DNA of 64,000 nucleotides from Labilithrix sp. (lineage in GTDB: Bacteria; Myxococcota_A; Polyangia; Polyangiales; Polyangiaceae), in the NCBI GenBank assembly GCA_019637195.1, contig JAHBWA010000002.1, forward strand, positions 1 to 64,000. Direction: 5' to 3'. Positions 1 through 64,000 of this stretch are shown in pieces. Every line of letters starts with the position of its first letter. Position 1 is the stretch's first letter. The notes beneath the pieces were generated by a model. It did not search any database. It was not told where the DNA came from and was given only the letters and a program-made list of their open reading frames with translations. Made by a program: the position numbers and the translations under genes.

Positions 1-699
1 GTAGAGATGGGCCTGGTTGCTGCACGCGAACGAACAGTCGTCGGTCCACGAGCTGTTCTCCGTGGCCCCCAACGCGCCGACGCGGCCGGTCGCGTCGACC
101 GAGCTCCACCCGCTGCAGCTCACCGTGCCACGGCCGGTGCCGTTCGGCTGCGTGTTCGACCACACGCGGCCGTCGCCGGCGCAGCTGGGCCCCCAGCCCG
201 AGGTGCCGGCGTCGACGCTCTTCCGCTGCTCGGTGAGCAGGATCGGGACACGCGGCCCAGACTCGGCGAGCTCGGCGTAGTCCTCGGCGACGAGCGTGCC
301 GTCAGGAAGCACGAGCTCTGGCCCGGCGTCGGCGCCGAAGCGCGCGAACCGCGTGGAGGGCGACGCGGCCCCTTCGCTGAGCCACGCCTTGAAGGTCCTG
401 CCCGAGATCCCCGCCCGCTCGGCGCTCTCTTGACACCGCTCGTCGGCGCCGTCGAGCCCGCCGAGCGCCCCGGTGAAGCGCCCCGAGCTGACGAACACGA
501 TCCTGCCGGGGGGCCCTGCGTCGACCGGCGCGTCGGCGCGGGCCTCGGGGACGGAGACGTCGCGGACGTCGGCGGCGGCGTCCGCCTCTTCGACCGCGGG
601 AGGACCGTAGCCGTCGAGCCCGAAGACGGCGAAGCAACCGACCGTCGACCCACCGATGAGGGTCGCGAGCACGACGAAGGCGCGGGCGGACTTCCTCAT
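1..699 (-). CDS. DUF1554-like lipoprotein, 3' end outside window
   Basis: The first 233 codons are visible; the gene runs off the left edge. A basic N-terminus and hydrophobic stretch lead to a lipobox ending at Cys22 (TVGC), so it is probably an outer-envelope lipoprotein. After an Ala/Asp/Pro-rich linker, from about residue 67, comes the pattern VFVSSGRFTGALGGLDGAD, then FKAWLSEG and a Cys-rich tail (CSGW, DDCSFACSN). That order is typical of DUF1554/lectin-like surface lipoproteins common in myxobacteria and Leptospira. The ATG overlaps the stop of the upstream kinase gene (ATGA), so the two are translationally coupled. The ligand is unknown. Confidence 0.8.
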   Translation of the reverse strand, partial: MRKSARAFVVLATLIGGSTVGCFAVFGLDGYGPPAVEEADAAADVRDVSVPEARADAPVDAGPPGRIVFVSSGRFTGALGGLDGADERCQESAERAGISGRTFKAWLSEGAASPSTRFARFGADAGPELVLPDGTLVAEDYAELAESGPRVPILLTEQRKSVDAGTSGWGPSCAGDGRVWSNTQPNGTGRGTVSCSGWSSVDATGRVGALGATENSSWTDDCSFACSNQAHLY

Positions 700-2177
700 T
701 TGAGGCAATGGATCTTCGGGATGCGCACGCCCTTCGCGTCCACGACGAACGGCTGGGAGCAGTCGTCGGCGGGCTTCTTGCGTCGCGCGGAGGTGGCGGG
801 CGGAGGGTTCATGACGGCGGCGGGCGTAGCGACGGGAGGCGGGGCCGGCTCCGCCGCCGCGACCGGCTCAGGATCGCTCTCCGGCGCCGGCTCGTCGAGC
901 GCCGGCGCCGGCTCGGGCGGCGCCGGCGGCTCGGACGGCGCCTGAACGACGGTGCTCGGCGGCTCGACGACGGCGACGCTGGACGACGCCGCAGCCTGCA
1001 CGGCCGCGTCCTCGGTCCGCACGCGCCGCAAGGAGAGCCCGACGACGATCACGACCAGCGCCACCAAGAGGCCGCCGCCGATCGCGACGAGCAGCTTCAA
1101 CCGATCCTGACGTCGCTGCTCGCTCGATGCCGGCGCATCGTCGCGCGGCGCCATCATCGCGATCCCGGCTTCACCGGTGGTCGGCGCTTCCTCGAGCGGC
1201 CCCGTCGGGACCGGCTGCCCGCCGAGCTCTTCGAGCGTGAGGAGCGGCAGGCTGGGGCTCGAGCCGATCGAGTGGACGAGCCTGCCCGACGCGCTCGTCC
1301 GCACGTACGCGTCGAGCGCCGCGCTCAGCTCGCCGCCGTCGGCGTAGCGCTCCGCCGCGTTCTTCCTCAGGCACCTTCGGACGATCTCGTCGATCTCCGG
1401 CGGCAGATCGGGGAGGATCTCGCGGAGCGGCCTCGGCTCCTGCCGCGTCGTCGCGAGCATCATCGCGATCGCGTTCTCGCCGCGAAATGGCCGGATGTTC
1501 GCGAGCATCTCGTAGAAGACGACGCCGAACGAGAAGACGTCCGTGCGCGCGTCGACCGGACGCCCGTGGGCTTGCTCCGGGCTGACGTAGCCGGGCGTCC
1601 CCCACATGTCGCCGCGCGACGTGTCCGTCGAGGTGTGCTCGGGGCTCGGCGCGGAAGGCTCCGTCCCGCCGGCCGGCGCCGCCGGCTTCTGCCGGGCGAG
1701 CCCGAAGTCGAGCACCTTGGCGAGGACGACGTCCGGCGAAGGCGTCGTCAGGAAGACGTTCTCCGGCTTGATGTCGCGGTGGGTCACGCCCGCCGCGTGT
1801 GCGCGGGCCAGCGCCCGCGCGATGTCGCGCGCGATCGCCGTCGCCTCCTCGACGTCGACCTTGCGCTGCTTCAGGGTCTTGCGGAGCGACTCGCCCTCGA
1901 GCAGCTCCATCACGATGTAGAGCCGGCCGTCGAGCTCGTCGACCTCGTACACCGTGGCGATGTTCGGGTGCTGGAGCTTCGCGGCGAGCCGCGCCTCGCG
2001 AAGCAGCCGCTTCTTCTGGAGCGCGGCGTCGCCGTCTTCGATGAGGACCTTCAGCGCGACGTCACGCTCCAGCTTCTCGTCGAACGCCGCGTACACCGCC
2101 CCCATGCCGCCCCGCCCGAGGAGGCGGTCGACTCGGAAACGCCCGAGCGTGCTCCCGACGAGCGAGGAGGAGCCCAC
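696..2177 (-). CDS. Membrane Ser/Thr protein kinase
   Basis: A 493-aa Hanks-type kinase. The glycine loop GRGGMG is at 21-26, the ATP-binding Lys at 43, catalytic HRD at 133-135 with KPEN, and DFG at 157-159. One transmembrane helix lies at about 360-382, followed by a Pro/Ala/Glu-rich extracytoplasmic tail with no PASTA repeats. The kinase domain is cytoplasmic and the tail periplasmic; the signal is unknown. The start is GTG with no Shine-Dalgarno, but TAGACT lies 6 nt before it (2184-2189), suggesting a leaderless transcript. The stop overlaps the start of the DUF1554-like lipoprotein gene, a possible partner or target. Confidence 0.93.
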   Translation of the reverse strand: MGSSSLVGSTLGRFRVDRLLGRGGMGAVYAAFDEKLERDVALKVLIEDGDAALQKKRLLREARLAAKLQHPNIATVYEVDELDGRLYIVMELLEGESLRKTLKQRKVDVEEATAIARDIARALARAHAAGVTHRDIKPENVFLTTPSPDVVLAKVLDFGLARQKPAAPAGGTEPSAPSPEHTSTDTSRGDMWGTPGYVSPEQAHGRPVDARTDVFSFGVVFYEMLANIRPFRGENAIAMMLATTRQEPRPLREILPDLPPEIDEIVRRCLRKNAAERYADGGELSAALDAYVRTSASGRLVHSIGSSPSLPLLTLEELGGQPVPTGPLEEAPTTGEAGIAMMAPRDDAPASSEQRRQDRLKLLVAIGGGLLVALVVIVVGLSLRRVRTEDAAVQAAASSSVAVVEPPSTVVQAPSEPPAPPEPAPALDEPAPESDPEPVAAAEPAPPPVATPAAVMNPPPATSARRKKPADDCSQPFVVDAKGVRIPKIHCLK

Positions 2178-2246
2178 GTCCCGAGTCTAACGCCGTCCCT
2201 GGAAGCTCCGCCATCTGGTGAGGTGTGGAGTCTCTGAAATCGTGCG

Positions 2247-3197
2247 CTACGGCTGCTTCTTCGGGGCCGCCTTCTTGTCTTCGTGCCTGGCCGCGGGCGG
2301 CTGGGAGCGCTCCTTCCCCTTCTTCGCGTCCCCCTCGCGCTTCGGCATCTCGGTGTGGCCGCTGCCGGGAGACGCCTCGAGGATGATCTCGACACGGCGG
2401 TTGTTCGCGCGGCCCTCCGGTGTCGCGTTGTCCGCGATCGGCTGCGACTCGCCCATACCCTCACTGCGGACGCGATCGTCCGCGATCCCCTCGGTCACGA
2501 GGTAGGCGCGGACGCTGTTCGCACGCTCCTCGCTGAGCTTCTCGTTGGCCTCGTCGCTCCCTTGTGCGTCGGTGTGACCGACCACGAGCAGACTTCGCCG
2601 ATCGTCCTCGAGCGCCTTGGCGACCTCCTTCAGGCGCTCCTTGGCGGAGGGGAGCAGCTCGCTCTTGCCGCTCGCGAACAGGACGCTCCCCGAGATCGTG
2701 AGGACGAGGCCCTTGTCGGACCTCTCCGCCTGAACGCCCTCGATCCGAATGACCTTCTCCTCGGCGGCCTCGCGCGCCTGCCGCTGCGCCTCGGCCTCCT
2801 GCTGAGCGATCGTGAGCGCTCCCTTCGCGCGCTCGAGCTCCTTTTGGGTCGCCACCGCCTGCGCCTCGCGGAACTGCTGGAGCTCGACCAGGGCCACGCG
2901 CTTCGACTCGACGGCGCGCGCCGTCTCGGCTTTCGCCTGCACCGCGATCGACCGTCGATGCGCGATGTAGGCGAGGTTCTTCGCCTTCTCGATGTCGCCG
3001 TCCTGGTACGCGCGCTCGGCGGCGTCGAGCGCGCGGCGCGCTTCGTAGAGATCGGCCGTCACCAGCGGCGCCGCGGGGTTCATCATCGCCTGTTGGTAGG
3101 CGACGCGCGCGTCGACGAGCTGATTGGGCGGCCGCGTCGACGCGCAGCCCGCCGCGAGGGTCGTCATCGTGACCAGTGCAACGAGCGTCCGCTTCAT
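2247..3197 (-). CDS. OmpA-family peptidoglycan-binding lipoprotein
   Basis: A 316-aa protein. The signal peptide ends in LAAGC with lipidated Cys18. A DUF4398-like helical region (about 25-100) and a Gln/Glu/Ala-rich coiled coil (about 95-165) precede an OmpA/Pal domain (about 185-290) with VLFASGKSELLP, VVGHTDAQGS and the NNRRVEI ending. A charged Lys-rich tail follows. It probably tethers the outer membrane to peptidoglycan. The open frame extends far upstream, but the ATG at 3197 starts the signal peptide and overlaps the previous gene's TGA, so it is the likely start. It is the last gene of a three-gene operon. Confidence 0.9.
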   Translation of the reverse strand: MKRTLVALVTMTTLAAGCASTRPPNQLVDARVAYQQAMMNPAAPLVTADLYEARRALDAAERAYQDGDIEKAKNLAYIAHRRSIAVQAKAETARAVESKRVALVELQQFREAQAVATQKELERAKGALTIAQQEAEAQRQAREAAEEKVIRIEGVQAERSDKGLVLTISGSVLFASGKSELLPSAKERLKEVAKALEDDRRSLLVVGHTDAQGSDEANEKLSEERANSVRAYLVTEGIADDRVRSEGMGESQPIADNATPEGRANNRRVEIILEASPGSGHTEMPKREGDAKKGKERSQPPAARHEDKKAAPKKQP

Positions 3198-3571
3198 GAT
3201 CCCGATCCCTCCTTCTGCTGCTGCACGGCCGACATCGCCTGGCGGACCGCCTCGATGGTCTGCCGCGCGTCTGCCTTCGCGGCCTCGGCGTGCGCGAGGT
3301 AGAGCGCGGCCTCGGCGTCCGCCTCGGCGCGCATCAGCACCCAGCGCGCGTCCGCGTTCTCGCCCTCGACGAGGAGCCGCTTGCCGTAGCTCAGCTGCTC
3401 CTTCGCGAGCTGCAGGTGCTGCATGGCCTTGGGATCGAGCGCCGTCATCGGCATCGCCTCGGCGCTCCTCACGGTCTGCTGCGCGCGCGTCAGCGCGTCG
3501 GCGGGGACGGGAGTCGCCGCGCCGCAACCTGCGACCAGCATCGCGGCGACCGCGATGATCATCGTCTTCAT
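3194..3571 (-). CDS. DUF4398-type small lipoprotein
   Basis: A 125-aa lipoprotein with signal MKTMIIAVAAMLVAGCGAA, lipobox Cys16. The mature part is almost entirely helical and Ala/Glu/Gln-rich, like DUF4398 proteins, which often sit next to OmpA-like lipoproteins. The Shine-Dalgarno AGGAGG sits 8 nt before the ATG and overlaps the TGA of the upstream gene at 3584. Its own stop overlaps the OmpA gene start. The tight packing suggests the products act together at the cell envelope; the function is not known. Confidence 0.85.
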   Translation of the reverse strand: MKTMIIAVAAMLVAGCGAATPVPADALTRAQQTVRSAEAMPMTALDPKAMQHLQLAKEQLSYGKRLLVEGENADARWVLMRAEADAEAALYLAHAEAAKADARQTIEAVRQAMSAVQQQKEGSGS

Positions 3572-3583
3572 GAGTGGACCTCC

Positions 3584-4240
3584 TCAGAACTGCCCGACGG
3601 CGCCGATACCTGCAGATCCCCTGCCGTAGGAGGTCCCCGTCAGCTGCATCTTCACGCCGCCGGCCTGGAGCGTCGCCACGGGGACGTGCTCCGGGATCAG
3701 CAGCGACAGGACGCTGATGACGGCGCCGGCGCCCTGCGCGACGCCGCTCCCCGCGATCAGCACCGTGTCGAGCGGCGTGTTGCTGCTGTTGGCGAGGTGC
3801 ATCCAGGGTCCGGCGACGGGGATGTAGAGCGACTGGTCGCCGTCCGCGTCGCGGATGTTCCTCACGGCGACCGCCGCCGCGGTCGCCGCATACGAGCCGA
3901 TCAGCATCGTGCTGCCCGTGTAGAGGAGCGGACGATTCGGCCGGTACGACTGCCTGACGGTGATCGTCTCCCGCGTGGGCGGCGCCGTCATCGGCATCGC
4001 GGTCACGTCGGACGACGTGATCGTGGTCGTCGCCGCCGGGCACGGCTCCGCGCGCGCGGGCGGGGTCGCCTCGGCGCGCGGCGCGGCCGCCTCCGGCGGA
4101 GCTTCCTCGGCCGGCGCCGCAGGCGTCGCCGCACCAGGCTCGAGCGGGGGCGGTCGCCCCTCCGCCGGCTCATCCGCGAGGGCGACCGTGGTCGCCGCGA
4201 CCACGGCGAGTGTCGTGAAAACGAGCGCTGCCTTCTTCAT
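3584..4240 (-). CDS. Secreted or envelope protein of unknown function
   Basis: A 218-aa protein with a cleavable signal peptide (MKKAALVFTTLAVVAATTVALA, site near residue 22). A Pro/Ala/Glu-rich linker runs to about residue 85, followed by a region with two hydrophobic stretches (about 108-125 and 160-178). A GGAGG Shine-Dalgarno lies 7 nt before the ATG. It is the first gene of an operon with the DUF4398 and OmpA-like lipoproteins, so an envelope role is likely. I recognise no family. The frame stays open upstream to 4480 but without a better start. Confidence 0.75.
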   Translation of the reverse strand: MKKAALVFTTLAVVAATTVALADEPAEGRPPPLEPGAATPAAPAEEAPPEAAAPRAEATPPARAEPCPAATTTITSSDVTAMPMTAPPTRETITVRQSYRPNRPLLYTGSTMLIGSYAATAAAVAVRNIRDADGDQSLYIPVAGPWMHLANSSNTPLDTVLIAGSGVAQGAGAVISVLSLLIPEHVPVATLQAGGVKMQLTGTSYGRGSAGIGAVGQF

Positions 4241-4575
4241 GACGATGCCTCCGGGGCCCTCGGCCTCCGAACGAAGAGGACCGACGCGACGCGGAGGTCG
4301 TCGTTCAAGCAGGATGCCGGCGTCACGCGCGCGGCGCTCGCGGCCGCAGCGCGGAGGCCCTCGTATCCATTCACGAAGGAAGCGGGCGCCGGCGTCGTCG
4401 GCGCCTCCCGTCCGCCGCGCGCCCGAGCGACGCGATTCCGTCACGCCGGGGCAGCCGCGTGCGCGCCGCCGAAGGCGCACGCGGCCGCGAGACCGCGCGA
4501 GGCGAACGAACGACGCTGAGGCGCGCGGGCCCAGAGGCGCCGGTCTGGCTCAGCTCCGCGCGGGCCTCGCGATCT
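4241..4575. other. Intergenic region between minus-strand genes
   Basis: This 335-bp stretch holds the start region of the envelope operon and the 3' end of the glycosidase transcript. No convincing gene is seen. It has one strong hairpin (4454-4485) and a weaker one at 4385-4405 (GGCGCCG/CGGCGCC). No clear -35/-10 pair stands out. Confidence 0.5.
4454..4485 (-). terminator. GC-rich hairpin, possible terminator of the GH5 gene
   Basis: A perfect 11-bp stem, GCCGCGTGCGC (4454-4464) with GCGCACGCGGC (4475-4485), and a 10-nt loop. It lies about 90 nt past the stop of the minus-strand glycosidase gene. There is no T-tract, so termination is inferred from position and stem strength only. Confidence 0.35.
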
Positions 4576-5784
4576 TCAGAGCGTCGACTTGGTGGCCACG
4601 AGGTGCGGGGCGAGCAGCTTCATCTGCGGCTTGTCCTGGCCGTTCTCGGGGTGGAGCGAGAACGGGTAGTTCTTCCGCCAGGCGGGCCCGGCGGCCCACC
4701 AGAGCCAGCCGACGAGGACGTCGCTCGCCTCCATCATCGACGCCAACATGTCCTCGATCGCGGCGTTGCACGTCGGGTTGTCGCCACCCGCGAGCTCGCC
4801 GACGAAGCCTTTCCTGCCGGTGGCGCGCAGCCAGTCGACGAAGCCGGCGAGGCGCTCGCGGCCGATCGTCTTGCTGATGCACTGGTCGGATTTTCCGCCC
4901 GAGTCCGGATCGAGGTACTGGTGCACCTCGAAGAGCAGGTTGTCGGCCGGGTCCACGATGTCGAGCATCGCCTGCGCGTTGGGCGTGCCGTAGTAGTTGC
5001 TCGCCCAGCTGTGAGCGCCCGTCCAGCCGTTGCCGGGCACGTGAATGACGTTCCCCGCTCCCGCGGCGCGAATGGCGGCGATCGCGGCGTTGGCGCTGGT
5101 GACCCACTGCTCCGTGCGCATGTTGTTCGGCTCGTTGACGAGGTTGAACATGACGCGCGGGTTGTCGCCGTAGCGGAGCGCGAGACGGCGCCACAGATCG
5201 GCGAAGGCGGCCGCGGGGACCTCGGCGGATCCGACGAGGACGCCGTAGTAGCGCGCGAAGTTGTGGGGGTTCAAGACGACCCACGCGCCCTTCGAGGTCG
5301 CGTAGCCCACGAGCGCGTCGAGCTTCGCCAGGTACGGCGCCGTCAGCTCGCCGTACGCCGTCGGCTGGAGTCGCTCCCACTTGAACCCGACGCGGAACGT
5401 GTTCATCCCCTTCCCGACGAAGTAGTCGACCTCGGAGCTGGTCGGCCACCTGTAGTCCCTGCCCTCCGAGCCGGGGATCACGTCGCCGAACTCCGCGCCG
5501 GCGAGGTTGACGCCGCGGAAGGGCATCGGGATCGATTCGGGTTCGCCCTCGGGAGGCGTCGAAGGCCCGTCGCCGTCGGGTGCGCTGGGGCCGAAGTCGC
5601 CCGAGCGAGGAGGGACCGTCCTGTCGTCAGGGAGCTCCGCGCCCGTCGTCGTCGCGCCGCTGCTCGGGGGCGATGACCGATCGGCGTCGGACGCGCCGCC
5701 CTGCGGACCACCGCAGGCGACGACGAGAAACAGGGCGGCGAGCGCGCAGCCGCGCGCGGTGTCGAGTGCTCGAGAAGCGGACAT
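4576..5784 (-). CDS. Glycoside hydrolase family 5 lipoprotein
   Basis: A 402-aa protein. The signal ends at lipobox LVVAC (Cys24), followed by a Ser/Pro/Gly linker to about residue 85 and a GH5-type TIM barrel (about 88-400). The acid/base Glu is in LVNEP (Glu218), the nucleophile is probably Glu330 in VGELAGG, and LNPHN and EVHQY fit GH5 cellulase/mannanase motifs. It should cleave a beta-1,4-glycan at the cell surface; the substrate cannot be told from the sequence. ATG at 5784 gives the best signal peptide; an in-frame GTG at 5811 would add nine residues. Confidence 0.88.
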   Translation of the reverse strand: MSASRALDTARGCALAALFLVVACGGPQGGASDADRSSPPSSGATTTGAELPDDRTVPPRSGDFGPSAPDGDGPSTPPEGEPESIPMPFRGVNLAGAEFGDVIPGSEGRDYRWPTSSEVDYFVGKGMNTFRVGFKWERLQPTAYGELTAPYLAKLDALVGYATSKGAWVVLNPHNFARYYGVLVGSAEVPAAAFADLWRRLALRYGDNPRVMFNLVNEPNNMRTEQWVTSANAAIAAIRAAGAGNVIHVPGNGWTGAHSWASNYYGTPNAQAMLDIVDPADNLLFEVHQYLDPDSGGKSDQCISKTIGRERLAGFVDWLRATGRKGFVGELAGGDNPTCNAAIEDMLASMMEASDVLVGWLWWAAGPAWRKNYPFSLHPENGQDKPQMKLLAPHLVATKSTL

Positions 5785-6180
5785 CGGAGACCTTGGCGAT
5801 GGGTGAATCACGCGACGAGGGCGCCGAACGCGCCACGCTCACGCCGCGCAGCAGCGCGGGCGGCTCGTCAATCACGTGCGCGACTGTATTTGGCCGGCAG
5901 GGCTCTACAAAGCGCGACCAAGAAAATAGGGAGGAGCCGGGAGCACATGTTGGCAATCTGCCTCGAGCGCGCGAACCGCCGTGTTTCACGTGCGGGCCGG
6001 ATGAGCCTCGAGCGTGGAGTGCGCGCAAGACCGCCTCGCTCGCGCTGCCTCGAGCGCCGCGCGCCGCTCGAGCTTCGACGGCGGGCGAGCTCGCGACGAT
6101 CGTGAAGAGGAGCTCTCGGCGAGGTGGCCTCCGCTCGCGAGAACGCGCACTCGCTCGGCGCGAACGCGTACAATCGACGG
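5785..6180. other. Divergent intergenic region
   Basis: This 396-bp stretch separates the minus-strand glycosidase from the plus-strand lipoprotein gene. It has a relatively AT-rich patch (about 5882-5950) with a Shine-Dalgarno-like GGGAGGAG before an ATG at 5947. The 52-codon frame there is Arg-rich and looks like noise. TACAAT at 6169-6174 is a -10-like element for the 6181 gene. Nothing else is recognisable. Confidence 0.5.
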
Positions 6181-6891
6181 ATGCGGTGGGAGTCGAGAGG
6201 GATGGTCGCGGCGCTGCTCTTCGTCGCGCTCGCAGCCTGCGCGAAGAGCTCGAGCCACGCGCCGGCGGAGAGCCCGCCGCCGACGACGGCGGTGCCGATC
6301 GGCGTCGTCGCGCCGAGCGCCGGCCCCGAAGTGAGCTCTCCGCCGGAGACCGCCGCGAACGCCGACGACGACGGGCCGGCGTCCGCCGACGCCGAGCCGG
6401 GGCTTCGCCCGCCTCCGCCGGTGACGCCGCCGAGGCCGTGCGGCCTCACGGCGGTCCTGCAGGACGGCGGCGCCCAGACGAATGGACAACGCTTCGCGCT
6501 GACGCTGAAGAACACCGGCTCGAAGCCGCTTCGCCTCGTCGTTCCGGGCGACGGGAGCGACGTTGGGTGGAGGACGCCCGTCGTGACGTGGACCGCGACG
6601 ATGAACGGCGCGCCCGCGACGCCGCTCGAGGGCGGGCGCTGCGGGATGATGAACCGAATCGAGGCGAACGAGATCTTCACGCTCGCGCCCGGCGCGTCTC
6701 GGACCGTCAAGGATTGGGTCCCTCTGCCGTCGTTCGCGCCCGGCACCTATGACCTCACGCTCACCTACCGCAACGATCCGGGTCTCCAGGCGAGGAAGGG
6801 CGGCGGCGAGAGCGACGCCGTCAAGCGCCTCATCGCGGAGAGCGCGGCGTGCGAGGCGACGACCAACACGGTCCGCGTGACCTTGCCCTGA
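6181..6891 (+). CDS. Hypothetical lipoprotein
   Basis: A 236-aa protein. The signal peptide ends in LAACAKSS (lipobox Cys), followed by a long Pro/Ala/Ser linker and a beta-rich domain of about 140 residues with FALTLKNTGSKPLRLV, PGASRTVKDW and FAPGTYDLTLTY, patterns of immunoglobulin-like periplasmic folds. No enzyme motif is seen. The start is ATG 6181; an in-frame ATG seven codons later would also keep the signal. There is no Shine-Dalgarno; TACAAT ends 6 nt before the ATG, so the mRNA may be leaderless. Confidence 0.7.
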   Translation: MRWESRGMVAALLFVALAACAKSSSHAPAESPPPTTAVPIGVVAPSAGPEVSSPPETAANADDDGPASADAEPGLRPPPPVTPPRPCGLTAVLQDGGAQTNGQRFALTLKNTGSKPLRLVVPGDGSDVGWRTPVVTWTATMNGAPATPLEGGRCGMMNRIEANEIFTLAPGASRTVKDWVPLPSFAPGTYDLTLTYRNDPGLQARKGGGESDAVKRLIAESAACEATTNTVRVTLP

Positions 6892-6900
6892 GCGCCCGGC

Positions 6901-8358
6901 TCAGACCTCGCCTGCGGTCTCCGCCTCGGACGAGCTCGCCGCCGCGCCGCGCGCGACGTGGGGCGGGAGGAGCAGGCGCCCCGCCGTCAGGCCGACGATC
7001 ATCGCGAGCACCGACGCGGTGAGGATCGCCAACTTGGCCTGCTCGAGCTTGTCGCCCGTCGGAAACGCGAGCGCGGCGACGAAGAGCGCCATCGTGAAGC
7101 CGATCCCCGCGACGAGCCCGAGCACGGTGAGCTCGCGCCACCCGACGCCGCGCGGGAGCGTCGCGATCCGCAGGCGAACCACCGCGAAGCACGCGGCGAG
7201 GATCCCGAGCGGCTTGCCGGCGACGAGGCCGACGACGATGCCCGCGCCGAGGAGCGACGGGACGGCCGCGCGCGCGTCGACGGCCACGCCCGCGTTGGCG
7301 AGCGCGAAGATCGGCATGATGACGAACGCGACCCATGGGTGGAGCAGCGCCTGGAGCCGGACCGTCGGGGCGAGCGCCTCGCGGCTCGCCAGGTCGATCC
7401 GCGCGGTCTCGAGCGCGAGGCGCTCGGGCGCGAGCTCGACCTCGAGCGCGAGCTCGACCTCTTCGACGGACCGCCGCGTGAGCGCGACGAGGCCCGCCGG
7501 CCCGAGCCAGGGCTTCGCGGGCGTGAGCAGACCGACGATGACGCCCGCGATCGTCGGGTGCACGCCCGAGCGGTACATGCCGAGCCAGACGACGGCGCCC
7601 GGGAGCACGTAGATCCATGCGCGTCGCACGCCGACGCGCTGCAAGACGAGGATCGCGGCGACACCTCCCGCCGCGACGACGAAGCCGGAGGTGTCGAGCG
7701 CGCCGGAGTAGAAGGTCGCGATGACGACGATGCTTCCGATGTCGTCGATGATCGCGAGCGCGAGCAGGAGCACGCGGAGCGCCGGTGGGACGCGCTTGCC
7801 GAGGATCGCGAGGACGCCGACGGCGAAGGCGATGTCGGTGGCCATCGGGACACCCCAGCCCGGTCGGTCCGCGGGGTCACCGCCGGCGATCGCCAGGTAG
7901 AGGAGCGCGGGCGCGGCCATGCCGCCGAGCGCCGCCGCGAGCGGGAGCGCGGCCCGCCGGACGTTCGCGAGCTCGCCCGCGTGGATCTCGCGGCGGATCT
8001 CGAGGCCGACGACGAAGAAGAAGATCGTCATCAAGCCGTCGTTGATCCAGAAGTGGAGCGGGCGCTCGACCGTCGCGGCGCCGACGCGGAGACCGAGCGG
8101 GAGCTCGAGGAGGCGGTGGAACGACTCGGACCAGGCCGAGCTCGCGATCGCGATCGCGAGGGCCGCCATGCCGAGGAGCACGATCCCGCTCGAGGCCTCG
8201 ATCCGGAGGAACGCCTCGATGGGCGTGACCAGTCGCCGCGCCCAGCGCCGGGCAGCCGGCGAGACGCCGGGCGGCGTTTGCATCGGGCGCTCCGAGTCGA
8301 GCGGGGCCTCCAGCGCGCGGGGCGGCTCCGCGCGGCCCTCGGGATCGTCTCCTGCCAT
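6901..8358 (-). CDS. nhaA: Na+/H+ antiporter NhaA
   Basis: A 485-aa inner-membrane antiporter. The family's paired aspartates are in LAIIDDIGS (Asp205/Asp206), and the conserved Asp175 is in MATDIAFAVG. The usual dozen hydrophobic helices are present. A charged N-terminal tail of about 40 residues and a C-terminal extension make it longer than E. coli NhaA (388 aa). Start at ATG 8358 is fixed by GGAGGA about 8 nt upstream; the frame is open to 8643 but that part is low-complexity. It exchanges Na+ for protons in pH and salt homeostasis. It is convergent with the 6181 lipoprotein gene. Confidence 0.95.
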   Translation of the reverse strand: MAGDDPEGRAEPPRALEAPLDSERPMQTPPGVSPAARRWARRLVTPIEAFLRIEASSGIVLLGMAALAIAIASSAWSESFHRLLELPLGLRVGAATVERPLHFWINDGLMTIFFFVVGLEIRREIHAGELANVRRAALPLAAALGGMAAPALLYLAIAGGDPADRPGWGVPMATDIAFAVGVLAILGKRVPPALRVLLLALAIIDDIGSIVVIATFYSGALDTSGFVVAAGGVAAILVLQRVGVRRAWIYVLPGAVVWLGMYRSGVHPTIAGVIVGLLTPAKPWLGPAGLVALTRRSVEEVELALEVELAPERLALETARIDLASREALAPTVRLQALLHPWVAFVIMPIFALANAGVAVDARAAVPSLLGAGIVVGLVAGKPLGILAACFAVVRLRIATLPRGVGWRELTVLGLVAGIGFTMALFVAALAFPTGDKLEQAKLAILTASVLAMIVGLTAGRLLLPPHVARGAAASSSEAETAGEV

Positions 8359-8875
8359 GACTCGTCCTCCGAGACGATCCGTCTCGTGAGGAGGATGGCG
8401 GCCCGACCAGCCTCGATGACCTGCCGCGGACGATCCGCGACACCCGTTCGTCGGATAGACCATCCGACTGCGCCAATCAAGGTCGCTCGCTCCGGTAGCT
8501 CCGAGCCACCTCGCGTGCCGGGCGCGGCTGGGAGGCGGCCACGCTCGGTGCTCGGCCGAGGCGGGGACCTCGACAGCGCGCGGACCCGGGCTCACAGTGA
8601 TGGGCGTAGGCGCGATCGAGGGTCTGGCGCCCATCGACGTCACGCCGGTTCCGCGGCCGCGCCAGAGGGCCGCGGAGGAACATTCCCCGCAACGGCACGG
8701 CGGGGGTCCGCGGCCACGCGCGCGGCGGCGAGCGCCGTGGCGCGCGACCTCGCGCCACGAGGCAAAGCGCCCTGCTCGAGCTCGCTGGCGTTCGTGCGTT
8801 TCTCACGCGTCCTTCGCGGCGGGCGGCGCCGCGCGCTGCGGACGCGCGGGCACGGCTCTGGCGTGTCCGAGAGGC
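8359..8875. other. Divergent intergenic region
   Basis: This 517-bp stretch separates nhaA (minus) from the CNNM/CBS gene (plus). A plus-strand frame continuous with the CNNM gene is open from 8597, but its translation is Arg/Ala-rich without domain character, so I treat it as non-coding. The position of the CNNM start is the main uncertainty. No tRNA, repeat or clear promoter is seen. Confidence 0.45.
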
Positions 8876-10195
8876 GTGCTCGCGCTGCTCGGGTCGGTGA
8901 TCTTTCTGGCGTTGAACGCGTTCTTCGTCGCGGCCGAGTTCGCGCTCGTGAAGGTGCGCATCACGCAGCTCGACCGTGCGATCCGGGAGGGCGACCGCCG
9001 CGCGCGCGCCGCGAAGGAGGTCCTCCAGCGCCTCGATCGATACCTCTCGGTGACGCAGTTCGGGATCACCGTCGCGAGCCTCGGGCTCGGCTGGATCGGC
9101 GAGCCCGCCATCACGGCCTTCGCCGATCACGTCGCGATGGAGGTCACCGGCGCGCCGCTCGACCGGGCGGGGCACATCGCGGTCGGCGTCTTCGGCCTCG
9201 GCCTCCTGACGTTCCTCCACCTGCTCGTCGGTGAGCTGGTCCCGAAGTTCGTCGCCATCCAGCACCCCGTCGCGACGTCGCTCGTCTCGGCGCTGCCGCT
9301 CCAGATCGTCAACGCCGTCTTCCGCCCGGTGCTCTTCGTGCTGGAGAAGGCGCAGCGCGTCGTCCTCCGCATGCTCGGGATCGATCCCGACCACGTCAAC
9401 GAAGGCACGCTCTCGGAGGACGAGCTCATCGGCATCCTCGCCGCCGCCGCGACGCGCGAGCCGAAGACCGAGGACAAGCGGCGCCTGCTCGAGCGCATCC
9501 TCCGGTTCAGCGCGCGGCCGGTGCGCAACATGATGGTCCCGCGCGTCGACGTCATCGCGCTCTCGATCGAGGCCAGCGGCGAAGAGGCCTACGAGATCCT
9601 CCAGCGGCATCAGTTCTCGCGAATCCTGCTCGTACGCGAGTCGTTCGACGAGGTCGCCGGCTACCTCTACGCGAAGGACTTCCTGCTCGACCCGCGCGCG
9701 CGCGAGCGGCGCTCGCTCCACGGCCTCGAGCGGCGCGTCTTCTTCTTCCCGGAGACGCGCGACGGCCTCTCCGCGCTCCGCGACATGCAGCGCGAGCAGA
9801 CGCCGTTCGCGGTCGTCGTCGACGAGTACGGCGGCACGAGCGGCATCGTCACGCTCGAGGACCTCGTCGAGGAGATCGTCGGCGAGATCCGCGACGAGCT
9901 CGACATCGAGCCAGCGCGCGTCGCGCCGATCGCCGGCGAGTCCAACGCCTGGAACGTCGACGGCCGCGCCACCGTCGACGATCTCCGCGACGCCGGCGTC
10001 CCGGTCGCCGAGGAGTGGACCGGCGAGCCGATCGGCCGCGTCGTGATGGATCAGCTCGGTCACCTCCCCCAGGTCGGCGACGTCGTCCGCCTCGCCGAGG
10101 GCGTCTTCGCGAAGGTCATGGCGACGAACCGCCGCCGCATCCAGCGCCTCGAGGTCCGCGCGATGCCGGACCCCGATCTGCCCGCGCCGGCCTGA
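8876..10195 (+). CDS. CNNM/CBS-domain membrane protein (CorC/HlyC type)
   Basis: About 439 aa. An N-terminal CNNM (DUF21) membrane domain begins with [21 protein letters not shown]. Then come a CBS pair, with the linker signature [16 protein letters not shown] and [20 protein letters not shown], and a C-terminal CorC_HlyC domain ([12 protein letters not shown]). These proteins are linked to Mg2+/Co2+ efflux; many are annotated as hemolysins without proof. The GTG at 8876 begins just before the first helix, but there is no well-spaced Shine-Dalgarno, so the start may be off by tens of bases. Confidence 0.88.
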
Positions 10196-10645
10196 GGCGT
10201 CTGCTTCGAGGCCAGGCGCGTCCCCGGTCTCTCGGACATCGCGATGTTCGTGCCGGGCCTATTGTGGCCGACGATTGCGGCCCCACCCGGAGCGGCGCCG
10301 TCCGCTGCGCGCGCGACGGCGTGCTCCGCGAGGGCTGCCGGGGAAGGCGGCGCATCGACCGGCCGCGCGGTGTCGCCGAAGGCGGCAACACCTGCGTGGT
10401 GCAGCTGAACGTCGCGATGACGTGTACGAGTGCCGGTCGGGAGCGTGCCCCTGACCCCGAGCGAACGCGCAGCCCCGTGATGACCCAGGCGTGTCGCCGC
10501 AACGGCTGAAGAAGCGGCTGGCCTCCTTTCGCCACGCGCGAGCACCGCGAAGGTGCAGCGCGGTGCCCGGAGCTCGCTGCACGATCTCCTTCCTCCGCCG
10601 ACCTGAAACGCTCGAGCGCGTGGTCGCGGGACGCCGCTCGGACGA
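10196..10645. other. Intergenic region without a recognisable gene
   Basis: This 450-bp stretch lies between two convergent genes. Short open frames exist on both strands but have no domain character, weak codon bias and no start signals. It may be a decayed gene. I see no RNA gene, repeat or hairpin with a T-tract. Confidence 0.45.
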
Positions 10646-11644
10646 TCAGGGACGTGGCCAGCGGGCGGTCAGGTACTGGGCGACCTGTCTCGCCTGCGCG
10701 TCGTCGAGCGCGCGTTCGTAGACGAGGATCTCTCCGAGCTTCCCGTTGAAGTAGTCGTCGGGGAAATACCAAGACCGTCCAATCCTGCCGTCGGTACGGA
10801 GTCCCTTCGTGAGCGCGCGGGCCGTGCCGGTCTTGACCACGGCATCCCCCACGCGGAGCGTGACGGTCGTGCTGGCGGGACACTTCCCCTGGCCGTTCCA
10901 CCCCTCGTGCACGACGGAGAAGACATCCCAGCCGCGTCCGTCGCTCGAGCCGATAGCCGTCACGCCGTCGATCTCCGCACGGTAGTCCAGGGAATAGCCA
11001 CCGATCGAGAGCTCACCGAGGCGTGCGCACTCGTCCTGCAGCGCCGGCGCCCCAAGCGCGAGGAACGAGCCCGCCGTCCCGTTGCCGTCGAGCTGAGGCC
11101 ATACCGCCACGAAGACGCTGAGACCGGCGGTGAAGTCGTCGAAGCCCGCTGGCAGCGTGAGCACGTCGTCCGCTGCGAAGGCCACGGCCGCTCCCGCCGC
11201 CTCCGTTACCCGCATCGGCTGGGCTGCGCTCTGGGACTGCTTGGCGTCGTTGCCGATGGTGCCAGGCCGAATCTTCGGGAGCGCGTCGCGCCACACCGTC
11301 ACGCGTCCGTCGGCGGTCGTCTCGACGCCGTCGTCCGCGCGGAGCCACATGATCAGGCCGTCGGTAGGGAACCGCCTCGCGAGGCACCCCGTCGACGACG
11401 CAGCGGCTCCCTCGCACCCCGAGGGCGAGACGACGTCGGGCGACGCTACGTCGGCGTCGGCCTCGGCCCCAGACTCGACCAGCGGTTCGGTACCGCCGTC
11501 GACGCCCGCCCGTTCGCCGTCCAGGTTGCTCGTGTCGACGAGGAGGGTGCACGACACCAGCGCGACCGCGCCCATGACGATGCCCCACGGGAGACGCGAG
11601 CGAGTCGTCGGCGGCGCGGCGATGCTATGGGCGGCACGTTTCAT
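10646..11644 (-). CDS. LamG/concanavalin-like lipoprotein
   Basis: A 332-aa protein. The signal peptide ends at lipobox ALVSC, then an acidic linker and a jelly-roll domain from about residue 90: GLIMWLRADDGVE, VTVWRDALPK, DDVLTLPAGFDD, ending with GKLGEILVYERALDDAQ. This is the LamG/laminin-type fold found in many myxobacterial surface lipoproteins. It probably binds carbohydrate or has a structural role. Start at ATG 11644 gives a basic n-region; the frame is open a little further upstream, and an ATG at 11575 would give a shorter signal. Confidence 0.75.
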   Translation of the reverse strand: MKRAAHSIAAPPTTRSRLPWGIVMGAVALVSCTLLVDTSNLDGERAGVDGGTEPLVESGAEADADVASPDVVSPSGCEGAAASSTGCLARRFPTDGLIMWLRADDGVETTADGRVTVWRDALPKIRPGTIGNDAKQSQSAAQPMRVTEAAGAAVAFAADDVLTLPAGFDDFTAGLSVFVAVWPQLDGNGTAGSFLALGAPALQDECARLGELSIGGYSLDYRAEIDGVTAIGSSDGRGWDVFSVVHEGWNGQGKCPASTTVTLRVGDAVVKTGTARALTKGLRTDGRIGRSWYFPDDYFNGKLGEILVYERALDDAQARQVAQYLTARWPRP

Positions 11645-11834
11645 CCGCTCGTCGAGAATCGCACCGAGACGCCGGCAGGTCAAAGCTCCGACCCGGTCCA
11701 GCGGGCGGTCACCGGAACTTCAGGCCTCGAGGTTCGGCAACGGTCCGGTGCAGCTCGCGGGTCGCCGTACGCGGATCCAGCATCGGATGGAGTGATACCG
11801 GAATGCTCCAGCCTGCGATCGGCAACCGGCGAGG

Positions 11835-12479
11835 TCAGCGCCGCGGGTGGGGTCCGGGGAGGTGCTCCAGCGTCCAGGGATGCTCGTGGTGATCGCGCGC
11901 GTCCGGCGCGCCGATGTAGCCGCGATCGAGGCGCGCCCGCAGGAGGCCGAGCGTCCGGAGATCGCGCTGGCTCGCGACCGGGACGCCGGCCTCGAGCAAG
12001 AGCGCCGTCGCGACGCCGACTCCCTTTTGGAAGCGCCGCTCCTTCACGAGGCGACAGCCGTCCGAGATCACCTGGCTGCCGCACGCCGCGCTCATGTCCG
12101 TGAGGATCGCGAGCTCGACGCGATGCTCCTTCGCGAACGCGAGCATCGCCCGCGCGCCGTCGATCATCTCCGCGGTCAGGTCGACCCGGTGCTCGTCGAG
12201 CACCTTCGCGCGCCCGGCGATGACGTCGACGCCGTCGCCCCCGTGGATGTCCGGCGTCGTGCGCGGCGTCCCGAGCGCGTGCTGCTCCGGGCAGAACGGA
12301 AACGCGCGGAGCGCCGGCAGCTCCAGCAAGCCGGTCAGCGCACCGCCGAGCCCGTAGTCGCTCCCGTCGACGCCGCACGGCCGCCCCGCGAGACACCCGC
12401 TGACGAGGACACGCAGGGGCTCCGCGGCGGTCGGCTCCCGCAGCCCATCGAGCAGCGCCGCGTGGTACGCGAGGAGCAC
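11835..12479 (-). CDS. DUF523 family protein
   Basis: A 214-aa cytoplasmic protein with the DUF523 (YbbK-like) signature: VLVSGCLAGRPCGVDG near the N-terminus, FPFCPEQHALGTPR in the middle and LTDMSAACGSQVISDG later. The conserved cysteines suggest metal or cluster binding, but the family has no established reaction. The GTG start has no Shine-Dalgarno; TAAGCT lies 6 nt upstream (12486-12491). It stands alone. Confidence 0.88.
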   Translation of the reverse strand: MLLAYHAALLDGLREPTAAEPLRVLVSGCLAGRPCGVDGSDYGLGGALTGLLELPALRAFPFCPEQHALGTPRTTPDIHGGDGVDVIAGRAKVLDEHRVDLTAEMIDGARAMLAFAKEHRVELAILTDMSAACGSQVISDGCRLVKERRFQKGVGVATALLLEAGVPVASQRDLRTLGLLRARLDRGYIGAPDARDHHEHPWTLEHLPGPHPRR

Positions 12480-12544
12480 GGGCGAAGCTTAGGGCCGACG
12501 AGAGCGCGGTCAACGCCGGCCGCAGCTGCCGCGCTCAGCGACCT

Positions 12545-12569
12545 CGCCTCGCCCGCCGCGGGCGAGGCG
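12545..12569. terminator. Perfect hairpin after the VOC gene
   Basis: An 11-bp perfect stem, CGCCTCGCCCG and CGGGCGAGGCG, with a 3-nt loop. It lies about 100 nt past the stop of the minus-strand VOC gene and upstream of the DUF523 gene. There is no T-tract; a terminator role is inferred from stability and place. Confidence 0.4.
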
Positions 12570-12574
12570 ACCGC

Positions 12575-12648
12575 GTCTTTCACGTGTCATTGTAGCGCCG
12601 CGCCCCCCCCACGGCGGCGAGTCTTTCACGTGTCGTCGTAGCGCCGCG
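12575..12648. repeat. Two 28-bp direct repeat copies
   Basis: GTCTTTCACGTGTC opens both copies (12575-12602 and 12621-12648), which continue in the same sequence and differ at only two positions in 28. An 18-bp spacer with a C-run separates them. They lie right after the 12545-12569 hairpin. The core CACGTG is itself a palindrome. They could be a duplicated operator or slippage product. Confidence 0.6.
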
Positions 12649-12666
12649 GACAGCCCACGCTCGCCC

Positions 12667-13107
12667 CTACTTCTTCTTCTCGCTGCAATTGAACATCCAC
12701 CGGACGCCGAACTGGTCGGTGAGGTGACCGAAGTAGTCGCCCCAGAACATGTCCTGGAGCGGCATCTCCACCTTTCCGCCCTCGGAGAGGAGCGCGAAGA
12801 GACGTTCGGTCTCCTTCCGGGTGTCCGGCTCGAGGTTCAGGCTGACGTTGTTGCCGAAGGTGAGCTTCTGCCCCATCGACTCGACCGCGTCGGTGCCCAT
12901 CAGCACATGCCCGCCGAGAATGGTCAGCATGATGTGCATGACGTAGCTCTTCTCCTTCTCGCTCAAGGCGGGCATCCCCGGCGCGGGGGGCACGTCGCCC
13001 ATCCGCATGATCGGCGTCGCCGGCGTCGTCCCGAACACCGACGCGTAGAAGGTGAAGGCGGCCTCGGTGTTTCCGGGGAAGTTCAGGTAGGTGCTCGTCC
13101 GTGCCAT
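12667..13107 (-). CDS. VOC (PhnB/glyoxalase-like) protein
   Basis: A 146-aa PhnB-type vicinal-oxygen-chelate protein: YLNFPGNTEAAFTFYASVFG at the start, VLMGTDAVE, LNLEPDTRKETERLF, and the end motif WGDYFGHLTDQFGVRWMFN. Members bind small substrates or drugs, and many have no known reaction. ATG 13107 is preceded by AAAGGGA at a fitting distance; the longer frame to 13203 is not needed. Confidence 0.88.
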   Translation of the reverse strand: MARTSTYLNFPGNTEAAFTFYASVFGTTPATPIMRMGDVPPAPGMPALSEKEKSYVMHIMLTILGGHVLMGTDAVESMGQKLTFGNNVSLNLEPDTRKETERLFALLSEGGKVEMPLQDMFWGDYFGHLTDQFGVRWMFNCSEKKK

Positions 13108-13358
13108 GGCGGGTTCCCTTTCGGTAGGTACAAGGGCCCGACGGCGACTCGCCGTGCCGGGGCCCACGATGAAGCGTCGATCGAAGCTCGCCGAGATCGA
13201 CACGACCCCACCACATTTTTTACCCCCTCGCGACAGAACATCGCACGAGCCGCTCCTGAGCGCGTGCCGCGCGGCCGACTTCGTCGACGTCGCGGCTCGA
13301 TCTCGAGCGGCAGATCGCGCGCTTCCACCCGAGCGTCGTCGGCGTATAGAGCGAGTCC

Positions 13359-14513
13359 ATGAGAGCTCGATGGTCCCTCTTCCTCACCGCATCGGCGTTC
13401 GCGGCTTCTTGCGGCGGCCCGGGGAGCGGGCATGTGCCGGAGGGGAGCGTCGCGGCCAAAGAGGCCGACGGAGGGGGGATCGTGCCCACCGATGAAAGGC
13501 AACGACTTCATGATCGGCTGGCGACTGCGATCGCCCCGCTCGTCGACTCGCCATTCGGAACGGCGGCCGCGGCGACGGGCGTGGTCGGGACCGTCGAAGG
13601 CGCCGCTTCGCTCGGGACCCTCTGGGACGGCGGGCCATCTGCAACGAACGACTCACGATTCAACGTCGCAAGCGTGAGCAAGGTCCTGACGGCGGCACGC
13701 ATCGTGAGTCTTGCGCACGCCAAGTCGATCGGGCTCGACGACGCTGTCTCGAAGCATCTTCCCGGCGTGAAGCTGCTCGACGAGGGCGGCGTCGATCGCG
13801 CGGGGACGATCACGGTGCGCCAGCTGGTCCAACACCGAAGCGGGCTGCCGCACGTGCCGAAGGATCTCGAGCGACGGGTCGCCAATCGGTGGTCATCGCC
13901 GGATCTACTTCGCGTTCTCACGGATTCGTGGGAGCTCGCCCTCGACGGGTCGCCAGGTCAGTACAAGTACTCGAACACCGGCTACGCGCTCCTCGGGGCG
14001 ATCATCGAGCGCACGCGCAACTGTTCCTTCGCCGACTGCATGGCCACCTACCTGGACGAGCTCGGAATGACGCGCTCGACGTTCTGGCCGACGACGCTCG
14101 GCGACGACGCTGCTCGCGGTCGCGTCGTCGTCCAGGGGGCCGCGAAGTTCAACGAACCCGGTTGGTACGCGAGCCGTTACGCCCTTCCGTTCACTGGCCT
14201 CTGGACGTCGACGCCAGACCTCGCTCGGTTCGGAGCGATCGTCCTCTCGGCGTCGAAGGATCCTGCGGCGCCCCTTCACGCGATGAGCGCGCCGGACGGC
14301 AATCCACTCGGGCTCTTTGTCGCGAAGAGACTCGACGCGACGAGCCTGGAACACGATGGAAGCGGACCGGGCTTCCACGCGTCGCTCATCATCCTTCCGA
14401 GCAAGAGCGTCGTGCTGGCGATGGCTACGAACGGCGGCAACGAGACCAAGGACGAAGGCGCGGCCTTCGCCGACGTGGTCCGCAGCACCTTGAACGTGGT
14501 GCCTGCGCCGTAG
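13359..14513 (+). CDS. Beta-lactamase-fold serine hydrolase lipoprotein
   Basis: A 384-aa protein of the class C beta-lactamase/esterase superfamily. The signal ends at lipobox AASC (Cys18). The catalytic SVSK is at 105-108, YSN at 204-206, and HDG at 332-334 in the KTG position. LVQHRSGLPHVP and YSNTGYALLGAIIE are typical. It could be an esterase, peptidase or peptidoglycan-directed enzyme; lactamase activity is not implied. TATAGA lies 8 nt before the ATG with no Shine-Dalgarno, suggesting a leaderless mRNA. It is divergent from the VOC gene. Confidence 0.87.
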   Translation: MRARWSLFLTASAFAASCGGPGSGHVPEGSVAAKEADGGGIVPTDERQRLHDRLATAIAPLVDSPFGTAAAATGVVGTVEGAASLGTLWDGGPSATNDSRFNVASVSKVLTAARIVSLAHAKSIGLDDAVSKHLPGVKLLDEGGVDRAGTITVRQLVQHRSGLPHVPKDLERRVANRWSSPDLLRVLTDSWELALDGSPGQYKYSNTGYALLGAIIERTRNCSFADCMATYLDELGMTRSTFWPTTLGDDAARGRVVVQGAAKFNEPGWYASRYALPFTGLWTSTPDLARFGAIVLSASKDPAAPLHAMSAPDGNPLGLFVAKRLDATSLEHDGSGPGFHASLIILPSKSVVLAMATNGGNETKDEGAAFADVVRSTLNVVPAP

Positions 14514-14664
14514 GGTCTGCATGACCTTCGAGGAGCGACGCCCGAGCTCGGCTCGGCCGTCGCCCTCGCGGACGTTGGCCGCGCGGCGCGCGTCGAGAAC
14601 CTCGCGGACCGCGAGCGGAGGGCCGCCCCGCGCGACGGGCCGTAGGCGCCTCGACCGCCGCCGT

Positions 14665-14684
14665 CTCGGCGTCGTCACGCCGAG
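14665..14684. terminator. Hairpin between convergent genes
   Basis: A perfect 8-bp stem, CTCGGCGT and ACGCCGAG, with a 4-nt loop. It sits between the serine hydrolase (plus) and amidohydrolase (minus) genes. It could end either transcript but lacks a T-tract. Confidence 0.3.
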
Positions 14685-14727
14685 CGACGTGAGTGGTACG
14701 CCCAACGATTCTCGACCGGACACCGCG

Positions 14728-15654
14728 TCACGGCTTCGCCGGCTGAAAGAGATCCCCCAAGGCTCGATTCCCATTCGTCAGAATCACACGAAGCTCACTC
14801 TCGCTGAGCCCCATCTCACGCAGTGCGTGAATCGTCTCGGCTGGATGGAAGGCTGGCCAATCCGAGCCGAACAAGACACGTTCGACCCCAAACGCGCGCA
14901 GGGCGGCGACGAGCTGACGCTGCACGGGCACAGCGAGATGGATCACGCCGCTCACGTCCGCAAACACGCGTCGCGATGTCAGTTGCGGCAGGAGAGCTGC
15001 GTCCGGCCCAAGGAGGTGCGCCACGATCACGCGTAGCTTGGGGTGACGATTCAGCAACGCCACGAGCGCGGCGCCTTCGCCCGCGTGTTCTGGGCCAGGA
15101 AAGTTGCCGTGGACCAAGGCGGTCATGTCGAGGGCCTCCGCTTCGGAGAGCAAGGCGTCGAACCTCGATGCACCGTCCGCCGTACGAAGATCGAGCTTCG
15201 AAGCGAGCGCGTGCAGCTTGACGATCCGCGCGCCCGCTCCGTGCATTCGTCGCAGCTCTTGCAGCGCCCAGTCGGCGTTCGCAGGTACGGCGATCGCCGC
15301 CGCGATGCGCGCCGGGTCCTTGCGTGCGGCATCGAGGAGAAAGTCGTTTTCTACACGACACTTATCTTCGGTCGTGTTGGGGTAATAGCCATTCCCCACG
15401 GCGACAGCGCGTTGGAGGCCGACGCTTCGAGCTGCAACGAGCGCACGCTCTGGCGTAAAGCTCATGTCGCCCTCGCCCGGCAGGGTCGCGTGCATGTGGA
15501 CGTCGACCCCGCCCGCTGGCGCGGAGGCGTTCTCCTGGTCAGCGCATCCACATCGCGGCTGGCGAGCGGCTCCGCTCTTCGAGCCGCATGCGACGGAGAG
15601 AAAGGACGAGAAGAGTGCGACGCAAAGAACGATGCGACTGCGCATGAGGTTCAT
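14728..15654 (-). CDS. Amidohydrolase-family lipoprotein
   Basis: A 308-aa protein. The signal ends at LSVACGSKSG (lipobox). An amidohydrolase-2 TIM barrel follows: VDVHMHA (the HxH metal site), IVKLHALAS, LVHGNFPGPEH, VIVAHLLGPD and LFGSDWPAFHP with the late Asp. It probably hydrolyses or decarboxylates a small substrate in the periplasm; the substrate is unknown. Start ATG 15654; an ATG three codons later is also possible. TATTAA lies 10 nt upstream. The end of the IS66 element is only 68 bp upstream, so the insertion may have changed the gene's promoter. Confidence 0.82.
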   Translation of the reverse strand: MNLMRSRIVLCVALFSSFLSVACGSKSGAARQPRCGCADQENASAPAGGVDVHMHATLPGEGDMSFTPERALVAARSVGLQRAVAVGNGYYPNTTEDKCRVENDFLLDAARKDPARIAAAIAVPANADWALQELRRMHGAGARIVKLHALASKLDLRTADGASRFDALLSEAEALDMTALVHGNFPGPEHAGEGAALVALLNRHPKLRVIVAHLLGPDAALLPQLTSRRVFADVSGVIHLAVPVQRQLVAALRAFGVERVLFGSDWPAFHPAETIHALREMGLSESELRVILTNGNRALGDLFQPAKP

Positions 15655-15722
15655 CCGAATCCGCTTAATAGCCGATCCCGAGGTGGCGAGCCGTGCGTTT
15701 AGGTTCGCCGTGCGACCGTCGG

Positions 15723-15755
15723 CGCAAGTTGGTACGCCCTGCACGAAGAGGCGTC
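15723..15755 (+). repeat. IS66 terminal inverted repeat, left
   Basis: Reading inward it begins CGCAAGTTGGTACGCCC and ends GAAGAGGCGTC. It pairs with the copy at 18362-18394 in 31 of 33 positions. It is the tnpC-side end. Confidence 0.88.
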
Positions 15756-15804
15756 GTCGACGAGGCGCGTCGGATGACGCAAGCTCACGAGCGTGGAGGC
15801 GCGT

Positions 15805-17565
15805 TCAGTCCGACGACGGCTGCTGTTCCGGCCGCGGCACGGTCACGTGGCCGAGGGCCAGCTCGAGCTCGCGCTCGGGGATGCGAGCACGCGTGCGGAG
15901 CCAGTACTTCGGCGCGAGCTCGAGATACCGGTCGCGCGGCCAGTACGGCATGACGCGGATGATGTCCGTGAAGTAGTCCTCGACGTCGAGCCCGTGGAGC
16001 TGGCACGAGGCGACGAGCGAGAAGATGTTCGCGGCGGCCTGGGCATGATCGTCGGAGCCCATGAAGAGCCACGCGCGGCGCCCGCTGGCGATGGATCGGA
16101 GCGCGCGCTCACTGGCATTGTTTTCAAGGCGGAGCCGGCCGTCGTCGAGGAAGCGGCGAAGAGCGTCGCGTTGACGAATGGCGTAGCCAAAGGCGCTCGC
16201 GAGGGGACCGCGGACACCGCGGACGTGCTCGAAGACACCGCCGGCCCACGCGAAGAAGTCGTCGAGCATCGGGCGCGAGACACGCTGCCGTCGCTCGTGG
16301 CGTTGTTTCGGAGCGAGACCAGCCCAATCCTCCTCGAACTTGAAGAGCGCGCGAATGCGCAGCAGAGCCTCGCGGGCGCGCGGATCCTTCAAGGCGATGG
16401 CCGCTTCCCAGAAGCGTCTTCGAGCGTGGCTCCAGCACGCCACCTCGTCGGGCGGCTTGTCGCCCTCCTCGACGGCGGCGCCGCGGAAGAGCGCATCGTA
16501 GATGCAGTGCGCGTCGGCCTGGATGTAGCCCTTGAAGCCCTTGAACATCGTGCAGACGGCGTCGCTCGTGTGCTTCGGCTGGTACTCGAAGAACACGTGG
16601 TCCTTGTCGGCGAGCACGACGAAGAAGTGCCCCTTCTTGCAAGCCTGCGATTTGCCGCCCGGGATCCGAGCCGGCTGAATCGCGACGCCCGTCGCGTCGG
16701 TGGAGAGGCAGAACGCCGTCTCCTTGGCCTCCTTCGCACACGCGTCGACGATGGCGCCGAGGCTCGCTCCGATGTGCTCCGCGTAACGGCACATCGTGCC
16801 GTCGTCGAGCTCGAGACCTTCGCACCCGAGCACGAGAGCCAGCCGATTGAAGGGCAGGCCCCAGCGAAACTTCATCACGAGGATGTGCGCGATGAGCGAC
16901 GGCGCCAGCATCCCGCGCTCGTAAAGCTCCTTCGGATTCGGCGCCGTCACGATCTCCGGCGTCTCGCCCTCCGCCGCGGGCTTCTTGTAGACGACGCGCG
17001 CCTTCACGATGCGCACGGGGCCGCCGCGGCGATAGCCAGCGTGGCAGCTCTCCTCGAACCCGATGCGCTCGGCGACGCCTTCCAGCGACGGGTCCTCGAT
17101 GACGACGCGCTCCTCCGGGAGATCGAGCTCGGCGAGATTACGACGCCCCTTCGGTCGCGGTCGCGCGGGCCTTCCGCCTTCGGACGCCGCGCCTTCTCCC
17201 AGAGCGAGCTCCGCGTCGGTCTCGCCGAGCTCGGAGGCGATCTTGACGAGCTTGGCCTGCGTCTCAGCGAACTCGATTTCGAGTTGCTGCGTGTCGATCC
17301 GCTCCGCCTTGGCGAGGAAGATGCGGCGACGAATCAGCTCGAGCTGCGCCTTGAGCTGCTCGTAGGCGCGCCGAAGCTTGTCGCGCTCGGCGGTGACCGT
17401 CGCGAGCGCCGCGGTCGTCTTCGAGAGCGTTTCGGTCGCCGTCGCGAGTCGGCTCGTCGTGGACGACAGCTGGCTCGTCGTCGACGTCAGCGCGGCTTCG
17501 AGCTCGGCGATCCGCCGAAGGGCGTCTTCGAGTTCCCGCGGAGGCGATATCGACTCGCTCGACAC
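15805..17565 (-). CDS. tnpC: IS66 transposase TnpC
   Basis: A 586-aa transposase. The N-terminus is a Ser/Thr/Leu-rich coiled coil (about 10-75), then the IS66 zinc-binding and central domains. DDE candidates are LSTDATGV, YIQADAHCIYD and the C-terminal NNASERALR with Glu. HARRRFWEA and the tail PYWPRDRYLELAP are also typical. It carries out cut-and-paste of the element. The start is GTG, 82 bp after tnpB. The length is normal for the family and no frameshift is seen, so it may be active. Confidence 0.92.
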   Translation of the reverse strand: MSSESISPPRELEDALRRIAELEAALTSTTSQLSSTTSRLATATETLSKTTAALATVTAERDKLRRAYEQLKAQLELIRRRIFLAKAERIDTQQLEIEFAETQAKLVKIASELGETDAELALGEGAASEGGRPARPRPKGRRNLAELDLPEERVVIEDPSLEGVAERIGFEESCHAGYRRGGPVRIVKARVVYKKPAAEGETPEIVTAPNPKELYERGMLAPSLIAHILVMKFRWGLPFNRLALVLGCEGLELDDGTMCRYAEHIGASLGAIVDACAKEAKETAFCLSTDATGVAIQPARIPGGKSQACKKGHFFVVLADKDHVFFEYQPKHTSDAVCTMFKGFKGYIQADAHCIYDALFRGAAVEEGDKPPDEVACWSHARRRFWEAAIALKDPRAREALLRIRALFKFEEDWAGLAPKQRHERRQRVSRPMLDDFFAWAGGVFEHVRGVRGPLASAFGYAIRQRDALRRFLDDGRLRLENNASERALRSIASGRRAWLFMGSDDHAQAAANIFSLVASCQLHGLDVEDYFTDIIRVMPYWPRDRYLELAPKYWLRTRARIPERELELALGHVTVPRPEQQPSSD

Positions 17566-17647
17566 GCCGTAGAGGTAGCTCGCGCCGACGACGGCGTCGA
17601 GGTCATATGTGCACTGTGCACGCAGGTTGATCGCACCATGTGCGCGC

Positions 17648-17995
17648 TCAGTGAGTCTTCACGCGACGGGGCGTCTCCGCCTGGTCGATGGCGATACCAT
17701 CGAGAAGCGCCTCGAGGGCAACGTCGTCGATCTCGACGTGACGCGCGCCGTCGCTCGGCGCCTCGGGGATCGCGAACGTATTTCGGTCGAGGCGCTTGTA
17801 GAAGATCGCCATGCCCGAGCCGTCGAAGAACAGGACCTTCAAGGCGTCTCGCCGTCGGCCGAAGAAGATGAAGAGCGCGCCACTGCGCGCGTCGTAACCG
17901 GTCTGCTCCGTGGCGAGACCCGCGAGTCGGTCAAACGACAACCTCATGTCCACGGGCTCGAGCGCGACGTAGATCTCGACGCCGGCCGGAATCAT
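17648..17995 (-). CDS. tnpB: IS66 accessory protein TnpB
   Basis: A 115-aa IS66 Orf2/TnpB: VEIYVALEPVDMRLSFDRLA, then GALFIFFGRRRDALKVLFFD and GMAIFYKRLDRNTF. The protein is needed for IS66 transposition, but its biochemical role is unclear. Its ATG overlaps the tnpA stop (ATGA), which fixes the start. Confidence 0.93.
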   Translation of the reverse strand: MIPAGVEIYVALEPVDMRLSFDRLAGLATEQTGYDARSGALFIFFGRRRDALKVLFFDGSGMAIFYKRLDRNTFAIPEAPSDGARHVEIDDVALEALLDGIAIDQAETPRRVKTH

Positions 17996-18336
17996 GAGGC
18001 GCTCCCGAGCGCGGCGACGACTTCCCGAAGAAGCTCGGTGTCGAACCCGCGCCGCACGAGGATGTGCGTGCCTCCGACGGAGATCGCGAGCTCCGCCTGC
18101 GTCGCGCGCGTCATCGCCGCCTGCGGAGTCGACGATGGGCGCTCCCGGATCACGCGCGCGAGCATTGGGGACGGGCTCTGCATCGCGTCCGTCTTCAGCC
18201 GACTCGCCCAGTAGCGGAGGGTCGACGCCTGGAACTCGAACCCGACCGCGAACTCGTCGGCGGTCTTCCCGCTCGCTCGCCATTCCCGGACACGCTCCGC
18301 CCACTTCGTGGCTGTGGTCGTCATCCACCGGAGCAT
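17992..18336 (-). CDS. tnpA: IS66 accessory protein TnpA
   Basis: A 114-aa helix-turn-helix protein: KWAERVREWRASGKTADEFAVGFEFQ is the DNA-binding region (listed only in part here as WRASGKTADEFA), followed by STLRYWASRL. It probably binds the element ends. Start ATG 18336; a second ATG four codons later is possible. It lies 26 bp inside the right inverted repeat and is coupled to tnpB. Confidence 0.88.
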   Translation of the reverse strand: MLRWMTTTATKWAERVREWRASGKTADEFAVGFEFQASTLRYWASRLKTDAMQSPSPMLARVIRERPSSTPQAAMTRATQAELAISVGGTHILVRRGFDTELLREVVAALGSAS

Positions 18337-18361
18337 GCGCGAGCGACGTCACGCGCGGAAG

Positions 18362-18394
18362 GACGCCTCTTCATGCAGGGCGTACCCACTTGCG
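18362..18394 (-). repeat. IS66 terminal inverted repeat, right
   Basis: The tnpA-side end, inverse partner of 15723-15755. In the neighbouring minus-strand host gene this repeat encodes the last seven residues (RKWVRPA) and the TGA. Confidence 0.88.
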
Positions 18395-19447
18395 TTGCCA
18401 CGCTTCCTGCTCCTTCTTGCGGCGCTCGTTTTCCAGGCGCTCTCCCTTGATCGCAGACGCAATGGTGCGCAGGCCCCTGACGAACGCAGTGAGACAGTCG
18501 TCGACTCGACGCTTCTCCGTATCGGCCCAATTCTTCCGGACGCCGGCCCGGAATCGGTATGGGTCGAGATCGTCCCGGACGCGAAGCCGAATCTTCCCCG
18601 TAGGACGCTGTTCGAATGTCGGCGGTCGCCAGCGCGCCGGATCACGGGGGTCGACCTGCACGCTCTCGGTGAGCTCCTCGAGGCCGAACGGTACGGACTC
18701 GCCATCGACGCGCACGAGCGTCACCGGCATCTTCACGGTGCGCCTCGTGACGTTGGGCATCCACACCCCGACGTCCGCGGTATCGAGGACTTCGACGTTG
18801 AGTCCACGCGCGGTCAGTGCCTTGATGAGAGCGTCCATGATGCGCAACGCGCGGTCGGCGGACTTTGGCGCGACCTCCACGGCCAGGCACCGCCGGTCGC
18901 GGCATCGGACGATGCCGTCGTCGCCGGGCTTCGACTTACGCAGAGCGACCACGCTCATCGCAACGAGCTCGTGCGGCTCTTCAAGCGTGTCGGCGACTTG
19001 AATCGGCGTCTCTTCCTGCGGCTCCGCGGCCACGGGTTGTCCTTCTCCTTGCACGGTCGCTTCCGGCGGCATCGGTGGGCGCCATCGACGAACACGAAGT
19101 TCGGTCGGCTGCCCGCTCTTCAGGGGAGCGAGAGGGCGGCGCTTCGGCTTCTGCCCCGCCGCAACGCGAGCCCAGTATCCACGGCCCGGTACGGGAACGC
19201 CGAGCCGCCGGCACATCTTCGCGAGGGCGACGTCCGACACGCCGTACGCCTCCGCCACCTTGCTCACGGGCTTCGACCACACGCGCTCGTAGAGTTCGTC
19301 GCGCCGATAGGTGACCGTCTCGTGTCCCACGCGCGCGAGAGGGTAGTGCGACGTCGCGCCGACTGTCTCCACTCCCGGCGTCCGTTGGTGGACGCGTGCG
19401 GAGTCGACGACCTCGCGCCCGACGACCCGACGGATCGGCCAGCGCAC
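18371..19447 (-). pseudogene. Host gene truncated by the IS66 insertion
   Basis: The visible product is 358 aa. From about residue 46 it resembles a conserved hypothetical family beginning TYRRDELYERVWSKPVSKVA, DVALAKMCRRLGVPVPGRGY, a homeodomain-like DNA-binding start. A central alpha/beta region and the start of a charged coiled coil (RLENERRKKEQEAWQ) follow. The last seven residues and the stop lie inside the IS right end, so the native C-terminus is lost. The GTG at 19447 has AAGGGA upstream; a GTG at 19330 lies closer to the conserved region. It may still make a shortened protein. The family has no known function. Confidence 0.65.
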
Positions 19448-19506
19448 GAAAGTCCCTTGTTTCCGCGGTCCGCGAGCATCGGTGGACGCTCGCGGACTCT
19501 CGGAGG

Positions 19507-19583
<77 letters not shown>

Positions 19584-19649
19584 GTGTGTGACGTTCCGCA
19601 TGCTTACACGCGGTCCGGACGGCGCGCAATGGGAGCCGCGCGGCGATCG

Positions 19650-20327
19650 TCAGCGCTTCCCCAGCAGCGCGACGATCTCCGGCTCGATGCTCTCCGGCGT
19701 CTGCATCGACTCGAAGCGCTTGACCACCTGGCCCTCGCGGTCGACGAGGAACTTCGTGAAGTTCCACTTCACGGCGTCGGTGCCGAGGACCTCGGGCGTG
19801 TTCTTCTCGAGGTGGGCGTAGAGCCTCTCGGCGCCCGGCGCGTCCTTGTCGAAGGAGCCGGGCTGCTCTGCGCGCATCCACGCGTAGAGCGGGTGGGCGT
19901 TCGGCCCGTTGACGTCGATCTTCGCGAAGAGCGGGAAGGTGACCGAGTAGCGCGTCGCGCAGAACGTCTTGATCTCCTCCGCCGTGCCGGGCTCCTGGTT
20001 GCCGAACTGATCGCTCGGGAACGCGAGCACGACGAAGCCCTCGGAGGCGTGCTTGTCGTGGAGCGCCTGGAGCGCCTCGTACTGCGGGGTGAACCCGCAC
20101 TTGCTGGCGACGTTCACGACGAGCGCGACCTTGCCGGCGTAGCGGTCGAGCCGAACGTCGCGGCCGTCGATGTCCTTCGCCTCGAACGAGTGGAAGCTCC
20201 TCCGCCCAGCTTCGCTGGCCGGAACCGCGGCCGCGCTCGGCGGCGCGCCGGCAGGAGCCTCGGCGCTCTTGGCGGGAGCCCCGCAACCGAAGACGAACAA
20301 GGGGACCAGCGGGAGGAGCCGTCGCAT
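19650..20327 (-). CDS. Glutathione peroxidase-type lipoprotein
   Basis: A 225-aa thiol peroxidase. A signal with lipobox FVFGC precedes the domain: FEAKDIDGRDV, VALVVNVASKCGFTPQYE with a peroxidatic Cys (not selenocysteine), LAFPSDQFGNQEPG and VKWNFTKFLVDREG, which carry the Gln and Trp/Asn of the active site. It removes hydroperoxides, most likely on the periplasmic side and with thioredoxin-like partners. The long upstream frame to 20615 is a shadow; ATG 20327 starts the signal. Confidence 0.9.
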   Translation of the reverse strand: MRRLLPLVPLFVFGCGAPAKSAEAPAGAPPSAAAVPASEAGRRSFHSFEAKDIDGRDVRLDRYAGKVALVVNVASKCGFTPQYEALQALHDKHASEGFVVLAFPSDQFGNQEPGTAEEIKTFCATRYSVTFPLFAKIDVNGPNAHPLYAWMRAEQPGSFDKDAPGAERLYAHLEKNTPEVLGTDAVKWNFTKFLVDREGQVVKRFESMQTPESIEPEIVALLGKR

Positions 20328-20406
20328 CGCGTCGGTGAGGATAGCGCGCCCCCGTGAACATCCGTTGAGCCTTGCGTTCTTCGCACGAGCGGCGTCTCTT
20401 TGCCGC

Positions 20407-21966
20407 ATGGGGACGCCTGACCGCAGCCCGACCGGAGGCACCGACGAGCCATTTCGGGCCATCTTCGACGGCGCCCTCGACGCGATGCTGCTCGCGGACG
20501 ACGAAGGCCACTTCGTCGAGGCGAACCCGGCGGCGCTCGCGCTCCTCGGCGTCACGTTCGACGAGATCCGGCACGCGCGCGCGCACGACTTCACCGGGCT
20601 CGAAGGGGCGGCCAACGCGGCGGGGTGGCGAGCGTTCCTGGAGGCAGGCAGGCTCGAGGGGACGATTCAGCTGCGCCGCCCGAACGGCACGGCCGTCGAC
20701 GTCGAGTTCCGCGCGATCGCCAACGTGCTCCCCGGACGCCACCTCTCGGTGCTTCGCGACCTGACCGCGCGCCGAACGCGAGAAGACGCGGAGCGCGTGC
20801 TCGCCGAGAGCGAGGCCGTGAAGCGCGCCCTGCAGAGCCGCCTCGCCATCGCCGACCGCATGGCGTCGCTCGGGACGCTCGCCGCGGGCCTCGCCCACGA
20901 GATCAACAATCCGCTGGCAGCGGTGATGGGCAACCTCGAATACCTCACGCGAGAGATCGGCGCGCTCAAGGCCTCGGGGCACGCGACGGCGCTCGCCGGC
21001 CTCGACGAGCCGCTGATCGACGCGCGGTGCGCCGCCGAGCGGATCCGCGAGGTCGTCCGCGACCTGAAGCTCTTCACGCGCTCGGACGACGAGCGATGCA
21101 AGCGCGTCGACGTTCGACGCGTGCTCGACTCTACGCTGCAGATGGCCTTCGCGGAGGTCCGCCATCGCGCGCGGCTCGTGAAGGACTATCAGACCGTGCC
21201 CGCCGCGTACGGCAACGACGCGCGGCTCGGCCAGGTCTTCCTGAACCTCGTGGTGAACGCGGCCCGCGCGATCCCGGAGGGCGACGTCGAGAACAACGTG
21301 ATCCGCATCACCACGCGCACCGGCGACCACGGCGGCGCCGTCATCGAGGTGGAGGACTCCGGCCCCGGGATCGCGGCCGAGCACCTCACGCGGGTCTTCG
21401 AGCCGTTCTTCAGCACCGACGACCTCGGGACCGGCAGCGGCCTCGGCCTCTCGATCTGCCAGCGCATCGTCCACGACATGGGCGGCGAGATCGTCGTCGA
21501 GAGCGATCTCGGGAAGGGGGCGCTCTTCCGCGTGACCCTCCCGCGCGCGCCGTCCGAGGTCACGGCCTCCGCCGCCGCCGAGGTGAAGACGGCTGCGCCG
21601 CGGAGCGGACGCATCCTCATCGTCGACGACGAGCCGATGATCCTCGGCGCGATCGTCCGCAGCCTCGGCGGCGCCCATGACGTCACGACGCTGGAGAGCG
21701 CCCGGGAAGCGCTCACGCGGATCGAGGCCGGCGAGCGCTACGACGTGATCGTCTGCGATCTGATGATGCCGCAGATGACCGGCATGGATCTCCACGCCGA
21801 GCTCGAGGCGCGCACGCCGGAGATGGCCGAGCGCATGGTCTTCATGACGGGCGGCGTGTTCACGTCGCGCGCGCGGACGTTCCTCGACACCATCCCGAAC
21901 CAGCGCCTCGAGAAGCCCTTCGACACGATGCACTTCAGGGCGATGATCAGCGATCGCCTGCGCTGA
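20407..21966 (+). CDS. Hybrid PAS histidine kinase with C-terminal receiver
   Basis: A 519-aa soluble protein. PAS domain (about 13-120), HisKA with phospho-His164 in AHEINNP, HATPase_c with N280-N284, DSGPG at 317-321 and GTGSGLGL at 341-348, then a receiver (about 402-519) with phospho-Asp451 in CDLMMP and the late Lys in LEKPF. There is no transmembrane segment, so it senses a cytoplasmic signal. No response regulator lies beside it; the fused receiver probably passes phosphate on. It is divergent from the peroxidase gene, 79 bp apart. Confidence 0.93.
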   Translation: MGTPDRSPTGGTDEPFRAIFDGALDAMLLADDEGHFVEANPAALALLGVTFDEIRHARAHDFTGLEGAANAAGWRAFLEAGRLEGTIQLRRPNGTAVDVEFRAIANVLPGRHLSVLRDLTARRTREDAERVLAESEAVKRALQSRLAIADRMASLGTLAAGLAHEINNPLAAVMGNLEYLTREIGALKASGHATALAGLDEPLIDARCAAERIREVVRDLKLFTRSDDERCKRVDVRRVLDSTLQMAFAEVRHRARLVKDYQTVPAAYGNDARLGQVFLNLVVNAARAIPEGDVENNVIRITTRTGDHGGAVIEVEDSGPGIAAEHLTRVFEPFFSTDDLGTGSGLGLSICQRIVHDMGGEIVVESDLGKGALFRVTLPRAPSEVTASAAAEVKTAAPRSGRILIVDDEPMILGAIVRSLGGAHDVTTLESAREALTRIEAGERYDVIVCDLMMPQMTGMDLHAELEARTPEMAERMVFMTGGVFTSRARTFLDTIPNQRLEKPFDTMHFRAMISDRLR

Positions 21967-22005
21967 ACGGAGCCTGCCGTGTTTGACCCGCCAGGGAGGC
22001 GCGAT

Positions 22006-22734
22006 ATGGTCGCCTCGACCATGCTCCTCAGCCGAATGAAGAGCGGAGATCCGGAGATCTTCGCGACCGTACAGGGCGAAGGCACGAGCGCCGGCGTCCC
22101 GAGCGTCTTCGTCCGACTTGCAGACTGCAACCTTCGCTGCAGCTGGTGCGACACCAAGTACACGTGGGACTGGAGCACCTACGACCGCGCCGCCGAGACG
22201 GTCGCGCTCGACGTCGACGCCGTCGCCGAGCGCGTGCTCGAGGTCTCCGGCGACGGCGTCCGCAACGCGGTCTTCACGGGCGGCGAGCCGCTGCTCCAGC
22301 AAGACGACCTCACCCCGCTCGCCGAGCGCCTCCGGGAGCGAGGCTTCCGGATCGAGGTCGAGACCAACGGCACCGTCGTGCCGACCGACGCGTTCGCCGC
22401 CCAGGTCGACCAGTGGAACGTGTCGCCGAAGCTCGCGAGCTCCGGCAACACCGAGCGCGCTCGGCACCGGCCCGCCGCGCTCCAGTGGTTCGCCGCCCGC
22501 CCGAACGCCCACCTCAAGTTCGTCATGACGTCGGACGACGACGTCGCCGAGGTGGGCGAGCTCGTCGAGGCGCTCGGCCTCCCGCGCGCGCGCGTCCTGC
22601 TCTCGCCCGAAGGCGTCGACGCGACGACGCTCGCCGAGCGCTCCCGCTGGCTCGCCGAGCGCTGCCAGGCGCACGGCTACCGGCTCGGCACGCGCCTCCA
22701 CGTCTTCTTGTGGGGCTCCGAGCGCGGTCGCTGA
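22006..22734 (+). CDS. queE: 7-carboxy-7-deazaguanine synthase QueE
   Basis: A 242-aa radical SAM enzyme of queuosine/7-deazaguanine synthesis. The cluster motif is CNLRCSWC (Cys41, 45, 48). IFATVQGEGTSAG, FTGGEPLL and VETNGT are family motifs, and the end has LHVFLWG. It turns 6-carboxytetrahydropterin into 7-carboxy-7-deazaguanine. AGGGAGG lies 6 nt before ATG 22006, which fixes the start. No other queuosine gene is in the window. Confidence 0.93.
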   Translation: MVASTMLLSRMKSGDPEIFATVQGEGTSAGVPSVFVRLADCNLRCSWCDTKYTWDWSTYDRAAETVALDVDAVAERVLEVSGDGVRNAVFTGGEPLLQQDDLTPLAERLRERGFRIEVETNGTVVPTDAFAAQVDQWNVSPKLASSGNTERARHRPAALQWFAARPNAHLKFVMTSDDDVAEVGELVEALGLPRARVLLSPEGVDATTLAERSRWLAERCQAHGYRLGTRLHVFLWGSERGR

Positions 22735-22887
22735 CCCGCTCACGCGCGGCGGCCTCCGCGCGCGGAGCGCTCCGACACCCCGCCGAGCGCGCGCCGACAC
22801 CGCTTCGTCACATCGGCGGCGCGACGCTCCGCGAAGACACCGTCTCGTCACGGCAGAGACGCGTCCGCGCCTCTGCCGTCGACTCAG

Positions 22888-24153
22888 ATGCCGCCCGTGC
22901 ATCGTCCACGTCACGCCATCGTGGCAGCAGTCGGGCCTCTCCTCCTCTTCCTTCTCCTCACCGCCAACGCCCTCGCGCAAACCAGCCCCGCGCAGCCCCC
23001 GCCGGGGAAGCTGCCGGAGACGGCGTCGACGCAGATCAGCAGCACCGGCAACACCGGCGACGCGAGAGACGAGCCGGAGAGGCACTGGTACGACCGGCTG
23101 AACCTGCGCGGCTACACGCAGCTCCGCTACAACCGGCTCGGCGAGACGAACCCCGAGCTCCGGAACGACCAGGGCGACAAGTCGATCGGCTCGCCCGGAG
23201 GGATCTTCGCGCGGCGCGCCCGCATCGTAGTCCACGGGGACCTCGTCTGGTTCTTCTCGCTCTACCTGCAACCCGACTTCGCGGCGGCGATCCAGGACTC
23301 GCTCAACATCGCGCAGATGCGCGACTGGTACGGCGACATCTACCTCGAGAAGCAGAAGCGTTTCCGCTTCCGCGTGGGGCAGCAAAAGGTGCCGTACGGC
23401 TTCGAGCTGATGCAGTCGAGCAGCAACCGCTTGCCCTTCGATCGAAGCGACGGATTGAACAGCGCGTTCGTCAACGAGCGCGACCTCGGCGTCTTCTTCA
23501 TGTTCGAGACGCCGGAGGTGCGGCAGCGCTTCAAGCGTCTGGTCGACTCCGGCCTCAAGGGCTCGGGCGACTTCGGGATGACCGCGGTCGGCATCTCCAA
23601 CGGCCAGCCGCTCAACACGCGCGAGCGGAACGACAACAAGCACTTCTTCGGGCGCGTCACCTACCCGTTCGACGTCGGCTCGCAGACGCTCGAGATCGGC
23701 GGCGGCGGCTACACCGGCCGCTACGTCCCGTCCGTAGGCGAGGGCTTCTCGACGCCGAAGGAGGTCGCGGACTACCGCGTCCACGGCACGTTCGTGCTCT
23801 ACCCGCAGCCGTTCGGCGTCCAGGTCGAGTACAACGTCGGCTTCGGGCCCGAGCTGGTCGGCGATCGCATCGAGAAGCGCCCGCTCGACGGCGGCTACGC
23901 GATGGCGATGTGGCGGCAGAAGACGACCATCGGCGTCGTGACGCCGTACGTGCGCGTGCACCGCTACGACGGCGGCAAGAAGTTCGAGCAGAACGCCCCG
24001 CGCCACGAGGTGCGCGAGCTGAACCTCGGCGTCGAGTGGCAGATCCGGCGATGGGTCGAGCTCACGACCGAGCTCATGGCGAGCGAGCGCACCGTTGCCG
24101 GCAAGCGCGAAGAAGGCCGCCTGATCCGCCTGCAGCTGCAGTTCAACTACTGA
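22888..24153 (+). CDS. Outer-membrane porin (phosphate-selective O/P type)
   Basis: A 421-aa protein with a signal peptide ending ALAQ, a short Pro/Ser linker and alternating beta strands from about residue 70: LNLRGYTQLRYNR, IFARRARIVVHGD, FRVGQQKVPYGFE and FGVQVEYNVGFGPEL. It ends QLQFNY with a C-terminal aromatic, as outer-membrane barrels do. It resembles the OprO/OprP family; ion selectivity cannot be read off. The 153-bp gap before it has no clear promoter. Confidence 0.87.
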   Translation: MPPVHRPRHAIVAAVGPLLLFLLLTANALAQTSPAQPPPGKLPETASTQISSTGNTGDARDEPERHWYDRLNLRGYTQLRYNRLGETNPELRNDQGDKSIGSPGGIFARRARIVVHGDLVWFFSLYLQPDFAAAIQDSLNIAQMRDWYGDIYLEKQKRFRFRVGQQKVPYGFELMQSSSNRLPFDRSDGLNSAFVNERDLGVFFMFETPEVRQRFKRLVDSGLKGSGDFGMTAVGISNGQPLNTRERNDNKHFFGRVTYPFDVGSQTLEIGGGGYTGRYVPSVGEGFSTPKEVADYRVHGTFVLYPQPFGVQVEYNVGFGPELVGDRIEKRPLDGGYAMAMWRQKTTIGVVTPYVRVHRYDGGKKFEQNAPRHEVRELNLGVEWQIRRWVELTTELMASERTVAGKREEGRLIRLQLQFNY

Positions 24154-24160
24154 CGCGCCC

Positions 24161-24221
24161 GACCGCGCGCGGGCGCCTCGGGCGCCGAGCATCGCGCCTC
24201 GGGCCCGCGCGCGGGCGCCGA
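24161..24221. terminator. GC-rich palindromic stretch between convergent genes
   Basis: It contains GGCGCC-TCG-GGCGCC (24172-24186) and the overlapping stem CTCGG-GCG-CCGAG (24177-24189), then a GCCCGCGCGCGGGC-type palindrome. It lies between the porin (plus) and DUF2288 gene (minus) and may end both transcripts. No T-tract. Confidence 0.3.
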
Positions 24222-24244
24222 ACGCTTGGACGCCGCGCGCCGGC

Positions 24245-24544
24245 TCAGCTCGCGTCGCGCGTCGTCAGCCCCTCGCGGAGCAAGACGAACGGCTGGACGA
24301 CGAGCGCCGTCCACGCCGCGCCCTCCGTCTTCGACCAGGCCTCGATCGTCGCGAGCGAGGGCTTCCCGATGAGCCCGCGCTCGACCCACGCGCCGACGCG
24401 CTCCTTGTCGTCGCGGGCGACGGCCTCGCCGACCTCGAGCAGGTCGAGCGAGGCATCGACGACGATGACGGCGTCGCGCGCGAGGTGCGCGCGGATGTCG
24501 GAGAACTCGATCGGGCCCATGGAAGCGGCCAGCGACTCGCGCAT
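24245..24544 (-). CDS. DUF2288 family protein
   Basis: A 99-aa cytoplasmic protein. IEFSDIRAHLARDAVIVVDA, LDLLEVGEAVARDDKERV and a late WTALVVQPFVLL match the DUF2288 pattern; the family function is unknown. ATG 24544 (or ATG 24520) is the start. It lies 83 bp after the permease gene on the same strand and may be co-transcribed with it. A much longer frame running through the permease gene is a shadow. Confidence 0.8.
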   Translation of the reverse strand: MRESLAASMGPIEFSDIRAHLARDAVIVVDASLDLLEVGEAVARDDKERVGAWVERGLIGKPSLATIEAWSKTEGAAWTALVVQPFVLLREGLTTRDAS

Positions 24545-24627
24545 GCGCTCTCGTACCGCGACTTCGCGCGCTCGGCCACCCCTCACGTCACGCGAGCGCC
24601 GCCGGGCGCAGGCGCGCTCGGGCTCCT

Positions 24628-26097
24628 TCAGGCGCCCCGGAGCTTCGAGTGCCGGTTGCCGTAGCCGAAGTAGATCGCGAGGCCGAGCGCGAGCCAGACG
24701 CCGAGGCGCGCCCAGTTCGGCCAGCCGAGTCCGAAGATCATGGCGGAGCAGAGCAGCGCCCCGAGCAGCGAGACGACGCGGACCGCAGGGACACGGAACG
24801 GACGCGGGATCTGCGGCTCCTTCACCCGCATCACCCAGACGCCGAGCGAGACGAGGATGAACGCGAAGAGCGTCCCGATGCTCGTCATGTCGCCGACGAC
24901 GTCGCCCGGGACGAACGCCGCGAACAGACCGACGAAGCCGAGGAAGAGGAGGTTCGACTTGTACGGCGTGCGGAAGCGCGGGTGGAGCTCCGAGAACATC
25001 GGCGGCACGAGGCCGTCGCGGCTCATCGAGTAGAAGACGCGCGACTGCCCCATGAGCATGACGAGGATGACCGACGAGAACCCGCCGAGGATCGCCACCG
25101 TCACGAGGTTCGAGAGCCACTGGTAGCCGGGCATCGCGCGCTCGATCGCCTGGGCGACCGACGCCTCGCTCCCCGTCGTCCTGAAGAACTCGACCGGCGC
25201 GAGGCCCGTGAGCACGTGCGCGAACAGGACGTAGAGCACCGTGCAGACGGCGAGCGATCCGAGGATGCCGATCGGCATGTCGCGCCGCGGGTTCTTCGCC
25301 TCCTGGGCCGCGGTGGACACCGCGTCGAAGCCGATGAACGCGAAGAAGACGATGCCGGCCGCGCCGAGGACGCCCATCCCGCCGCCGAACGCGTGGGTGA
25401 CGCCCTGCTTGTCGGTGTACTCGGTCGCCTCCGGGATGTACGGCGTGTGGTTCGCCGGATCGATGAAGCGCCAGCCGAGCACGATGATCATGACGACGAT
25501 CACGAGCTTGACGATCACGATCAGCGTGTTGACCAGGGCCGACTCCTGGATGCCGCGCACGAGCAGGACCGTCAGCACGACGAGGATGCCCAGCGCCGGC
25601 AGGTTCACCATGCCGTGCGCGCCGGTGAGGTGGTCGACCTCGAAGGGCGAATGGCAGAGCGCGTACGGTATCTGCACCCCGAACATCTGGAGGAGCTTGT
25701 TCAGGTACTCGCTCCACGCGATCGCCACGGTCGCGGCGCCGAGCGCGTACTCGAGCGTGAGGTCCCAGCCGATGATCCAGGCGACGAGCTCGCCCATCGT
25801 CGCGTACGTGTAGGTGTACGCGCTGCCGGCGATCGGCAGCATCGACGCGAGCTCCGCGTAGCAGAGCCCCGCGAACGCGCAGCCGATGGCGGCGACGATG
25901 AACCCGAGCGTGACCGACGGCCCCGCGCTCGACGCCGCGGCCGCGGCGGTTCGCACGAAGAGCCCCGCGCCGATGATCGCCCCGACGCCGAGCGCGACGA
26001 GCGAGGCGGCGCCGAGCGTTCGCTTCAGCCCCTTTTCGGACTCGAGCGCCTCGGCCTCGAGCTCCGCGATCGGCTTCCGACCCCACAGGTGTTTCAT
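24628..26097 (-). CDS. APC-family amino acid permease
   Basis: A 489-aa inner-membrane transporter with about 12-13 helices. GVGAIIGAGLFVRTAAAAA is the substrate-binding loop of helix 1, YAELASMLPIAGSAYTYTYA helix 3, and FFAFIGFDAVSTAAQEAKNP helix 6. It is close to the cationic amino acid transporter (CAT/YfnA) branch. The uptake substrate is unknown. Start ATG 26097; the stop of the fbp gene is 37 bp away on the same strand. Confidence 0.92.
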   Translation of the reverse strand: MKHLWGRKPIAELEAEALESEKGLKRTLGAASLVALGVGAIIGAGLFVRTAAAAASSAGPSVTLGFIVAAIGCAFAGLCYAELASMLPIAGSAYTYTYATMGELVAWIIGWDLTLEYALGAATVAIAWSEYLNKLLQMFGVQIPYALCHSPFEVDHLTGAHGMVNLPALGILVVLTVLLVRGIQESALVNTLIVIVKLVIVVMIIVLGWRFIDPANHTPYIPEATEYTDKQGVTHAFGGGMGVLGAAGIVFFAFIGFDAVSTAAQEAKNPRRDMPIGILGSLAVCTVLYVLFAHVLTGLAPVEFFRTTGSEASVAQAIERAMPGYQWLSNLVTVAILGGFSSVILVMLMGQSRVFYSMSRDGLVPPMFSELHPRFRTPYKSNLLFLGFVGLFAAFVPGDVVGDMTSIGTLFAFILVSLGVWVMRVKEPQIPRPFRVPAVRVVSLLGALLCSAMIFGLGWPNWARLGVWLALGLAIYFGYGNRHSKLRGA

Positions 26098-26134
26098 GCT
26101 GTCGCCCGGATACCACGGCCAGGCCGCGGCGGCG

Positions 26135-27199
26135 TCAGCGTCGTTCGCCGACCATGAACTGCCGGAACGCCGCGACGTCGTCCTTCGAGCCGATCACGAG
26201 CGGTGTCCGCTGGTGGAGCTCGGTCGGCATGATGTCGAGGATGCGCTCGGTCCCGTTCGTCGCGCCGCCGCCCGCCTGCTCGAACAGGAAGGCCATCGGG
26301 TTGGCCTCGTACAGCAGGCGGAGCTTGCCGCTCTTGCTCTTGGTGTCGGCCGGGTACGCGAACACGCCGCCCTTCATCAGCGTGCGGTGCGCGTCGGCGA
26401 CCAGCGATCCGACGTAGCGCGCGCCGTACGGCGTCTTGAACTCCGCGCCGTCGGCCGGAGCCGGGCCGTCCTTGCCGTCGCCCTTGATCCACCGGACCCA
26501 GCTCTGGATCTCGGGGGTCCAGCGCGAGTAGTTGCCCTCGTTGACCGAGTAGCAGTTGCCGCGCGGCGGGCACTTGATGTCGGCCTGGGAGAGGAAGAAC
26601 TCGCCGATCGAAGGGTCGAGCGTGAAGCTGTGCACGCCCTGCCCGGTCGAGAGGACGAAGACGGTCGACGGGCCGTAGAGGACGTAGCCGGCGGCGACGA
26701 TCTCGCGGCCCGGGCGGAGCGCGTCCGCGAGCGCCGGCGGGGACAGCTTCGGGTCGGAGCGGCGGAGGACGGCGAAGATGGTGCCGATGCCGACGTTCGT
26801 GTCGATGTTGCTCGAGCCGTCGAGCGGGTCGAAGAGCGCGACGTACTTGCCGTGGTTGTTCTCGAGGATGGCTTCGTCGAGCTCCTCGCTGGCGATGACG
26901 CCGCAGTGACCGCTGCGCTGGAGCACGTTGAGCAGGACGTCGTTCGAGTACGCGTCGAGCTTCTGCACGGCCTCGCCCTGCACGTTCGTCTCGCCGGTGT
27001 AGCCGAGCAGCCCCGCGAGGCCCGCCGAGCGCACGCGCGAGTTGATGATGCGGATCGCGAGCGAGATGTGGTTGAGCAGCGACGTGAACTCGCCGGTCGC
27101 GCCCGGTGCGGCGTGCATCCCGTGGAGGACGTGCTCGCGGAGCGTGGTGCCACCCGCAGGAGGCGGAAGAACCGATGGAATGTTGCTGTGCTCGCCCAT
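26135..27199 (-). CDS. fbp: Fructose-1,6-bisphosphatase class I
   Basis: A 354-aa enzyme of gluconeogenesis. Motifs are ASEELDE, the metal site ALFDPLDGSSNIDTNVGIGT, YVGSLVADAHRTLMKGGVF, and LLYEANPMAFLFEQAGG. It hydrolyses fructose-1,6-bisphosphate to fructose-6-phosphate. GGAG lies about 8 nt before ATG 27199. It is divergent from the class I aldolase gene, the enzyme just before it in gluconeogenesis, with a shared 235-bp control region. Confidence 0.96.
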   Translation of the reverse strand: MGEHSNIPSVLPPPAGGTTLREHVLHGMHAAPGATGEFTSLLNHISLAIRIINSRVRSAGLAGLLGYTGETNVQGEAVQKLDAYSNDVLLNVLQRSGHCGVIASEELDEAILENNHGKYVALFDPLDGSSNIDTNVGIGTIFAVLRRSDPKLSPPALADALRPGREIVAAGYVLYGPSTVFVLSTGQGVHSFTLDPSIGEFFLSQADIKCPPRGNCYSVNEGNYSRWTPEIQSWVRWIKGDGKDGPAPADGAEFKTPYGARYVGSLVADAHRTLMKGGVFAYPADTKSKSGKLRLLYEANPMAFLFEQAGGGATNGTERILDIMPTELHQRTPLVIGSKDDVAAFRQFMVGERR

Positions 27200-27336
27200 G
27201 GCTCCGACGGTTTCCCAGAAGCCGCGGAGCGTGGCAAGACGCCTGGCGAAAATTCGACGACGACGCCGCAGCCGCGCCGCGGGTCCTCTCGTCGCACCGC
27301 GCCACGTCGACGATCGCCGCAGCCGCACCGTCACTC

Positions 27337-27357
27337 ACCGGTACGTTACGAACCGGT
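27337..27357. promoter_or_regulatory. 21-bp dyad in the fbp/fbaB control region
   Basis: ACCGGT arms (27337-27342 and 27352-27357) with an inner CGT...ACG pair. Nine of ten base pairs are symmetric about the centre. It lies 138 bp before fbp and 78 bp before fbaB, a good position for a shared operator. The regulator is unknown. Confidence 0.5.
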
Positions 27358-27377
27358 CGATTTGTCCCAAGGCGCCG

Positions 27378-27406
27378 TTGCTCCTGACACTGTCAGGGAC
27401 TACCCT
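27378..27406 (+). promoter_or_regulatory. Possible fbaB promoter with an embedded palindrome
   Basis: TTGCTC (27378-27383), a 17-bp spacer and TACCCT (27401-27406) form a weak sigma70-like pair. The spacer almost exactly contains CCTGACA-C-TGTCAGG (27383-27397), a perfect dyad with 7-bp arms. A protein bound there would block RNA polymerase. Confidence 0.4.
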
Positions 27407-27434
27407 CCGCGCCACTTTCGAAGGAGCGAAGGCG

Positions 27435-28361
27435 ATGGCGCTGACCGACCGCGTGAAGCAGATCCTGTCCTGGTACGGCTCGGACAACCCCGGCGTACGG
27501 GCGAACCTCGTACGTATGCTGAACCACGGCAACCTGGCCGGGACCGGGAAGATGGTCATCCTCCCCGTCGACCAGGGCTTCGAGCACGGCCCCGCGCGCT
27601 CGTTCGAGCCGAACCCCGAGGGCTACGATCCCGAGTACCACGTGCAGCTCGCGATCGACTCGGGCTGCAACGCGTACGCGGCGCCGCTCGGCTTCCTCGA
27701 GTCCGTGGCCGACCGCCACGCCGGCGAGATCCCGCTCATCTTGAAGCTGAACAACTCGGACACGCTCGCGAAGGTCGACCAGCCGGCGAGCGCCGTCACC
27801 GCCTCGGTGCGCGACGCCGTCCGCCTCGGCTGCACGGCGATCGGCTACACGATCTACCCGGGCTCGGGTCACCGCAACCAGATGTACGAGGACCTCCGCG
27901 AGATCATCCTCGAGGCCAAGGACGCCGGCCTCCCGTCGATCGTGTGGGCCTACCCGCGCGGCGCCGGGCTCTCGAAGGAAGGCGAGCAGGCGATCGACGT
28001 CACCGCGTACGCGGCGCAGATCAGCGCGCAGCTCGGCGCACACGTCATCAAGGTCAAGCCGCCGAAGGATCACATCGAGCAGGCCGAGGCCAAGAAGGTC
28101 TTCGAGAAGTACGGCATCGCGACCAAGACGCTCTCCGAGCGCGTGCGCCACGTCGTGAAGTCGGCGTTCAACGGCAAGCGCATCGTCATCTTCTCGGGCG
28201 GCGAGTCGAAGGACACGCCGGCGCTCCTCGACGAGGTGCGCGAGCTCGCCAAGGGCGGCGCGTTCGGCTCGATCATGGGACGCAACGCGTTCCAGCGACC
28301 GAAGGCCGAGGCGATCAAGCTCTTGCAGGACGTCGAGGACATCTTCAAGAAGGGCGGCTGA
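27435..28361 (+). CDS. fbaB: Class I fructose-bisphosphate aldolase (FbaB/DhnA type)
   Basis: A 308-aa Schiff-base aldolase of the archaeal/DhnA family: MVILPVDQGFEHGP, YTIYPGSGHRNQMYEDL, HVIKVKPPKDH with the likely Schiff-base Lys, and IVIFSGGESKDT and FGSIMGRNAFQRP for phosphate binding. It cleaves or makes fructose-1,6-bisphosphate. AAGGAG at 27421-27426 and ATG 27435 (8 nt apart) fix the start. The pairing with divergent fbp suggests a gluconeogenic role. Confidence 0.95.
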   Translation: MALTDRVKQILSWYGSDNPGVRANLVRMLNHGNLAGTGKMVILPVDQGFEHGPARSFEPNPEGYDPEYHVQLAIDSGCNAYAAPLGFLESVADRHAGEIPLILKLNNSDTLAKVDQPASAVTASVRDAVRLGCTAIGYTIYPGSGHRNQMYEDLREIILEAKDAGLPSIVWAYPRGAGLSKEGEQAIDVTAYAAQISAQLGAHVIKVKPPKDHIEQAEAKKVFEKYGIATKTLSERVRHVVKSAFNGKRIVIFSGGESKDTPALLDEVRELAKGGAFGSIMGRNAFQRPKAEAIKLLQDVEDIFKKGG

Positions 28362-28382
28362 CGGCGAGCCGGCGCGGCCAGC

Positions 28383-28742
28383 TCATCGCGGCTCGCGCGC
28401 GCCACCGTCACGGATCGTGCTGGGCGCGCCTTCGCGCAAGGCGCCTTCGCGCGACGTGATCTTGCGCTCGTCGCGCGGCGCGGCTTCGCGCGTCGCGGCC
28501 TCGCGCGACGAGCGCAGCGTCGCGGCCTCGTTCGTCGCGGCCTCGTTCGTCGCGGCCTCGTTCGTCGCGGCCTCGTTCGTCGCGGCCTCGTTCGTCGCGG
28601 CCTCGTTCGTCGCGGCCTCGCGCGACGAGCGCAGCGTCGCGGGCGCCGGCGCGACCTCGTACTCGTCGCGCCGGCCGAAGCAGCGCTTGTTCCAAATGAG
28701 GGCCTCGAAGAGATCCTTCGTCGCGACGTACGTGGTGTGCAT
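28383..28742 (-). CDS. Small protein with AATNE pentapeptide repeats
   Basis: A 119-aa protein of unknown family. The N-terminus MHTTYVATKDLFEALIWNK and RRDEYEVAPAPATLRSSRE is followed by six perfect AATNE units plus AAT, a second LRSSREAAT, and a charged tail. AAGGAG lies 12 nt before ATG 28742, supporting translation. The repeat is also an exact 15-bp DNA repeat, so copy number may vary by slippage without changing frame. It has no signal peptide and is probably cytoplasmic. The plus strand is also open here, but only the minus frame has a Shine-Dalgarno. Confidence 0.6.
   Translation of the reverse strand: MHTTYVATKDLFEALIWNKRCFGRRDEYEVAPAPATLRSSREAATNEAATNEAATNEAATNEAATNEAATNEAATLRSSREAATREAAPRDERKITSREGALREGAPSTIRDGGAREPR
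28521..28620. repeat. 15-bp tandem repeat, 6.7 copies
   Basis: The unit CGCGGCCTCGTTCGT occurs six times without mismatch (28521-28610) plus a 10-bp partial copy. Longer direct repeats of GCCTCGCGCGACGAGCGC flank it. It lies inside the small gene 28383-28742 and keeps its frame. Confidence 0.9.
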
Positions 28743-28830
28743 CGTTGGGGTGAGCTCCTTCTCGCGACCGCGCGACCGCGCGAGCGTCGATCTCGAAGGA
28801 GCAGTGTGGAGCCGGACGCTCGCGGCGGCA

Positions 28831-28871
28831 GTCGCCCGAACGACGTCGCCCGAACGACGTCGCCCGAACGG
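28831..28871. repeat. 14-bp tandem repeat, about three copies
   Basis: The unit GTCGCCCGAACGAC occurs at 28831-28844 and 28845-28858, and a near copy at 28859-28871. It lies just past the 3' end of the minus-strand lipoprotein gene, upstream of the AATNE-repeat gene. Confidence 0.85.
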
Positions 28872-28882
28872 ATGACGCAGCC

Positions 28883-29710
28883 TCAGTACGTGAAGGTGCA
28901 GACGAGGTCGTCGTACGAGACGTCTCCTCCGCCGACCGAGCTGTAGTCCTTCAGCCCCAGCGCGAGCTGCAGCGTCGTGGGGGCGCTGCCCTTGAACGGC
29001 GACGCGAGGACGAGCTCGTCGCCGTAGCGCACCTCGACGGACGCGAAGTCCGTCGCGAAGACGACGCGTGTCCACTCCCCGACCGGAAACGATCGCGCGA
29101 TCTCCACGCCGTCCGCCGGGCACAGGCACGCCCCCCCGTCGTCCGGCGTCACGTCGATGCGCACCCCCGTCTCCAGCCGTCGCATCGCGAGCTTCTGCTC
29201 GAACCTCGAGACGCCCGCGGAGGTGCCGACGAGCTGAAAGATGTCGATCCACCCGAACGCCGTCTCGCTGGGGGCGACGTTGACGCGCAGCGAGAACGCG
29301 CAGCGGACGGCGGACGGCACCGGGTCGAGCCGGCGTTCCAGATATCCCGTCTTCGGGCGCGGGTTGTCCCCGGCGACGGTCATGGCGCGCAGCGACCGCG
29401 GCGGGCTGAGGAACTCCAGCCCGTCGAGGTTCGCCGTACCTCCGACCCGCATGACGGAGTCCCAGCGAGAGGCGAACAGATCGTCGTCGAAGCTCTCGCA
29501 GAGCGCGCCGTCCGGGCAACCGCCGTCCGAGCTGCCCGCGTCGTCGATCGAAACCGGAGCGACGTCCTCGGCCGCGTCGGCGATCGGCTCCCCCGCCTCG
29601 GGGACGGCGTCGAGCGGCGCGTCGCTGAACCCCGAGAGGTCCGTGAAGAGCGTGCACGCCGCGAGCGCTCCAGCTACGCATACGAACGTGACGATGCGTC
29701 GAGCTCCCAC
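28883..29710 (-). CDS. Hypothetical lipoprotein with LamG-like fold
   Basis: A 275-aa protein. The signal ends at LAACTLFTD (lipobox), then an Asp/Ala/Pro-rich linker and a beta-rich domain from about residue 68: GALCESFDDDLFASRWD, GLEFLSPPRSLRAMTV, TGYLERRLDPV and EWTRVVFATDF. This resembles jelly-roll domains of myxobacterial surface lipoproteins. The start is GTG with no Shine-Dalgarno; TAGACT lies 7 nt upstream within a 12-nt motif identical to that before the kinase gene at 2177. Confidence 0.72.
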   Translation of the reverse strand: MGARRIVTFVCVAGALAACTLFTDLSGFSDAPLDAVPEAGEPIADAAEDVAPVSIDDAGSSDGGCPDGALCESFDDDLFASRWDSVMRVGGTANLDGLEFLSPPRSLRAMTVAGDNPRPKTGYLERRLDPVPSAVRCAFSLRVNVAPSETAFGWIDIFQLVGTSAGVSRFEQKLAMRRLETGVRIDVTPDDGGACLCPADGVEIARSFPVGEWTRVVFATDFASVEVRYGDELVLASPFKGSAPTTLQLALGLKDYSSVGGGDVSYDDLVCTFTY

Positions 29711-29775
29711 GCCCGCGAGTCTAACGCATTCGGCCCTCGCGACCGAGCAACCCGACGAGCCGAGACGCCCCGCCG

Positions 29776-32256
29776 CTACCCCGGTCGCGCGTCGATCGCT
29801 CGCCGATATCGCTCGCGCCGCGTGACGTCGCGCAGGATCTCGTAGGCTTCTTCGAGCACCACGACGATCTTCCGTACGTCGCCCTCGAGATCGTAGAGCC
29901 GCGGCGAGAGGATGCGCGTCGGCTCGAACGTGCGCCGGAGCTCGACGAACGCGCGGCGGACCTCGTAGCTCGTGGCGTCACGCGAGACCCCGAGCAACGA
30001 GAAGTAGTCGCCCTCGTCGACGAGCTCGAGGCGCGCGCGGATCCGCGCGCGAAGCGCTTCCTCGTCGAGCGCCGCGGTCTCGGCGTCGACGGCGTTCACC
30101 GGGGAGGCGCGGCTCGGCTCCGCGGCCGGGAGCACGTCGAGGACGCCCAGCAGCGCGAGGCCGTGGACGACCGACACGATGTCCGGCTCGGGCGAGCGCG
30201 CGAGGAGATCGCCGACGGTCCCGCCGCGCGCGCGCGCCACGAGCTCGAGCTCCGCGGGCGGCAGCGCGCACTCCGAGAGCAAGGCCTGCGCGAGACCGTC
30301 ACCGATCCGGCTCGCGTCGCCGCCGAGCGCCTCCACCGCCTCGTCCGGCGAGACCGCGCGCCGAACGAGCTCGACGAAGATCTCGGCGCCCGTGGACGCC
30401 GCGAACACGCTCGGCTCCGAGCGGAGGCGCCCCGGGGGCTCCGCCTCGAGCTGCGCTGTGCCGCCGGCGAGGCGGAGCACGTTGGTGGCGATCCACTCGG
30501 CGTGCGCGCGAAGGACGCTCCAGAGCTGGTCCTGCCCGAGCCACCCGTGCGCGACGAGCGCGGCGCCGGCGTGACGACCGTAGGGCGGGACCTTGCCCGC
30601 GAGGCGCTCGACCTCGTCGCGAGGGAGCTCACCGCGCGCGCCGAGGAAGAAGACGAGCGACTCGCGCTCGGCGCCGGACGCAGCGGTCACGAGATCGCCG
30701 TCGCGGACGACGAGGCGCCGGACGACGCGCTCGTGCTCGTAACAGATGGCGCCGCTCAAGCGGCGAGCGATGGCCTCCGCGAGGAAGCGTCGCGCGTCGA
30801 CGGGGCGCGAGATCACGACGCCGGCCACCGGCACGCGCGCGGGCCCCTCGCTCGGCCCACGGGCCGGGCTCTGGCTGGGAGACGGGAGCTGGATCGTGGC
30901 GATGGTCACGCTGTCGGGTCGCGCGATCTCTGCGCGCGCCACGTCCCAGCGCGGGCCCTCCGAGCGCGGCGCGTCCGATGGCGACGGGTCCGTGCGGGAC
31001 GCATCCGTCCGCGAAGCCTCCCACAGCGGCGTGTCCGCGCGGGGCGCTTCATTCCAGCGCGGGTCGCCCGAGCGCGAGCCCTCCGAGCGCGGCGCGTCCC
31101 AACGCGAGCCCTCCGAGCGCGAGCGCTCCGAGCGCGGCGCGTCCCAGCGCGAGCCCTCCGAGCGCGGCGCGTCCCAGCGCGAGCCCTCCGAGCGCGGCGC
31201 GTCCTCCGACGCCGCCCCGGGTCGCTCCGCGCGCGTCGGCGGAGAAGGCGCCACGTCGAGCTGCGCGGTGACGGGCCGATCGGACGTCCGCCGGATCGGC
31301 GTCGCGTCACGCGCGGGGCTCTCGCTCCCGACGCGACGCTCGTAGGTGTGGGGCGTCGACGAGGAGCGCCCGGAGGCGGTCGTGTGCTTCGACCCTCCCG
31401 CGGTGGTGGGCTTGCCGTGGCCCGTACCGTGATCGTGACCGGCGCCGGTGCCGGCGCGGGGCTCGTGCTCCTCGTCCTCGTCGCCTTCGATCGGCTCGTC
31501 GAGCGACGCGAGCACGTCCGCCGGGAGGACCGTCTCGATCTCTTCCTCGGGCGTCGGTACGGGCGCGTCGGGGTGAGGCATGACCTCCGCCCGGAGCTCG
31601 GCCTCCGCGAGGAGCTGCTGGAGCTCGCTCGACACGGTGCCGAACGTCGCGAGCGAGCGCGGCGGGTCCACGAGATCCGCGAGCGACGGCACGCTCATCG
31701 GGAGCGGCGGCCCCGGCGTGCGCAGCCCAGGCGCCGGGAGCGACGGGGTGCTGGGACGCGACGGCGGAGCGCTGCCGAGGCGCGGCGGCGGGAACGACGG
31801 CGGCGGCGTCGACAGGCGCACGCGCGGACGGATCGACGGTCCGCCCGTCAGCGCCTCGAGCCGGCGCACGAGCCCGGCGACGTCGACCGGGCGCACGAAG
31901 AACGCGCTGGCCTCGCTGGCCAGCGGGTCCTCGCCGTCCTTGACGGTCCCCGTGCCCGTCGCGAAATAGACGAAGTCGATCGCTCCCGCGCCCGGCGACC
32001 TGCGAAGCTGCGCGATGGTGTCGATCGCGCCCGGCGCGTCGGCGTCGACGAGCACGACGTTCGGAGACTCGACCTGCACGCGAGCGACGAGCGCCGCCAA
32101 CGGGACGTCGACGACGACGTATCCGGCGGTGCGCAGCGTATCGGCGATCCGCTCGGCCTCCGGCGCGGCGTCCGTCGTGAAGACGATCGGCGTCTTCGCG
32201 AGCGCGCGCTCGTGGCTTCCGGACGCTCCACGCGCCTCATGCGTCTCGTCGGCCAT
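29776..32256 (-). CDS. Receiver-like / DUF4388 / J-like multidomain protein
   Basis: An 826-aa cytoplasmic protein. A degenerate receiver-like domain (about 22-138) has Asp71 in VLVDADAPG but Arg-Pro where a Lys is usual. A Pro-rich segment (145-187), an acidic/His stretch and DAPRSEGSRW repeats (about 352-435) follow. DUF4388 covers about 486-620 (SGAICYEHERVVRRL, VVRDGDLVTA). The C-terminal J-like domain (750-822) has YFSLLGVSRDATSYEVRRAF and LEEAYEILRD but FEP instead of HPD, so it cannot stimulate Hsp70 in the usual way. Similar myxobacterial proteins are scaffold or signalling proteins. GGGAGGG precedes ATG 32256. Confidence 0.82.
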   Translation of the reverse strand: MADETHEARGASGSHERALAKTPIVFTTDAAPEAERIADTLRTAGYVVVDVPLAALVARVQVESPNVVLVDADAPGAIDTIAQLRRSPGAGAIDFVYFATGTGTVKDGEDPLASEASAFFVRPVDVAGLVRRLEALTGGPSIRPRVRLSTPPPSFPPPRLGSAPPSRPSTPSLPAPGLRTPGPPLPMSVPSLADLVDPPRSLATFGTVSSELQQLLAEAELRAEVMPHPDAPVPTPEEEIETVLPADVLASLDEPIEGDEDEEHEPRAGTGAGHDHGTGHGKPTTAGGSKHTTASGRSSSTPHTYERRVGSESPARDATPIRRTSDRPVTAQLDVAPSPPTRAERPGAASEDAPRSEGSRWDAPRSEGSRWDAPRSERSRSEGSRWDAPRSEGSRSGDPRWNEAPRADTPLWEASRTDASRTDPSPSDAPRSEGPRWDVARAEIARPDSVTIATIQLPSPSQSPARGPSEGPARVPVAGVVISRPVDARRFLAEAIARRLSGAICYEHERVVRRLVVRDGDLVTAASGAERESLVFFLGARGELPRDEVERLAGKVPPYGRHAGAALVAHGWLGQDQLWSVLRAHAEWIATNVLRLAGGTAQLEAEPPGRLRSEPSVFAASTGAEIFVELVRRAVSPDEAVEALGGDASRIGDGLAQALLSECALPPAELELVARARGGTVGDLLARSPEPDIVSVVHGLALLGVLDVLPAAEPSRASPVNAVDAETAALDEEALRARIRARLELVDEGDYFSLLGVSRDATSYEVRRAFVELRRTFEPTRILSPRLYDLEGDVRKIVVVLEEAYEILRDVTRRERYRRAIDARPG
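30952..31203 (-). repeat. Imperfect DAPRSEGSRW-coding repeat array
   Basis: A run of about eight imperfect units of roughly 30 bp encodes DAPRSEGSRW, with shortened and diverged versions (SERSRSEGSRW, GDPRWNEAPR). It sits in the linker of the 826-aa protein and is charged and disordered. Confidence 0.75.
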
Positions 32257-32265
32257 TCCCTCCCC

Positions 32266-32397
32266 TCACTCCCCCTTCGACTTCGCCGGCGATCCGTCGG
32301 TCCTACCCGCCAGGCGCGCGGCGATCTTCGGAAGGAAGCCCGCCGTGTAGATGAGCCCGAAGATGAACGCGACGAGGACGAGCTCTCCGCGGGTCAA
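32266..32397 (-). CDS. TatA-like single-span membrane protein, 43 aa
   Basis: A small gene encoding LTRGELVLVAFIFGLIYTAG, then FLPKIAARLAGR and a short charged tail. One helix, a polar N-terminus and a following amphipathic basic segment look like TatA/TatE or similar small membrane proteins. TTG 32397 is 13 nt after AGGAGG; GTG 32409 is only 1 nt after it. The stop is 9 bp before the 826-aa protein's ATG, so the two are one operon. It could help export, or anchor the large protein at the membrane. Confidence 0.6.
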   Translation of the reverse strand: MTRGELVLVAFIFGLIYTAGFLPKIAARLAGRTDGSPAKSKGE

Positions 32398-32501
32398 GCC
32401 AAGGATCACCCCTCCTTCTTACCACCGCCGGCCTCGCGCGGGGTCACTCTCCGAGCGGCTGCGGCCCCCCGCGCGCGCCGAGCCTGTGCTCTCATGCTCG
32501 G

Positions 32502-33776
32502 GTGCTGTACGTGCGGATGGACGGCGTAGCGGAGCGCCACGCCCCCGCGGACCTCCTAGTCGAAGGCGGCTCGATCCGCGTCGAGGTCGAAACCCCCGTT
32601 GCGCTTCGCGACGCCGGCCCGTTCGAGCCGCTGGCCACGGCCGTCGAGACGAACGACGCGCTCCGCGATCTGCTCGCGCGCGACATCGAAGTCCCCAGCC
32701 TCCGAGGCTACCGGCGGCTCCGCTTCGCCCTCTTGGCGGCCGCGGCGCTGCCGATGGCGACGCTGCTCGAGCTCGACCGCGAGCTCGTGACCGGCGGGCA
32801 CGCGGGCGTCGGCCGCGTCCTCATCGACCTGCTCCTCGCCGCCTTCGTCGTCTTCGAGCTCACGCGGCCGACGCCGCGCCGCCCCGGGATCTGCGCGATC
32901 GCGCTCGCGACGATCGCCCTCCGCTGGGGTCTGGTCGCTGGGCGCTTGTGCGGCGCGGGCGTACATCCGCTGGTCTATGTCGCCGCGGCGCTCTCCGCCG
33001 GCGCGGCGCTCGTCCTCGTCACGCGCGTCCCGTCGCGCGCGCGCGTCGCGCTGGAGCTCCTGGGAAAGCTGGGGATCTCGCGCTCGCAGCTCTTCGCGGC
33101 GACGCACGCCGACGAGCCTCCCGGCGCTCTCGTCGCCGCGGCGGTCGCGTGCGCCGCGGGCCTCCCGGCGGTCCTCCACCTCACGCGTTCGTTCGGCGTC
33201 GGCCTGCTCGGTCAGGCCGCCGTCTTCATCGGGTTCGCGGCGGTCGCGCCGGTGATCGCGCGACGCGCCACGGCCCCCGGCGCGCCGGCGCCGGCGCTCC
33301 GCCTCCCGCCGGCGCGCATCGTCCTCGGCGTCGTGGCGGGCCTCGCGCTGACGGCCGCCGCGGTCACCGCGGGCCGGCTCTTCTTCGATCTGGGCACGGA
33401 GATCGCTCGATGCGTCGAGCGCCTCGACACCGAGGCCAAGCTCGCGCGCGCCGCCGAATCGGCCGAGCTCGCGCGCGCCATCGCGAAGGTGCGGGCTTCG
33501 ACGCCGCTCGTCCTGATGACGGCGGCGATCTTCCCGTTCGCCGAAGAGCGCATCTACCGCGGGCTGCTGCAGGACGTCCTCGTGCGCAAGTACGGGCGCG
33601 CCTACGGCGTGTTCGCCGCGTCGATCGGCTTCGGGATCGCGCACCTCGGCGTCTACCAGGTGGCGCTGTACCAGACCGTGCTGCTCGGGATCGGGTTCGG
33701 CATCGCCTACGTGGAGGGCGGCCTGCTCGCCGCGTTCATCGTCCACGCCACCTGGAACCTCCTCCAGCTCGCGTGA
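32502..33776 (+). CDS. CPBP-family intramembrane protease-like protein
   Basis: A 424-aa membrane protein. The N-terminal ~75 residues are soluble, then about eight helices. The C-terminal CPBP (CAAX/Abi) signature is complete: FPFAEERIYRGLLQ with the Glu-Glu and Arg, IGFGIAHLG with His, and FIVHATWNLLQ with His and Asn. Members cleave membrane peptides or act in immunity and signalling. The target is unknown. GTG 32502 is the start, with ATG 32517 as an alternative. Confidence 0.87.
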   Translation: MLYVRMDGVAERHAPADLLVEGGSIRVEVETPVALRDAGPFEPLATAVETNDALRDLLARDIEVPSLRGYRRLRFALLAAAALPMATLLELDRELVTGGHAGVGRVLIDLLLAAFVVFELTRPTPRRPGICAIALATIALRWGLVAGRLCGAGVHPLVYVAAALSAGAALVLVTRVPSRARVALELLGKLGISRSQLFAATHADEPPGALVAAAVACAAGLPAVLHLTRSFGVGLLGQAAVFIGFAAVAPVIARRATAPGAPAPALRLPPARIVLGVVAGLALTAAAVTAGRLFFDLGTEIARCVERLDTEAKLARAAESAELARAIAKVRASTPLVLMTAAIFPFAEERIYRGLLQDVLVRKYGRAYGVFAASIGFGIAHLGVYQVALYQTVLLGIGFGIAYVEGGLLAAFIVHATWNLLQLA

Positions 33777-34225
33777 CGCGCGAGCTCGCGGACGACGCGT
33801 CGGGCTCGGGGCGGCGTTCGGTCCGGCGACGCGTCGATCGGGCCCGGTCTACCGATCCGCGCTCGAGGTGGACGCGCTGCTCGGCGTGAGGGGGCGCACG
33901 GGGTTGACGATCGTCCCCGGCCGGCCTCGCGGCCGGGCGCGCCGGGCCGCGTTCGGCCGCTCCGTCTCCGCGCTCGGCGCCCCGGAGAAGCCCAGGACGG
34001 GTGTGAGCGACAACTTCATATGCGACAATGTAGCCCATCTCGGAGGGAGCGCAACGGCGACGCCGGGTGATTCAGAATCGAAGAACTCCAGAGTCCTTTC
34101 CGGCGGCTGCGCGTTCTCCGAGCCGCCCCCCGCGCTTCGCCTCCCGGCTGGTCCCGCTGCGGGCCGCCCGGGGCCCTGGGGGCCGGCGCGTTGTTGGGAG
34201 CTTCGAAGCACGCTAAACCCGCCTC
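33777..34225. other. Intergenic region with a hairpin
   Basis: This 449-bp stretch follows the CPBP gene. CCCGGCC/GGCCGGG (33916-33937) could form a 7-bp stem, a possible terminator without T-tract. A less GC-rich patch (34009-34100) contains TTCATATG and no gene. The end carries the promoter of the 34226 gene. Confidence 0.45.
34191..34219 (+). promoter_or_regulatory. Probable leaderless promoter
   Basis: TTGTTG (34191-34196), a 17-bp spacer and TAAACC (34214-34219). Transcription should start at or near the GTG at 34226, seven bases after the -10. No Shine-Dalgarno is present. Confidence 0.4.
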
Positions 34226-34897
34226 GTGTCGCGGCGCGCTCTCGTCCTCGGTGCCACGGGTCTCGTCGGGAGCCGCGCGGTCGCGCATCTGATCGACTCG
34301 CCCGCGTACGGGCGCGTGACCTGCCTCGTTCGGCGCGCGACGCTCGCGACGAGCGACAAGCTCCACGAGCGCGTCGTCGACTTCTCGAAGCTGACGTCCG
34401 ACGACGTCGATCCGGCGGACGATCTCTACTGCGCGATCGGCTCGACGATGAAGAAGGCCGGGAGCCGCGAGGCGTTTCGGCGGATCGACCTCGACCTGCC
34501 GCTCCGCGTCGCCGAGCTCGCCGTCGCGGCCGGCGCGAAGCGGATCGCGCTGGTCTCGAGCGTCGGCGCCTCGGCCGAGGCGAGGAGCTTCTACCTGAGG
34601 ACGAAGGGCGAGCTCGAGGAGGCGCTGGCCTCGCTCCCGCTCACGGCGCTGCATGTCATGCGCCCGAGCCTCTTGCTCGGAGATCGCAGCGAGTCGCGCC
34701 CCGGCGAGGCGATCGCGACCGTGCTCGCCCGCGCGACGAACGGGCTGCTGGTCGCGGGCCTCCGCAAGTGGCGCGCGATCGACGTCGACGACGTCGGGCG
34801 CGCCATGGTCGCCGCGATGACGAGCCCCGATCCCGAGCCCGCGCGGCAGGTCCACGAGCACGACGCGATCGTCGCGCTCGCGCGCTCGGGGCGCTGA
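34226..34897 (+). CDS. NAD(P)-binding Rossmann oxidoreductase (SDR/NAD(P)H-binding type)
   Basis: A 223-aa protein of the atypical SDR family (similar to HTATIP2/nucleoside-diphosphate-sugar epimerase). The dinucleotide motif is GATGLVGSRA, then ALVSSVGASAEA and YLRTKGELEEAL with the Tyr-x3-Lys catalytic pair, and RPSLLLGDR. It binds NAD(P)H; the substrate is unknown. The GTG start has no Shine-Dalgarno. Confidence 0.85.
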   Translation: MSRRALVLGATGLVGSRAVAHLIDSPAYGRVTCLVRRATLATSDKLHERVVDFSKLTSDDVDPADDLYCAIGSTMKKAGSREAFRRIDLDLPLRVAELAVAAGAKRIALVSSVGASAEARSFYLRTKGELEEALASLPLTALHVMRPSLLLGDRSESRPGEAIATVLARATNGLLVAGLRKWRAIDVDDVGRAMVAAMTSPDPEPARQVHEHDAIVALARSGR

Positions 34898-34960
34898 GCC
34901 CACACCGCCGGCGACGTAGCCAAAGCGCCGACGGGGACGACTGACCCCGCCCAGCGAATA

Positions 34961-34999
34961 CCGCGGGCGCTGGATCTTTTTTTCGATCAGCGCCCGCGG
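34961..34999. other. Near-perfect hairpin with a T-rich loop
   Basis: CCGCGGGCGCTGGATC (34961-34976) pairs with GATCAGCGCCCGCGG (34985-34999), one bulged base, around a loop TTTTTTTC. It is 64 nt past the oxidoreductase stop. The T-run lies in the loop, not after the stem, so it is not a classic terminator. Confidence 0.65.
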
Positions 35000-35071
35000 A
35001 CCAGGGGGGGTGGGGCGTGGCGTCGGCCGGAACGGGCGCGTTTTCTCCACAGGCCGTAGAGGATCCGGGAG

Positions 35072-35134
35072 GTTGCCGTCGCGGCGGCGCAGGCCGATTG
35101 CGCAACCGACGGCGCCGCTGCGCCGGCAGGCAAC
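35072..35134 (+). ncRNA. Structured leader-like RNA candidate
   Basis: GTTGCC (35072-35077) pairs with GGCAAC (35129-35134); inside, CGGCGCAG (35085-35092) pairs with CTGCGCCG (35118-35125). An alternative stem GCCGTCG (35076-35082) with CGACGGC (35107-35113) overlaps the outer stem and crosses the inner one. The region lies just before a small open frame at 35152, so it could be a leader with two states. No known RNA family is recognised. Confidence 0.35.
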
Positions 35135-35151
35135 ATGCATTGCGGACTGGC

Positions 35152-35346
35152 GTGAAGAAGCCGCACCGCCCCCGCCGAGGCAAGAAGCTCGTAGCCGCCG
35201 GGTCCCCGCGGCCCTGGATGAGCGTGCTCGCGCTCATGGCCGCCGAGGCCCGCTCGGACGGCGGCGCCGGCCTGCAGCTCCTGCTCAACCACGCGAAGTT
35301 CAACGAGCGCCCGCACCTCTCGATCAACAAGCGCGAAGCCGCCTGA
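35152..35346 (+). CDS. Small basic protein of unknown family, 64 aa
   Basis: GTG-initiated, beginning VKKPHRPRRGKKLVAAG, then MSVLALMAAEARSDGGAG and LNHAKFNERPHLSINKREAA. The basic N-terminus suggests binding to nucleic acid or membrane. No Shine-Dalgarno is clear. A longer upstream frame exists but is low-complexity. It lies just after the structured region 35072-35134. The evidence is codon bias and composition only. Confidence 0.42.
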   Translation: MKKPHRPRRGKKLVAAGSPRPWMSVLALMAAEARSDGGAGLQLLLNHAKFNERPHLSINKREAA

Positions 35347-35415
35347 TCCGCGCTGTACCGCTCGCGGGGTGAGCGGGGTGCCTCCCCCCACGGACACGCG
35401 CGCCGCGCGCGCGAC

Positions 35416-37806
35416 TCAGTCCTTGCGGACGCGCCGTCGCTGCGTGCGCGGGAGCTTGCCCTCGAGCGGCTGACGCTGCGCGGTCGGCATCATGTGGAAG
35501 CGGCTCGACGGGCGCGCCGCCTGGTCCGCCACCTTCACCTTGTCGCGCGTCATCTCCATGAAGCGCTGCTGGGCGCGGAGAGGGACGGCACCGGGCGGTG
35601 TGCGCGAATAGGCGCCGTGCGGGCCGAGGATCCACGACTTGACGTTGTCCGCCCACTGGATGTTGAGGATCTCGATCAGCCGCGCCCGGATCGCCGGATC
35701 GTCGATCGGGGTCATCACCTCGACGCGCCGGTGGAAGTTGCGCGGCATCCAGTCGGCGCTCGAGATGTAGACCTCGTCCTTCCCCGCGTTCGCGAAGTGG
35801 AAGATGCGCCCGTGCTCGAGGTACCGGTCGATGATCGCGCGGACCTCGATGTTGTCGCTGACGCCCGGGACCCCCGGCCGGAGACAGCAGATCCCGCGGA
35901 CGATGAGCTGGATGGGCACGCCCGCCTGCGAGGCCCGGTAGAGCGCCTCGATCACGTCCTCGTCCACGAGCGCGTTCATCTTCGCGGTGATGCGCGAAGG
36001 GCGGCCTTGCCGCGCGTGCTCGGTCTCACGCGCGATGAGGCCGAGCGTCGCCTCGTGCAGCCCGAGCGGCGCGACGATCAGCGAGTTCCATTTCGCCGGC
36101 GCGCTGTAGCCGGTGAGCAGGTTGAACAGCGAGGAGGCGTCGGCGCCGAGCGCCGGGCGCGCGGTCAAGAGGCCGACGTCGCCGTAGAGGCGAGCGGTGC
36201 CGGAGTTGTAGTTGCCCGTCGCGAGGTGGACGTAGCGGCGAAGGCCGCCGCGCTCGCGCCGGATGATGAGCAGGCACTTGGCGTGGGTCTTCAGGCCGAG
36301 GAGGCCGTAGACGACGTGGACGCCCGCTTGCTCGAGCGTGCGCGCCCACTGGATGTTCGACTCCTCGTCGAAGCGCGCCTTCAGCTCGACGATCGCGGTG
36401 ACCTGCTTGCCGGTCTCGGCTGCGCGCGCCAGCGCCTTCACGATCGGCGAGTCACCGCCCGCGCGGTAGAGCGTCTGCTTGATCGCGAGGACGTCCGGAT
36501 CCTCGGCCGCGCGGGTGACGAGGTCGACGATGGTGTCGAACGACTCGTAGGGGTGGTGCAGGAAGACGTCGCCCTCGCGGATGACCGCGAAGATGTCCTC
36601 CGCGTCGCGGAGCGGCGGGACCACGAGCGGGCTGTACGGATCGTCGCGCAGGTCGCGGCGCTCCTCGCGCGGCACCCAGCCCATGAGGTCGGAGACGTTG
36701 AGCAGCGGCGACCGGTAGACGTCCCGGTCGGGATCGAGCTTGAGCGCGCGCACCAGCTTGTTCAGCGAGTTCGGCGTCGGCTCGCCGGCCACCTCGAGGC
36801 GGACGGCGGCGCCGCGCTCGCGCCGGCGGAGCTCCTGCTGGATCGTCTGCAGGAGGTCTTGCGCCTCCTCCTCGTCGATCTCGAGGTCGAAGTTGCGCGT
36901 GACGCGGAAGACGTAGACGCCCTTCAGGCGCACGCCCGGGAAGATGGTCCCGACGTGCCGCGCGATGAGGTCCTCGAGGAGGACGAACGAGTGCCGCGCG
37001 CGGCCCGCCGGCGCCCGCAGCCCCTGCACCTCGAGCAGGCGCGGGAGCATCATCGGGACCTGGACGACGCCGAAGCCGGGCTCGCTCTCGCCCTCGCGCG
37101 AGAACATGACGCCGAGGTTCAAGCTCTTGTTGCGGACGTGCGGGAACGGGTGGCCGGGGTCGATCGCGATCGGCGTGAGGATCGGGAAGACCTCGTTGTG
37201 AAAGCGCTCGTCGAGCGCGGCGAGCGCCTCGGACGGGAGCGTGTCGGGCTTCATCAGCACGAAGGTCCCGTCGGTGGCGAGCGCGGGCAGGAGGCCGCCC
37301 ATGAGCGCCGTCATCTGCTGGCCGATGAGCTCGTGCACGCGCGCAGAGATCTTCACGAGCTGCTCGTGCGCGGTCAGGCCGTCGGCCGGCAGCTCGCCGA
37401 CCTCGCCGGTGAGCTGCTGCTTGAGGCCCGCGACGCGGACCATGAAGAACTCGTCGAGGTTCGAGGCGACGATGGCGTGGAACTTCAGCCGCTCGAGCAG
37501 CGGGACGGCTTCGTTCTCGGCCTCCGCCAGGACGCGCGCGTTGAACTCGATCCACGAGAGCTCGCGGTTCAAGTAGAGCCCGGGCGAGCGGAGGTCGGGC
37601 ACCTCGCCCGGAGCCGGCGGCGGAACGCTCGCGGACGTGATGGTCCCCGACGCCGGCCCCGCGCTCGAGCTCGCCGGGCCCGGGGGGGACGGCGGCGGCG
37701 CGGCGACGACGGCCGGCGGAGCTCCGGACGGGACGACAGCAGGCGCAGTCGGCGTCGAGTGCGAGCTCGACGACGCCGGCGGATGATCGTGTCCGGACGG
37801 AGGCAT
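35416..37806 (-). CDS. ppk1: Polyphosphate kinase
   Basis: A 796-aa PPK1. An unusual Ser/Pro/Ala-rich N-terminal extension of about 70 residues precedes LYLNRELSWIEFNARVL. VYRSPLLNVSDLM, the phospho-His motif GLLGLKTHAK, RRYVHLATGNYNS, and ADWMPRNFHRRVE follow. It reversibly makes polyphosphate from ATP. Start ATG 37806 has TAGACT 9 nt upstream; GTG 37815 with GGAG is the alternative. The gene stands alone; no exopolyphosphatase gene adjoins it. Confidence 0.94.
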   Translation of the reverse strand: MPPSGHDHPPASSSSHSTPTAPAVVPSGAPPAVVAAPPPSPPGPASSSAGPASGTITSASVPPPAPGEVPDLRSPGLYLNRELSWIEFNARVLAEAENEAVPLLERLKFHAIVASNLDEFFMVRVAGLKQQLTGEVGELPADGLTAHEQLVKISARVHELIGQQMTALMGGLLPALATDGTFVLMKPDTLPSEALAALDERFHNEVFPILTPIAIDPGHPFPHVRNKSLNLGVMFSREGESEPGFGVVQVPMMLPRLLEVQGLRAPAGRARHSFVLLEDLIARHVGTIFPGVRLKGVYVFRVTRNFDLEIDEEEAQDLLQTIQQELRRRERGAAVRLEVAGEPTPNSLNKLVRALKLDPDRDVYRSPLLNVSDLMGWVPREERRDLRDDPYSPLVVPPLRDAEDIFAVIREGDVFLHHPYESFDTIVDLVTRAAEDPDVLAIKQTLYRAGGDSPIVKALARAAETGKQVTAIVELKARFDEESNIQWARTLEQAGVHVVYGLLGLKTHAKCLLIIRRERGGLRRYVHLATGNYNSGTARLYGDVGLLTARPALGADASSLFNLLTGYSAPAKWNSLIVAPLGLHEATLGLIARETEHARQGRPSRITAKMNALVDEDVIEALYRASQAGVPIQLIVRGICCLRPGVPGVSDNIEVRAIIDRYLEHGRIFHFANAGKDEVYISSADWMPRNFHRRVEVMTPIDDPAIRARLIEILNIQWADNVKSWILGPHGAYSRTPPGAVPLRAQQRFMEMTRDKVKVADQAARPSSRFHMMPTAQRQPLEGKLPRTQRRRVRKD

Positions 37807-37898
37807 GACACTCACAGTCTACTCCAGTCTCGCGCAGTCCGTTCGTGACGACTCCGCGACGTCTCGCCCCAACGCGTGCTCGCGATGGGCGCGGAGGC

Positions 37899-39662
37899 TC
37901 ACTCGATCGGGCCCGACGCCCCCGGCTCATGCGCGGCCAGGTCGTCTCTCAGCCAGACGCGGATCCCCTCGAAGTCGGCCGTCTGGCGATAGCGCGAGGA
38001 GAGCCAGACCGCGACCTCGGGGCAGTGCGCCGCGAAGTCCGCGACCGCGTCGTCCGAGGTCATCAAGGGCGAGCGATCCACGAACACGAAGGCGGCCGGA
38101 GGCGAACGGTCGAGGCGCGCGGCGAGATCGGCGGCGTGGGCGTCACGGAGGGAGAGGATGCGCTCGCGCTCCGCGTCGGTCGGCGTGAGGCCTCCCGGAT
38201 CGAAGCTCCCGTGCAGCGCGGCGTCGACGTTCAGGTCGTAGGCGTAAATGTAGGGCGTCGCGCTACGGCGGCCGGCGAGGAAGAGGAGGTAGGCGTCCAT
38301 CGCGTACGTCTGGACGCGATCGTCGGGCGTCGTCCGGGCGGCGACGTACTCCGCGGCGTCGCGCATCGCGCGGGGGAAGTAGTCGATGCGGTCGAACGCC
38401 GACAGGCGCGCGGCGCTCTCGAGCGACGCGGCGTCGCGGGCGCTCCGCGGGGGCGCGGGAGGATACGGCGCGGACCAGGCGAGGTACGCCGCGCGCCCGC
38501 CGAGGAGGAGCGCGGCGACGACGACGGCGAGCCGCCGGCCCACGACCGCGATCGACAGGACCGGCGCCGCGAGGGCTCGCTCCCAGAGCGCCGCGAGCGC
38601 GACGAGCCACGCGAACGAGACGCCCAGCGTCACCGGGTGGAAGTGGTACGGAAACCCCTTCCCCTGCACGAGCACCGACGCCAGGCCGAGCACCGGCATC
38701 GCGGCGACGGGGAGCGTCCGCCGCGGGAGACGCCGTAGCGCGATGAGGCCGACGAGCGCCAGGCTCGTGAAGACGGCGACGCGCGCGAGCGACGCGTACC
38801 CCGTCATCGCGAGGATGACCGAGGCCGGACGCGGCCAGATGAAGCGGTACATCGCGGGGACGTCGACGAACGTGATCCGCCCCCACGCCGCGAGGTCCCC
38901 CCGCGCGGCGACCCACGCGAGGGGGACCGCGAGGCCGACCGCGCCGCCCGCGAGGAAGAAGGCGAGCCTTCGCGCGCGTCCGCGAAGCTCCCCCGGCTCG
39001 ACGAGCAGCGCGACGATCTGCGACGCGGTGAAGAGCGCGAACGTCGGCTTGCCGAGCCAAGGAACGAACGATCCGAAGCCCGCCGCGGCGAGCACGGCCG
39101 CGGTCGTCCTCGAGCGCGGCTCGCCGCTCGCGGCGCGCGTCGCCTGGAGCGCGACCGACACGAGGAGGAACCAATCGAGGAAGCTCTCGCGCTGCGCCGT
39201 GTCCCAGAACCCGTAGACGAGGTACTGCGCGCCGAGCGCGACGCACGCGGCGAGCGCCCAGGCCGCGCGCGCGAGCGTCGTCACGCGCCGGTCGTCCGCG
39301 GCGATCGACGGGACGAGCGCGCCGGCGACGGCGAACGACGCTCCCGTGCAGAGCAGATCGAGGACGCGGAAGCGATGCTCGTCCGCGCCGCCGAGGAGCT
39401 GGAAGCCGAGGTGCACCATCGTGATGACGGGACCGTTGACGTCGCGCACGTCGCGGTAGGCGACGTCACCTTGGCCGACCGCCCACGCGACGTACTGGAA
39501 GATCCCCTGGTCGCGCCCGAGCGAGGACCACGACGCGCGGACGGTCGCGTCCCACACCTCGCCGAGCGCCGGCAGCGCCACGAGCAGCGCGGGCAGCGCC
39601 GGCCCGAGCCACGCGACGATCCTCGACGCGGTGAGGCGTGCGATCGCGCGAGCCCGGCTCAT
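37899..39662 (-). CDS. GT-C-like multispan membrane protein
   Basis: A 587-aa membrane protein with about 11 helices. The first large loop has RDQGIFQYVAWAVGQGDVAY and RDVNGPVITMVH, the acidic/aromatic pattern of GT-C glycosyltransferases (ArnT/PMT/GT39 type). A C-terminal soluble domain of about 150 residues contains RVQTYAMDAYLLF and FVFVDRSPL. It probably moves sugar from a lipid carrier on the periplasmic side; the acceptor is unknown. ATG 39662 starts it; the frame stays open to 39836. Confidence 0.75.
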   Translation of the reverse strand: MSRARAIARLTASRIVAWLGPALPALLVALPALGEVWDATVRASWSSLGRDQGIFQYVAWAVGQGDVAYRDVRDVNGPVITMVHLGFQLLGGADEHRFRVLDLLCTGASFAVAGALVPSIAADDRRVTTLARAAWALAACVALGAQYLVYGFWDTAQRESFLDWFLLVSVALQATRAASGEPRSRTTAAVLAAAGFGSFVPWLGKPTFALFTASQIVALLVEPGELRGRARRLAFFLAGGAVGLAVPLAWVAARGDLAAWGRITFVDVPAMYRFIWPRPASVILAMTGYASLARVAVFTSLALVGLIALRRLPRRTLPVAAMPVLGLASVLVQGKGFPYHFHPVTLGVSFAWLVALAALWERALAAPVLSIAVVGRRLAVVVAALLLGGRAAYLAWSAPYPPAPPRSARDAASLESAARLSAFDRIDYFPRAMRDAAEYVAARTTPDDRVQTYAMDAYLLFLAGRRSATPYIYAYDLNVDAALHGSFDPGGLTPTDAERERILSLRDAHAADLAARLDRSPPAAFVFVDRSPLMTSDDAVADFAAHCPEVAVWLSSRYRQTADFEGIRVWLRDDLAAHEPGASGPIE

Positions 39663-39874
39663 CGCGGCGACGCTACCATGCGGAGCAGCCGCGCTCCGGT
39701 CCCCGACGCGCGCCGGCCGAGGCCAGGGTGGCGCCTTGCTTCCCGGCGGAGCGCGCCCCAGCGATCCCGTCGCGCGCGGCTGCTGTGCATTCGGTGTGCC
39801 AGAGCGGCGGCTCGGACTCCCCGCCGCGAGTAGCACTCGACCTCGAGCATGGACTCGGGGGACAATCGGCCCCC

Positions 39875-39890
39875 GGACGCAGCTGCGTCC
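39875..39890. promoter_or_regulatory. 16-bp perfect palindrome before the DHH gene
   Basis: GGACGCAGCTGCGTCC lies 62 bp before the DHH gene start and within the 290-bp gap from the GT-C-like gene. It could be an operator. The rest of the gap holds a TTGACT (39914-39919) but no matching -10. Confidence 0.4.
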
Positions 39891-39952
39891 AATCGTCGCC
39901 GATCCGACCGAGCTTGACTTGGATGCCTGACGAGCGACGCTAGGAGCGATCC

Positions 39953-41089
39953 ATGAACGAGCCGGTCCGTCGGTTGCCGCTGCCTCAACACGATCGCGCA
40001 GAACGAGCCCGCGGCTTCGCCGAGGCGCTCGGCGCGGCCAAGGGGAAGCATTTGCTCATCGCGCTGCGCGGTCACCCCGATCCCGACGGGATCGCATCGG
40101 CGCTGGCGCAGGCGCACATCGCGCAGCGACTCGGGGTCGCGAAGACGACCATCAGCTACTGCCACGAGCTGAGCCACCGCGAGAACCGCGCGCTCGTGAA
40201 GCTTCTCAACGTCGAGATGAAGAAGCTGAAGAACGTCCACGACCTCGCCGAACCGGCGGACTTCGTGGGCCTCGTGGACGCGCACGACGTCGATCCCGAC
40301 ATGGTCGGCGTCGACCAGATCGAGCCGCTCACGATCGTCGATCACCACCGCGCGCACGCCCCGCCGCGCGCGCGCTTCGTCGACATGCGAAACGACGTGG
40401 GCGCGACGGCCACGATCTTCGTGGAGTACCTCCAAGAGCTGTGTCCGCTCTCGGCCGACAGCGACGACGACCGGCGCATCGCTACGGCGCTGATGCACGG
40501 CCTCGCGACCGACACCGACGATTTCTCGCTCGCCCGGACCACGGACTTCCGCGCGGCCGCGCAGCTCGCGGACATCTGCGATCGCGACCTGCTCCAGGAT
40601 CTCTCGCGCCGGCTGATCGCGCCGAGCGCGATGGACGTCATCGCGCGGGCGCTCGCGGCGCTCGTCGTGCGCCGCAACTTCGCGATGTCGGGCGTCGGCT
40701 TCGTGTCGGAGAGCGAGCGCGATACGATCGCGCAGGCGGCCGACTTCCTCATTCGCCGCGAGGACATCGACACCGTCGTCGTCTACGGGATCGTCGGTGA
40801 CCGCTTCATCGAAGGCTCGCTGCGCACGCACTCGCCGAGCGTCGATCCGGCGGTGTGGCTGGAGCAGGCGTTCGGTCACGACGAGCGCGGCAAGGCCTAC
40901 GGCGGCGGCCGGAGCGACAAGGGCGGCTTCCGGATCCCCATCGGCTTCCTCGGGCGCGCCACCGATCGCGCGCAGCTCTGGGCGCTCGTCGAGCACGCCG
41001 CGCGTCAGGCGCTGCTGAAGCAGCTGGGTGAGGAGCCCTCGCCCGCGCTCGGCACGACCGCCGCGAGCCACAGCGCGAACGCGACCTGA
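39953..41089 (+). CDS. DHH-family phosphoesterase
   Basis: A 378-aa DHH/DHHA1 protein: HPDPDGIASA (His41, Asp43, Asp45), VDAHDVDPD, DHH at 130-132, and DHHA1 motif GGGRSDKGGFRIP. It is similar to RecJ-like/NrnA-type enzymes that cleave small nucleotides. It might hydrolyse oligoribonucleotides or pAp; this cannot be told from the sequence. TAGGAG at 39941 lies 6 nt before ATG 39953. The next gene starts 20 bp after it. Confidence 0.88.
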   Translation: MNEPVRRLPLPQHDRAERARGFAEALGAAKGKHLLIALRGHPDPDGIASALAQAHIAQRLGVAKTTISYCHELSHRENRALVKLLNVEMKKLKNVHDLAEPADFVGLVDAHDVDPDMVGVDQIEPLTIVDHHRAHAPPRARFVDMRNDVGATATIFVEYLQELCPLSADSDDDRRIATALMHGLATDTDDFSLARTTDFRAAAQLADICDRDLLQDLSRRLIAPSAMDVIARALAALVVRRNFAMSGVGFVSESERDTIAQAADFLIRREDIDTVVVYGIVGDRFIEGSLRTHSPSVDPAVWLEQAFGHDERGKAYGGGRSDKGGFRIPIGFLGRATDRAQLWALVEHAARQALLKQLGEEPSPALGTTAASHSANAT

Positions 41090-41109
41090 TCACGGCGCCA
41101 GACGACGCC

Positions 41110-42000
41110 ATGCGCATCGCGTTCGTGGGCCTGCCGCTGGCAGCGCTCCTCCTCGCGGAGGACGGCCACACGATCGTATGGGCCGGGATCTGCCGGCGCG
41201 GTGCGATCGGCACGCGCCGCCTGACGAGGCTGCTCGGCGAAGAGCGCGTCGCCGTCGTCCCGGACCTCGCGAGGAGCGCCCGCGCGATCCGCGAGGCCAA
41301 GCCGGACCTCGTCGTGAGCTGGTTCTGGACGAAGAACGTGCCGCGCGCGATCCGCGAGGCCGCGCCGCTCGGCGCGGTCGGCGTCCATCCGTCGCTCTTG
41401 CCGCGCCACCGCGGGCCCGATCCGACGTTCTGGGCCATCGACTCCGGCGACAGCGAGACCGGCGTAACGGCCCACGTGCTCGACGACGACTACGACACCG
41501 GCGCGATCCTCGGCCAGAAGCGGCTCGCGATCGATCCCGAGTGGAGCGCGTGGCGCCTCGCGAAGCGGCTCGATCGGCCGTCGCTCGCGCTCCTCCGCGA
41601 GACGGCGCTGGCCTACGCGCGCGGCGAGCCGCCGACGCCGCGCGCCCAAGACGAGGCGCTCGCGACGGAGGCTCCGGCCCCGGAGGACGAGCAGCTCGAG
41701 ATCCGCTGGTCCGATCCGGCGGAGGCCATCGCGCGGCGCGTGCGCGCGGCGAGCCCGTGGCCGGGGGCGTTCACGGAGATCGCCGGCACCGTGGTCACGC
41801 TCACGCGCGCGCGAGCGACGCGCGACGCGCCGCAGGCGCTCGATCCGGGCGAGGCCTACGTGCGCGGCGACGGCGTCGTGGTCGTGCGCGCCGGAGGCGG
41901 CGGGGTGGAGCTGCTCGCGGGGAGGATCGAGTACGACGACGCGGAACGCGAGCTCGACACGAGCGACCTCGCCGACCTCGTCCGCGCCGCCGCGCACTGA
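41110..42000 (+). CDS. Formyltransferase-like protein (Fmt superfamily)
   Basis: A 296-aa protein with an N-terminal formyltransferase domain and a short C-terminal Fmt_C-like part. The core reads GVHPSLLPRHRGPDPTFWAI, with DYDTGAIL for the catalytic Asp. In true Fmt the residue two before the His is Asn (NxHxSLLP); here it is Gly. The His and Asp remain. It may therefore use another substrate than methionyl-tRNA or be inactive as a formyl transferase. ATG 41110 has no Shine-Dalgarno; it is probably co-transcribed with the DHH gene. Confidence 0.8.
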   Translation: MRIAFVGLPLAALLLAEDGHTIVWAGICRRGAIGTRRLTRLLGEERVAVVPDLARSARAIREAKPDLVVSWFWTKNVPRAIREAAPLGAVGVHPSLLPRHRGPDPTFWAIDSGDSETGVTAHVLDDDYDTGAILGQKRLAIDPEWSAWRLAKRLDRPSLALLRETALAYARGEPPTPRAQDEALATEAPAPEDEQLEIRWSDPAEAIARRVRAASPWPGAFTEIAGTVVTLTRARATRDAPQALDPGEAYVRGDGVVVVRAGGGGVELLAGRIEYDDAERELDTSDLADLVRAAAH

Positions 42001-42016
42001 CCGCCTCTCTCGCGCG

Positions 42017-42775
42017 TCAGGGCATCATCAGGGCGAGCGGTAAGACGAACGCGACGTCGGCGTCCGAGGGATCGTCATGACGGATCGTCAGCCGGTTGTG
42101 GACCGCACGGACGCCGGAGACGCTCGCGGTGACCTCCTCCGCCGTGCGCTTCGAGCGGAGATCGGTCACGGTCCCCTCGAGCGTCACCTCACCGCGCTCG
42201 ACGCGGACCGCGACGTCGGACGCGTCGAGGTCAGGGCGCTCCCCGAGCGCCTCGGACACGTCGTCGAGGATCCGTACGTCGGAGCGCTCGCCCTCCGCGC
42301 GGCGGCCGTGGAGCGCGCTCGCGAGGCCCGCCTTCACCCGCTCCCAAACGCTCGGTCGCGGGTGTTCGTGCGCGTGGAGATGCGCGAAGTACGGATCCGA
42401 CTCGGGGTCCTTGTAGACCAGCCACGGCCACGCCTCCTTCTCTTGGAGTGACGCGTGGCTCGCGTCGACCGTGATGACGCCGGGGTGAGGCTGTCGGTGG
42501 TACGCGAAGCTGCCTTCCTCTGGATGGATGCTCGGACCGCAGCCGTACCCGCGCTCGTCGATCTCGGCGTTGCGCGTGTACGTGTCGCGCTGGTCGTACC
42601 AGGCCAGGCCGATCGACCAGGGGCTCTGGTTGACCTCGCGCATTCGGTCCGCGAGCCGCCGTTGATCGCGGCGCTCGACGTCGGGGTCGCGCTCGATCCG
42701 GCGCGCCCCGAAGCGCTCGCGCTCGCGGCGCGCCGCGCGATCCTGCCAGGTCGCTTCGTCCCATCGATGATCCAT
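42017..42775 (-). CDS. BON-domain protein
   Basis: A 252-aa protein with no signal peptide. An Arg/Glu/Asp-rich N-terminal part (about 1-55) precedes a region with WSIGLAWYDQRDTYTRN, GYGCGPSIHPEEGSFAYHR and YFAHLHAHEHPRPS. The C-terminal BON domain (about 175-235) reads DASDVAVRVERGEVTLEGTV and SGVRAVHNRL. BON domains bind lipid or anchor to membrane. GGAGGAG lies about 3 nt before ATG 42775. The middle part matches no family I know. It is divergent from the PilZ-like gene. Confidence 0.8.
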   Translation of the reverse strand: MDHRWDEATWQDRAARRERERFGARRIERDPDVERRDQRRLADRMREVNQSPWSIGLAWYDQRDTYTRNAEIDERGYGCGPSIHPEEGSFAYHRQPHPGVITVDASHASLQEKEAWPWLVYKDPESDPYFAHLHAHEHPRPSVWERVKAGLASALHGRRAEGERSDVRILDDVSEALGERPDLDASDVAVRVERGEVTLEGTVTDLRSKRTAEEVTASVSGVRAVHNRLTIRHDDPSDADVAFVLPLALMMP

Positions 42776-42956
42776 TTCTCCTCCAGCCCGGGTGTGCTGC
42801 GAACCGCGTGCCGCCGAGGCCACGCGGAATGACTGGGCCCTTCCCCTGCTCGAGCCCGCGGACGAGCGGGACAAAGGCGCGCGCGCTGTCGCATGGTGCC
42901 GCGCTCGAGCCCGCGGCGCGCTTTGCCCGCGCCATGCGCGCGCCTCGAAAGCGGTG

Positions 42957-42986
42957 TTTGTTTCGACCGACTCGGTTGGCATACGA
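42957..42986 (+). promoter_or_regulatory. Possible promoter of the PilZ-like gene
   Basis: TTGTTT (42957-42962), an 18-bp spacer and TACGAT (42981-42986), about 47 nt before the GTG at 43034. The match to sigma70 consensus is 3/6 and 4/6. Confidence 0.35.
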
Positions 42987-43033
42987 TGCGGTCGACAGCG
43001 CCAGAGGGCGCCCACCCCAGCTTCGAGGCGATA

Positions 43034-44155
43034 GTGAGCGATCCCCTTTCGATGTCACGCACGGCGCGCGAGTCGCTCGCGCGCGGGCTCAACGCCCTGC
43101 AGGCCGACCCGAGCGTACCGAGTCACCTCGTCGACCTCGCAGCGCCGATCGCGCAGGCGATGGGCGCGCTCCACCAGCTCGAGCGGACGAGCCAGCTCTC
43201 GCCGCACGCGGACGTGGCGCTGAACCACGTCCGAGGGGCGCTCGGCCAGCTCCAGGCGGCGCCGGGCAGCCACCCCGCCGTGACCGCCGCGCTCGAGGCC
43301 GTCGCGAAGTCGCTCACGCTCGTGCATGCGCTCAGCCGGATGGCCAACGGTCCGGCGCCCGCGCCGCAGGCCCAGCCCGCGCCGCCACCACAGGCCGGGC
43401 CGCAAGCCCATCACGCGCAGCCGGCGCCGCAACCGCAGCCCGCGCCGCAAGCCCACGCGCAGCCGGCGCCGCAACCGCAGCCCGCGCCGCAGCCGCAGCC
43501 CGCGCCGCAGCCGCACGCTCAGCCCGCGCCGCAGGCGTCCCTCGGTGCGACCGCGGGGATGTCCCACGCCGGCGGCGCGCCTCGCGGGGGGACCGCCGGG
43601 ATGGCCGCGAAGGCGCCCGTCGTGAGCGGCGCGCAGCCGAGCTTCCCGCAGCCGCACGCCGCGCACGCGGGGCCCTCCGGCGGCTACGCCGCGCCGAACG
43701 TGGCGCGCGATCCCTTCGCCGCGCGCGACCCCTTCGCCCAGCCGGCTCCGCAAGGACCTTCCCCGGGCGCGCCCGCCGGCCCGCCCGCGACGCCCAGCAT
43801 GCCGGTGCCCGCGCCGCCTGCGGCCGGCAACATGCAGCTCGTCACCGCCGACCTCGGCGCGCACAGCCCGACCAACTTCTACAAGGGCCTGTCGGGCAAC
43901 GACATCATCGACCACGGCGGCCTCTTCGTCTCGACCTACGTCTCGCCGAAGATGGGCACGCCGATCCGCCTGAAGGTCTCGCTCCCCGGCGGCTACGAGT
44001 TCGAAGCGAACGCGGTCGTGAAGTGGACACGCGAGCAAGGCGGCGATGCCCCGCCCGGCTTCGGCGCGCAGATCACCGCGATCACGCCCGAGGCACGACA
44101 GCTCGTCTACCGCTACGTCCGGAACCGCGAGCCGCTCTTCCACGACGACTTTTAG
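43034..44155 (+). CDS. PilZ-like domain protein with Pro/Gln repeats
   Basis: A 373-aa cytoplasmic protein. A helical N-terminal part (about 1-95), a long Pro/Ala/Gln repeat region (QPAPQPQPAPQ, about 100-180), a Gly/Pro linker, and a C-terminal PilZ-like domain of the myxobacterial type (about 270-373): NFYKGLSGNDIIDHGGLFV, VSLPGGYEFEANAVVKW, FGAQITAITPEA. It lacks the RxxxR of classic c-di-GMP-binding PilZ. GTG 43034 has GAGG 5 nt upstream; an ATG at 43052 is the alternative. It lies 4 bp before the MerR gene. Confidence 0.8.
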   Translation: MSDPLSMSRTARESLARGLNALQADPSVPSHLVDLAAPIAQAMGALHQLERTSQLSPHADVALNHVRGALGQLQAAPGSHPAVTAALEAVAKSLTLVHALSRMANGPAPAPQAQPAPPPQAGPQAHHAQPAPQPQPAPQAHAQPAPQPQPAPQPQPAPQPHAQPAPQASLGATAGMSHAGGAPRGGTAGMAAKAPVVSGAQPSFPQPHAAHAGPSGGYAAPNVARDPFAARDPFAQPAPQGPSPGAPAGPPATPSMPVPAPPAAGNMQLVTADLGAHSPTNFYKGLSGNDIIDHGGLFVSTYVSPKMGTPIRLKVSLPGGYEFEANAVVKWTREQGGDAPPGFGAQITAITPEARQLVYRYVRNREPLFHDDF

Positions 44156-44159
44156 CCCG

Positions 44160-44909
44160 ATGCCCGAGACCGACGGCGAGCCGAGCGCGGCCGACGCCGA
44201 GCACACGATCGACGAGCTCGCGAGCCTCTCGCAGGTTCCGAGCCGCACGATCCGCTTCTACCAATCGAAGGGGGTGCTCCCGAAGCCGGTCATCCGCGGT
44301 CGCGTCGCCTTCTACGGCAAGGCGCACCTCGAGCGACTCGAGCTGATCGCCTCGCTCCAGGACCGCGGCCTCCGCATCGAGGCGATCCGCGAGCTCGTCG
44401 CGCGCATCGACAAGGGCGAGCTCGACGTCGGCGCGTGGCTCGGGCTCGACACCCAGCTCCAGGAGCCGTGGGAGAACGACCAGCCCTGCACCGTGACGGA
44501 GGACGAGCTGTACGAGCTCGCCGGCCGCAAGCGCGCGGGCCTCCTCCACGACCTCGTCCGCGGCAAGCTCGTCGAGCGCCGGGGCAACGTCTTCGTCGTG
44601 CCGAGCCCGGCGCTCCTGTCGATCGCCGCGCGCCTCGAGGCCGCCGGGATCGACCTCGACGACGTGCTCCGCGCGAGGACCGTCCTCGAGAAGCACGTCG
44701 GCCGCGCCGCCAAGGACCTGACCGCGCTCGTCCTCTCCCGCGCAGGCGAGGGCACGGACGTGGACCTCGCCAAGACGGCGCCCGGCCTCCGCGCGCTCGC
44801 GATGGAGGGCGTCCGCCTGATCTTCGCGCAGGCGATGCAGGCCGAGCTCCGCGAGCTCGCGCGCTCCGGCCGCTCCGCCAAGGTCGCGCGCCCTCGCTCG
44901 AAGCGGTGA
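44160..44909 (+). CDS. MerR-family transcriptional regulator
   Basis: A 249-aa regulator. The N-terminal MerR HTH reads IDELASLSQVPSRTIRFYQS, then GRVAFYGKAHLERLELIASL; a helical C-terminal part with no Cys pair suggests a non-metal signal. ATG 44160 is 4 nt after the PilZ-like stop, so the two are one operon. The target is unknown. Confidence 0.88.
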   Translation: MPETDGEPSAADAEHTIDELASLSQVPSRTIRFYQSKGVLPKPVIRGRVAFYGKAHLERLELIASLQDRGLRIEAIRELVARIDKGELDVGAWLGLDTQLQEPWENDQPCTVTEDELYELAGRKRAGLLHDLVRGKLVERRGNVFVVPSPALLSIAARLEAAGIDLDDVLRARTVLEKHVGRAAKDLTALVLSRAGEGTDVDLAKTAPGLRALAMEGVRLIFAQAMQAELRELARSGRSAKVARPRSKR

Positions 44910-44938
44910 GCCGCCCCGCTACGAATCGCGCTGCCTCG

Positions 44939-45712
44939 TCAGCGCGCGGCGACGCGCGCGCAGACCGAGCGGGGATCGTCGGTCATCACGCCGTCCGCGC
45001 CCATCGCGAAGAGACGGGTCGCCTCCTCCGGATCGTCGATCGTCCAGAAATCGACGCGTAGCCCGAGCGCGTGGAGCCGATCGATCACCGCCTGGCTCGC
45101 GAACACCACGCCGTAAGCGCGCCGCGGGACCTGCGCGGCGTGTCCTCGCAGCCGGAGCCAGCGCAGCGCGGCGCGGGGCACGAACATCGCCCGCGCGACC
45201 TCCTTGGGCGAGAGCCCCGTCTCGCCGGGGTAACCGAGGGCGCGGGCGCGCTCGAGGTTCTTCGACGAGAAGCTCGCGATCCGGACGCGGTCCTCCGCGC
45301 GCGCCCGCTTCACGGCGCGGACGAGCGCGGGGATCATGTCGGGCACCGTCTGCTTGGCGTCGACGTTGAACAGCACGTCCGGATAGGCCTCGAGCGCCGC
45401 GTCCAGGGTCGGCATACGGAACGTCGTGCCCGAGCGGAAGACGCCGGGCCGGCGCGGGACGAAGCGGGCGCCGACGTCCCAGGCGCGCACCTCGGCGAGG
45501 GTCACGTCGGAGATCGCCTGCTTCACGCCGGCCGCGCGCTCGCCGGTCGGGTCGTGCGAGAGGACGATGCACCCGTCGCGCGTCATGTGCGCGTCGGTCT
45601 CGAGCGCGTCCGCGCCGAGCTCGAGCGCGAGGCCGAACGACTCGAGCGTGTTCTCGGGCAGCTCGAAGCTCGCGCCGCGATGAGAATAGACGGTGGGGCT
45701 CGCCCTGAACAT
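44939..45712 (-). CDS. Glycerophosphodiester phosphodiesterase
   Basis: A 257-aa GDPD-fold enzyme: SHRG (His11, Arg12), ENTLESF (Glu20), LETDAHMT (Glu38, Asp40), LSHDPTG (His53), and FNVDAKQ for a later metal site. No signal peptide, so cytoplasmic. It hydrolyses glycerophosphodiesters to glycerol-3-phosphate and an alcohol. It is convergent with the MerR gene. Confidence 0.9.
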   Translation of the reverse strand: MFRASPTVYSHRGASFELPENTLESFGLALELGADALETDAHMTRDGCIVLSHDPTGERAAGVKQAISDVTLAEVRAWDVGARFVPRRPGVFRSGTTFRMPTLDAALEAYPDVLFNVDAKQTVPDMIPALVRAVKRARAEDRVRIASFSSKNLERARALGYPGETGLSPKEVARAMFVPRAALRWLRLRGHAAQVPRRAYGVVFASQAVIDRLHALGLRVDFWTIDDPEEATRLFAMGADGVMTDDPRSVCARVAAR

Positions 45713-45775
45713 CGACGAAGAACTTACCTCGACCCGATCCTCGACGCCGCTCGAAACGAGCGCTGCGGCACGCCG

Positions 45776-46330
45776 CTACCCGACGGATGCGCGGCGCGAC
45801 GCGAGAGACGCACCGCGCTCGAGCTCGAGCAGACGTCGCTTGTTGTCGATCCCCCCGGCGTAGCCGGTGAGCGTCCCGTCGCGACCGATCACGCGATGGC
45901 ACGGCACGACGATCGACAGCGGGTTCTTGCCGTTCGCAGCGCCGACGGCGCGGACGGCGCTCGGCCTGCCGATCGCCCGCGCGATCTCGGCGTAGGTCTT
46001 CGTCTCGCCGTACGGGATGGCCGCGAGCGCGCGCCAGACCTCGCGCTGGAAGGCCGTGCCGCGCGGCGCGAGCCGGACGTCGAACGTCGTCCGCGTCCCG
46101 TCGAAGTACGCGCAGAGCTGCGAGATCACCTCGCCGAACGCCTCGTCGTCCTCGCGCGCGTCCGCCGGGACCACGCCGCCTGCGTGCGGGGCGCCCTCGA
46201 AGTAGATCCCCCGGAGGTCGAGGCCGTGCGCTCCCGCGGCGCCGACGAGCACGAGCGGCCCGAGCGGCGACCGCATGCGCGTGAAGAGAGGCGTCGACTC
46301 CCGGCCGTGATCTTCGCTTCGCGTGCTCAT
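45776..46330 (-). CDS. ogt: Methylated-DNA-protein cysteine methyltransferase
   Basis: A 184-aa Ogt. The acceptor is Cys144 in VVPCHRVIG, with GTAFQREVWRALAAIPYGET and SAVRAVGAANGKNP. It removes O6-alkyl groups from guanine. Its ATG overlaps the stop of the Ada-AlkA gene (ATGA), so the two are made together and complete an Ada-like repair set. Confidence 0.94.
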   Translation of the reverse strand: MSTRSEDHGRESTPLFTRMRSPLGPLVLVGAAGAHGLDLRGIYFEGAPHAGGVVPADAREDDEAFGEVISQLCAYFDGTRTTFDVRLAPRGTAFQREVWRALAAIPYGETKTYAEIARAIGRPSAVRAVGAANGKNPLSIVVPCHRVIGRDGTLTGYAGGIDNKRRLLELERGASLASRRASVG

Positions 46331-47787
46331 CCGGTCTCCTCCGAGAGTCCCATCCAAAGGTGCGCCGCGGCGTAGGCCCGCCACGGTCTCCAGCGCTCCG
46401 CGCGAGCTTCGCACTCGGCCGTCGAGATCCCGCCGAGCGCCTTGCGCAAGCCGAGATCGCCCGCGGGGAACGCGTCCGGCCAGCCGAGCGCGCGCATCTC
46501 CATGTACTCCGCGGTCCAAGGGCCGATGCCAGGGAGCGCGAGGAGCGCCTCACGGGTCGCCGCCGGATCGGCGCCGCGGTCGAGCACGAGCGCGCCGGCG
46601 GCGACCGCCCGCGCGAGCACGCGGACGGTGCGCGCGCGGGCGCGGGTGAGCCCGAGCGAGGCGATCGCGTCCTCGCTCGCGTCGGCGAGGCGGGCGGCGT
46701 CGGGCCACGCGAGGCTGGGCGCGCCCGCGCGATCTCCGCGCTCGACCGGGACGCCGAGCTTCGCCACGAGCCGCCCCGCGATCGTCAGCGCCGCCCGCAC
46801 GCTGACCTGCTGGCCGAGCACCGCGCGCACCGCCCACTCGAAGGGGTCGAACGCGCCCATCACGCGGAGCCCCGGTCGCGCCCGCAAGCGCGGACGGAGG
46901 AGCGGGTCGCGGGCGAGGTGGGCGCCGATCGCCCCCGGGTCGGCGTCCGAGTCGAAGAGCCGGCGGACACGCGCGGCGATCGCCATGAGCGACGGCGCGA
47001 GCGAGGACGACACCTCGACGACGACCGCGGCGCGTCCCTTCGCCGGCGTGACGGCGACTACGCCCGTCCGCCCGCCGATCGACGCCGCGCGCAGGTACGT
47101 CTCGCCCACGAACGACTCCGCCCCCGCGACCGCGCGCGCGCGGAGGAACGAGAACGCGAGCCCAGCGTCGAAGGGAGGCCGGGCGTCGAGCACGACGCGC
47201 AGCGCGTCCCGCCCCTGCCCCGGTGACGCGCCCGGCCTCCGGACCTCGGAGGGCGTCATCCGCTGGCTCGCGCGGTACGCGTCGTTGAACCGACGCACGC
47301 TCGCGAAGCCGCTGGCGAACGCGATCTCGGCGATCGGCAGCGTCGTCCCGACGAGCAACTCGCGCGCGAGCCCGATCCGCTTCGAGAGCGCCAGCTCGAT
47401 CGGTCCGACGCCGAGCTCGTCGCGCATCGCGCGGCGGAGGTGACGCGCGGTCGCTCCGAGCGCGGCCGCGAGCTCCTCGACGCTGCCCTCGTTCAGCGCG
47501 CCCTCGTCGATCCGCCGAGCGGCGACGGCGACGAGCCGCGAGACCGCGTCGACGCTGGCGTGCCCGGGGGCGCGCTCGGGCCGGCAGCGGAAGCACGCCC
47601 GGAAGCCCGCGCGCTCCGCCAGCGCGGCGCGCGCGAAGAACTCGCAGCGGTCGCGCCCCGGCGTGCGCGCTCGACACACCGGCCGGCAGTAGACGCCGGT
47701 CGTCTTCACGCCGACGAAGAACGCGCCGTCGAAGCGAGCGTCGTGCGCGACGAGCGCGCGGTAGCAAGCGTCCGGATCGAGTGTCAC
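46327..47787 (-). CDS. alkA: Ada N-terminal/AraC–AlkA fusion, DNA alkylation repair
   Basis: A 486-aa fusion. Ada Zn-binding domain with Cys34, 38, 65, 68 (GVYCRPVC, ACFRC), the first being the methyl-phosphotriester acceptor; AraC-type HTH (about 75-180); AlkA glycosylase (about 200-486) with LPGIGPWTAEYMEMRAL and the catalytic Asp in PAGDLGLR. It senses alkylation, regulates transcription and excises 3-methyladenine. The Ogt domain is a separate coupled gene. GTG 47787 matches the family start; ATG 47901 would add 38 low-complexity residues. Confidence 0.93.
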   Translation of the reverse strand: MTLDPDACYRALVAHDARFDGAFFVGVKTTGVYCRPVCRARTPGRDRCEFFARAALAERAGFRACFRCRPERAPGHASVDAVSRLVAVAARRIDEGALNEGSVEELAAALGATARHLRRAMRDELGVGPIELALSKRIGLARELLVGTTLPIAEIAFASGFASVRRFNDAYRASQRMTPSEVRRPGASPGQGRDALRVVLDARPPFDAGLAFSFLRARAVAGAESFVGETYLRAASIGGRTGVVAVTPAKGRAAVVVEVSSSLAPSLMAIAARVRRLFDSDADPGAIGAHLARDPLLRPRLRARPGLRVMGAFDPFEWAVRAVLGQQVSVRAALTIAGRLVAKLGVPVERGDRAGAPSLAWPDAARLADASEDAIASLGLTRARARTVRVLARAVAAGALVLDRGADPAATREALLALPGIGPWTAEYMEMRALGWPDAFPAGDLGLRKALGGISTAECEARAERWRPWRAYAAAHLWMGLSEETG

Positions 47788-47975
47788 GCCGTCAGTCTTA
47801 GCGTCGGTCGTCCCCGACGTCTGGCCGTTTTCGGACGTGGCAGCAACTGGTCCGCGACGCCGAGAGAGCGCGCGCGGCGGCGAACGAGCTCGAGCGTCCA
47901 TGCGCGCCTCCGGCCCGGGAATTCCGACGCAGGGCGCGCCGGACGCGGCGGGTTCCGGGTTATAGTCCCGGCGCG

Positions 47976-48929
47976 ATGTCGCCCTTGTACGAGCGCCTCT
48001 TCCCGCGCTTCCGGCCGAAGCGCGAGCTCAGACCGCAAGGGAGCGGCGCCGGATGGGGCGCGAGGATCTCGTGGCTCGGCACCGCCGGGTTCGTCGTCGA
48101 GTCGCGCGAGGCGACCGTCCTCATCGACCCGTTCGTCACGCGTCCGGGGCTCCGTCGCATCACGAAGCCGTTCGTCCCGGACGACCTCGCGATCGCTCGG
48201 CACGTGCTCGCCGAGGGACCAGGGGCGTCGTCGCCTCCAAGGCGGATCGACGCGGTCCTCTGCGGGCACAGCCACTACGACCACATCGCCGACGCCCCGC
48301 GGATCGCGAAGCTCTCCGGCGCAAAGCTCGTCGGCTCCGCGTCGACCTGCGCGTGGGGCCGCGCCGAGGGGCTCGGCGAGCAGCAGCTCGTGCGGATCCC
48401 GCCCGCCGGCGCGGTCGTCCGCTTCGGCGACATCGAGGTCCGCTTCGTCGCGAGCCGTCACGGGCGGGTCGCGTTCGGCCGTATCCCCTTCCCCGGCGAG
48501 GTGCGCGGCACCCCGAGCCCGCCGAAGCGCATCTGGCACTACCGGATGGGCGGCGCGTTCGGGCTGCTCGTCCGCGCGCCCGGGGTCAGCATCTACCACA
48601 ACGGCAGCGCCGACCTCATCGACGCCGAGCTCGAGGGCGAGCGCGCCGACGTCCTCCTCGCGTGCCTCGCGGGTCGCAAGGGCACCGCGAACTACGTCAA
48701 CCGGCTCGTCTCGGCGCTGTCGCCGAAGCTCGTCGTCCCGACGCACCACGACGCCTTCTTCGCGCCGCTCGAGCGCGGCCTCCACTTGCTTCCCGGCATC
48801 GATCTCGAAGGCTTCGTCTCCGAGGTCTTCACGCGCGCTCCCGACGCGTCCGTGATCACGCCGGACTACGAAGAGCCGATCTGCGTCCCCGCCGAGGACG
48901 CGCGCGGCTCGGTCCTCGCCACGGGCTGA
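47976..48929 (+). CDS. Metallo-beta-lactamase-fold hydrolase
   Basis: A 317-aa protein of the MBL family, UlaG/NAPE-PLD-like branch: ISWLGTAGFVVESREATVLI, CGHSHYDHI metal site, ASRHG, and VVPTHHDAF. No signal peptide. It hydrolyses an unknown ester or phosphodiester. TATAGT (47961-47966) lies 9 nt before the ATG with no Shine-Dalgarno. It lies 4 bp before the large barrel gene and may be co-transcribed. Confidence 0.87.
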   Translation: MSPLYERLFPRFRPKRELRPQGSGAGWGARISWLGTAGFVVESREATVLIDPFVTRPGLRRITKPFVPDDLAIARHVLAEGPGASSPPRRIDAVLCGHSHYDHIADAPRIAKLSGAKLVGSASTCAWGRAEGLGEQQLVRIPPAGAVVRFGDIEVRFVASRHGRVAFGRIPFPGEVRGTPSPPKRIWHYRMGGAFGLLVRAPGVSIYHNGSADLIDAELEGERADVLLACLAGRKGTANYVNRLVSALSPKLVVPTHHDAFFAPLERGLHLLPGIDLEGFVSEVFTRAPDASVITPDYEEPICVPAEDARGSVLATG

Positions 48930-48933
48930 GTCG

Positions 48934-51909
48934 ATGCGGCGAGCCGGCGCGCGGATCGTGCTCGCGGCGCTCGTCGCGCTCGTCGCGCTGGTCCTGCCGC
49001 AGGAGCGCCGCGCCGAGGCGGCCTTCGATCCCGCGCTGCGCTTCTACACGATCGAGACCGAGCACTTCCGCGTCACGTACCACACCGGCCTCGAGGAGGT
49101 CGCGCAGCACGTCGCGAACACCTGCGAGAGCATCCACGGGCACATGACCGTGGCGATGGGCTACACGCCGACCAAGGACAAGACCGAGCTCGTCCTCGTC
49201 GACAGCTCCGAGAGCGCGAACGGCTCGGCGTCGGCGCTGCCGTACAACGCGATTCGCCTCCTCGTCACCGCGCCCGAGGACCTCTCGCCGCTCGGAGACG
49301 TCGACGACTGGTACCTCGAGCTCATCACGCACGAGTACACACACGTCCTCCACACCGATCACATCCGCGGCCTCCCCGCGCTCGTGAACATGGTGCTCGG
49401 CAAGACGATGGCGCCGAACCAGGTCCAGCCGCGATGGATCCTCGAGGGCTACGGCGTCTACTTCGAGAGCGCCCGCACCAGCGCAGGCCGGCTGCGCAAC
49501 TCGATGTGGGACATGTTCATGCGCACCGACGTGCTCGAGAACAACCTGGCGTCGCTCGATCAAGTCACGAACGTCGTCCGCCGCTGGCCGCAGGGGAACC
49601 TCTTTTACCTGTACGGCTCGCACTTCATCCAGTGGATCGCGCGGACGTACGGCGAGAAGGCGCTCCGCGACGTCGCCTACGACTACGGCGGTCAGCCGAT
49701 CCCGTGGGGCATCCAGCGCTCGATCCGCCGCGCCACCGGCAAGACGTACGACGAGCTCTACCCGCTCTGGCTCGACTCGATGAAGCGCGAGTACGGCGCC
49801 CAGGCCGCAGAGATCCGAAAGAAGGGGCTCCGCGAGGGCGTGCGTCTCACGCGCCACGGCCAGATCGCGCGCTACCCGCGCTGGATCCCGGACAACGCCT
49901 GGCCGGAGCACGCGGGCGGCCTCCTCTATTACCGCGACGACCAGCACTACCGCACCGGCCTCTTCGCGCTCGACGTCGTCCGCGACGCCGACGGGAGCAC
50001 CCGCCTCCGCCCGAAGGCCGAGGCCGAGCTGGTCGCGCGGACGAACGTCGAGTCGTTCTCGAGCTTCCTCCCGGACGGCGGGCTCGTGTTCGGCTCCGCC
50101 GAGTACTACCGGAACATCTTCCTCTTCGGCGACCTCGAGCGCATGGAGCCGGGACAGAAGAGCGCGTACGGGCCGCCGGACGGCAAGCGCGTGCAGCTGA
50201 CCGCGCCCGCGCAGCGCCGCTCCGATCCCGCGACCTCGCCGGACGGCCGCCGCGTCGTCTTCACCGAGAACCACGCGGGGACGCGCTCGATCCACATCGG
50301 CGACCTCCAGCCGACGGGCATAACCAACGCGAGGCCGCTCGTGCCGACGGCGTTCCTCGAGCAGTCGTTCACGCCACGCTGGTCTCCCGACGGAACCCAC
50401 GTCGCGTACAGCGTCTGGAAGCGCGGCGGCTACCGCGACGTCCGCCTCGTCAACGTGCGCGACGGCAGCTCGCGCGAGGTGACGAACGACCGCGCGATCG
50501 ACGGCTCGCCCTCGTTCTCCGCCGACGGTCGGTGGCTCTACTTCCACTCGGACCGCACCGGCGTCATGAACGTCTACGCGTACGAGCTGGCGACCGGCGC
50601 GCTGAAGCAGGTCACGAACGTCCTCACCGGCGCGTACTCGCCGGAGCCGTCGCCCGACGGCAAGACCCTCGCGTACGTCGGCTACGGCAAGAACGGCTAC
50701 GACCTCTACGCGATGCGGCTCGACGAGCGCGCGTTCACGGAGGCCCCCGAGTACGTCGACACGCACCCGATCCCGCCGGCGATCACGAGCCGGCGCTTCA
50801 CGCCGAGGCCCTACAGCCCGTGGCGGACGCTCTTGCCGCGCCGCTACGGCGTCGAGGTCACGCCGGGCAACTTCGGTCAGGCGGTGATCGTCAACGCGGC
50901 CGGCAGCGACATCACGGGGCTCCACGCGGTCGCGTCGACCGCGACAGTCGAGCTCGAGAAGCCGGAGCTCCAAGGCTCCCTCGCCTACTCGTACCTCGGG
51001 CTGCCCGTCGACTTCAGCGCCTCGCTCTATCGCTCCATCACGCCGCGCGCGGGCTACGGCATCGGCCAGTACAAGCCGACGATCGTCCAGGAGACCGCCG
51101 GCTTCGCCACGACGCTCACCTACGGACAGCCGAAGGCGTTCGACGCGCGCAGCTACTCGGTCACGCACAGCGTCTCGCGCGTGGGAGCCGAGCTGCCGAT
51201 GCCCGTCGACAAGCTCGACCCGTACGAGACACCGAGCTTCCCGGTGCGGGGCCTCGCGAGCTCGCTCCGCTTCGCCTACGCGTTCTCGAACGCCGAGCGC
51301 TACCTGTGGAGCGTGGGCTTCGAGCGCGGCTACGCGCTGAGCCTCAGCTTCGACCTGACCGATCCGGTCCTCGGCAGCGACTTCGCGGGCTTCGCGACGA
51401 ACGGCGATTTCTCCACGTACTTCCTGATGCCGTGGCTGAAGCACCACTCGCTCGCGCTCCACGCCGGCGGCGGGACGAGCGGCGGGAGCTTCCCCGGCCG
51501 CGGCGCGTTCTTCGTCGGCGGGTTCGTCGACCTGCCCGTCATCGACACCGTCCGGAACCTCCTCGTCCAGGGCGGGATCACGCTCCGCGGCTACGCGCCC
51601 GTCGCCGTCGCCGGCCGCAGCTACGCGCTCGGCAACGCCGAGTACCGCTTCCCGATCGTCAACATCGACCGCGGCGACTCCACGATGCCCTTCTTCCTCA
51701 ACCGCATCACCGGCGCCGCGTTCGTCGACTACGGCAGCGCGTTCGACGTCTTCCGCGACGCGCGCTTCAAGACCGGCGTGGGCGGCGAGCTCTGGTTCGA
51801 CACGCTGATCGGCTACGTCCTGCCGTTCACCTTCCGCGTCGGCTACGCGCGGGGCCTCGCGAGCCTGGGCATCGACAAGGTGTACTTCGTCGCCGCCGTG
51901 CCCTACTGA
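48934..51909 (+). CDS. HExxH metalloprotease / beta-propeller / outer-membrane barrel protein
   Basis: A 991-aa exported protein. A signal peptide (1-30), then a gluzincin-like peptidase domain with HEYTH at 133-137 and Glu171 in RWILEGYGVYFE (HExxH-33-E). A TolB/WD40-type propeller (about 310-610) has repeats such as SPDGRRVVFT, SPDGTHVAYS, SADGRWLYFH, SPDGKTLAYV. A C-terminal beta-barrel (about 640-991), surface-antigen/BamA-like, ends VYFVAAVPY. It probably sits in the outer membrane with its propeller and peptidase in the periplasm. Related proteins occur in myxobacteria, but the function is unknown. Confidence 0.85.
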   Translation: MRRAGARIVLAALVALVALVLPQERRAEAAFDPALRFYTIETEHFRVTYHTGLEEVAQHVANTCESIHGHMTVAMGYTPTKDKTELVLVDSSESANGSASALPYNAIRLLVTAPEDLSPLGDVDDWYLELITHEYTHVLHTDHIRGLPALVNMVLGKTMAPNQVQPRWILEGYGVYFESARTSAGRLRNSMWDMFMRTDVLENNLASLDQVTNVVRRWPQGNLFYLYGSHFIQWIARTYGEKALRDVAYDYGGQPIPWGIQRSIRRATGKTYDELYPLWLDSMKREYGAQAAEIRKKGLREGVRLTRHGQIARYPRWIPDNAWPEHAGGLLYYRDDQHYRTGLFALDVVRDADGSTRLRPKAEAELVARTNVESFSSFLPDGGLVFGSAEYYRNIFLFGDLERMEPGQKSAYGPPDGKRVQLTAPAQRRSDPATSPDGRRVVFTENHAGTRSIHIGDLQPTGITNARPLVPTAFLEQSFTPRWSPDGTHVAYSVWKRGGYRDVRLVNVRDGSSREVTNDRAIDGSPSFSADGRWLYFHSDRTGVMNVYAYELATGALKQVTNVLTGAYSPEPSPDGKTLAYVGYGKNGYDLYAMRLDERAFTEAPEYVDTHPIPPAITSRRFTPRPYSPWRTLLPRRYGVEVTPGNFGQAVIVNAAGSDITGLHAVASTATVELEKPELQGSLAYSYLGLPVDFSASLYRSITPRAGYGIGQYKPTIVQETAGFATTLTYGQPKAFDARSYSVTHSVSRVGAELPMPVDKLDPYETPSFPVRGLASSLRFAYAFSNAERYLWSVGFERGYALSLSFDLTDPVLGSDFAGFATNGDFSTYFLMPWLKHHSLALHAGGGTSGGSFPGRGAFFVGGFVDLPVIDTVRNLLVQGGITLRGYAPVAVAGRSYALGNAEYRFPIVNIDRGDSTMPFFLNRITGAAFVDYGSAFDVFRDARFKTGVGGELWFDTLIGYVLPFTFRVGYARGLASLGIDKVYFVAAVPY

Positions 51910-51931
51910 GCGCGCCTCCGGGCTGGGCGCG

Positions 51932-52933
51932 TCAAGGCGCCGTCGGCGAGTCCGTCGTCACGCCGGCGCCGAACCAGGCGATCGGCGCGCCGTCCTTGTC
52001 CTTCGCGGACAGCACCAGCTTCGAGCCGCCGGTCGCGATGTCGACCTCGTAGATGTCGCCGGAGACGGTGAAGCCGTAGGCCTTGCCGGCCCAGAAGCCC
52101 ATGCCGTAATACCCCTTCTGCCCGGTGTCGCCGATGATCGCGATCAGCGTGCCGGTCTTCGGATTGACCTCGGCGAGCAGATCGTTTCCCGCGCCGGCGT
52201 CGCCCGTCACCTGCTTGATCGCCGCGTAGGTCTTGCCCTGATCGCGGACGAGCGAGATGAAATCGCCCGAGATGCCGTACTCGACGCCGTTGAGCGCCGG
52301 ACTGGGGTTCAGGTTCTCCTCGTCGGTCATCTCACCCGTCGTGAGGTCGATGCGCGTGTAGATCGTGGCGTCGTCGAGGTTGTCGAACGCGTAGCCGACG
52401 AGCGCCTCCTGCGTCGGGTCGATGGTCCCGGCCGGCACGAACGAGAGCGAGTTCGGATACCTGTTCGCGACCGCCTCGGTCTTGATCACCTGGCAAGCGC
52501 CGCTCGTCGCGTCGACCTTGATGAAGCGCCAGTAGGTCGTCGCGTACATCTGACCGGTGCGGTCGAGCGCGAGATCGATCACCGCGTCGTTCTCCTTCGT
52601 GGACCCGAGGCCGCCGACGCCGTTCTGCGGCACGCAGTCGAAGACGCCGACCTCGACGAGCGTGCCCGCCAGCGGATCGAACCGGTAGAGCGTGTTCTTG
52701 TCGTGCGCGTAGATCCGCCCCGGCGGCTTGCCGCCGTCGGGGAGCGGCGGATCGGCGCCGTCGGGGACCTCGTCGTCCTTCTTCCCCGAGTCCCTTCGCT
52801 TCGTGCCGGGGCCCTCGTCGTCGTCGGTCACCGGCAACCGGCTCACCGGCGCAGGCTCGGAGCAGGCGACGAACACGACCACGAGCGAGGAGCAGAGAGC
52901 CGAGGCGAGCAGGAGGAGCGGTACGCGGCGCAC
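51932..52933 (-). CDS. Hypothetical lipoprotein with beta-propeller-like repeats
   Basis: A 333-aa protein. The signal ends at VVFVACSEP (lipobox), then an Asp/Lys/Pro linker and repeats such as RIYAHDKNTLYRFDPLAG, MYATTYWRFIKVDATSG and AYGFTVSGDIYEVDIATGG, which suggest a propeller of YncE/lactonase type. GTG 52933 has GAGG 6 nt upstream. It is convergent with the large barrel gene and divergent from the iron-type operon, so the Fur-box-like site at 53101 lies in the shared promoter region. Confidence 0.78.
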   Translation of the reverse strand: MRRVPLLLLASALCSSLVVVFVACSEPAPVSRLPVTDDDEGPGTKRRDSGKKDDEVPDGADPPLPDGGKPPGRIYAHDKNTLYRFDPLAGTLVEVGVFDCVPQNGVGGLGSTKENDAVIDLALDRTGQMYATTYWRFIKVDATSGACQVIKTEAVANRYPNSLSFVPAGTIDPTQEALVGYAFDNLDDATIYTRIDLTTGEMTDEENLNPSPALNGVEYGISGDFISLVRDQGKTYAAIKQVTGDAGAGNDLLAEVNPKTGTLIAIIGDTGQKGYYGMGFWAGKAYGFTVSGDIYEVDIATGGSKLVLSAKDKDGAPIAWFGAGVTTDSPTAP

Positions 52934-53100
52934 GGTACCTCGAGCATACGCCTGCGACCGGACGGACGCCCTCGCCGGACGGCCCACTGGGCGGCGCGAG
53001 CGTCGTCGAACCCCTCTCCGAAGGCGCTCGAAGGGCCGTTTTTCGAAACTACATCGAGCAAGTAGCCATCGTTAGAGCCTCTCGAACGCGGCGTTCTTGA

Positions 53101-53115
53101 TGAAAATGGTTTTCA
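53101..53115 (+). promoter_or_regulatory. Fur-box-like dyad
   Basis: TGAAAAT-G-GTTTTCA, a 7-1-7 dyad close to TGATAAT-n-ATTATCA (11 of 14 half-site bases). It lies in the divergent 272-bp gap, 91 bp before the plus-strand lipoprotein gene. The surrounding is markedly AT-rich for this genome. Confidence 0.55.
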
Positions 53116-53205
53116 ACTTCAGACTGGTGAGCTACAGCGACGCTCACGGAAGAGGCGGACCAACGGCGGTCGGCCCAGCTCGTCGACACGACGGAAGGAA
53201 CAGCG

Positions 53206-54687
53206 ATGCAGCAGCGTGGCTTGATGGTTGGCTTCATGGCGCTCGCGATGAGCGCAGGGCTCGTGATCGCCTGTGGGGACGACGACGACGGCTCGAACAC
53301 GAACGTCACCCCGGACGGCGGCTCGCAGACACCCGACAGCGGCTCCACGCCGCCGGACACCGACGCCGGGAACCCCACCCCGGACGCGGCGCCCGACGCC
53401 CCGACGGCGGCGAGCGATCCGATCACGCCGCTGACGACCACGCAGTTCTCGAACGCGTTCAACCCGTACGGCCTCATCTACGCGAGCGACGGCTTCATCT
53501 ACGCGAGCGGCGCCACCCAGACGAACGACGGCCGCAGGCTCGCGGTCTGGCGCTTCAAGGACGGCGCGCTGGACGCCACGTTCGGCGCCGACGGCGTCCT
53601 CTCCCACCCGACCCTCGACGGCACGTCGTTCGACCTCGTCGAGGTGTCGGCCGGCAACTTCGTCGTGCAGGCGGTCTCGGCCAACAAGGTCTACCTGGTG
53701 AAGCTCACCAAGGCCAACGACGGATCGTTCTCGTTCGACACCCCGGTCTTCGTCCGGTTCGGCTACGACGAGGGCGACGCGCAGACCTACGCCTCGTGGG
53801 GCATCGGGCTCGACAAGAGCACCGCGGCGACGCCGAAGATCGTCGTCTTCGCGCACGGCACCCCGCCGGCGAGCGAGGCGCGCACGGACGCCGACCGCTG
53901 GATCACGCGCGTCGACGCCACCACCCTGGCGTTCGACGCTGCCTTCAACGGCGGCGCGCCGTACACGTCCAACGCAGCAGGCGGCACCATCGCCGACAAC
54001 ACGCGGCGCGGCCTCGTCCTCGCGGACGGCAGCATCGTGTCGTCGGGCTACGCGAACTTCGGAGCGGGCGAGGGCAACCACGTCATCCTCATCCGCCTCC
54101 TCCCGAACGGCACGCCCGACCCGGCGTTCGGCTTCGGCATGACGCCGGCCGTCCCCGGCCAGACCAAGTTCAACCCCTTCAAGCCCGCCGGCTTCGCCGA
54201 GGCCTACAACGTCGTCCGGCAGTCGAACGGCCGCTACGTGACCACCGGCTACGGCGTGTCGAACTTCGACGTCGCGAGCACGGCCGTCGACCTCGTCTCC
54301 TTCGGCGTGAAGGCCGACGGCCTCGACGCGACCTACGGCCGCCAGGGCTCGTTCGCCTGGCAGAGCGAGGGCGACAAGAGCGCGGGCCTCGGCGCGAACC
54401 CGTTCATGGATCGCGGCCGCGACATGGCCGTCCTCCCCGACGATCGAATCGTTCACGGCGGCGTCTACGACGACTACGCGACGATCTTCGTCACCGACAA
54501 GGACGGCAAGCCGGACCCGAACGTCGGCAACGACGGCGTCCTCGAGTACGCCTTCCCGACCGCCTTCTTCAAGGTCACCGTCTCGCCCGACGGCAAGCAG
54601 ATCGCGGCGACCACCCAGAGCACGAACCAGGCTGACGGCGGCACGACGCAGCGCGCGGTGCTGGCCACGCTCAAGGTCGGGCAGTAA
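53206..54687 (+). CDS. Lipoprotein with delta-60-type repeats
   Basis: A 493-aa protein. The signal ends in IACGDDDDG (lipobox), then an Asp/Pro/Gly linker. From about residue 80 several delta-60-type repeats appear: FKDGALDATFGADGVLSHP, LLPNGTPDPAFGFG, VKADGLDATYGRQG, DKDGKPDPNVGNDGVL. It is probably a propeller on the cell surface. GGAAGGAA lies about 5 nt before ATG. It is the first gene of the probable iron operon, 14 bp before the imelysin gene. Confidence 0.83.
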   Translation: MQQRGLMVGFMALAMSAGLVIACGDDDDGSNTNVTPDGGSQTPDSGSTPPDTDAGNPTPDAAPDAPTAASDPITPLTTTQFSNAFNPYGLIYASDGFIYASGATQTNDGRRLAVWRFKDGALDATFGADGVLSHPTLDGTSFDLVEVSAGNFVVQAVSANKVYLVKLTKANDGSFSFDTPVFVRFGYDEGDAQTYASWGIGLDKSTAATPKIVVFAHGTPPASEARTDADRWITRVDATTLAFDAAFNGGAPYTSNAAGGTIADNTRRGLVLADGSIVSSGYANFGAGEGNHVILIRLLPNGTPDPAFGFGMTPAVPGQTKFNPFKPAGFAEAYNVVRQSNGRYVTTGYGVSNFDVASTAVDLVSFGVKADGLDATYGRQGSFAWQSEGDKSAGLGANPFMDRGRDMAVLPDDRIVHGGVYDDYATIFVTDKDGKPDPNVGNDGVLEYAFPTAFFKVTVSPDGKQIAATTQSTNQADGGTTQRAVLATLKVGQ

Positions 54688-54701
54688 AGAAGGTCCCGGC
54701 C

Positions 54702-55991
54702 ATGACCGCACGTTCCCCCTCCAGGCCCGTCGTCCTCGCCAGCATCGCGGGCGCCGCGCTCGCCGCCGTCACGGCGGTGGTCGCGTGCTCGACCGACGAT
54801 CCGCGCGCCGGCACCGGGACCGGTCCGACGAGCAGCGGGGGAACGTCGTCTTCGAGCAGCAGCAGCAGCGGCGGGATCGACGCGACCGCCCCGGACGGCC
54901 CCATCGACTGTGGGGCCGCGCCGGGCGCGGACGCGCCGTTCACGAAGGCGGCGCTGCTCTCCGCGGCCAGCAAGTGCGCGGCGTGGCACGCCTGCGAGTT
55001 CCAGAACGCGGCCACCGCGCTCCGGACCAGCGTGCGCGATCACGCCGCCGCTCCCGACGAGGCCAAGCTCACGGCGGCGCGCACGGCGTGGTCGAACGCG
55101 ATGGACGAGTGGTCCAAGATGGAGCTCTTCCAGTTCGGCCCGGTCGGCAGCCGCGCCGTCGACCAGTACCACGGGCGCGGGCTCCGGAGCTTCGTCCACC
55201 CCTGGCCCGATCACAACCGCTGCCAGGTCGAGGGGCAGATCGCGACGAAGGGCTGGGAAGCGGGGATGGACACGGTGCTCCCGAGCGCGCGTGGCCTCTA
55301 CGCGCTCGAGTACCTCCTCTACTACCCGGGGAGCGATCACGTCTGCCTGCCGGCGTCGGCGACGGGGCAAGCCTGGGACGCGTTCGCGCCGGCCGACCTC
55401 GCGAAGGCCAAGAGCGACTACGCCGTCGCGGTCGCCGACAACGTCGTCGCGCTCGCGCTCGAGATCCGCAACGTGTGGCTCCCCGAAGGTGAAGACTTCG
55501 AGAAGAAGCTCCTCGCGTTCGACGGGTACGGGAGCGAGCAGGAGACGCTGAACGTCGTCGCCTGGTCGCTCTTCTACGCCGAGAAGGAGATCAAGGACTT
55601 CAAGCTGGGCAGCCTCTCCGGCGTCCAGGCGCGCGCCTACGTCGCCGAGACGCCGTTCGGCGCGCGCGAGATCGAGAACATCCGCACGAACCTCCACGCG
55701 TTCCGCGCCCTCTTCCAGGGCTGCGGCGCGAACGGCGCGGGCGTCGGCTTCGACGACTGGCTCGTCGCGGCCGGTCAGGGCGAGCTCGCGAACGAGATGC
55801 TCGCGGCGCTCGTGCAGGCAGAGACCGCGGCCGGCGCGTTCCCCGCCTTCGCGCAGGCGACGGAGGCCCAGTTCCTCGAGCTCTACAACGCGATCAAGCC
55901 GCTCAGCGACCTCCTGAAGACGCGCTTCTTCGGCTCGGCGAGCCCGCTGAACTTGAAGCTTCCCGCCAGCGCCGCCAGTGACACCGACTGA
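54702..55991 (+). CDS. Imelysin (M75-like) lipoprotein
   Basis: A 429-aa protein. The signal ends VVACSTDD (lipobox), a Ser/Gly linker follows, then a helical imelysin domain (about 75-410): KMELFQFGPVGSRAVDQYH, ARGLYALEYLLYY, GEDFEKKLLAFDGYGSEQE and ETPFGAREIENIR. The GxHxxE motif of imelysins reads GLYALE here, with Tyr in the His position. Imelysins take part in iron or heme uptake at the envelope; none is shown to be a true peptidase in uptake. It is the second gene of the probable iron operon. Confidence 0.87.
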   Translation: MTARSPSRPVVLASIAGAALAAVTAVVACSTDDPRAGTGTGPTSSGGTSSSSSSSSGGIDATAPDGPIDCGAAPGADAPFTKAALLSAASKCAAWHACEFQNAATALRTSVRDHAAAPDEAKLTAARTAWSNAMDEWSKMELFQFGPVGSRAVDQYHGRGLRSFVHPWPDHNRCQVEGQIATKGWEAGMDTVLPSARGLYALEYLLYYPGSDHVCLPASATGQAWDAFAPADLAKAKSDYAVAVADNVVALALEIRNVWLPEGEDFEKKLLAFDGYGSEQETLNVVAWSLFYAEKEIKDFKLGSLSGVQARAYVAETPFGAREIENIRTNLHAFRALFQGCGANGAGVGFDDWLVAAGQGELANEMLAALVQAETAAGAFPAFAQATEAQFLELYNAIKPLSDLLKTRFFGSASPLNLKLPASAASDTD

Positions 55992-56079
55992 GCCAGCCGC
56001 CGCGCTCTCGCTCGAGGGCGCGGCACGCTCGTCCTTCCCGGAACGCACGGGGCCCCGCCGCCCGGCTAGCATCGGCCCG

Positions 56080-57525
56080 GTGAAAGCGCTCGGCGCCCTC
56101 GCGCGACGTCTCGAGACGGCGCTCCTCCGCCCGACCGACATCGCGTGGCTCGCCGCGTACCGCGCGCTCTTCGGGCTCGCGCTCGCGGTCTCGATGGAGC
56201 GGTTCCTCGCGTACGGCTGGATCGACACGCTGCTCGTCGCGCCGCGCTTTCGCTTCCACTACTGGGGCTTCGCGTGGGCCACGCCGCTCTCGTCGGGCGG
56301 GATGCACACGCTCTTCTGGTGCCTCGTCGGCCTCGCCCTCGCGATGGCCGCGGGTTTCGCGTTCCGCCTCACCGCGCCGCTGTTCGCCGCCGGGCTCACG
56401 TACATCCAGCTCATCGACGTCTCGACGTACCTGAACCACTACTACCTCGCCGGCCTCCTCACCTGGCTCCTCGCGCTGTCGCCCGCCAACCGCGCGTGGT
56501 CGGTCGACGCCTGGCTCCGCGCGCGCTGGCGCGCGTGGCGCGGGGGCGGGCACGCCAGCGATCGCGAGGTCGCGACGGCCTGGCTGATCCTCTTCCGCGT
56601 ACAGGTCGGCGCCGTGTACTTCTTCGCGGGGCTCGCCAAGGCGCAGAGCGACTGGCTCCTCCACGGCCAGCCGCTCGGCATCTGGCTCGGCGCGAGCACG
56701 AGCGTGCCGCTGCTCGGGAAGCTCTTCACCGTCGGCGGCGTCCCGCTCGCCATGAGCTGGTTCGGCTTCCTGTTCGACACGACGGTCGTGCTGTGGCTGT
56801 CGCTCCGCAAGACGCGGCCGTGGGCGTACGCGGTCGTCCTCGTCTTCCACGTGATGACGCGACTCCTGTTCGACATCGGGATGTTCCCACTCATCATGAG
56901 CCTCTCGGCGCTCGTGTTCTTCGACCCGCGGTGGCCGCGAGCGCTCGCGGCCCGGGTTCGTCGGTCGCCGCGCGACGTCGAGGTCCCCGCGCCCGCCGAC
57001 ACGACCTCCTCGGCCCCCCCTCCGTCCGCGTGGCGCGCGCGGCTCTCCCGCGTGGCCCTCGGCGTCGGCGCGCTCTACTGCGTCGTCCAGGTGCTCCTGC
57101 CGCTCCGCTGCCACCTCTACGGGGGAAACGTCCTCTGGCACGAGCAGGGGATGCGCTTCTCCTGGCGGGTGATGGTCCGGGCGAAGGGCGGCGCCAACAC
57201 GTTCCTCGTTCGCCAGAAGGAGACGGGCCGCGTCTTCCACGTCCCTCCCCGCGAATATTTGACTCCTTTCCAGGAGAACGAGATGTCCGGACAGCCGGAT
57301 CTCGTGCTTCAACTCGCGCACCACATCGGTCGCGATTTCGAGGAGCGCGGCTTCGGCCCGGTCGAGGTCCGCGTCGACTCGAAGGTCTCGCTCAACGGTC
57401 GCCCCGGCGCGCCGCTCATCGACCCCACGGTCGATCTCACGACGATGAACGACGGTCTCGGCCCCGCCGCCTGGCTCCTCCCCGCCCCCAACCAAGCGCC
57501 TCCCCCCACCCGGCCCGTGCTGTGA
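56080..57525 (+). CDS. HTTM-domain membrane protein (VKGC-like)
   Basis: About 481 aa. Horizontally transferred transmembrane (HTTM) domain with several helices: RPTDIAWLAAYRALFGLALA, RFLAYGWIDTLL, HYWGFAWATP, GAVYFFAGLAKAQSDWL. The C-terminal soluble tail WHEQGMRFSWRVMVRAKGG and PLIDPTVDLT resembles the end of vitamin-K carboxylase-like proteins. No carboxylase activity is shown in bacteria. GTG 56080 gives a usual start; GTG 55978 inside the imelysin end is the alternative. Its stop overlaps the TonB receptor start. Confidence 0.87.
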   Translation: MKALGALARRLETALLRPTDIAWLAAYRALFGLALAVSMERFLAYGWIDTLLVAPRFRFHYWGFAWATPLSSGGMHTLFWCLVGLALAMAAGFAFRLTAPLFAAGLTYIQLIDVSTYLNHYYLAGLLTWLLALSPANRAWSVDAWLRARWRAWRGGGHASDREVATAWLILFRVQVGAVYFFAGLAKAQSDWLLHGQPLGIWLGASTSVPLLGKLFTVGGVPLAMSWFGFLFDTTVVLWLSLRKTRPWAYAVVLVFHVMTRLLFDIGMFPLIMSLSALVFFDPRWPRALAARVRRSPRDVEVPAPADTTSSAPPPSAWRARLSRVALGVGALYCVVQVLLPLRCHLYGGNVLWHEQGMRFSWRVMVRAKGGANTFLVRQKETGRVFHVPPREYLTPFQENEMSGQPDLVLQLAHHIGRDFEERGFGPVEVRVDSKVSLNGRPGAPLIDPTVDLTTMNDGLGPAAWLLPAPNQAPPPTRPVL

Positions 57526-59804
57526 AACGCCTTCGCTCCCGCCCTCTCCCGCTCTCCGTCACCTGCCTCGCCGCGCTGGGCCTCGTCCTCGCGCCGTCGC
57601 GACGCGCCGCCGCCCAAGCCCCGCCGAGCGCGACTCCGGCCCCTGCCGCCGCGACCGAGCCGCCCGCGAGCCCGGGCGCGGCCGAGCCACCTGCAGACCC
57701 CTCGAAGTCGAACGATCCCGACGAGGTCTTCATCGCGGGCACCGCGCTCTCGCACACGGCGGGCTCGGCGCAAGTCATCAAGAAGGACCAGCTCGACCGA
57801 TTCGAGTACGACGATCCGACCGCGACGCTGATGCAGGTCCCCGGCGTCTACATCCGCGGCGAGGATGGCGTCGGGCTCCGCCCGAACATCGGTATCCGCG
57901 GCGCGAACCCGGACCGCAGCAAGAAGCTCACGCTGATGGAGGACGGGATCCTCATGGGCCCGGCGCCTTACTCGGCGCCCGCGGGCTACTACTTCCCGCT
58001 CGTCACCCGCATGACGCAGATGCGCGTGGTCAAGGGACCGGCGGCCATCGCCTACGGCCCGAACACCGTCGGCGGCGCGATCGACTTCGTCTCCCGGCCG
58101 ATCCCGACGCGCACGAGCGGGGCCGTCGACCTCGCGGCGGGACAGTACGGCTACGGCAAGGCGCACGCCTGGTTCGGCAGCAACGACGGCCGCCTCGGCT
58201 TCCTCGTCGAGGGCGTGCGCCTACAGAACACGGGCTTCGCCGAGCTTCCGAACGGCGCCGACACCGGGTCGACCCGCAACGACTGGATGATCAAGACGGC
58301 GTACACGATCGATCCGGACGCAAAGACGAAGCACCGGCTCCAGCTCAAGCTGTCGTACGCCGACGAGGTCTCGAACGAGACGTACCTGGGCCAGACCGAC
58401 GCCGACTTCCGCACGAACCCGTACCGCCGCTACCCCGCGAGCTCGCTCGATCAGATGAAGAACCACCGGACGGGGATCGTGGCGTCGCACACGATCGAGG
58501 GGCCGGGCTCGACGTACCAGATCAAGACGAGCGCCTACCGGTTCGACTACCAGCGCAAGTGGACGAAGCTGAACCACCTCGGCGGCGCCGCGGCGTCGAC
58601 GGTCCTCGCGAACCCCGACGATCCGAGCTTCTCCGGCTACTACGCGGTGATCGCGGGCCGGAACGACAGCGGCTCGGCCTCCGACACGCTCTTCATCGGC
58701 CCGAACGATCGCTCCTTCGTGAGCCAGGGCGTCCAGAGCGTCCTGTCGACGTCGGTGAACACGGGCCCGGTCGAGCACAAGCTCGAGAGCGGGCTCCGCT
58801 TCCACTACGACCACATCAAGCGCCTCCACACGGAGTCGGCGTTCCTGATGCAGAACGGCGCGCTGGTCCCCGCGGGCGAGTCGGTCGTCACCACGACCGA
58901 CAACTTCGCGAGCACCCACGCGATCGCGCTGCACATGACCGACGCGATGACCTGGCGGAGGCTCACCCTCACGCCGGGCGCGCGCGTCGAGTTCATCGGG
59001 TCGCGCACCGAGGACTACCGCTCGAACGAAGAAAGCGACCGCCTCGTCGCCGCGGTGATGCCGGGCATCGGCGCGTACTACGAGCTCTTGCAGAGCCTCG
59101 GCCTCCTCGCGGGCGTCTACCGCGGCTTCAGCCCGCCCGCGCCGGGCGCCGATCGGTTGACCAAGCCCGAGTACAGCGTCAACTACGAGGCGGGCGCGCG
59201 CTACACCCGCGGGGCTTCGCGCGCCGAGCTGATCGGCTTCTACAACGACTACTCGAACCTGACCGACACCTGCACGTTCGCGAGCGGCTGCGTGAACGCG
59301 AATTTCGATCGTCAGTTCGACGCCGGCAAGGCGCGCGTCTACGGCCTCGAGGCCTTCGTCGGGCACGAGCAGCGCCTCGGCGACCTCCGGCTCCCGCTGA
59401 CCGCCGCGTACACGCTCACCTACGGCGAGTTCCAGAGCGACTTCACCTCGCAGGACCCGATCTACGGCACCGTCCGCGCGGGCGACGAGCTGCCCTACAT
59501 CCCGCGAAACCAGCTCAACGTCACCGCCGCCGTCGAGCACGCGCGCGCGGGGCTGAACGCCGCGTTCAACTACGTCGCGCCGATGCGAGAGCAGGCCGGC
59601 AACCTCCCGCTCGAGCGCGCGGTCGCGACCGACGAGCAGGTCTGGGTGGACTTCGGCGGCTACGTGAACGCGCTCCGCTGGCTCCGCGTCTACGCGAACC
59701 TCCGCAACGCGTTCGGCGCCGAGAACATCGTCGGCCGCCGCCCCTACGGGGCGCGCGCGAACGCGCCGCGGTGGCTCCAGGTCGGCATGAAGGTCCAGTT
59801 CTAG
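57522..59804 (+). CDS. TonB-dependent receptor, FecA-like
   Basis: A 760-aa outer-membrane receptor. Signal peptide, Pro/Ala-rich linker, TonB-box-like DEVFIAG, plug domain (GSAQVIKKDQLDRFE, GVGLRPNIGIRGANPDRSK, TLMEDGILMGPAPYSAP, VVKGPAAIAYGPNTVGGAID), then a 22-strand barrel ending VGMKVQF. It resembles ferric-dicitrate/FecA-type receptors. GTG 57522 overlaps the HTTM TGA (GTGA). It is the last gene of the probable iron operon. Confidence 0.93.
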   Translation: MKRLRSRPLPLSVTCLAALGLVLAPSRRAAAQAPPSATPAPAAATEPPASPGAAEPPADPSKSNDPDEVFIAGTALSHTAGSAQVIKKDQLDRFEYDDPTATLMQVPGVYIRGEDGVGLRPNIGIRGANPDRSKKLTLMEDGILMGPAPYSAPAGYYFPLVTRMTQMRVVKGPAAIAYGPNTVGGAIDFVSRPIPTRTSGAVDLAAGQYGYGKAHAWFGSNDGRLGFLVEGVRLQNTGFAELPNGADTGSTRNDWMIKTAYTIDPDAKTKHRLQLKLSYADEVSNETYLGQTDADFRTNPYRRYPASSLDQMKNHRTGIVASHTIEGPGSTYQIKTSAYRFDYQRKWTKLNHLGGAAASTVLANPDDPSFSGYYAVIAGRNDSGSASDTLFIGPNDRSFVSQGVQSVLSTSVNTGPVEHKLESGLRFHYDHIKRLHTESAFLMQNGALVPAGESVVTTTDNFASTHAIALHMTDAMTWRRLTLTPGARVEFIGSRTEDYRSNEESDRLVAAVMPGIGAYYELLQSLGLLAGVYRGFSPPAPGADRLTKPEYSVNYEAGARYTRGASRAELIGFYNDYSNLTDTCTFASGCVNANFDRQFDAGKARVYGLEAFVGHEQRLGDLRLPLTAAYTLTYGEFQSDFTSQDPIYGTVRAGDELPYIPRNQLNVTAAVEHARAGLNAAFNYVAPMREQAGNLPLERAVATDEQVWVDFGGYVNALRWLRVYANLRNAFGAENIVGRRPYGARANAPRWLQVGMKVQF

Positions 59805-59840
59805 CGCGACCGCCGGATCCGCTATCGTGGGTCGCGCTTC

Positions 59841-61070
59841 ATGCCGAGCGAAGCCCCCGGCCCCCGACCGACATCCGAGCGCGCGATCGTCTTCTGCGTC
59901 GGCGCCGTTCAGTTCGTGAACATCCTCGACTTCATGATCGTCATGCCGCTCGGGCCTGACTTCGCGAAGGCGCTCGGCATCCCGCTCTCGCAGCTCGGCT
60001 ACGTCGGCGGCAGCTACACCGCCGCCGCGTGCGTCTCCGGGCTCGCCGGCGCGTTCTTCCTCGACCGCTTCGATCGGAAGAAGGCGCTCGGCGTCACGCT
60101 CGCCGGCCTCGTGCTCGGCACGCTCGCCGGCGCGTTCGCGCACGGGCTCGGCACGCTCATGCTCGCGCGCGTCGTCGCGGGCGCGTTCGGCGGGCCGGCG
60201 ACCTCGCTCTCGTATTCGATCGTCGCCGACGTGATCCCGATCGAGCGCCGCGGCAAGGCGATGGGCGCCGTCATGGGCGCCTTCTCGGTGGCGTCCGTGC
60301 TCGGCGTCCCGGCCGGCCTCGAGCTCGCCCGCCAGGGCTCGTGGAAGATGCCGTTCATCGCGGTGGCGCTCCTCGGCGCGGTCCTCGGGACCTTCGCGCA
60401 GCTCGTGCTGCCCCGGATGTCCGGACACCTCACCCGCGCGCGGCCGCGGACGGCCGGCGAGGACATCCTCCGGCTCCTTCGCCCCGACGTCGGCGTCGCG
60501 CTCATGACGACCTTCTTCGTGATGGCCTCGGGCTTCGTCCTCATCCCGAACATCTCGGCGTACTTGCTCGGCAACCTGAGCTACCCGCGCGAGCGCCTCG
60601 GCCTGCTCTATCTCGCGGGAGGCGTCGTGAGCTTCTTCACGCTGCGCGGCGGAGGGAGGCTGGTCGATCGAAACGGCTCGGCGCGCGTCGGATCCCTCGG
60701 GACGCTCCTGATCGCGACGGCGATCTACCTCGGCTTCATTCGGTCCCCGCCGGCGCTGCCGATCATGGCGATCTTCATCCTCTTCATGATCGCGAGCGGC
60801 CTGCGCAACGTGTCGCTCAACACGCTGATGAGCCGCGTCCCGGGCGCGGAGGAGCGCGCGCGGTTCTCGTCGATGCAGTCGGCCGTTCAGCACCTCGCGG
60901 CGTCGGTGGCGGCGTTCGCGGCGGCGCAGCTGCTCCACGAGCTGCCGGGTGGCCGGCTCGAGGGCATCCCCGCCGTGGCGTCGACCGCGATCGGGCTGGG
61001 CGCGATCGTGATCCCGCTCATGTGGCTCGTCGAGCGCCGCGTGAAGCGCAAGGCGGCGAGCCTCGGCTGA
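59841..61070 (+). CDS. MFS transporter
   Basis: A 409-aa inner-membrane transporter with 12 helices. FVNILDFMIVMPLGPDFAKAL and FLDRFDRKKALGVTLAG (motif A) and GVPAGLELARQGSWKMPF (motif C-like) match drug/sugar efflux MFS proteins (DHA1 type). The substrate is unknown. It starts 36 bp after the TonB receptor stop and could be co-transcribed. Confidence 0.9.
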   Translation: MPSEAPGPRPTSERAIVFCVGAVQFVNILDFMIVMPLGPDFAKALGIPLSQLGYVGGSYTAAACVSGLAGAFFLDRFDRKKALGVTLAGLVLGTLAGAFAHGLGTLMLARVVAGAFGGPATSLSYSIVADVIPIERRGKAMGAVMGAFSVASVLGVPAGLELARQGSWKMPFIAVALLGAVLGTFAQLVLPRMSGHLTRARPRTAGEDILRLLRPDVGVALMTTFFVMASGFVLIPNISAYLLGNLSYPRERLGLLYLAGGVVSFFTLRGGGRLVDRNGSARVGSLGTLLIATAIYLGFIRSPPALPIMAIFILFMIASGLRNVSLNTLMSRVPGAEERARFSSMQSAVQHLAASVAAFAAAQLLHELPGGRLEGIPAVASTAIGLGAIVIPLMWLVERRVKRKAASLG

Positions 61071-61073
61071 GCG

Positions 61074-62606
61074 TCAGAACACCTCGGAGCGATTCACCTC
61101 GCGCGCGGGCGCCGGCGGCGGGATCGGCGCCGCCGCCGGGGGTGGCGCCGCGGCCGGCGGCGGGTCCGCGGGGAGCGAAGCCGTCGTCGTCACGACCTCT
61201 GGCGCACGCGGCGCGGGCCTGGGAGACGACGACGCCGCCGGAAGATCCGCCGGGGTCAGCGCCGGCGGCGCTGGCTCGGGAGGCGGGATATCGTCGCGGC
61301 TCGCCGGGTCCTCTGCCGCGCCGATGCCGGCCATCGTGGCGCCGGTGGTGAGCGTGGCCGACGGCTTGGTCTCCCGCGCGAGGTACACGGAGAGCGTCGA
61401 CGCCATGAGGAAGAGCACGGCGAGCGCGACGGCGAGGAGCCGAGGCCAGAGCCTGCGCCCGCCAGGGACGCCCGCGGCGATGATCGAGCTCTCGACGATG
61501 GCTGCTGCGCGCCCCGAGCCGTCGACGATCGCCCGAGACGGCCGCGAGCTCGGCGCGGTCGGCGAGCCGTCGCGCGAAGCGACGGCCACCCTCGGCGGCG
61601 GGATCGAGATCGCTCCCATCGGCTGCGGAGCAGCGCGGCCCGCTCTCCGCGCCAGGGTGTCGACCTGCTCGAGCGCGCCCGCGAAGGCGACCGCCGACTG
61701 GAAGCGCTCGCCTCGCCGCTCGGCGAACGCGTGGGAGAAGAGCTCGGCGACCATCGGCGGGAGGTCCCGCCGCCACGCGGTGATGGGGGTCGGCTCGACG
61801 CAGCACAGGCGCGCGAAGAGCTCCTCGGGCGTCTCGCCGTCGAAGGGGAACTCGCCCGTCAGGAGGTGGTAGGCGATGACGGCGAGCGCCCAGACGTCGG
61901 CGCGATGGTCGAGGGGCTTGCCTCGCGCCTGCTCCGGGCTCATGTAGGCGGGCGTTCCGAGGAGGAAGCCGCGCAAGGTGGAGTGCTTCGCGTCCTCGAG
62001 GCTGACCGCCGCCCGTCGCGTCGGCGCGCGGAGCTTCGCGATCCCGAAATCGAGGATCTTGACGAGCGCCTTGCCCTCCTCGTCGACCGTGACGAAGACG
62101 TTCGACGGCTTCAGGTCGCGGTGAACGACGCCGTCGGCGTGGGCGACGGCGAGCGCTCGCGCGATCTGATAGACGAGCGGGACCACCTTCTCGAGCGGCA
62201 TCGGTCCGGTGCGCGCGAGGCGAGCGTCGAGCGACTCGCCGGCGAGCAGCTCCATCACGAGGTACGCGTGCGGACCGTCCTCACCGTGATCGGTCACCGA
62301 GACGATGTGCCGGGTCTTGCGCGAGAGCTGCGACGCGATGCGCGCCTCGAGGAGAAAGCGGCTGTCGGCCGACGAGCCGTCGCCGTGCGCGACGTCGCGG
62401 AGCACGATCTTGATCGCGACCTCCTCTTTCAGCGACACGTGCTGCGCGGCCCAGACCTCGCCCATCGCGCCGGACCCGACCTTACGGCGGAGCTCATACC
62501 TGTTCGCGATGCGCATCCCCGGCGCGAGGTTCGGCGGGACCGACGAGCGCGGCGCAGACGTGGCTTCGGGCGCCGACGGGCCGAAGAAGTCGCTCTCACT
62601 CTCCAT
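61074..62606 (-). CDS. Membrane Ser/Thr protein kinase
   Basis: A 510-aa Hanks-type kinase: glycine loop GSGAMGEV at 44-51, Lys66, HRD at 162-164 with KPSN, DFG at 186-188. One transmembrane helix at about 388-408, then a Pro/Ala-rich periplasmic tail. No Shine-Dalgarno; TATATT lies 8 nt before the ATG. It is convergent with the MFS gene (3 bp apart). Its target is unknown. Confidence 0.93.
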   Translation of the reverse strand: MESESDFFGPSAPEATSAPRSSVPPNLAPGMRIANRYELRRKVGSGAMGEVWAAQHVSLKEEVAIKIVLRDVAHGDGSSADSRFLLEARIASQLSRKTRHIVSVTDHGEDGPHAYLVMELLAGESLDARLARTGPMPLEKVVPLVYQIARALAVAHADGVVHRDLKPSNVFVTVDEEGKALVKILDFGIAKLRAPTRRAAVSLEDAKHSTLRGFLLGTPAYMSPEQARGKPLDHRADVWALAVIAYHLLTGEFPFDGETPEELFARLCCVEPTPITAWRRDLPPMVAELFSHAFAERRGERFQSAVAFAGALEQVDTLARRAGRAAPQPMGAISIPPPRVAVASRDGSPTAPSSRPSRAIVDGSGRAAAIVESSIIAAGVPGGRRLWPRLLAVALAVLFLMASTLSVYLARETKPSATLTTGATMAGIGAAEDPASRDDIPPPEPAPPALTPADLPAASSSPRPAPRAPEVVTTTASLPADPPPAAAPPPAAAPIPPPAPAREVNRSEVF

Positions 62607-62741
62607 ATCCGCTTAATATACCTACCGGGATTCTCTTCGCCACTCTCCGACCTGCGCGCCGGCGAACGACGCACGACGTGACGCGATGCGCCGGAGGTGT
62701 ATGTCTTCTCTACGCTTTCGGGCCCTGCTAAGCAGCACCCG

Positions 62742-64000
62742 ATGCTGTTCGACGCAGCGCTTCGCCGCGATCCCGAGCACGAGAGCCGAACCCTCGACGC
62801 CGTCCGGCGCGCGCTCGGCTCGGTCCCCTTCTACGCGAAGCAGGATCTCGCCCGCGCCGTGGCCGACGACGCGCCGCTCGACGACGTGCTCGCGCGGCTG
62901 CCGCTCCTCACGCGCGAGCGGGTCCGCCCGACGCTGCCGAAGATGTGGTTCCCCGAGGGGCGCGACGCGAAGGCGGAGCTCGCGTCGGGCGCGATCTCCG
63001 TCGTCGACACGGGCAGCGCGGACGCGCGCGTGCGCGTCCTGTTCGACGCCGCGTGGTGGCGCGCCCAGGAGCGCCGCGCGCTCGCGATCCACCCGCGCGC
63101 GCAGGCCGCGCTCGCCGGCGAGCTCGGCGCGTTCCGCGACGCGGTGCTCTGGGTGCCCGAGCGCGGGACGGGCTCCTGCGGCGCGGGCGATCCGGGCTAC
63201 GAGGACCGGCTCGAGGGCGCGCGCCTCCACCTGAACTCGCGCCAGGACCCGACGTTCTGGACCGAGCCGGTGATGACGCGGATGCTCGACGAGCTGTCGA
63301 CGCACGAGACGACCGCGCTCCTCGCCGATCCGTTCTACCTCGACGTGCTCGCGCGCCACGCCGCCGTCCTCGGGCGCCGCCTCGACGTGCGCGGCTTCAT
63401 CGCGACGACGCGAGCGCGCGCGACGCGGGCGCACCGTGACGCGCTCGCCCGCGTCTACCGCGGCGCCGTCGTCGACGTCCTCGCCGCGCGCGAGGTCGGC
63501 GCGCTCTTCGTCGGGGGAGGCGACGACCTCATGCATCACGCCCCGTTCTCGACGCACGTCGAGCTCCTGCGGGCGAAGGTCGCCACGCCGGGCGCGGAGG
63601 ACGTGGCCCTCGTCGTCGTGACCACGCTCGAGCGAGACGTCCAGCCGCTCGTTCGCTACGTCCTCGGCGATCTGGTGCAGGTCGCGCGCGGCGAGGGCGC
63701 GGAGCCGCGGCGGGACGGCCGGTTCACGACCGTCCCGCCGATCGCCACGGCGGAGGGCTCTGTCGACGACGCGCTCGTCCGCCCCGACGGCGCGCTCGTG
63801 ACGCCGGGCGCGGTCGACCGCGCGATCGGCGCCGCCGGTCCGCGCGCCTACCAGGTCGTGCAGGTGGACGCCGGCGCCGTCGAGGCCGAGATCGTCGGCG
63901 GGTCCCCTGCGCACGTCGAGCAGGCGCTCGCGCCGCTCTTGTCCGGGATGCGCGTGACGGTCCGCAGCTCGACGGCGATCGGCGCGGAGCCCACTGGAAA
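62742..64000 (+). CDS. PaaK-like adenylate-forming protein, 3' end outside window
   Basis: 419 codons are visible before the right edge. LGSVPFYAKQDLARAV, then VVDTGSADARVRVLFDAAWW in the place of the Ser/Gly-rich nucleotide loop of phenylacetate-CoA ligases, a long alpha/beta region, and PLVRYVLGDLVQVARGEG, which matches PLIRYRTGDL. It is a divergent PaaK/CapK-like adenylate-forming enzyme that may activate an aromatic or fatty acid. TAAGCA lies 7 nt before ATG 62742. The C-terminal domain is not in the window. Confidence 0.72.
   Translation, partial: MLFDAALRRDPEHESRTLDAVRRALGSVPFYAKQDLARAVADDAPLDDVLARLPLLTRERVRPTLPKMWFPEGRDAKAELASGAISVVDTGSADARVRVLFDAAWWRAQERRALAIHPRAQAALAGELGAFRDAVLWVPERGTGSCGAGDPGYEDRLEGARLHLNSRQDPTFWTEPVMTRMLDELSTHETTALLADPFYLDVLARHAAVLGRRLDVRGFIATTRARATRAHRDALARVYRGAVVDVLAAREVGALFVGGGDDLMHHAPFSTHVELLRAKVATPGAEDVALVVVTTLERDVQPLVRYVLGDLVQVARGEGAEPRRDGRFTTVPPIATAEGSVDDALVRPDGALVTPGAVDRAIGAAGPRAYQVVQVDAGAVEAEIVGGSPAHVEQALAPLLSGMRVTVRSSTAIGAEPTG

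What the first reader, a model, noticed from the sequence alone, without database searches (positions are those of the whole stretch)
53101..59804. Fur-box-like site before a lipoprotein–imelysin–HTTM–TonB receptor operon
Seen: a 7-1-7 dyad close to a Fur box in an AT-rich patch, 91 bp before four tightly packed genes (14-bp gap, 88-bp or overlapping start, GTGA overlap). Known: imelysins and FecA-like receptors take part in iron uptake. Inference: the delta-60 lipoprotein and HTTM protein are also iron-uptake parts, and the HTTM membrane protein may modify or handle the ligand. This is the best candidate for a little-described system in the window.
Basis: partly seen in the sequence, partly recalled or inferred. 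Interest (0 to 1): 0.65.

Follow-up and report, generated by a model that had tools for sequence, protein, structure and literature searches.

The report
Vitamin K carboxylase in iron-uptake operon
The unnamed membrane protein in this bacterial iron-scavenging operon is a relative of the human vitamin K enzyme that activates blood-clotting proteins, with its catalytic core intact, and it recurs beside the same iron-uptake genes across several bacterial phyla, which gives a testable role to a long-puzzling enzyme family.

Summary
In detail: a Fur-box-like dyad lies 90 bp before four tightly packed genes. It carries both HTTM and the lumenal domain of vitamin K-dependent gamma-glutamyl carboxylase, matches human GGCX at E 4e-31, and its AlphaFold model matches only GGCX in the PDB (TM up to 0.80). 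Human catalytic residues K218, H160 and N159 and most of the vitamin K pocket are near-invariant in 71 bacterial relatives; the propeptide-binding part is missing. Of 116 such genes with enough upstream sequence, 108 adjoin an imelysin, and most also a TonB receptor, in Myxococcota, Bacteroidota and other phyla. A dyad match of 12/14 or better lies before 29 of 62 high-GC operons against 0.4% of background windows, and the homologous Riemerella operon is listed as Fur-regulated. So the iron-uptake and Fur reading is well supported. What the carboxylase modifies is unknown: no glutamate in imelysin or receptor tracks its presence, and related operons exist without it. I rate it a new variant of a known kind (imelysin iron uptake plus a vitamin K enzyme), not described as a system in any paper I could search.

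The parts
53101..53115 (.). Fur-box-like dyad TGAAAATGGTTTTCA
53206..54687 (+). delta-60/DUF5122 repeat lipoprotein (lipobox VIAC-GDDDD), first gene of operon
54702..55991 (+). imelysin (PF09375), lipoprotein, IPPA-like (GLYALE = GxxxxE, His lost)
55980..55988 (+). C-terminal D-T-D tail of imelysin; D-x-D at the extreme C-terminus is conserved in this imelysin clade
56080..57525 (+). vitamin K-dependent gamma-glutamyl carboxylase homologue (HTTM PF05090 + lumenal domain PF22777); alternative start 55978
56437..56439 (+). codon of H120 = human GGCX H160 (Glu-binding pocket)
   Evidence: role from PMC12589487
56638..56640 (+). codon of K187 = human GGCX K218 (catalytic base)
   Evidence: role from PMC12589487
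57522..59804 (+). TonB-dependent receptor, FecA-like plug and barrel, no signalling domain found

Best explanation
A Fur-controlled iron-acquisition operon. Shown here: gene content, a conserved imelysin-carboxylase-receptor order, a Fur-like site, and a carboxylase homologue with the GGCX base and most of the vitamin K pocket intact. Inferred: the receptor brings a ferric complex across the outer membrane; the lipoproteins (delta-60 or DUF4856, and imelysin) bind or hand on the iron at the membrane surface or in the periplasm; the carboxylase sits in the inner membrane with its lumenal domain in the periplasm and uses menaquinol and oxygen to make its strong base. Most likely, and least certain, it carboxylates acidic residues of the neighbouring imelysin, the one partner common to nearly all carboxylase operons, and so improves its metal binding. 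The carboxylase is an accessory, since sister operons lack it.
For: Family. Active site: K218, H160, N159, W223, F286 and F299 in 71/71, F294 and V210 in 70/71, G259 in 69/71 (roles from PMC12589487). Neighbourhood; genome level 29/29 carboxylase genomes have imelysin against 10/29 without. Fur: and PMC5609570. Imelysin as common partner, also in the two-imelysin operons and in a Chloroflexi MAG where no receptor was found in the fetched flank.
Against: No Glu column of imelysin or receptor is specific to carboxylase-bearing operons. The enzyme ends before the human propeptide-binding lobe and arch; human Glu-pocket position N158 is Leu, and Y395 and R436 are not kept. Operons of the same type without the carboxylase exist. 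The third operon of this genome (contig C117) lacks the dyad. Xu et al. found no ferric or heme binding by two imelysins by thermofluor (PMC3143127).
Confidence: 0.5

Rival explanations
1. The carboxylase homologue acts on iron or its small-molecule ligand, not on a protein: quinol-driven oxygen chemistry changes the ligand or the iron redox state, as EfeB and the di-haem oxidoreductase are thought to do beside other imelysins.
For: Other imelysin systems carry a periplasmic redox enzyme (PMC3143127); the two-imelysin operon on C177 carries PF06537 as well. The quinol pocket is kept while the propeptide-binding region is absent, and no partner Glu tracks the enzyme.
Against: N159, H160 and K218 of the Glu-carboxylation site are invariant too; the two-imelysin operon on C177 holds both enzymes, so one does not simply replace the other.
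Confidence: 0.3
2. The operon handles a metal other than iron or a broader set of metals, with Fur-family control of a different kind (Zur or Mur).
For: Imelysin metal specificity is unsettled (PMC3143127). A one-mismatch dyad also lies before an S4-like ribosomal protein gene, a kind of gene that can be zinc-controlled (the zinc point is own knowledge).
Against: FecA is the closest solved receptor; the Riemerella homologue is in the Fur regulon; two HmuY heme proteins share the dyad region on contig C177.
Confidence: 0.12
3. The carboxylase homologue is a hitchhiker or inactive relic, and the operon works without it.
For: Operons of lipoprotein, imelysin and receptor without it exist in relatives.
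Against: Near-invariant catalytic residues and conserved position between imelysin and receptor across phyla point to selection for activity.
Confidence: 0.08

Closest known systems
Human vitamin K-dependent gamma-glutamyl carboxylase (GGCX)
   Same: Fold (TM up to 0.80), catalytic Lys, N159/H160, most of the quinone pocket
   Different: Lacks the propeptide-binding lobe after about human residue 490, the arch helices, the C99-C450 disulfide and K217; lies in a bacterial iron operon
Riemerella anatipestifer operon RAYM_09794-09779 (PMC5609570)
   Same: Hypothetical protein, imelysin, vitamin K-dependent gamma-carboxylase and TonB receptor at consecutive locus tags, listed as Fur-regulated
   Different: Only a table entry in a Fur regulon study; no function assigned to the carboxylase; its first gene is 'hypothetical' there, delta-60 here
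Imelysin/DUF1111 operon of P. aeruginosa PA4370-4373, and lruB of Leptospira
   Same: Imelysins, iron regulation (PMC3143127, PMC13066512)
   Different: Two imelysins around a di-haem oxidoreductase; no carboxylase mentioned in the passages read. A carboxylase-bearing version is on contig C177 of this genome
EfeUOB
   Same: M75 domain protein with a redox enzyme
   Different: No EfeU permease or EfeB in the operon here
Leptospira vitamin K carboxylase homologue
   Same: Bacterial homologue, presumed horizontally acquired (PMC4555120); reported to have altered activity (own knowledge, Rishavy 2005)
   Different: Its gene neighbourhood could not be checked here

Membership tests
Vitamin K-dependent carboxylase (VKGC/GGCX) | HTTM plus lumenal domain | tested here: met
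   PF05090 1e-69 and PF22777 1e-45, both over cut-off
Vitamin K-dependent carboxylase (VKGC/GGCX) | Catalytic Lys218 and quinone pocket residues | tested here: met
   K218, N159, H160, W223, F286, F299 in 71/71; F294 70/71; G259 69/71
Vitamin K-dependent carboxylase (VKGC/GGCX) | Full human Glu-binding pocket (N158, N159, H160, Y395, R436) | tested here: inconclusive
   N159 and H160 kept in all; N158 is Leu, Y395 is Met/Tyr/Phe, R436 is mostly Glu/Met/Gln
Vitamin K-dependent carboxylase (VKGC/GGCX) | Propeptide-binding lobe and arch of the animal enzyme | tested here: not met
   Sequence match ends at human residue 490 of 758; protein is 481 aa. A feature of the animal enzyme; Pfam does not require it
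Vitamin K-dependent carboxylase (VKGC/GGCX) | Carboxylase and epoxidase activity | not testable with these tools
   needs enzyme assay
Imelysin, IPPA branch | M75 fold with GxxxxE motif | tested here: met
   PF09375 1e-26; GLYALE; model matches 7xrx, 3pf0, 4ecg at about E 1e-7
Fur regulon | Fur-box-like dyad upstream, also in orthologues | tested here: met
   a FUR family protein is present
Fur regulon | Binding by Fur and response to iron | not testable with these tools
   regulation published for the Riemerella homologue only
FecA | NCBIfam FecA equivalog cut-off and signalling domain | tested here: not met
   106 bits against cut-off 1100; plug begins at residue 76 with no signalling domain hit
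EfeUOB | EfeU permease and EfeB peroxidase in operon | tested here: not met
   none among the four genes

The most novel reading that the evidence does not exclude
The bacterial carboxylase performs vitamin K (menaquinol)-dependent carboxylation of its neighbouring imelysin, perhaps on the C-terminal D-x-D tail (beta-carboxyaspartate) or on variable Glu residues, making a metal-binding protein for iron uptake. This would be the native role of a branch of bacterial relatives of the clotting enzyme.
Probability: 0.2. Interest if true: 0.92.

Novelty: new variant of a known kind. Interest (0 to 1): 0.7.

Why it matters
What bacterial relatives of the vitamin K carboxylase do is an open question. 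This shows that one large bacterial branch, with its catalytic core intact, is tied to Fur-regulated iron uptake in several phyla. Iron response, gene deletion and mass spectrometry on named partner proteins can now test the role directly, and the result would bear on where vitamin K-dependent carboxylation came from.

Tried and rejected
(1) D-x-D tail of imelysin as a carboxylase-specific substrate tail: 114 of 115 carboxylase-linked partner imelysins have it and 0 of 16 GxHxxE imelysins do, but so do imelysins in operons and genomes without the carboxylase and the Psychrobacter protein 3pf0. It is a clade feature, so it does not single out the carboxylase. (2) A carboxylase-specific Glu in imelysin or receptor: none found. 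(3) VKOR as a companion: present in 50 of 58 relatives with or without the carboxylase, so uninformative. (4) The neighbouring MxcK-like exporter (59841-61070) as an operon part: not found at the other loci scanned. (5) Literature: no paper held both 'imelysin' and 'HTTM'; one held carboxylase, TonB and iron. (6) HTTM alone as marker: the two HTTM genes of this genome outside these operons have no imelysin or receptor nearby (loci L087, L088). (7) Bacteroidota-wide genome counts could not be run because the genome search needs a G handle as centre.

Full report
Check of the observation. The dyad TGAAAATGGTTTTCA is at 53101-53115, 90 bp before ATG 53206. Against TGAAAATNATTTTCA it scores 13/14, the next best site in the window 10/14. 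In the whole 10.1-Mb genome the pattern TGAAAATGNTTTTCA with one mismatch allowed falls at six distinct places and the reversed control at none. Two of the six lie on contig C177 upstream of another operon with two imelysins and a carboxylase. The four genes, the 14-bp gap, the 88-bp or overlapping start and the GTGA overlap are as described. Relatives begin to align near the GTG at 56080, which I take as the likely start.

What the HTTM protein is. It has PF05090 (1e-69) and PF22777, the lumenal domain of vitamin K-dependent gamma-carboxylase (1e-45). phmmer against PDB sequences finds human GGCX at 4e-31. The AlphaFold2 model (mean pLDDT 93) matches only GGCX entries below E 0.001, TM up to 0.80 of the query. 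Mapping human residues whose roles are given in PMC12589487: K218 (base), N159, H160, W223, F286 and F299 are identical in 71/71 bacterial sequences, V210 and F294 in 70/71, G259 in 69/71. K217 is mostly Ala, N158 is Leu, M401 is Val, Y395 and R436 vary, and the C99-C450 disulfide is absent. The similarity ends at human residue 490, so the propeptide-binding lobe and arch are missing. I read this as a kept catalytic core with a changed or lost protein-recognition part.

The neighbourhood is conserved. In this genome the three full carboxylase genes (one of them split over contigs C177 and, by inference, C114) each sit with imelysin. I fetched the 46 hits from 29 genomes among 58 searched, own included, and 80 named loci from GTDB genomes found by the carboxylase alone (at least 556 relatives exist, only the best 80 kept). 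After removing duplicates there are 125 carboxylase genes. Of 116 with enough upstream sequence, 108 have imelysin adjacent, 102 of them immediately upstream on the same strand; of 109 with both flanks, 84 have a TonB receptor adjacent. The common order is DUF4856 lipoprotein, imelysin, carboxylase, receptor (62 loci), with delta-60 in place of DUF4856 in 11 loci including the window. A second type has two imelysins and carboxylase; on C177, where I checked, a di-haem oxidoreductase PF06537 lies between the imelysins. Named carriers are Myxococcota, Bacteroidota, a Bdellovibrionaceae MAG, a gammaproteobacterial MAG and a Chloroflexi MAG. All 29 carboxylase-bearing genomes have imelysin, against 10 of 29 others (Fisher 4e-8, not corrected for kinship). 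More distant homologues on plasmids of Paracoccus and Bernardetia are orphans, so the iron link belongs to this branch and not to every bacterial carboxylase homologue.

Limits on that statement. Relatives also carry lipoprotein-imelysin-receptor operons without the carboxylase. The carboxylase is thus a frequent accessory of this iron system, not a necessity.

Fur. In 62 high-GC operons the best match to TGAAAATNATTTTCA in the 600 bp around the start is 12/14 or better in 29, and 11/14 or better in 43; 2986 background windows of the same loci give 0.4% and 0.8%. The consensus came from the window and this genome, so the window itself is not independent evidence. In 41 low-GC loci a palindrome near the Riemerella Fur box (TTAGAATNATTCTAA) reaches 12/14 in 17 against 1.1% of background and 11/14 in 37 against 9.5%. 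A FUR-family protein is present in this genome. In Riemerella anatipestifer, RAYM_09779 (TonB receptor), 09784 (vitamin K-dependent gamma-carboxylase), 09789 (imelysin) and 09794 (hypothetical) are listed as Fur-regulated (PMC5609570). The C117 operon of this genome has no such dyad.

Imelysin. The partner is the IPPA-like branch of Xu et al. (PMC3143127): GxxxxE, His lost, while the first imelysin of two-imelysin operons has GxHxxE in 16/16. Its model matches solved imelysins. Its C-terminus ends D-x-D in 98 of 99 and 16 of 16 partner imelysins, and in none of 16 GxHxxE ones; the last nine residues have lower model confidence (73), and the paper reports residues 384-389 of IPPA disordered. 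I first took the tail for the carboxylase target, but it also occurs where the carboxylase is absent and in 3pf0. Comparing imelysins and receptors with and without the carboxylase gave no specific Glu.

Mechanism. Best supported is a Fur-controlled iron-uptake operon with a vitamin K-type enzyme, probably active, facing the periplasm. That the enzyme carboxylates imelysin is inference from constant pairing and the kept active site; the ligand or redox rival stays close. Interest is high because the enzyme family's bacterial role is open and this makes it testable; novelty is limited by the Riemerella table and by known imelysin operons.

Noticed in passing
L056 (contig C177) 5077-7109 with dyads at 4826 and 4897: Two HmuY-like genes are transcribed away from the two-imelysin/di-haem oxidoreductase/carboxylase operon, with two Fur-like dyads in the region between.
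   Followed up: partly
window 55980-55988 and IPPA-type imelysins elsewhere: Extreme C-terminal D-x-D tail, near-invariant in one imelysin branch across phyla and disordered in the 3pf0 crystal; purpose unknown.
   Followed up: partly
L094, L095 (contig C360 near 91867 and 93898): One-mismatch copies of the dyad before two copies of an S4-like ribosomal protein gene start (MSRFTGPRV), beside histidine-kinase-like genes; could be a Zur or Fur site.
   Followed up: no
window 59841-61070: MFS transporter related to the myxochelin exporter MxcK (274 bits, below the equivalog cut-off 525) directly after the operon; not found at the other loci scanned.
   Followed up: partly
L169 480-3165: Roseivirga MAG has DUF4856 directly followed by the carboxylase, with no imelysin detected between them.
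   Followed up: no
L137: Chloroflexi MAG carries the carboxylase divergent to two imelysins, with no TonB receptor found in the fetched flank; the nearer imelysin ends DTDGDSMR.
   Followed up: no
L270 6446-8314: Paracoccus plasmid carboxylase homologue lies beside a DUF393 gene, with no iron genes in the annotated flank.
   Followed up: no
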